Virus record (IMG/VR): IMGVR_UViG_3300050821_008336
Coordinates: 1 to 23,138 of that record
Reading direction: 5' to 3' (one strand)
Length of the DNA: 23,138 bases
From: a virus
Translations under genes and position numbers: made by a program
Shown here: piece after piece, positions 1 to 23,138 of the stretch
How the letters are laid out: each line of letters opens with the position of its first letter
How positions within the stretch are numbered: the stretch's first letter is position 1
The notes under the pieces: model-generated
What the model was told of the DNA's origin: nothing
Seen by the model: only the letters and a program-made list of their open reading frames with translations
Database searches by the model: none

Positions 1-3
1 GAA

Positions 4-78
4 TGGTAGGCGATGTAGGAATTAAACCCACGACATCTTCTGTGTAAAAGAAGCGTTCTATCACTGAACTAATCGCCC
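4..78 (-). tRNA. tRNA-Val (anticodon UAC)
   Basis: A complete cloverleaf reads on the minus strand. The acceptor GGGCGAU pairs fully with AUCGCCU, followed by discriminator A and an encoded CCA. The D stem is GUUC/GAAC, the anticodon stem CUUCU/AGAAG carries the loop UUUACAC, giving anticodon UAC, and the T stem is GUGGG/CCUAC. It would read GUA codons, which are rare in GC-rich alphaproteobacteria. It is the most downstream tRNA visible; the cluster may continue beyond base 1. Confidence 0.95.
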
Positions 79-89
79 GTGAATTGTAT

Positions 90-165
90 TGGTGAGGTTG
101 TCGGGAGTTGAACCCGAAAGATATGGATTTTAAGTCCTACCGTGTTTCCGCTTCACCACAACCTC
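90..165 (-). tRNA. tRNA-Leu (anticodon UAA), atypical variable region
   Basis: The acceptor GAGGUUG pairs with CAACCUC, followed by A and an encoded CCA. The T arm UCGGG-UUCAACU-CCCGA is perfect and the anticodon loop CUUAAAA gives UAA (Leu). A canonical class II long variable arm is not visible. Instead GGUA and UAUC pair outside a 3-bp GGA/UCC stem with a bulged A, giving an extended anticodon stem. It sits 5 nt from the next tRNA upstream. A four-base deviation like this could reduce function; identity as Leu rests on the anticodon. Confidence 0.88.
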
Positions 166-170
166 GTATT

Positions 171-247
171 TGGTGTCTGCCGAGGGAGTTGCACCCTCTA
201 AGAGTTGGCTTTTGAGACTACCCGTGTTTCTACTTCACCATGCAGAC
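171..247 (-). tRNA. tRNA-Leu (anticodon CAA), atypical variable region
   Basis: The acceptor GUCUGC pairs with GCAGAC (the seventh pair is A-G), followed by A and an encoded CCA. The T arm is GAGGG-UGCAACU-CCCUC, with a slightly unusual T loop. The anticodon loop CUCAAAA gives CAA (Leu, UUG codons). As in the neighbouring Leu(UAA) gene, GGGU/ACUC pairing outside a weak inner stem replaces the expected long variable arm, and the D region (UGGUGAAG then GAAACACG) is nearly the same, which suggests the two arose by duplication. Confidence 0.87.
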
Positions 248-248
248 G

Positions 249-328
249 TAGGCCTAGAGGAAGTCGAATCCCCACTCCTTTCGGAACTGGTTTCTAAGAC
301 CAGCGCGTCTACGTTTCGCCATAGGCCC
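249..328 (-). tRNA. tRNA-Leu (anticodon UAG), class II
   Basis: The acceptor GGGCCUA pairs with UAGGCCU, followed by discriminator A; CCA is not encoded. The anticodon stem CUGGU/ACCAG holds the loop CUUAGAA, anticodon UAG (Leu, CUA codons). A proper long variable arm, UCC-GAAA-GGA, is present, and the T arm is GGGGA-UUCGACU-UCCUC. Only one base separates it from the Leu(CAA) gene, so 3' processing and CCA addition must be done by host enzymes. Confidence 0.95.
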
Positions 329-332
329 AAAC

Positions 333-407
333 TGGTGCAAGCTACAGGCTTTGATCCTGTCTTTCCTCCTTACCAAAGAGGTGTCCTACCGAATGAACGA
401 AGCCTGC
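333..407 (-). tRNA. tRNA-Thr (anticodon GGU)
   Basis: The acceptor GCAGGCU pairs with AGCUUGC (one G-U), followed by A and an encoded CCA. The anticodon stem CCUCU/GGAGG carries the loop UUGGUAA, anticodon GGU (Thr, ACC and ACU codons). The T stem ACAGG/CCUGU encloses the loop AUCAAAG, which lacks the usual UUC start. It is the first of three consecutive threonine tRNAs. Confidence 0.9.
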
Positions 408-408
408 G

Positions 409-481
409 TGCTTGTTGGGCGGAATCGAACCCCCGACATCTTCCTTACAAGAGAAGCGGTCTACCACTGACCTAAACAAGC
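409..481 (-). tRNA. tRNA-Thr (anticodon UGU)
   Basis: The acceptor GCUUGUU pairs perfectly with AACAAGC, with discriminator A and no encoded CCA. The anticodon stem CUUCU/GGAAG holds the loop CUUGUAA, giving UGU (Thr, ACA codons). The T loop UUCGAUU is canonical. It lies one base upstream of tRNA-Thr(GGU) in a tightly packed tandem. Confidence 0.95.
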
Positions 482-495
482 GTAAATGCTCTTTG

Positions 496-567
496 TTCTG
501 GTGCGAAGAATCAAACTTCGGTCATCCTCATTACGAGTGAGGCGGTCTATCACTGGCCTACACCAGA
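496..567 (-). tRNA. tRNA-Thr (anticodon CGU)
   Basis: The acceptor UCUGGUG pairs perfectly with CACCAGA, with discriminator A and no encoded CCA. The anticodon stem CCUCA/UGAGG carries the loop CUCGUAA, anticodon CGU (Thr, ACG codons). The T arm has a CGAAG/CUUCG stem around UUUGAUU. It is the promoter-proximal tRNA of the cluster and completes the threonine anticodon set GGU, UGU, CGU. Confidence 0.93.
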
Positions 568-762
568 TCAAAAAACAAAAGTAAAAATTTCGATCCGCTG
601 GAAACCAGAGCAAGAGGCCCTACCAGTCAAATCTAGCTTCCGGGAGCTCCATATTTACGAGCTCATCAGCGTAAAGCATTGCTTACTTTGGCAGATTATG
701 GGGAGTTTCGAACTAGAAGTCCTTGCTCTCTGCTTTGCAGCAGAGGTTGGACTCCGCTGTTC

Positions 763-882
763 TTAGATTGTATTCCCGTTACCGGGTAGAATCGTAAAAC
801 TATCTTGCAAACTATAGACGCACGACCGTTCCAGCCATTTTGGCTGCATCGGCTTCGCGGCTATGGTGAGTGATAAGTGCAT
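763..882 (-). CDS. possible 39-residue leader peptide
   Basis: A short frame starts MHLSLTIAAK at ATG 882 and ends at TAA 763-765. AAGGA lies about 7 nt before the ATG, and the frame would be the first on a transcript from the candidate promoter at 926-954. I do not recognise it. It has no obvious membrane segment or motif. The same DNA forms small hairpins, so it may be non-coding leader instead. Existence as a gene is uncertain. Confidence 0.22.
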   Translation of the reverse strand: MHLSLTIAAKPMQPKWLERSCVYSLQDSFTILPGNGNTI

Positions 883-925
883 TCTGATTCCTTACGATCA
901 AGCAAATTGCTCTGCTTGCATTCTC

Positions 926-954
926 TTTCTAAAGGCATCATACGCATTCGTCAA
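926..954 (-). promoter_or_regulatory. candidate sigma-70-like promoter for the tRNA unit
   Basis: On the minus strand TTGACG (949-954) is followed after 17 nt by TAGAAA (926-931). The -35 box is good (5/6) and the -10 box weak (4/6). It lies just downstream of the terminator at 974-1003 and points toward the tRNAs, which is where a separate promoter would be expected. It overlaps the 20-codon frame at 898-960, so both are unlikely to be functional. Confidence 0.35.
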
Positions 955-973
955 GCTCATTTTTGAATTTATA

Positions 974-1003
974 CAAAAAGAAAGAGCCGATCAGGCTCTT
1001 TCT
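974..1003 (-). terminator. rho-independent terminator of the late block
   Basis: The sequence is a perfect 10-bp stem (AGAAAGAGCC / GGCTCTTTCT) with a 5-nt loop. Read on the minus strand it is followed by a run of five T residues. It lies 33 nt past the stop codon of the last protein gene and would end the transcript before the tRNA leader. There is no T run on the other side, so it is directional. Confidence 0.88.
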
Positions 1004-1035
1004 AGTTGATATCCTTGTGCAATAATTTTTATGAT

Positions 1036-1512
1036 TTAATGTGGTACCTCAATAATCGCACTCAGTATCAGAAGTAAATCCCGCGGATCCAAGCAATGTG
1101 CGGGTACGCATAACGGCAATTTACTTGGGTACCAATTTACTTTACGCAAACCCAAATCCATCTTAGCTGAACAAATAGCGTGGTTGGTTAGATGAAAGTG
1201 GCCGGGTACCACGTATCCTAGGATTGCTTCCCAATCATACGGCTCGCCGATTGATTGTTCAATGTAATCGTAGAAGCCCTTGGTCTGTTCGTCTGTAGCT
1301 GGTAGATCCAGAAACAACTCTTTACAAGGCAGATCGTAACCGGCAGGACGCTTTAACATGCCGCCATCGATATGCTGACCGATATGCCATTTACCATCAA
1401 GTGATACGCATTCCACATGACTGGGCGGGAAGGGCATACAAGTCCCTTCCCGCAGTTCAATCATTTCTGAGATGAAGGCGTTGCCGCCAACAAACCTTAA
1501 TTTGATCGTCAT
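1036..1512 (-). CDS. permuted papain-like (YiiX/NlpC-P60-type) hydrolase candidate
   Basis: The protein has 158 residues. The start is ATG 1512, which overlaps the TAA of the outer-membrane gene as TAATG; a longer frame reaching back to 1584 runs inside that gene and is not used. His32 in PSHVE and Cys114 in HAICSAK are spaced and ordered as in circularly permuted papain-fold proteins (His first, Cys near the C-terminus), and IGEPYDWEAI matches the region before the cysteine in phage members of that group. Such enzymes cleave amide bonds in peptidoglycan or acyl substrates; the substrate here is unknown. No signal peptide is visible. Translational coupling to the outer-membrane gene implies linked expression. 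The family call is by motif only. Confidence 0.75.
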   Translation of the reverse strand: MTIKLRFVGGNAFISEMIELREGTCMPFPPSHVECVSLDGKWHIGQHIDGGMLKRPAGYDLPCKELFLDLPATDEQTKGFYDYIEQSIGEPYDWEAILGYVVPGHFHLTNHAICSAKMDLGLRKVNWYPSKLPLCVPAHCLDPRDLLLILSAIIEVPH

Positions 1513-2213
1513 TAAAACTCTAAAGCTGCTCCGACACGAACGGCTGCACCACGCTTGACGCAACCACCGGTAATACCGATGCACATCTGGCTTGACGGCA
1601 GGATGTATTCGGCGAACGGATCAAATACGATGCCGTTTGACCATCGCACCTTGGTACCGAGACCAAAACCAGCCGAAATCAGGTATTGCTTGTTGGCGAC
1701 AAAGCCGTTGGAGATACCGACATCATCCTCGTGAATCGATCCGAACAGATAAGGGAATGATGTAACAACGGTAACGCCGGGAGGCAACGGGATCAATGCA
1801 GGTTGTGCATTCTGCAACGTCGACAACCCTGGAATCAAGGTCATCAGGATATTGATTGGCGCACCAAAACCAAATCGCTGTTCAAACTGAGCGGGACCGG
1901 TCAAGGCCAGACCGTTTGAGGAGCCGTTGAGATTGGCGAAGTCAAACATACCGTCCGCAAACCAGAAACCACCCGATGCGCCCATCGAGCAGGTATAGCC
2001 CAATGTCAAACCGATAGCACCCTGTACGAATTGAGTCCCCACCGCGGCGTTCTGTACAGCTGAAGTCTCGCCCATAGTATTGACACCATAGTAAAGACCG
2101 CATCCGAGCGGATAGGTCGCGTATCCAGTGGGCGGGGCTTTGGTGGGCAGATCAGCGGCAACAGCACTGGTTGCCAAAATAGCTGATGCTACAATCGAAA
2201 GAATAGTCTTCAT
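1512..2213 (-). CDS. phage-encoded outer-membrane beta-barrel protein (porin/Omp-like)
   Basis: The 233-residue protein begins with a clear signal peptide (about residues 1-19, cleavage after AVA) followed by ADLPTKAPP, the start seen in many Bradyrhizobium and related outer-membrane proteins. The mature part alternates Gly/aromatic strands (GLYYGVN, IGLTLGY, YLISAGFGLG) and ends VRVGAALEF. The terminal Phe with alternating hydrophobics is the BAM-complex recognition signature. It should sit in the host outer membrane; a role in superinfection exclusion, receptor masking or nutrient uptake is inference. A consensus -10 box and a 29-nt dyad lie upstream, with GGGGGA as ribosome-binding site about 10 nt before ATG. 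It is an accessory (moron-like) gene at the end of the virion block. Confidence 0.93.
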   Translation of the reverse strand: MKTILSIVASAILATSAVAADLPTKAPPTGYATYPLGCGLYYGVNTMGETSAVQNAAVGTQFVQGAIGLTLGYTCSMGASGGFWFADGMFDFANLNGSSNGLALTGPAQFEQRFGFGAPINILMTLIPGLSTLQNAQPALIPLPPGVTVVTSFPYLFGSIHEDDVGISNGFVANKQYLISAGFGLGTKVRWSNGIVFDPFAEYILPSSQMCIGITGGCVKRGAAVRVGAALEF

Positions 2214-2224
2214 TTGATTTATTC

Positions 2225-2253
2225 CCCCATAGTAAGATTAATTTACGATGGGG
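2225..2253 (-). promoter_or_regulatory. dyad in the leader of the outer-membrane gene; covers the ribosome-binding site
   Basis: Two 11-nt arms, CCCCATAGTAA and TTACGATGGGG, are complementary at 10 of 11 positions around a 7-nt centre. On the minus-strand transcript the 3' arm (UUACUAUGGGG) contains most of the GGGGGA Shine-Dalgarno of the gene starting at 2213. It may act as an RNA hairpin that hides the ribosome-binding site or, at DNA level, as an operator just downstream of the start of transcription. It has no T run after it, so it is not a terminator. Confidence 0.6.
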
Positions 2254-2270
2254 AGTAAAGCGTAGATAAC

Positions 2271-2299
2271 ATTATACAAGCAAGAGGGGATGTCTATAC
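2271..2299 (-). promoter_or_regulatory. candidate promoter of the outer-membrane gene
   Basis: A perfect TATAAT (plus-strand positions 2271-2276) lies 58 nt upstream of the ATG at 2213. The -35 position at 17 nt spacing (2294-2299) reads GTATAG, a poor match; TTGTAT at 19 nt spacing is an alternative. The site lies in one of the few real intergenic gaps (2214-2338), fitting an independently transcribed accessory gene. Confidence 0.5.
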
Positions 2300-2338
2300 A
2301 ATTCGCTGATTGTTTTTCAGTGCGCTATTTTTGCAGCA

Positions 2339-2521
2339 CTATACAATCTTCTTCCTGACTACAATCTCAACTATGTCGCCTTGCTGGAAATCGATTCGTT
2401 CGCGCAATACATTCAAAAATATATGTTCAGGCAAGTCTGAATAATTCTTGGAATCGATCGTCAACAATATCTTAACGATGCCATTGAATCCAACTATAGC
2501 CTGACATTCTGCTTCGAACAT
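2339..2521 (-). CDS. small hypothetical protein (60 aa)
   Basis: I do not recognise this protein. It is mostly beta-prone with an acidic/basic mix, begins MFEAECQAIV and ends EIVVRKKIV; there is no signal peptide or membrane segment. It starts 6 nt after the stop of the coiled-coil gene at 2528, with a weak AAAAG before the ATG, so translation is probably coupled. It is the last gene before the 125-nt gap with the outer-membrane promoter and thus likely closes the virion operon proper. Confidence 0.7.
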   Translation of the reverse strand: MFEAECQAIVGFNGIVKILLTIDSKNYSDLPEHIFLNVLRERIDFQQGDIVEIVVRKKIV

Positions 2522-2527
2522 CTTTTA

Positions 2528-2914
2528 CTAACCACGGCGTAGAAATATATCCGCAACAGCAATAACAGTAGTAACAAACCAAGCGATGCCTACTATCACG
2601 ATCCAAATCCCCTGGCCCTTACCTTTATCTACGCTCATACTAATCTTGAGATCATTTATAGCTTCGTCCAAAGCATCGAGACGAAATTCGGTCTGTTCCT
2701 TGTTGGCAAAATTTTTCTGCTGATCATTGGTAGTAGCACGAAATTCGTTAAGTAAACTAAATCGCTTGTCGTCAGCTGTTTCAGCCTTGGTAATGGCTTT
2801 CTCTGAAGCTGCCATGGCGATGCCGGTCGCTTCCTTCAAGGCATTGATAGCCGATTCCACATAGGTTTCAAACGAAGCAAAGGTCCAGCCTTTGGGATTA
2901 TTGTCGCTTGGCAT
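2528..2914 (-). CDS. XhlA-like coiled-coil protein with C-terminal membrane anchor
   Basis: The 128-residue protein has a long charged helical region (about residues 15-100, with repeated AAEKA/ITKAE heptads and the RFSLLNEFRA motif common to many phage proteins of this type) and one strong transmembrane segment near 103-125, ending FLRRG. This layout recalls hemolysin XhlA and holin-partner proteins that sit at the inner membrane. It lies far from the main lysis region (19194-21794), so a role at the membrane during DNA entry or lysis is only a guess. Confidence 0.88.
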   Translation of the reverse strand: MPSDNNPKGWTFASFETYVESAINALKEATGIAMAASEKAITKAETADDKRFSLLNEFRATTNDQQKNFANKEQTEFRLDALDEAINDLKISMSVDKGKGQGIWIVIVGIAWFVTTVIAVADIFLRRG

Positions 2915-2943
2915 GGGTTAATGTTTGTATTGAGATTACAACA

Positions 2944-4479
2944 TTATTTTGGCAGTATAAAAGGTTTCTTGGTATTACCAGATTTCAGCCAGTTTTTAAA
3001 TGAAGTCATGTCGGTTGCTACAACTGATCCAACTCTTTGTAAACCTTTGCCGTCAGAAAAACCTTGCTCGTATGTATGAAGAGCTTGCTGAAGAGAGCCA
3101 AAGCCTAACAACACTTTGATTTCGTCGAACTGTTTACTATCTGCATCGATCTGATTTACTACGAAGACATGCTTTGATTTGGTATGCTGTCCAAGGTAAA
3201 TGTCAACATGGTCACCGTCAGCACCTTCGGTTCTCTTTATGTAGCCGTAATGCGCCGGCATCCGAACGGACCAACGCTTGCTGTCCTTACCAATACCAGA
3301 GCGTTCTTTGCCTTTGGCGTTCTCGATCGTTAAATTGAGGCCAAAGATATTAACATGATCTTTTGAATATGTGCCTGCGCGTTTTTGCGCTTCACTGGGT
3401 TGGTGATTGATATTCGAAGCAACTACGCGTCCACCACTCGCACGTTGTGGTACATTTATTTCTGGTGCTGTTTTAGCCTGATTTACTGGCCGTTTAACGT
3501 TTATTTTGTTATCGCTGGAATGCTCTTCAGCACTTATTGGTGCGCCAACCGAACTATCAGAAAATAACGGAAAGCCCTTCTTCAATATATCATCGCGCAT
3601 CTTGGGCGGTATATCGAAATATGGAATCTTTTTTGGTAAAATGTCTCGAGCGCGATCTTTCAAATCAGGAGCATGTCGTGCGAGCCATTGATCTTCCACA
3701 CCTGCTACAATTGCTTTTGAATGATCTCCAGAACGATAACTTCTTGAACCCGGCACATACTTGCCTTCTGGATCCTCTACCCAATACTGTTTACCAGATA
3801 TAGTTCTCATAGAAGCAACGGGTGATTCTTTTAATGCATAACCCGGTGGAAGATCGGGCACTTTAAACGGTGGGGCACCTTCTGCATACTTCACCTTCAC
3901 GCCATACTGCTTACCAATCTTTTCAACTATCTTGGGCAGCATCTGGTCGTAGAAGCCTTTCATTCCAGCTCCACCAACCTTGAGATCTACTCCTGTCAAA
4001 GTTTGTGGACCTTCTTTTAATCCTTTTTCAGCAACATCTTTTCCTATTACGTCAGCAATATTTTTACCTTTGATATCGCCCCAAACTTGCCCTGACTTTA
4101 AAATATTACCATCGTTATCTGTAGTAATTGAATCAAACGTTCTACCGCCTTTACCTTTAGGCCACCAGGTCTTTGTCGGCTTTCCCTCGTCGATAGATGG
4201 TATAGCTTGCAATTCATCAAAATGCTTACTCAAATCATACCGCGCTGCCTGTGCTTCGCCCGGAGTCCATGATACACGAGTTTTGCCTTCTTCCGCAGCC
4301 TTCTGTATCATTCGCTTCAATGCCAAGCCAGCCCACTGTTCAGTCTGCTTGAAGGGCATGTCTGGTAGGGAGGAACCAGGTATATATTTTTGCGCGTGCT
4401 CTGGAGGCATTTTACGCAGAGCATCTACTAGACCATCTTGGTCATATGTTTTACCTTGGTAAGTAAATCTACACGCCAT
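2944..4479 (-). CDS. C-terminal piece of a split polyvalent virion protein with a pyrophosphatase-like domain
   Basis: The 511-residue protein has two parts. Residues about 40-320 match the downstream half of a phage polyvalent-protein module: LPDMPFKQTEQW, LALKRMIQKAAEEG, VSWTPGEAQAARY, and a closing DIPPKMRDDILKKGFPLF. Residues about 365-511 resemble the inorganic-pyrophosphatase-like (InPase) domain of polyvalent proteins, with YSKDHVNIFGL, MPAHYGYI, the acidic GADGDHVDIYLG motif (about 419-430), FDEIKVLLGF and KNWL. RASGGRV precedes it. In relatives the first part is expected to follow directly after the EELQSD motif, which here ends the gene at 5165-9349 on the other side of a homing endonuclease. 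The start ATG at 4479 overlaps the endonuclease end by 11 nt and lacks a good ribosome-binding site. Probably packaged in the virion; enzymatic activity is inferred. Confidence 0.92.
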   Translation of the reverse strand: MACRFTYQGKTYDQDGLVDALRKMPPEHAQKYIPGSSLPDMPFKQTEQWAGLALKRMIQKAAEEGKTRVSWTPGEAQAARYDLSKHFDELQAIPSIDEGKPTKTWWPKGKGGRTFDSITTDNDGNILKSGQVWGDIKGKNIADVIGKDVAEKGLKEGPQTLTGVDLKVGGAGMKGFYDQMLPKIVEKIGKQYGVKVKYAEGAPPFKVPDLPPGYALKESPVASMRTISGKQYWVEDPEGKYVPGSRSYRSGDHSKAIVAGVEDQWLARHAPDLKDRARDILPKKIPYFDIPPKMRDDILKKGFPLFSDSSVGAPISAEEHSSDNKINVKRPVNQAKTAPEINVPQRASGGRVVASNINHQPSEAQKRAGTYSKDHVNIFGLNLTIENAKGKERSGIGKDSKRWSVRMPAHYGYIKRTEGADGDHVDIYLGQHTKSKHVFVVNQIDADSKQFDEIKVLLGFGSLQQALHTYEQGFSDGKGLQRVGSVVATDMTSFKNWLKSGNTKKPFILPK

Positions 4480-5161
4480 CTTGCACCAATTGTATATGTG
4501 GGTACAAATTTACTGTTCGCCAACCAAACAGACATCTATACAATAGATAAACATCCTCAATACCGTCAGCCTTCGCCGCTCTGGGTATGCTTGGATATAT
4601 AATTCCAGTTTTTGTATTTATCACTTTTCTAGAAATTGGAGTAGGTTTCCCAAAATGTGGATTTTTAGGGCCTAGTTTTGCTTTACCCATATTAGCTCGC
4701 CATTCTGGCGAAAGTTTTTGCCCCTTTTTAACTGATGTGCTTGTAGGGCCTTGTCTTGTTCTTCCGGCCGCCGCTCTTATCTTTAAACCAGGATCATCAA
4801 TATGTTGTTGTTTCATTTTCTGTCGACGAATTTCTTTTTGTTCTTCAGTCAAAACATATCTAGATGCCCCTTCACCTCCGTTAGTTTTATTAACCAAAGG
4901 ACCAGTTTTTAGATCAAGTCGACCAATTTCAACAATCAGTTCCATTTCTAAACGATGTGCTTCATCTTGAGTTCTACAAGATGCAAAGATTTCAACCCTA
5001 TATCCATGTTTGTTGGCAACATTTTTCCAATGCTGTCCTCTTGATTTTTCGTAAGCACGTTCATGGCTAATATAATCCGTGGTTTTTGATGTACCTTTAC
5101 CTACGTAAAAGACTACATTATCAGATAACCTGTAATGTTTGTAGACATAACAATACCACAT
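4469..5161 (-). CDS. GIY-YIG homing endonuclease with NUMOD domains
   Basis: The 230-residue protein starts with the GIY-YIG core: CYVYKH then FYVGKG, an Arg-containing HERAYEKS helix, catalytic-type Glu in HRLEMELI, and VNKTNGGEG. The second half has a NUMOD3-like DNA-binding stretch (KKGQKLSPEWRANMGKAKLG then NPHFGKP) and a NUMOD1-like end (VINTKTGIIYPSIPRAA). All core residues appear intact. The DNA is visibly more AT-rich than its neighbours. ATG 5161 lies 3 nt after, and in frame with, the TAG of the upstream gene, and the end overlaps the next ATG by 11 nt. There is no room outside the frame for a group I intron core, so it looks like an inserted free-standing endonuclease gene. Confidence 0.95.
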   Translation of the reverse strand: MWYCYVYKHYRLSDNVVFYVGKGTSKTTDYISHERAYEKSRGQHWKNVANKHGYRVEIFASCRTQDEAHRLEMELIVEIGRLDLKTGPLVNKTNGGEGASRYVLTEEQKEIRRQKMKQQHIDDPGLKIRAAAGRTRQGPTSTSVKKGQKLSPEWRANMGKAKLGPKNPHFGKPTPISRKVINTKTGIIYPSIPRAAKADGIEDVYLLYRCLFGWRTVNLYPHIQLVQDGV

Positions 5162-5164
5162 AAC

Positions 5165-8100
5165 CTAATCGCACTCTTTTTTAATCACTCCATCTTTTAG
5201 CATTTTTGCAGCTAGATCATCAAAGTTTTTATCTACATAATCAGCAACTATTTTGGCTTGTTTGCGGTGAGACTGAGCAAAATCAGACTGTAACTCTTCC
5301 AAATGCAACGCCGGTACGCCACCCACATCACGATCATTGGTGCGAACATGCGCTACCACATTGGGTTCATCCCAATGAGATGATTTGTAATTCTGTGTAC
5401 GTTGTTCATCTCTTTTTTGAACTAGACCAGCACGTTGCTTGGAAAGCTCTTCATTTTGTTTAATCATATTCATCACGGTATCAAAATGCTTTGTTTTGAA
5501 ATCGGGATCCTTCATAAGATCGAGAAGTTTTTCTCTATTGTTATCATATTGAGTGGCCAAATCTTTAATCTGTTTATCTACTGCCTGGGCATTATCAGGC
5601 AAAGTCAGTAAATGCTCACGATAATTTTTCCCACCAGGCAACTGGTAAGATGAATATTTAACTGTATTGCTGCTATGATACGAACTATCAGGATCATCGC
5701 GCATCATCTGTTCTACATAAGCACGTTGATCGCTGCCTTCAGAGTGAGTAGGGCGTCTTCCTTGTTCATTTTTGAAATCTTCTTCCCAATCATCCATATA
5801 ACGATCAACTGCGCGCTGAAGTTTCAATTCATCTAAATGACTTTGACCCTTCACAACATCATTTACTTGCACCTTGTTCTTATCGATGTAATCAGCTACT
5901 TGTTGTTTGGTGATCGGTCCCTTCTGTTCCCTCAACCAATTATCGATACCAGTATACTGTAGTTCATCGGGCTTGACGCCGGGTTGATTCTTCAACCAAT
6001 TCGCCCACTGCTCGCCATGCATTTTCTGTTGTGGTGCTTTGGCTATGGTTTGTTCGACTGCAGAATAGAAAGGTGGAGCATGTTCAAGCGCAGCGAGAGG
6101 AGCGCCTGGTAAAGCACTATCTTCCAAAATAGTAGAAGTCAGAGCCTTCTGACTCGCGGCATGTGGATCAATCAGTCCTTCCTTTACCGCATAATCCATC
6201 GCCGCATCACGATTTAAAAACTGCCCTTTATGATTCATGAAGCCAAAGTTAAAGTTACTGATATCCTCACCATTCATCGCTTGACGTTGGAATTCAGGAT
6301 AGATTTCAGGCGGGATGGCATCGAGATGTTGCCCGCCGACCGGCGCCTTGTATATTTTATTATTGTACTTCAAGGCGGGACGTAAAAAAGGTGCTGAACC
6401 AAGTGCTGCCGCGCCGCCTTCAACCCCCGTCGTTAAGCCCGCACCCCCCGCCATCCCGGCCATGTCCTGCGCCCGTTCCAACATCTCTGGATTGGGCACT
6501 ACTTCGCCGGTTTCGGGATTTACTATTTGGGTCGGTGTCTGACCTGTCATGACATCGTGCGGCAATGATCCTCCAGATCGAATCATACGCTCGGGCCAGG
6601 TTTGATAACGCCCTTCTCCTCCTGCGCCGACTAAACGATTGCCAATCTTGGTGCCTTTAGAAAAGGATCCTTCCTCAGTTAGTTTGTTTAATACAGGGCT
6701 CAATTCTTGTATATCTGGCAACAGTTTCTGATCGATTTCGCTGTTATCGGTTGCAGGAGGTAAACGTGCTGGCTGCGTTGCCAATCGATCATGTGCTTGC
6801 ACAATCATGTCGCCGATAACATCTGGTGATTTGCCCTCGCCTTGCTGCACATCTCGATCAGATGGAGAGACATACAAACGTTCTTGATCAGCAGTAGGCG
6901 CCCCACCATCTTCATAGCCTCTAACTTTGCCGCCACTGCGCTTGTTAGCAGGCGGTACAAAGGTTTGATCAGGCCCTTCCGGTCCTATCCAAAAGCCTGC
7001 TCGATCACGCTGATCACCTGTCGCATATTGCGATTGATCTGAAAACGTAGGATGATTGGGTTTCTTAAACAGATCCCCCATATGGCCATTATCAGCGCTA
7101 CGCCGCATGTTGGCCAGGTAGGCACCGCGTAAATCGTAGTCTACGCCGCTGTCATCGGGCGCATTCTGTTGTTTCCAAGTCTGAAATCCAGTTTCCTGTT
7201 CGGGCGTCAGAAAGGTATTGTAATCGTCTCCGACTCGACCTCCTTCGGCACGAGTAGGCGTTACATACAAACGTTGATCATTACTGCCTGCTTCAGACGT
7301 GCCCGGACCCGATGGCCCAGCTTGAAGCAAACGCATCGTGGATGCGTTGTCAATTCCAAGCTTGCCCAGTGCGGAACTTACATTTGTCGCAGCGAGCGCT
7401 CGTCTACTTTGATTTGCAACGCTATCTACACGCTGTTGTGCCTTGACGGCCTGTTGCCACTGTTTCAGGCGTTGCGACAACAGCGGCATCTGATTGGCTA
7501 TCTGACGGAGATTACGCGCGTTTTCAGCTTTATCTAACACTTTTGAGATTTGTTCGCCTGCTTTGTATCCTACAAAGCCGCCAACCACCGGTGCGATATG
7601 ATGACCGATAAACGCTCCCACCACGCCCAGGATCTTATCGGTTGCTGCTTTGATATGCGGGATGACACCAGCGGCGGTATTGGGCCAATTGGCTGCTACT
7701 TGTGGCACCGATAATTTCCGGTGCAATTCAGCATACTGATTTAGTAAATCGCGTTCCGCCGGACTAAATACAACATTAGCTAAATCTGATCCTTTGCCAT
7801 TTACAAATTCACCCAACCGGTTGGCAACAGTACCCGCGCCTCTATCCGCGACATTTTCAGCAGTCGATACCAGGCGATGGAATAAGCCCTGCTTGATCGC
7901 CGCCCATTCTGGAGAGGATTCCCCAAGTATATTTTTGATGCGCTTGGCGACACCGATGTTCAGTGAATTGGGGCTGGTACCGGATCCACTATAGATGTAG
8001 TTGGCGACATCATTTAATGAGGCTGGATCACGGTCTATGTCGCCAACGATTGCTTGTAGACGGCGCCCCACCGCATCGTTTCCCCAGGTCTGCATTCGCG

Positions 8101-9349
8101 CACTGTGCGCCGCACGGGCTTGATTGTAATAGTCAACCGCACGTAGATCGCCTCGAAAAGCACCTGAATTCACAGCATCCGAAATTCTACTATCGAATTC
8201 ATCGATGATAGCTCGTGCCGCGCGTGCATCGGATGGATTGGTATGATAGGCAGCGATCGCATCACCGCGCATCTTGGATAGATTCTTACGCCACTGTTCG
8301 ACGCCTTCTAGATTTACTCCTACAATCTGCCCCTGCGGTGTGGCTGGTTCGGCTAAATTCTTGATTCTGAGTTGGCCGATCTGATTATCAAGATAATTGA
8401 TCATTCTAGAGGCGACAGGGGTGTTATCATCGATGATTACAGATTCAGCACGATTGCTCAAATCGGCCTTGATATCCTGCGGCATATCGGTAAAGGTATC
8501 AGCATCGATTTCGCCCGGCAAAGCCTTAGCCCGATCATACAAAGACTTTACTTGTGCCTTGGAACGCGCCGCTTCTTTCTGCAAGGATTGTTGCGCTAGA
8601 TTGGCGGCTTCGGCAGGGTTGGTCGCTAATTCCTGCCCACCAACGGGGTCCAAAGACTTTACTACAAAATCCTTGTCTTCAGCCAATTGTTGTGGCCGCG
8701 CAACGTTTAAGAATTCCTCCGCATGTTCTTGCGCTGGTTTACCCGCCTGACCTCTGATCGCGCCTTGTTCGGCTTGACGTAGTGCCAGGTCACCGGTCTG
8801 TTCGCCCTCGGTCAAGACGGTCTTGAAGGGTCCGGTGCCTGCAGGTGCCGCAGGCTTTGGTATAGTAGGAACATTAGGCTTGGCCTTGAGACTGGTTAAG
8901 CCGATGCCAGGCGTTGCTAATTGTGACGCAAATTCGGTATATTCGCGCGGAATGCCCGTCACATCCTCTAACGGTTGTCCAACGATCGACCTATAAGCGG
9001 CAGATACTGGCGATGCGACAAACCCGGCCGCACCGATAGCGGTCTTGGCAGCGCCGCTCAAGACATCAGACAGGCCATGCGCTTTGGGATCGATCAGACT
9101 GTCGGGGTGCGTAATCTGATGCAAGCCCTCAGACACTTGTTCTCCAGCTTCCCCCCGCATCCGCTTGTAGGTTTCGGGGTAGCTTGCGACAGGACTCAAA
9201 GCCTTGCCGACAGGCGACAGTTTCTGCCGCTCAGATAACCCATGATCGGCTGGTTCAGGAGGCATAGAACCCAAATAAGAATCCGGATCAAAGGACCCGG
9301 AATCAGATTGCTTAGGTGCTAGATATATATCTGGATCGAAATCAGCCAT
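5165..9349 (-). CDS. large polyvalent/ejection-type virion protein, N-terminal piece
   Basis: The 1394-residue protein opens with a duplicated DPDxYL motif (FDPDIYLAP, FDPDSYLGS). It then has long helical regions, a Gly/Ala-rich hydrophobic stretch near 565-600, a segment with YDLRGAYLANM and KPNHPTFSDQS near 735-765 known from other phage virion proteins, GG-motifs (AEGGRV near 703, SGGKV near 806), and polyvalent-protein segments KYNNKIYKAP (near 993), FYSAVEQ then QPGVKPDEL (near 1090-1120), YREHLLTLP (near 1243), HWDEPNVVAHVR (near 1325) and LHLEELQSDFAQSH (near 1348). It stops at KKECD, just where relatives would be expected to continue into the module now in the 2944-4479 gene. It starts as TAATG with the upstream gene. 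A role as protein injected with the DNA is inference from size, position and domains. Confidence 0.93.
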   Translation of the reverse strand: MADFDPDIYLAPKQSDSGSFDPDSYLGSMPPEPADHGLSERQKLSPVGKALSPVASYPETYKRMRGEAGEQVSEGLHQITHPDSLIDPKAHGLSDVLSGAAKTAIGAAGFVASPVSAAYRSIVGQPLEDVTGIPREYTEFASQLATPGIGLTSLKAKPNVPTIPKPAAPAGTGPFKTVLTEGEQTGDLALRQAEQGAIRGQAGKPAQEHAEEFLNVARPQQLAEDKDFVVKSLDPVGGQELATNPAEAANLAQQSLQKEAARSKAQVKSLYDRAKALPGEIDADTFTDMPQDIKADLSNRAESVIIDDNTPVASRMINYLDNQIGQLRIKNLAEPATPQGQIVGVNLEGVEQWRKNLSKMRGDAIAAYHTNPSDARAARAIIDEFDSRISDAVNSGAFRGDLRAVDYYNQARAAHSARMQTWGNDAVGRRLQAIVGDIDRDPASLNDVANYIYSGSGTSPNSLNIGVAKRIKNILGESSPEWAAIKQGLFHRLVSTAENVADRGAGTVANRLGEFVNGKGSDLANVVFSPAERDLLNQYAELHRKLSVPQVAANWPNTAAGVIPHIKAATDKILGVVGAFIGHHIAPVVGGFVGYKAGEQISKVLDKAENARNLRQIANQMPLLSQRLKQWQQAVKAQQRVDSVANQSRRALAATNVSSALGKLGIDNASTMRLLQAGPSGPGTSEAGSNDQRLYVTPTRAEGGRVGDDYNTFLTPEQETGFQTWKQQNAPDDSGVDYDLRGAYLANMRRSADNGHMGDLFKKPNHPTFSDQSQYATGDQRDRAGFWIGPEGPDQTFVPPANKRSGGKVRGYEDGGAPTADQERLYVSPSDRDVQQGEGKSPDVIGDMIVQAHDRLATQPARLPPATDNSEIDQKLLPDIQELSPVLNKLTEEGSFSKGTKIGNRLVGAGGEGRYQTWPERMIRSGGSLPHDVMTGQTPTQIVNPETGEVVPNPEMLERAQDMAGMAGGAGLTTGVEGGAAALGSAPFLRPALKYNNKIYKAPVGGQHLDAIPPEIYPEFQRQAMNGEDISNFNFGFMNHKGQFLNRDAAMDYAVKEGLIDPHAASQKALTSTILEDSALPGAPLAALEHAPPFYSAVEQTIAKAPQQKMHGEQWANWLKNQPGVKPDELQYTGIDNWLREQKGPITKQQVADYIDKNKVQVNDVVKGQSHLDELKLQRAVDRYMDDWEEDFKNEQGRRPTHSEGSDQRAYVEQMMRDDPDSSYHSSNTVKYSSYQLPGGKNYREHLLTLPDNAQAVDKQIKDLATQYDNNREKLLDLMKDPDFKTKHFDTVMNMIKQNEELSKQRAGLVQKRDEQRTQNYKSSHWDEPNVVAHVRTNDRDVGGVPALHLEELQSDFAQSHRKQAKIVADYVDKNFDDLAAKMLKDGVIKKECD

Positions 9350-12300
9350 TACTGAATGCCAAGTTTCTTCTTGATAGCCGCTGAACGAGCATCGGTGGGG
9401 TTAGCGTTAGCCCAATCCAGTGCTTGTTTATCGGCCGGTGCCAAAGTTGCAGCACCTCCACCTGCGCCTTCAGCATCAATCTGCTTTAGAACTTCGCGCG
9501 AGCGTGGTAGTAGATACTTTTCATCAAAGTTATGAAGGTGCGTACCTTGTTCGTAGGCAAACTTGAGGGAATGCAACTGACCGCCCATCAACTGTTGGAA
9601 GTGATCGATAACATCCAAAGCCTGCCCCTGCGAAAGCTTAGGTTCGAGGGCTTTCCTCAATTCTTCACGATCGCCCAATGCATTCTGGGCGCCAACTGTT
9701 GCTTTAACAACTTCCCCACCCACAATTTGCGCGATGGCATTCAGCGTGTTTGGTGGAGCGTAACCGAATTCAGCCTGGAAACGATTCTTGAGGGAGTTAA
9801 ATGTTTGCCAATCGCCATTTTGAACAGCCCTGTAGGCCGCCTTCAAAGTATCCAAGTGCGATACAGCGGTATTGAAGGCGCGAACGGTATCGCCGGTCTT
9901 GGTGCCCGGCAGGAACGCGGCCTGGGCTTTGTAGCGTAAGCCCACATCCTGCGGTCGATAGTTTGGATCGTAGCGCAACACCATGTTAACGAATTTTTCA
10001 CGATGATCCCGACGCATCGATGCATATTTGGCCGGGTCAAGATCGTAATCCGCTGCTTTCTTAATGGCTAACGCTACGCCTGGATCCTCTTGCGCAATGC
10101 GTGCCAGCATCGCTGTATCCCGCGATGCGTCTGAACCTTCTGGTGCCTGTGGATCAGGAGCATGTGGAGGTAGGGACGGAGGCGGCTGTGGAGGCGGCGT
10201 TGGCGTATTTGGGCTGTCCATCGACGCCGGAGGAACAGGCTTTGCTGGATCGAACGGTACTGCATTGGAAGGCTGTTGTACGGCTGGCGGCACCCAACTC
10301 AATGACGCTACTTTGTAAGGGCTTTCGGTACCTGCGGACGCATTGGCGGGTGAACTTGGAACGTCGGGCGCAGGCGGTGTTACACTTGATTGTGGCCCAG
10401 GTTGTGCACCAGGCGGCGTCGGCGGGATTGCGTAAGCAGGATTACGCGGAATGTAAGGCTTACCCGCCGCGTCGAATACCTGTTTGGTGTTGGGATCGAC
10501 CCAACCCATGACATCGCGTCCACCTTCGGTTTCATCGATCTTGCCCCAAGTAGGCTTGAAAGACTTTTCGGTCTCCTCCTTCATCTTGATATAGGCTGGA
10601 TTGACGATCGGTTTATCATTGGGGCCGATGATGATAGGTTCGTTGGCTTGAGAGATCTTTGCTGCTTCAGCTGCACGCTTATCTGCCGATTGTTGCGCTA
10701 CGGTCATCTCTTGATATGGTTTTTCGAGACGATCGCGCTCTAATTGTAGTTGCTCGGCGTGTTGCCGTGCATCCTGCTCCGCTTTCAATTGCGCGTTATA
10801 CGAAGCAACGCCCGCTAAACCACCTTCGCCAATCGCATTGCCTAGAAATGGCGAACGACTTGCCAACATACCAAATCCAGCCGATAGCAACGATGGGCCG
10901 AGATGCGAACCTTGGCCAAAATCGATGATCGGTCGTCTGCCGTCGCTCACGCTAACGCCAGCTCTTGATTCGTTGGCTGCACGAACCGATGGAGGCGCGA
11001 TACCACGGAAACCTGAATCCGAATAACCCGACGCTACCTCGGGCGGCAACGATCCATCCGAAGTGCTTTCTCTAGTAAATGAAGAATGATGCGGTGCAAT
11101 ACCGTCTGATTTCTCTGGTACTACGTTTTGATCGGCTACAATAGCGGCATTGGGGTGATCGACTCCCGCACGCCAACTATCCATCGCGTCTGAACCGGCC
11201 AGACGGTATGGTTCATCAGGATTGATTACGTCGCTATCAGAATTATCAGGCGAACCACCTGTAGCATATCCATTGATAGGTTTTCGTAGATAATCTACAA
11301 TATTTCTATGGGTCATATTTTCTGGTGGGGCAACACCAGCATTCATTCGTGCTGCAAATCTAGCTGAATCATCTCTATCTTTGTCAAGTAAAGTTCTGCC
11401 ACGACTTACCATATCAGAAAGTGTTGCCCCACCATCTGCATAACTAGCTACGCCGCCTCTTGCCATCGCACCATAATCGCCAGCATCCAATCCTGCTAAT
11501 GGTTGCGACGCATTGCCGCCGTAAGCATCTCCCGAACCAGAATTACCGCCCCCGTAATAAGGGTTATAAACGCCCTGTAATGGCGCTCCTCCGACTGATG
11601 TCGGTCCAGAAGCTCCCGATATATCAGCGCCGTAGGGTAGCGGGTTGTCTCCACTGGTTGCATCCTTGATCTTCTTGGCTAGATCGCCGATTCCAGCCGC
11701 CTGTTTTGATAAATCCTGTTGTGGCGAATTGTAGGGCGCGGGCGCCCGCGCGGGTGGCGCACCCGGGCCATGCACGATATTGGATTGTGGGATCCAACCC
11801 TGAGTATCGCCCCATGGCATTCCCGGTACCACGCCGCCCGGTGCATAACCAACTACGCCTCCATTGTTATAACTGTTGACTCGACCACCCTTGTTTAGAA
11901 ACAGACCGGCGGCGGCAATACCAGTACCCAACCATTGCGCGGTCTGATTTGGTGCGGGAGCGGTGGTTTGCCCAGATGACGTACCGCCCATCTGACTGCC
12001 AACGCCGGTATCCAATCCGGCCAGCCACTGGGTCTGCTGGTAGGGATATGCTTGTTGTCGTTGAAACTGTTGCATCAAAGCTGCATCAAGCTGTTGTTGG
12101 GTGTTTTGTTGCAGTGATCCAGCCCCGATCTGAGCGCCAGCTCCCGCAAGACCTGCCTGCTGCCCAGCTACCCCCAAATTACCTAGTAAACCAGCGCCTT
12201 GTAGCCCAATGCCCTGTTGTTGGGTTGCTGTATTGACCGCCTGTCCGTAGCCCTGATTGTATAGATTGGCAATAACCGGGGCCTGCGCCAATTGTTGCTG

Positions 12301-12738
12301 ATTGGCTAGTTCAGATTGAGCAATCGCTGATCGATTGCCGCCCAGCGCTCCCTGCGCAATCGCATTACCAACGACGCCCTGCTGTTGTTGCTGATTCTGA
12401 TTGTTAAATTGGGCTTGCGTCGCATTTACAACATTTTGGACATATGGGTCCATGTAGCGCTGGATACCAGCTTGAGTAAGCGGCGCGGACGATGTCGCCG
12501 CCTGACCGATACCATAATTGATAGCTGGTTGCGCGGCATTGGCGTACTGATTGATGCCACCGATGCCTTGATTTTGTTGTGCGTTGACACCCGCTACCAG
12601 TTCCCCACCGTAGGCTTGGTATGGCGTCTGCGCGACGCCCTGTGCCCGCGTCAGCAAATCGGAGTAGGCCTGCATGGCCTGCGGATTGGGCGCGGTAGTA
12701 GTATTTTGAGTTGTGGTATTGGAACCCTTATTGCCCAT
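9349..12738 (-). CDS. probable internal virion / ejection protein (1129 aa)
   Basis: The N-terminal part is Gln/Ala/Asn-rich (about residues 1-260, with NNQNQQQQQG and many QQ pairs). The middle has repeated GG motifs (NKGGRV, NNGGVV, APGGVV, ARGGVA, YADGGA). A Pro-rich linker follows (about 770-880). The C-terminal part is helical (about 940-1100) with AFNTAVSHLDTLKAAYRAV, NGDWQTFNSLKNRF and GGEVVKATVG, and a tail ALDWANANPTDARSAAIKKK; both are recurrent in podovirus proteins at this position. No enzymatic motif is visible. It precedes the 1394-residue gene by a one-base overlap. A virion ejection role is inferred from the order tail, small proteins, large proteins seen in T7-like and P22-like phages. 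Confidence 0.9.
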   Translation of the reverse strand: MGNKGSNTTTQNTTTAPNPQAMQAYSDLLTRAQGVAQTPYQAYGGELVAGVNAQQNQGIGGINQYANAAQPAINYGIGQAATSSAPLTQAGIQRYMDPYVQNVVNATQAQFNNQNQQQQQGVVGNAIAQGALGGNRSAIAQSELANQQQLAQAPVIANLYNQGYGQAVNTATQQQGIGLQGAGLLGNLGVAGQQAGLAGAGAQIGAGSLQQNTQQQLDAALMQQFQRQQAYPYQQTQWLAGLDTGVGSQMGGTSSGQTTAPAPNQTAQWLGTGIAAAGLFLNKGGRVNSYNNGGVVGYAPGGVVPGMPWGDTQGWIPQSNIVHGPGAPPARAPAPYNSPQQDLSKQAAGIGDLAKKIKDATSGDNPLPYGADISGASGPTSVGGAPLQGVYNPYYGGGNSGSGDAYGGNASQPLAGLDAGDYGAMARGGVASYADGGATLSDMVSRGRTLLDKDRDDSARFAARMNAGVAPPENMTHRNIVDYLRKPINGYATGGSPDNSDSDVINPDEPYRLAGSDAMDSWRAGVDHPNAAIVADQNVVPEKSDGIAPHHSSFTRESTSDGSLPPEVASGYSDSGFRGIAPPSVRAANESRAGVSVSDGRRPIIDFGQGSHLGPSLLSAGFGMLASRSPFLGNAIGEGGLAGVASYNAQLKAEQDARQHAEQLQLERDRLEKPYQEMTVAQQSADKRAAEAAKISQANEPIIIGPNDKPIVNPAYIKMKEETEKSFKPTWGKIDETEGGRDVMGWVDPNTKQVFDAAGKPYIPRNPAYAIPPTPPGAQPGPQSSVTPPAPDVPSSPANASAGTESPYKVASLSWVPPAVQQPSNAVPFDPAKPVPPASMDSPNTPTPPPQPPPSLPPHAPDPQAPEGSDASRDTAMLARIAQEDPGVALAIKKAADYDLDPAKYASMRRDHREKFVNMVLRYDPNYRPQDVGLRYKAQAAFLPGTKTGDTVRAFNTAVSHLDTLKAAYRAVQNGDWQTFNSLKNRFQAEFGYAPPNTLNAIAQIVGGEVVKATVGAQNALGDREELRKALEPKLSQGQALDVIDHFQQLMGGQLHSLKFAYEQGTHLHNFDEKYLLPRSREVLKQIDAEGAGGGAATLAPADKQALDWANANPTDARSAAIKKKLGIQ
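11736..11751. repeat. 16-bp perfect GC palindrome inside a coding region
   Basis: GCGCGGGCGCCCGCGC reads the same on both strands and sits in a GC-rich patch of the 1129-residue gene that encodes PPARAPAP. It is an outlier in this otherwise moderate-GC sequence but is explained by Pro/Ala/Arg codon choice; no function is claimed. Confidence 0.7.
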
Positions 12739-12744
12739 CTATTT

Positions 12745-13218
12745 TTACGCTGCGACTTTCTTCTGATACACGAAGAAGCGCCCTTTATAATCATCAGCAC
12801 GGAGCTGACGTTCGTACAGTAATTCTTTACGTTCGGTTGGGTGATTAGACAAGATACCGATAAATAGTGGAAAGCCTGATTCGTCTGCACACCATTTGGC
12901 AAAACGTAGAAGCTCCACCGCATTACGCGATTTACGGTGCTCTGGTACTACATATAAAAATAATTCTTCCCAATGTGGATCGTCTGAATACCAGAACGAC
13001 GACATCAACAAGAAAAGCAATCCTTCCAATCTACCAGGATTTCCGACGCCCGCCAGGATGCCGCCTTGCTTATCAAAAGCACGAGATAACATCGCTCGTA
13101 CTTTATCATCGTTCATAGTAAAGATGCCATTCTCTTTATGTAACTGATGGCATAATTCCAGAACGTTTTCTTCTTCGTCGCGCCCGATGATTCGAGCACG
13201 ACCTTGGTAATTGGTCAT
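12745..13218 (-). CDS. GNAT-family N-acetyltransferase
   Basis: The 157-residue protein has the GNAT order. A beta strand ELFLYVVPEHRKSRNAVELLRFA (residues about 84-108) is the beta4-motif A region, in which EHRKSRNA takes the place of the acetyl-CoA-binding Q/RxxGxG/A loop, followed by the beta5-like FPLFIGILSN and the C-terminal LLYERQL then GRFFVYQ. Many phages carry such a gene beside their virion genes; the acceptor is not known and may be a virion or host protein. The pyrophosphate loop is less Gly-rich than the classical motif, so activity is not certain. Confidence 0.88.
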   Translation of the reverse strand: MTNYQGRARIIGRDEEENVLELCHQLHKENGIFTMNDDKVRAMLSRAFDKQGGILAGVGNPGRLEGLLFLLMSSFWYSDDPHWEELFLYVVPEHRKSRNAVELLRFAKWCADESGFPLFIGILSNHPTERKELLYERQLRADDYKGRFFVYQKKVAA

Positions 13219-13222
13219 TTAG

Positions 13223-13528
13223 TTAGTTCATCTTCTCAGCAGCCTTTTTGGGCATAATACCCTCTGTCTGTGCTTCAGGCGGGTTCATAACAGCATTGCG
13301 TTCGGCTTCCATCATAGCCAGCAGTTCGTTCATAACATCGCGCAATTGCGTCGCACAGATCTTATCCATCCGTAAACGACAAGAAATAACAGGATCTGCA
13401 TCAACTTGTCCATTATCATTCGGCGTAAAGTTAAAGGTTGAGAAGGCCAAATTGATGACCTCATTAAGAGAACCACGACCAATAACCGTGTTAACAAATG
13501 TCACGCCCACACTATCAGAATCACGCAT
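13223..13528 (-). CDS. conserved small phage protein of unknown function (101 aa)
   Basis: The sequence VTFVNTVIGRGSLNEVINLAFSTFNF followed by SCRLRMDKICATQLRDVM resembles small proteins found next to head-tail genes of T7-like phages of proteobacteria (from memory). There is no signal peptide or membrane segment. The ribosome-binding site AAGGAGATTTACC before ATG 13528 is one of the strongest in the window, suggesting high expression. It ends in a Lys-rich tail PKKAAEKMN. The function is unknown to me. Confidence 0.88.
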   Translation of the reverse strand: MRDSDSVGVTFVNTVIGRGSLNEVINLAFSTFNFTPNDNGQVDADPVISCRLRMDKICATQLRDVMNELLAMMEAERNAVMNPPEAQTEGIMPKKAAEKMN

Positions 13529-13540
13529 GGTAAATCTCCT

Positions 13541-14074
13541 TTAGAAGTTGCTGTTTCTTTGGTGCATTGGTTCTTCGTAGTAATCTTCGTACCAAATGCT
13601 TCCTGTTTTATATGGAATTGGTTCAATATCAGACGCCAATCTTTTCCCCCTTCTATTCAACCATCTGAATTGACGCTTAATTAACGCCATTTCTTTTTTG
13701 TAATCCTCAGATAAGACATTTTTTCCTGTAACGGTATTTCTATTGACAAAAAAGAATTCAGCCAAATTAATTTGTTCTTTTTTGATCCTAACCCAAGGTT
13801 TAATGAATTGTAAAAAATCTATGCACTGTTGACCAGATACTGCCCAACAATAAGTATTCTTCCAATTAACATTATCTTTTTGTGTAAAATATATTGCTCC
13901 TCCAAATTCACGTTTGAAATATTCGATTATTTCTTTATCAGTATTTTCTATTGAGGCTCCAATCCGACCGCCTCCATGTGTGTCTGTAAGAAAAGTAACA
14001 GTTCCTTCACCATCAAAAAATCCAGCTGCATACGCAAGTTGCTCGTTTGAGTAAAGACGCACTCTTTCGACCAT
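13541..14074 (-). CDS. LAGLIDADG homing endonuclease
   Basis: The 177-residue protein has one LAGLIDADG motif, LAYAAGFFDGEGTV, at residues about 13-26, so it would act as a homodimer. The acidic residue of the motif (D in FDGEG) is kept. Downstream WAVSGQQCIDFLQFIKPWVRIKKEQ matches the usual C-terminal part of phage members. The DNA is AT-rich relative to neighbours, which points to recent transfer. It sits between two intact virion-region genes, 7 nt and 12 nt from them, so unlike the GIY-YIG gene it appears to be an intergenic insertion that leaves both flanks whole. Confidence 0.93.
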   Translation of the reverse strand: MVERVRLYSNEQLAYAAGFFDGEGTVTFLTDTHGGGRIGASIENTDKEIIEYFKREFGGAIYFTQKDNVNWKNTYCWAVSGQQCIDFLQFIKPWVRIKKEQINLAEFFFVNRNTVTGKNVLSEDYKKEMALIKRQFRWLNRRGKRLASDIEPIPYKTGSIWYEDYYEEPMHQRNSNF

Positions 14075-14080
14075 GCTTAT

Positions 14081-14983
14081 TTAATCCTTTGCTGGTGGAG
14101 GAAGCTTTTTCAACGTTTTTACTAATTTTTTTCGTTGATTAACTACCCAAGCATCCATCGCCTTATGGCACTCGTCTAAGGTTAGTTTCTTTTTACAAAT
14201 TCGCTGCATCGTCTCGTGCACATTTTCGGGAGGCACTACAATCTCACCGCCAGCAAGTATTACTTCTACTGGTCTCCCCACGTTATTGTCAGTTTTACCG
14301 CCCTTCGCAAATTTATTCCCCATGCCAGCTGAAGGGTGAATCGAGCCTATAGGATGCGCCCCAAGCTTAAACAGTTTGTGTAAAGTTTGCATCCCAGCTA
14401 ACGTATTGCCTTGACCATGCCCTGATACAATATCCGCTGGAATTACGTAGGCGCCTGAAGGAACCTGCGTATGGTGCAAATCAGTTCGTCCCGGCACCGC
14501 ACTGACAATCGGACCCTTGAAGGTTTTTGGCGCTGGATTGACGCCACCACCAAATGCAAACGGGCGAGCGCCGGCAGGGCCGGGAATGCCAGCGTTTAAA
14601 CCAGGCATCCCTGCGTTCAACCCATTTGGCGCGCCCATCATAGCGGGAGGCGCGATCCCGCTTGTCTGAGCGTTTACGGGCGGCTGCGGTATGGTCTGCG
14701 GAAGAGATCCACTTCCCGCTGTATTGTTGAGCATTACAGGATTAGAAGCTTGAGCTAACATTCCACCCATCTGAGGAGCAATGCCGCCAAAGGCTCGACC
14801 TTTTGCCTCTGAAAATGCAATCGCAACAGATTGTTTGTTGGCCCGTTCTTTACCAAATTTAGCAGCTGTTTTAGCGTAGGTATTACCGTGGTGTAATTCG
14901 GCGATATTACCGCTGATCACCTTTTGACTAGAACCTTTTTGTAGAGGCATCTGGTTATCCGATTCTAACCCAGTATTTACCAT
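14081..14983 (-). CDS. virion-associated protein with GG motifs (300 aa)
   Basis: Residues 12-60 (QMPLQKGSSQKVISGNIAEL, later NKQSVAIAFSEAK) match a short N-terminal module common in phage proteins next to tail genes. The middle is Gly/Pro/Ala-rich with FAFGGGV; then SGAYVIPADIVSGHGQGNTLAGM, FAKGGKT and AGGEIVVPPENV are also recurrent phage motifs, and the end is basic and helical. I know no proven function. The first ATG (14983) overlaps the 25-codon frame 14955-15032; the alternative ATG at 14950 (MPLQKG) agrees with the start of the conserved module and would remove that overlap. Confidence 0.88.
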   Translation of the reverse strand: MVNTGLESDNQMPLQKGSSQKVISGNIAELHHGNTYAKTAAKFGKERANKQSVAIAFSEAKGRAFGGIAPQMGGMLAQASNPVMLNNTAGSGSLPQTIPQPPVNAQTSGIAPPAMMGAPNGLNAGMPGLNAGIPGPAGARPFAFGGGVNPAPKTFKGPIVSAVPGRTDLHHTQVPSGAYVIPADIVSGHGQGNTLAGMQTLHKLFKLGAHPIGSIHPSAGMGNKFAKGGKTDNNVGRPVEVILAGGEIVVPPENVHETMQRICKKKLTLDECHKAMDAWVVNQRKKLVKTLKKLPPPAKD

Positions 14984-15032
14984 CTAGCCAATACCACCAA
15001 ACCTTACCACCTACGTATTCAACTCTAAACAT
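14955..15032 (-). CDS. 25-residue Trp/Tyr-rich microprotein
   Basis: This short frame begins MFRVEYVGGK, contains WWYWLDGKYW and ends VRIG before TAA at 14955-14957. A strong AAAGGTGG ribosome-binding site lies 7 nt before the ATG and overlaps the stop of the gene at 15045, so the frame fits the tight spacing of the operon (12 nt). It would end 4 nt before the alternative start (14950) of the next gene. Four Trp and three Tyr in 25 residues is extreme, yet the frame is alternating and beta-hairpin-like rather than a membrane helix. Function unknown; it could also serve only to couple translation. Confidence 0.62.
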   Translation of the reverse strand: MFRVEYVGGKVWWYWLDGKYWVRIG

Positions 15033-15044
15033 TGTACACCACCT

Positions 15045-15440
15045 TTAGATTGGAGTGTTTACTACATAGGAAAACGTTTCGGTCCCGGCCGCATTGCCGC
15101 CCGATCCTGTTGTAACTGTGAAAGAAGTACCGGCTAAGATTACGGAAATATACAAAGCCTTCGCTGAACCTTGCAACGTTGCCGCCGCCGCATTGGTGGG
15201 TGTCCACGATATCTCTGAATTGGATTGTACAGCTGGTTGTATAATTGCAGTTGAGGGGGCAGCCGACAAAGTAAAGGTGCCATAGATAGGTCTCCCTTTG
15301 AATACTTTTACTAGAGCAGTTAACTGACTGACGATACCCTGTAATTGTATAACAACGTCGGACACCCCCATACTTCCACCATCAGCCTGTTGCCAGGCTG
15401 GAGGAGTTGGATTACCGCCTATGTAATTTGCATCAGACAT
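15045..15440 (-). CDS. small virion-type beta protein (131 aa)
   Basis: A short N-terminal region with a helix (VVIQLQGIVSQLTALVKV) is followed by a Ser/Thr/Ala-rich beta domain: GTFTLSAAPSTAIIQPAV, SEISWTPTNAAAATL, LAGTSFTVTTGSG and ETFSYVVN. This pattern occurs in small phage proteins found beside tail genes; a decoration or tail-accessory role is possible but unproven. The ribosome-binding site AAAGGAAG is good, 7 nt before the ATG. It lies directly after the gp10-like gene and before the microprotein. Confidence 0.87.
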   Translation of the reverse strand: MSDANYIGGNPTPPAWQQADGGSMGVSDVVIQLQGIVSQLTALVKVFKGRPIYGTFTLSAAPSTAIIQPAVQSNSEISWTPTNAAAATLQGSAKALYISVILAGTSFTVTTGSGGNAAGTETFSYVVNTPI

Positions 15441-15452
15441 CTATTGCTTCCT

Positions 15453-17489
15453 TTATCTACGCCCGCTAGGGGCCCATCGGTACTTCAGAGAACCAATCCG
15501 CCAAAACGAACCTATATCAGCGGAAGTCACGGTCACGCTCATCAGGCGCCCTCTAAATCTAACGCCAAGATATTCTGTTGCCTGCGTAACCACATAGGGC
15601 CCATAGGAAGTAGGCGTATCGCCTGGAAAATTTGATATATTAAAGGTTAATTGTATTTGGGCTGAGGGTCCACCAGTAAACGTAGCCCATTTAAAATCAG
15701 GTATGATCTGATCTACATATACAAATTGTTCACCCTCTGCCAGATAAAAGTCTCCTGTCGTAAATGAGCTTGTAAGTGGTTGTCCATCTGCGTCAGACGT
15801 AGTCTCGTGCTTGTATATGATACCGGATGAATTGGCCGCAATCGGCATTCCAAGCAGACTCTGATCGATCCAGGCTGATCGCTGTAGTAGACCATAATCC
15901 CAAGGTGCGCCCGGCTCCGATATATTCATCTTGATGTAGGAATCGTTTTCACCAGAAGTTGATGCCAACGAAGGATACAACCAACCAATTTCATTGAAGG
16001 GAGTATCGGGCATCGCGCATACATTGCTCAGAAACGCGGTATTTAGATTCTGGAATACAGCATCCCAAACCGGGCACGGGATCACATTAGCTGACCCGCC
16101 ACTGTAGGCGTAGAAGTTTGTCGCCCCCATCCAAAACACCGAACCACGTAACTGCTGTACCGCATGAGCCGATGCGGCGCCCATACCAGCACCGATCTTG
16201 TTGAAGCCAAATACGTTGGGCGGTCCAATGTAATTCATCGACCATAGGTCTAAATCGGTCCATAGTAAATTCTGATTGGATACTGCTAAACCCGCTACCA
16301 ATTTTGATCCAAGTGGAATAGTGAAGTTACCAGCTTGGGTTGACGAATTGGCGGTCCATTGGAAGAAATTACCGACATCACTCCATTGTACGAGGAGAGG
16401 TTGTTGTTGAATACCGATTCCAACTTGAACTGATGAACCAAAGGCTACAAGTATTTGCTGCGTTGTCGAAATGAAGATACCCGTATTGTAGGGCGGGGCT
16501 GTCGATATGATGGAAGCCGTCTGAAACCCAGATCCAGGAGGCCAATAGTAAATTCCATCATTTGTTGGGCAAGCGATCAATATCTCTCCCCAATTGCCAG
16601 TAGTCCAAGACTGCGCAGCGATGTCTGTTCCAGTTTGCGAAGACGGTATTACGCCCGTTCCAAAACCGCCAAGCCCGAATCCACCAAGCCCGAATCCTGT
16701 TCCCACAGCGGTAGGTCCCAAGGCTATCTTGTATACAAGTTGTGCCTGACCTCCATTTATAAAGAATGATCCATTAGCTGTAGCTTGACTATTTACAGCG
16801 ATTGTAAAAGTATTAACTGTTGGAACCGTAAGAATCTTGTATTCACCAACAATCGTTACGCCATTGCCGGTAGTTGGTATAGGTAGATTTATTAGAGCTC
16901 CAACAGATTGCCCGTGTGCAGTAAAAATAACTGTAACCGTCGCACTGTTATTCACTGTAGTAAATTGTGGGACAACAGCAACAGCGGCAGTTGTTGCATT
17001 AGATGCAGCTTGAATCTGATAGGAATGAACACCTGTGATTTGTGTGATAGGATAGAGCCCCGATAATATTAACCCTCCAACAGATACTGGCGTATTGAAC
17101 AATATGGAATCTTGAATTGTAACGTTGGATATGTTTGGGTCCGTAATTGCTACAACGTTGCTACCTATATTTGTTGTAATATTAGCAACGGCAAAGTTGC
17201 TAGTTAATACCTGGGGGCTGATATCCTGTAAGCTGTTATTGAAGATAACCGCTAATTGAGTAGTGGTACCAACACTTAGATATTTTATACTATTTAAGTC
17301 CTGCCAAGCATGTAAATCACGCGGGATGCCGCCCACTGCAAACTGATAAAATTTCTGCCAACCACCATATTTTTGTATTAAAGAATCGCGATAACGAATC
17401 AACTGACTCTGTGATACCCCCGCTCTCAACAGAAGTGGGGTACGTTCCGTATTGACCCCGGGTAAAAGCGTAATCGAACCAAAAGGCAT
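15453..17489 (-). CDS. P22 gp10-like tail / packaged-DNA stabilisation protein
   Basis: The 678-residue protein begins LLPGVNTERTPLLLRAGVSQSQLIRYRDSLIQKYGGW, typical of podovirus tail proteins that cap the filled head (P22 gp10 role), followed by HAWQDLNSIKYLSVGTT and a repeated beta-propeller-like pattern. Inserted near residues 130-260 are Val/Thr-rich segments like Ig-type beta domains. Later SDVGNFFQWTANSSTQAG, LVAGLAVSNQNLLWTD and RGSVFWMGATNFYAYSGG match the conserved core. A Gly/Phe repeat sits near 265-280. It would form the tail hub between adaptor and fibres. The name gp10-like rests on pattern and gene order, not on alignment. Confidence 0.9.
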   Translation of the reverse strand: MPFGSITLLPGVNTERTPLLLRAGVSQSQLIRYRDSLIQKYGGWQKFYQFAVGGIPRDLHAWQDLNSIKYLSVGTTTQLAVIFNNSLQDISPQVLTSNFAVANITTNIGSNVVAITDPNISNVTIQDSILFNTPVSVGGLILSGLYPITQITGVHSYQIQAASNATTAAVAVVPQFTTVNNSATVTVIFTAHGQSVGALINLPIPTTGNGVTIVGEYKILTVPTVNTFTIAVNSQATANGSFFINGGQAQLVYKIALGPTAVGTGFGLGGFGLGGFGTGVIPSSQTGTDIAAQSWTTGNWGEILIACPTNDGIYYWPPGSGFQTASIISTAPPYNTGIFISTTQQILVAFGSSVQVGIGIQQQPLLVQWSDVGNFFQWTANSSTQAGNFTIPLGSKLVAGLAVSNQNLLWTDLDLWSMNYIGPPNVFGFNKIGAGMGAASAHAVQQLRGSVFWMGATNFYAYSGGSANVIPCPVWDAVFQNLNTAFLSNVCAMPDTPFNEIGWLYPSLASTSGENDSYIKMNISEPGAPWDYGLLQRSAWIDQSLLGMPIAANSSGIIYKHETTSDADGQPLTSSFTTGDFYLAEGEQFVYVDQIIPDFKWATFTGGPSAQIQLTFNISNFPGDTPTSYGPYVVTQATEYLGVRFRGRLMSVTVTSADIGSFWRIGSLKYRWAPSGRR
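16666..16695 (-). repeat. two 15-nt tandem units encoding GFGLG repeats
   Basis: CCGCCAAGCCCGAAT is followed directly by CCACCAAGCCCGAAT (one mismatch). On the minus strand they encode GFGLGGFGLG, followed by a degenerate third GFGTG. The Gly/Phe run probably forms a flexible linker in the tail protein. The unit number could vary between isolates through slippage. Confidence 0.85.
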
Positions 17490-17493
17490 CTAA

Positions 17494-18210
17494 TCAAGCA
17501 CGCGGTGGAGTCGCCAAAGGCGTCGGTTGTTTTGAACTCCACGCCTGACTGGCGTACTTCTTACGATTTTCTTCAATGTCTGCCGAAGCCTTAAGTGCTT
17601 GATAGGTAGATTCCCATGAAGTAGCCATCTGTGGGTTGTCTGCTTGTGCGCCATAATTCTGCAGATAGCCAGCCGCAAACGCCATCGAAGCAGCAAAAAA
17701 CAAATCTGGCAGATATAGAGTTAAGTAGGTTGTAGTATTAGTTGAACTTAATGGTGTAGGGCGAACTGTTCCTTGAACCTCTAACGTATAGGCAGCATCT
17801 GGAGGCGGCCCTACAAGTATGCTCTGATCAGTAAACATCGCATAATACTGCGGAATTGAAGGCGTGCTGATAGCTATTTCATTAGGGTATACTGCATTTA
17901 AAAATTCTTTTGACACCGGAACCAATTGAATACGATTTGTAGAAGAAGTAAATACGCCAGGCGGCGTAAATACATTGATTACTTCGCTAACAACAAAATG
18001 CTGTGGAAATTGAAAGAATCTAGTATTCGCTGTTAACGTAGCAGAAGCATCAGAAACAAAGGTATTAAGTAAATCAAGATCACGATAAACTCGTTGTTCG
18101 GCAGTATCGATAATAATGGGCAATTCGGCGACAAAATTTGGGTCAGTTGGCGGCGTGATAACCAACGTATTAACCAAATACGATACAAATTGGGTATAAT
18201 TATACGACAT
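17494..18210 (-). CDS. phage adaptor (head-tail connector) protein
   Basis: The 238-residue protein shows the pattern of podovirus adaptor proteins: an N-terminal helical YTQFVSYLVN, then ELPIIIDTAEQRVYRDLDLL, a TRFFQFPQHFVVSEVINV strand region, LVPVSKEFLNAVYP, SILVGPPPDAAYTLEVQGTVRP and LPDLFFAASMAFAAGYL. It would form the ring between portal and tail hub (T7 gp11 / P22 gp4 role). It directly precedes the gp10-like gene, the order expected for tail assembly. The start ATG 18210 follows TAG without a strong ribosome-binding site. Confidence 0.9.
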   Translation of the reverse strand: MSYNYTQFVSYLVNTLVITPPTDPNFVAELPIIIDTAEQRVYRDLDLLNTFVSDASATLTANTRFFQFPQHFVVSEVINVFTPPGVFTSSTNRIQLVPVSKEFLNAVYPNEIAISTPSIPQYYAMFTDQSILVGPPPDAAYTLEVQGTVRPTPLSSTNTTTYLTLYLPDLFFAASMAFAAGYLQNYGAQADNPQMATSWESTYQALKASADIEENRKKYASQAWSSKQPTPLATPPRA

Positions 18211-18216
18211 CTAATC

Positions 18217-19182
18217 TTAACCAGCTCTGATCAAGGTAATACCAGCTACGGTACTTGGACCAATGATGCCAAATGGAGTATTTGATCCACCACCCACTCC
18301 TCCAGTAAAGGTTGCGCTGGATGGAGCCTGTGTTGCTGTAGGAGTAAAGCCAGCACCAGAAACTCCGCCGCCCGACAAAAGACCGCCGCCTGCTGTGGGG
18401 TTCAAGACATTGCTTGGCGAAATCGTTATGGCACCATTTGTAACTGTTATCGTACCAGTTGGCGTAATAGGCGGCAAATTTGTAAGGAGGAGTGAGTAAG
18501 ATTGCGTAGTCTTGATCGAAAGATTGGTGTTACCATCCAGCCCGGATCCCGCTACTGTTAATCGCCCGGTACCTTGATTGAGCGTGCGTCTAGATACACC
18601 TCGTAAATCAGGGAGCGTGGTACCGCCTAGTATCGCCGCCAAAACCGGGTACGTGGTTCCATTGAAGGAACTGCCATCACAATTTAAGAATGGAGGTTTA
18701 GTGCAAAAACTAAGCCAATTTGGTACTACACTACCAGCATAATCTTGAAATGCTCCAATTTGTGGTAAGTTGACGAATTTAACATTTGTTCCATCACTAT
18801 AGACGTGGGTCACAACACCGTAAGGAATACCTATGTTTTCCCCATGCCCCGTGCTCAAAACCAGAGTAAATGCAGTGATTGTTAACAAGTTTTCGATTAT
18901 GTAATACCCTGGTAACGGCAAACCAACAAACACGTTTGCAGATAAAGTACCCGTAAAACGCAATACTGCATTTTGTGATTGCGTTGGCCCTCCACCGGGC
19001 GTAATCGCCCCCGGTGGGGCGGTTAAGTTAATATTAGTCGATGCCAGACTAATGATCTGCACACCACCAAAATAACCGTCTAACGCACTGGTATTCGAAT
19101 TTATGGGCGTGTCCCAGGTGCCAGGATCAGAACCTCGCGTCGGAACCGTTAATGCGATATTACTAGTGGTTGGATCAGCCAT
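18217..19182 (-). CDS. tail fibre with phage tail-collar domain
   Basis: The 321-residue protein has an N-terminal region seen in attachment fibres (TSNIALTVPTRGSDPGTWDTPIN), a beta-rich middle (NAVLRFTGTLSANVFVGLP, YSDGTNVKFVNLP), and a tail-collar (MdpB-like) domain near 150-210: FLNCDGSSFNGTTYPVLAAI and TLPDLRGVSRRTLNQGTGR. The C-terminal 90 residues are Gly/Ser/Thr-rich and low in charge, as in surface-exposed fibre ends. It likely contacts the host surface. It lies between the lysis genes and the adaptor. Confidence 0.92.
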   Translation of the reverse strand: MADPTTSNIALTVPTRGSDPGTWDTPINSNTSALDGYFGGVQIISLASTNINLTAPPGAITPGGGPTQSQNAVLRFTGTLSANVFVGLPLPGYYIIENLLTITAFTLVLSTGHGENIGIPYGVVTHVYSDGTNVKFVNLPQIGAFQDYAGSVVPNWLSFCTKPPFLNCDGSSFNGTTYPVLAAILGGTTLPDLRGVSRRTLNQGTGRLTVAGSGLDGNTNLSIKTTQSYSLLLTNLPPITPTGTITVTNGAITISPSNVLNPTAGGGLLSGGGVSGAGFTPTATQAPSSATFTGGVGGGSNTPFGIIGPSTVAGITLIRAG

Positions 19183-19193
19183 TTTATACTCTG

Positions 19194-19445
19194 TTACTTC
19201 TTCTTGTCTTCCGGTTTATCGACAGGTTTTAACTTGTCTTCCAACTCTTTGATCTTCGCATTGGCTTTTGATAAATCATCGAGTAGACCGTTGACCTTGG
19301 CTTCGGACACGACGGCTGTATCAAGTGCCGCATTGCGTTGTGTCTGTAACGCTACAATAGCACGCTGCATAAAGGCTGGATCTGGTTGTTGCGCTACCGC
19401 GGGCGTGATAATTAACGCTGACACAAGTAAAACTTTCTTCAACAT
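19194..19445 (-). CDS. exported coiled-coil protein, possible spanin-like
   Basis: The 83-residue protein has a signal peptide (MLKKVLLVSALIITPAVA, cleavage before QQ), and a long charged coiled coil (residues about 40-70, EAKVNGLLDDLSKANAKIKE) with a Lys-rich tail. There is no lipobox Cys, so it is not a classical outer spanin. Position next to holin-type genes suggests a periplasmic role in lysis, but this is inference. The ribosome-binding site AAAGGAGATTTACT is very strong and almost identical to that of the gene at 13223-13528. Confidence 0.87.
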   Translation of the reverse strand: MLKKVLLVSALIITPAVAQQPDPAFMQRAIVALQTQRNAALDTAVVSEAKVNGLLDDLSKANAKIKELEDKLKPVDKPEDKKK

Positions 19446-19468
19446 AGTAAATCTCCTTTGGTAAAGTT

Positions 19469-19735
19469 TTATAGTTGTTTTGATCTAGGGTGCGGTCTTA
19501 ATTCTTGATTATTCCGAATATCCTCAAGAATCAACTTGATAGTCTGTATATCCTTGGCGATATCGTGGGCAATCAAGTACATCGGCATATCGGCTCCACC
19601 GAACCCTGCTTTTTTATCTTGCATCCCAAGATATCTAAAAAACCAACCGGCGCCCACGACTACAACTAGGAATAAGGCTTGCCAGACGGGCCACTCTGAT
19701 AAAGCTTTCGCCGCATTAGCTATCGCTTCGGACAT
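19469..19735 (-). CDS. single-membrane-span protein, holin candidate (88 aa)
   Basis: ATG 19735 (MSEAIANAAKALSEWP) is preferred over the upstream ATG at 19771, because it gives the start seen in similar phage proteins and a smaller overlap (20 nt) with the preceding gene. One strong membrane segment (WQALFLVVVVGAGWFFRYL, about residues 17-36) is followed by a helical charged tail. It could be a holin or holin partner in the lysis cassette; with two other small membrane proteins beside it the true holin cannot be picked from sequence alone. Confidence 0.86.
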   Translation of the reverse strand: MSEAIANAAKALSEWPVWQALFLVVVVGAGWFFRYLGMQDKKAGFGGADMPMYLIAHDIAKDIQTIKLILEDIRNNQELRPHPRSKQL

Positions 19736-20141
19736 CGAGAACCGCCCGATATGGAGTGTACGCTTCCACAAGCGTTAATGTTCCGAAGAAAAATACCATC
19801 GGAGATGGAAACCCTTGTATTATCGATATTCTGATCATAGCGATAACAAATGAAAACCAGATCGCCATACGAACGATGGCCGTAATCGATCGTATATGCG
19901 GTCCAAGCTTGAGAGAAGATCCATTGGCTATCAGGGCTGCCATACCAAATAGACCAACCGTTACAAACAACAATGCAGTGATTACACCTCCAAGATTTTG
20001 TATTAGAACTTGAGAAATACTATTGTCTATCATCTTGGGGAATAGTATCATGGCGGAGCCAGTCAAAAATAGACTTATACTAGTCCACCATTCGAGCTGG
20101 CGCCCATCCATGTAGTATGATATCGAGCGGGTATTGGTCAT
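19716..20141 (-). CDS. four-span membrane protein of the lysis region (141 aa)
   Basis: Hydrophobic segments lie near residues 18-36, 48-72, 85-105 and 108-125, separated by short loops (for example NGSSLKLGPHIRS), and the protein ends YTPYRAVLDVRSDS. The start is an ATGA overlap with the preceding gene. It probably sits in the inner membrane. Similar genes accompany endolysins in rhizobial podophages (from memory); a holin or membrane-pore role is possible. No other motif is visible. Confidence 0.87.
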   Translation of the reverse strand: MTNTRSISYYMDGRQLEWWTSISLFLTGSAMILFPKMIDNSISQVLIQNLGGVITALLFVTVGLFGMAALIANGSSLKLGPHIRSITAIVRMAIWFSFVIAMIRISIIQGFPSPMVFFFGTLTLVEAYTPYRAVLDVRSDS

Positions 20142-20488
20142 GCGCTTTTAGCGTTGGCGATAACCTGAGCTACGGCATCAGGCGATGGCGCAATCTTGTT
20201 AACAGAAGGATCCACAGCCAGTGCTGATAGGGTCTGGTTAGCCTGGGCATTAACGTCGATCTTGTCAACGCCGGGCATCGCCAGTACCTGCTTAACTTGA
20301 GCACTCTGACCGGTTGTAGCCATCAAGAACACGCCTGCTATGCCAGATACCAAAGCACAGGCTGACGCGATATATGTAGCTCCATTGGCGCCGAATAGAC
20401 TAGTTAATTGCGCTGTAGCACCACCAAGGAAGCTGCATCCGCCAATAACAAAAGCAACCCATTGTGTCTGCGTAATATTTTTGAACAT
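20138..20488 (-). CDS. two-span membrane protein, class II holin candidate (116 aa)
   Basis: Two membrane segments (about 10-33, WVAFVIGGCSFLGGATAQLT, and 37-60, ATYIASACALVSGIAGVFLM) are followed by a soluble tail with VKQVLAMPGVDKIDVNAQANQTL, a region well conserved among phage proteins of this type. The two-span topology and position just after the endolysin group make it the best holin candidate. The ribosome-binding site AAAGGAAGG is strong, about 7 nt before the ATG. Confidence 0.88.
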   Translation of the reverse strand: MFKNITQTQWVAFVIGGCSFLGGATAQLTSLFGANGATYIASACALVSGIAGVFLMATTGQSAQVKQVLAMPGVDKIDVNAQANQTLSALAVDPSVNKIAPSPDAVAQVIANAKSA

Positions 20489-20491
20489 GAC

Positions 20492-20761
20492 TCACCCTTC
20501 CTTTGCGTTTGCAAATTTGATTAAGGCTTCAACTGTTGGAGTAACGGCCACAATATCTGGCCAGGCTTTTATAGCGAGCGGATAAGCTTGGGCAAACAAA
20601 GGCAACAATTTATCTATGTATGGTTTGGCTTCAACTATAATTGGCTCTAGTTCCTTGGCGGCAGCTACAATTCGAGCAAAGCCCGGCAGCCTATTATCGA
20701 GATCGTTGATTGTATCCTGCGGCAAACCGGCTATACTGAGGGCAAAATCGAGCATACTCAT
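20492..20761 (-). CDS. small helical hypothetical protein (89 aa)
   Basis: The start is placed at ATG 20761 (MSMLDFALSIAGLPQD), with GAGGA about 7 nt upstream; a TTG 15 nt earlier is an unlikely start because it overlaps that ribosome-binding site. The protein is helical and moderately hydrophobic (LLPLFAQAYPLAIKAWPDIVAV) without a clear membrane span. I do not recognise a family. It lies between the FlbD-like gene and the holin candidate, so it may belong to the lysis group. Confidence 0.82.
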   Translation of the reverse strand: MSMLDFALSIAGLPQDTINDLDNRLPGFARIVAAAKELEPIIVEAKPYIDKLLPLFAQAYPLAIKAWPDIVAVTPTVEALIKFANAKEG

Positions 20762-20772
20762 TTTACTAATCC

Positions 20773-20961
20773 TCAAGTTGTTAAATTGAATATCTTCTCA
20801 AATTGTTCGGGAGTTTCCTTGACGGTACGGGTCTTGCCATCAGATTCTACAATCTTGGTGCAACCCTTGTTATCTTCGTCCTCGTACCATTCATCGATGC
20901 TCGACTTTACTATATGAACTTTACTACCATCGAGTCTTGTCAGAATCAACACGTCACTCAT
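20773..20961 (-). CDS. FlbD-like small protein (62 aa)
   Basis: The sequence LILTRLDGSKVHIVKSSIDEW followed by TKIVESDGKTRTVKETPEQFEKI has the same order as flagellar FlbD-type small proteins (TRLNG, then a glycine turn and VKE near the end). Phages use such small beta proteins, with unknown function. The ATG overlaps the TGA of the endolysin gene (ATGA), so it is translated with it. Confidence 0.84.
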   Translation of the reverse strand: MSDVLILTRLDGSKVHIVKSSIDEWYEDEDNKGCTKIVESDGKTRTVKETPEQFEKIFNLTT

Positions 20962-21794
20962 TTTGGTTCAGCATCCAAAGCCGCCAGAGCTTCCTTGAGC
21001 GCCTTGATAGTATTGGGACCGGCAAAACCGTCTACTTGTAATTCGTAATCCTGTTGGAATCGTTCTACGGTCAACTTGGTCTGTCGACCGTAATTACCGT
21101 CTACATCCAGCGGACCAAGCCCCAACTTGTTGAGTGATTCCTGCACCCATTTGGTGTCGGTTGTTGGATCTTCGGGAACAGAAAGGCCAGAAGCAATCGG
21201 AGGCTTAACTACAAATATAGATTCTGGTAGTGCCAAAGATGCATCCAATTCTACCATTCGGCGCGCTATCGGTATAATCCCAAGTTGAGTATCCATATGG
21301 GCCGCATCAAATTCGCCATCTGAAGTATATTTGCCAATGGTCTGTATATTGGTGCCCCCCCAAAGATAGGGCGAATGCATGTGATGATAGTCTCGATAAC
21401 CGAAGCCGTTAAATAATTCACCGTAAAAACAGACTAGTTCCCAAGTCCAATTAGTAGCGCCAATCTTGTCAAGACCATTGAGGTGGTAGGCAGCAATAGC
21501 AGCAGTGTACCAATCTCTAAACGGTCCATTATGCGGAATCCACTTGGAAGTACTAGATAACGGCCAACCTTGTGCTGGATTCAAGTTAAATCTGGATGAA
21601 GCTTCACGTTCAAAAGAGGTTGCAATGAAAATGATTGGTACGCCATCTTGCTCCGATACCGGCTGGTAATGCGCCTTAAAACCAAGTAACTTATTGGCGA
21701 CTTGATCGATTTCATGCACACATTCGGAGCGGGGCTTCATTCCTAACAACAATTCTGAATATTCGTTCTTTAGTAAATCGAATGGATGATTCAT
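20958..21794 (-). CDS. endolysin: COG5526-like muramidase domain plus peptidoglycan-binding domain
   Basis: The N-terminal domain (about residues 30-200) has FIATSFEREASSRFNLNPAQG, with Glu62/Glu64 at the position of the catalytic Glu in phage lysozyme-family proteins of this type, then GYRDYHHMHSPYLWGGTN and IGKYTSDGEFD, all family hallmarks. The C-terminal domain (about 211-270) is PG_binding_1: TKWVQESLNKLGLGPLDVDG, NYGRQTKLTVERFQQDY, VDGFAGPNTIKAL. There is no signal peptide, so release to the periplasm should need a holin from the genes just downstream. Domain order (catalytic first, binding last) is the usual one in this group. Confidence 0.95.
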   Translation of the reverse strand: MNHPFDLLKNEYSELLLGMKPRSECVHEIDQVANKLLGFKAHYQPVSEQDGVPIIFIATSFEREASSRFNLNPAQGWPLSSTSKWIPHNGPFRDWYTAAIAAYHLNGLDKIGATNWTWELVCFYGELFNGFGYRDYHHMHSPYLWGGTNIQTIGKYTSDGEFDAAHMDTQLGIIPIARRMVELDASLALPESIFVVKPPIASGLSVPEDPTTDTKWVQESLNKLGLGPLDVDGNYGRQTKLTVERFQQDYELQVDGFAGPNTIKALKEALAALDAEPK

Positions 21795-21809
21795 TTTATC
21801 GTACTTTCT

Positions 21810-22841
21810 TTACTGACATTGTACCCAATCAACCACGTTTGTTACGCCGGCATTGGCAAATACCGTACCCTGCATAGCAATTGTATTCCAACTATCAACA
21901 CTACTTGACCAACTACCAAAGCCTGAAGTAGATCGAGAAAACTGATGATTACTTGATACGGCAAACATGCTGGAGGTGATCAAGATATTTGATGATGCAG
22001 GCACCAAAATAGGGGTCCAATCAGACCACATTCGTTGTCTTGGATAAAGTGAGTAGCTCGATTGATTACCAAACTTAAGTTCGATGGGCGTAGCTTGACA
22101 AGACGACGCTGATCCGTTTTGTAAACAGATGGACATATGATTGATTGTAGAAAGAGGTGCAGTTTGTAAATCCAGCGCGGTAATTCGCGCTCTACATTTG
22201 GTTGTAGATGTAGTCGGACCAGCCCACACCGAACGTGTCGATAATCCAGTTGCTCCATTATCAACACTTGAATCAAAAGTAACCAAACTTGAATAAGGTG
22301 GTGGCGACAGCAAACGTAAATCCTGCGTGCCCTGCACATAGATCCCAATGTAAGGATAAGTTATTGCCCCACCACCAAAACATTCAGGCGCTACATCGAT
22401 GATATCACCAGAATTGTAGGAAATAGGTGGATTAAGAGCTAGTTCCTGCTTACGCGTACCGCCAACAAATGCTTCGTATAGTCCGATTACGTTGGCATAT
22501 TTGGGCTGTACTTTTTGGCGTTGTGGGAAACCTGATTCAATGTTGTAGCTCTGTTGCGGATCGACAAAGAATGAGATATTTCCAATGGTCGTATTGTCGA
22601 TCAATCCGTTTGTCGTGGTCGAAGGCTCATTCCAGATCAATGTACGCGTGATATAAACCGAAGCGGGCAAAATACCATCTACGTAGTTTTCAAGATAAAA
22701 GGTCTGAGTACCACCAGCAACGTTTGATGCTCCATTACAAGGAATCGCTTGTATAGCGACTTGTATAGCGTTTTGCACGACTTGTTGTGCCGTTGCTATA
22801 TCGGGAAACCAGCATACCAATAGAATAAATAGCCATTTCAT
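21810..22841 (-). CDS. exported protein of unknown function with six cysteines (343 aa)
   Basis: A signal peptide (MKWLFILLVCWFPDIATA, cleavage before QQ) is followed by a beta-rich mature part with TQTFYLENYVDGILPASVYI, YNIESGFPQRQKVQPKY, ARITALDLQTAPLSTINH and NILITSSMFAVSS. The mature chain has six cysteines, suggesting periplasmic disulfides; there is no lipobox. I do not recognise the family. It lies between a tail/fibre gene and the endolysin. A phage virion protein would not normally be exported, so a periplasmic or surface role in the infected host is a reasonable inference. Confidence 0.88.
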   Translation of the reverse strand: MKWLFILLVCWFPDIATAQQVVQNAIQVAIQAIPCNGASNVAGGTQTFYLENYVDGILPASVYITRTLIWNEPSTTTNGLIDNTTIGNISFFVDPQQSYNIESGFPQRQKVQPKYANVIGLYEAFVGGTRKQELALNPPISYNSGDIIDVAPECFGGGAITYPYIGIYVQGTQDLRLLSPPPYSSLVTFDSSVDNGATGLSTRSVWAGPTTSTTKCRARITALDLQTAPLSTINHMSICLQNGSASSCQATPIELKFGNQSSYSLYPRQRMWSDWTPILVPASSNILITSSMFAVSSNHQFSRSTSGFGSWSSSVDSWNTIAMQGTVFANAGVTNVVDWVQCQ

Positions 22842-22844
22842 TTT

Positions 22845-23138
22845 TTACAAAAGCCTTACAACCGTTAGAGTACTTGCGTTAGCGGTGCTGCCCACCGTCC
22901 CTCCGATGATACCATTAGTAGAACTTAAATCCTTACAAGAAATTTTAATATTGGCGGCGGGTGAAGCAATTACACCTGAAAGAGCAATAGTAGCGAAGTT
23001 ACTCGCCGCTTGGGTAGTTTGAGTTCCTGAGGAAATGATCGTAGTGCCGTCCCAAAGTTTACAGACTATGCCAGCAACAGCACTGGTATCTTCAACCGAC
23101 ACCGAACCAGAAGCAAACCAGGTGCCCGACGTCCCTTG
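22845..23138 (-). CDS. tail or receptor-binding protein, C-terminal part (5' end outside window)
   Basis: The frame is open to the window edge, so the start lies beyond 23138; the GTG at 23102 is internal. The visible 97 residues (starting GTSGTWFASGSVSVEDTS, then CKLWDGTTII, FATIALSGVIASPAANIKIS, and ending TLTVVRLL) form a beta sandwich seen at the ends of phage structural proteins in rhizobial phages (from memory). It ends 3 nt before the exported-protein gene. It likely belongs to the virion surface; which protein cannot be told. Confidence 0.85.
   Translation of the reverse strand, partial: QGTSGTWFASGSVSVEDTSAVAGIVCKLWDGTTIISSGTQTTQAASNFATIALSGVIASPAANIKISCKDLSSTNGIIGGTVGSTANASTLTVVRLL

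Follow-up and report, generated by a model that had tools for sequence, protein, structure and literature searches.

The window analysed in this study is a virus record of 23.1 kb, and its minus strand carries three consecutive genes, a long gene A, a short endonuclease gene and a gene B, whose coordinates and internal features are collected in Table 1. The protein of gene A ends in VIKKECD and a stop, and that of gene B starts with MACRFTYQGK. The ATG of the endonuclease gene lies 3 nt past the stop of A and its end overlaps the start of B by 11 nt, while the Cys codons TGC and TGT stand on either side of the junction. The open reading frames, the gap, the overlap and the two codons had all been noted earlier from the sequence alone (hereafter the sequence-only reading), and they held when checked.

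Table 1. Features annotated in the window (positions counted over its whole length)
Feature	Position	Strand	Remarks
Gene A, 1394 aa	5165-9349	minus	N-terminal piece; carries the module's N half in its C-terminal part
N half of module	5282-6070	minus	A residues ~1094-1356, ends ..LHLEELQSD
Tail N	5165-5281	minus	38 residues FAQSHRKQ..KNFDDLAAKMLKDGVIKKECD and the stop; conserved in split copies only
GIY-YIG homing endonuclease gene, 230 aa	4469-5161	minus	NUMOD3-like region at residues 147-172
Tail C	4366-4479	minus	First 38 residues of B, MACRFTYQGKTYDQDGLVDALRKMPPEHAQKYIPGSSL
Gene B, 511 aa	2944-4479	minus	C-terminal piece
C half of module	3559-4365	minus	B residues 39-307, PDMPFK..GMKGFYDQM..PYFDIPPKMRDDILKKGFPLFS
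PF18823 InPase domain of B	2983-3393	minus	B residues 363-499; also present in the unsplit gene of L237
Inferred mobile cassette (tail N, endonuclease, tail C)	4366-5281	minus	916 nt
Six-tRNA array	4-567	minus	Val, Leu, Leu, Thr, Thr, Thr; three different Thr anticodons
Small acetyltransferase-like gene	12745-13218	minus	PHROG 1249; adjoins the ejection-protein gene
Second nuclease gene	13541-14074	minus	PHROG 5046 HNH; Pfam LAGLIDADG_3 just under cutoff

The ORF in the gap matches PHROG 314 homing endonuclease with an E-value of 1e-22. Its catalytic region shows the motif YVY..FYVGKG and conserved Tyr positions, with R35 and E72 invariant in five relatives, and its NUMOD3 match (E 0.0075) stays below the cutoff, which the corresponding endonuclease of the related locus L198 passes with an E-value of 3.6e-06. 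Having the GIY/YIG motif, the catalytic Arg and Glu and the NUMOD region, the ORF meets the criteria for a GIY-YIG endonuclease. The GC content of the gene is 0.38, low for this DNA and in the lowest 4% of segments of its size.

Some further features were observed in the surroundings. The small acetyltransferase-like gene is kept in a collinear relative, L266, at 65%, and MW202675 has a putative acetyltransferase at the matching position. The neighbours of the second nuclease gene are adjacent in L266, where no match to that nuclease was found, so that this gene appears to be a second homing endonuclease insertion, an intergenic one. As for the sequence-only reading that gene A and gene B together are a virion gene, it held only in part: the label has no support other than gene order, namely the position next to a DNA-ejection/internal virion protein gene, from which alone a virion location of the A and B products can be inferred.

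The module and its single-chain relatives

When the C-terminal end of A is joined to the N-terminal part of B, the two match single ORFs of relatives with E-values down to 1e-121. Both halves occur in one ORF in 236 of the 245 fetched loci, a selected sample consisting of the best 80 per scan. Counting distinct complete modules, 222 of 226 are single-chain and 4, including that of the window, are split; the loci outside this tally are truncated contigs or duplicates. In the module alignment (in joined-sequence numbering) residues to either side of the break are invariant, namely E272, Q274 and S275 on the A side and P351, W361, G386, R392 and the stretch GGxGMKGFYDQM on the B side, and right at the break there is a hypervariable linker, which in the unsplit proteins is 1-240 residues long.

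The closest relative is L237, a viral contig of 103.6 kb whose collinearity with the window extends over nine genes of the latter (A and B taken as two), with identities of 73-76% in the stabilisation protein and 43-65% in the ejection protein. Here a single gene of 1818 aa (L237:1936-7392) covers residues 83-709 and 914-1364 of A and 36-509 of B, and at its start it overlaps the upstream gene by 1 nt, the same as gene A does in the window. No endonuclease match was found in the 103.6-kb contig, and the last ~30 residues of A and the first ~35 residues of B have no counterpart there; in their place is an unrelated linker of about 78 codons, where the window carries the inferred cassette. The sequences thus show that an ancestral single gene is now two and that the endonuclease gene occupies the linker-coding stretch, and the first mark of a gene split by a homing endonuclease gene, a single-chain relative without the nuclease, is met by L237 as well as by another relative, L208. 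This was the central claim of the sequence-only reading, and it stands on the L237 gene and the 222 single-chain relatives; two of the checks it proposed, a comparison with unsplit homologues and a search for a relative lacking the insert, were both positive. It had further supposed that the unsplit gene may have read KECRFTY across the junction, and this part failed: no relative found reads so, and the linker is replaced instead. A clean insertion between KEC and RFTY is ruled out, the linkers of L208 and L237 sharing no evident sequence with the ends of A and B.

What kind of fold is interrupted can only be suggested. AlphaFold2 modelled the unsplit module of L208 with a mean pLDDT of 89 and a pTM of 0.83, the linker forming an ordered excursion of three strands and a helix. 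When two insertions, a coiled coil and the linker excursion, are left out, the order of elements fits that of GNAT proteins (b1-a1-a2-b2-b3-b4-a3-b5-a4-b6-b7), and VIA-align ranks GNAT proteins first with 127-131 residues aligned, namely AtaT (Z 9.9, 129 residues, rmsd 4.0), followed by KacT (Z 9.6) and NatD (Z 9.5). However, unrelated coiled-coil matches reach Z 9.5 too, Foldseek against the PDB gave nothing below E 0.02 for the L208 module, and a sequence-profile search of the PDB gave no match and hence no sequence support for GNAT; for these reasons the assignment remains tentative. The only strong matches in BFVD were phage proteins, either uncharacterised or polyvalent. A divergent GNAT-like fold is therefore no more than a possibility resting on one structure comparison, with neither acetyl-CoA binding nor activity shown. 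If it is right, the model predicts that the break falls between strand 4 and helix 3 and that neither half would be a GNAT alone.

Recurrence of the split and its tails

The split is found at the same place in at least four more loci of phage type, distantly related, which makes five with the window: L135, a contig in a Patescibacteria MAG, and the IMG/VR records 3300011271_000006 (L201), 3300043411_000205 (L198) and 3300033148_002854 (L257). In L135, L201 and L198 the split site holds a GIY-YIG gene about 40% identical to that of the window, and in L257 it holds an antisense HNH_3 gene (L257:6132-6803, minus strand; Pfam E 3.5e-06) with repeated CxxC motifs. All five loci share a pair of tails at the new termini. 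Both tails are nearly fixed in length. QSD is followed by the 37-38 residues of tail N, which close with G(V/I)(I/L)xxxC(D), a pattern summarised as GVIKKxC(D); the 38-39 residues of tail C open with M(A/P)C, in summary MACxFxYxGKxY, and lead up to P(D/N)xPF. Each tail has a Cys that is invariant in 5/5, in tail N at its end and in tail C as residue 3. In a model of the C piece of L198 the tail appears as strand-strand-helix, and this piece alone gave no structural match above Z 5.

Within the fetched loci the tail HMMs match split copies only, and two tail-pattern scans of IMG/VR returned only split viral loci, L257 among them. An unsplit gene bearing the tails was found neither by these HMM searches and pattern scans nor by tblastn of phages and plasmids, and in plasmids there was no tail match at all. 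A second mark of a gene split by a homing endonuclease gene, tails at the new termini that are absent from the unsplit protein, is thereby met. Among the candidates set aside, a tail match in Kokobel1 (E 0.09) falls in a portal gene and is taken as spurious, and weak tail-HMM matches in L004 and L142 were dismissed for their unrelated contexts. Of 20 tail comparisons, 19 gave pN<pS (with partial saturation at synonymous sites), so that the tails seem to be held as protein and not merely as a DNA target.

These data bear on two rivals. The first is a group I or group II intron with an endonuclease ORF, in which the two pieces would be exons joined in RNA. GIY-YIG genes are often borne by introns, and a gap of about 700 nt would suit one. 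Against this, Rfam gave no intron match at the gathering threshold or at a relaxed one (E<=5), so that there is no sign of a ribozyme core; the ORF fills the gap and leaves little room for such a core; the stops and the M-x-C starts are conserved in 5/5 loci; and the nuclease of L257 is antisense. The intron is all but excluded. The second rival is that the split inactivated the module and the pieces are decaying remnants, for which one may cite the rarity of split copies (5 against 222) and an apparent frameshift upstream in the N piece of L135. It is nevertheless very unlikely: at 40-60% identity, both halves still have open frames and the invariant residues, and the tails look constrained as protein. 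Regarding L135 itself, its N piece runs on across a frame change at L135:1213-1225 (plus strand), which may be a sequencing error or a real frameshift, and a second GIY-YIG-like ORF lies downstream on the same short contig (L135:4341-4982, plus strand).

A tree was built from the module bodies with the linkers left out. On it 4 changes are required to account for the split copies, and well-supported branches force 3 of these; the split copies were grouped as one clade in none of 200 bootstrap trees, and a single origin of the split followed by vertical descent is rejected by the AU test (p=0.0016). When L257 was added in a quick tree, there were 5 changes, all forced. The tree also bears on the proposition that there were two genes to begin with and that fusion gave rise to the single-chain forms. 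Fusions are indeed common among phage polyvalent proteins; the split copies, however, are scattered singly among single-chain relatives, and L237 and L208 are unsplit sisters, which all but excludes this explanation.

The closest comparison is that of L198 with the unsplit L208, sisters with a support of 100/100. Their DNA is 82-83% identical up to IQSD and from PDAPF onward, and between these points L198 has 892 nt of tail, nuclease and tail versus a 229-nt linker in L208. The C bodies of the two are 77% identical; between L198 and L201 the tails are 68-72% identical and the C bodies 44%. Since the tails of L198 resemble those of L201 while its C body resembles that of L208, the tails would have moved together with the nuclease, and this is the pattern expected if tail, nuclease and tail travelled as a unit. 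Since four other loci show the split again, each with the conserved tails, it looks like the work of a spreading cassette rather than one accident.

A putative homing cassette in view of known split genes

The reading we prefer, with a probability of about 0.7, is that a homing cassette made of a nuclease and two complementary tails has spread repeatedly into one loop of the module, and that the tails dock the two halves. The mobile unit would consist of tail N, the endonuclease and tail C. The endonuclease would cut linker alleles without the cassette, and double-strand-break repair would copy in the nuclease with its flanking tails in place of the recipient linker, which is bounded by the conserved motifs EEIQSD and PDAPF; cleavage of the empty allele and copying-in are inferred, only occupied and empty sites having been compared. 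The three genes are probably co-transcribed, and given the 3-nt gap and the 11-nt overlap they are probably translated by coupling. The tails (helix-strand on A, strand-strand-helix on B) may then form one small subdomain across the break, which would dock the two polypeptides and rebuild the module as a two-chain protein. A disulfide between the invariant tail Cys residues could possibly staple the break, a suggestion without proof. That the product is functional as two chains is inferred from the conserved residues and the tails; docking, reassembly and activity are likewise inferred, there being no protein or RNA data, and the sequence-only claim that two polypeptides rebuild one protein thus remains an inference.

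Two reservations should be kept in mind: the conservation of the tails could partly reflect the DNA target of the nuclease, and the loop with the tails may itself be older, an allele that serves different nucleases as a target. Developed into a rival, the latter supposes an old, horizontally exchanged loop allele, once unsplit, whose conserved DNA is the reason why unrelated endonucleases (GIY-YIG and HNH) target it, the tails being ordinary linker and not adaptors brought by the nuclease. In its favour, two nuclease families lie at the same Cys codon, the unsplit linkers, too, fold into a small, ordered subdomain of strands and helix, of which the tails could be one version, and the junction DNA is conserved between L135 and L201. 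We consider it unlikely, however, as the unsplit tail-bearing gene it calls for did not appear in the HMM, pattern and tblastn searches described above. The L257 locus, having HNH and not GIY-YIG, does make it too simple to say that the tails belong to one nuclease. A bolder form of the cassette reading, which we would neither favour nor dismiss, is that a self-splinting cassette with its own docking tails breaks chains in many phages without loss of function, and that nuclease families share the docking site. Few cases are known in which a homing endonuclease splits a gene without an intron or intein. With five scattered cases, two nuclease families, tails and unsplit sisters, one can ask how a gene-breaking selfish gene is tolerated; the tail pair might also serve as a ready-made means of docking split proteins.

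Among known systems the nearest is Aeromonas phage Aeh1, where the free-standing HNH endonuclease gene mobE splits nrdA and the pieces form an active enzyme (PMC2988022); the NrdA pieces are reported to assemble via tails derived from the mobile element (Crona et al. 2011). The parallel with Aeh1 drawn by the sequence-only reading holds as a resemblance, of which the window is a variant. In both, a free-standing homing endonuclease gene makes one gene into two coding regions; Aeh1, however, concerns a metabolic enzyme in one phage, whereas the window concerns an unnamed phage module with a GIY-YIG (or HNH) gene, which occurs at five scattered loci, always with the same tails, and has unsplit sisters that reveal the replaced stretch. 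The split reductase has been counted as at least one known instance (PMC10448857). T4 gene 60/39 (mobA) and Aeromonas phage 25 gene 43 (seg43) are further endonuclease-associated split genes whose products reassemble or co-purify (PMC2988022), and in the case of gene 43 the nuclease may or may not have been the cause of the split (PMC2988022); unlike the module of the window, these are replication proteins, and no shared tail pair is mentioned for them in the relevant text of PMC2988022. A nuclease gene likewise lies between two gene halves in the fractured genes that combine split inteins with a homing endonuclease (Dassa et al. 2009, cited in PMC10448857). In those genes the split inteins ligate the protein, while no intein is seen in the window, whose tails could do no more than dock or, at the most, become linked by a disulfide. 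With its GIY-YIG catalytic and NUMOD-type DNA-binding regions the endonuclease resembles the Seg-like free-standing GIY-YIG endonucleases, yet the T4 seg genes sit between genes and that of the window sits within one. Compared with all of these, it is apparently new that a split with conserved tails recurs in unrelated phages, that the linker is replaced, and that nuclease families have been exchanged at a single site.
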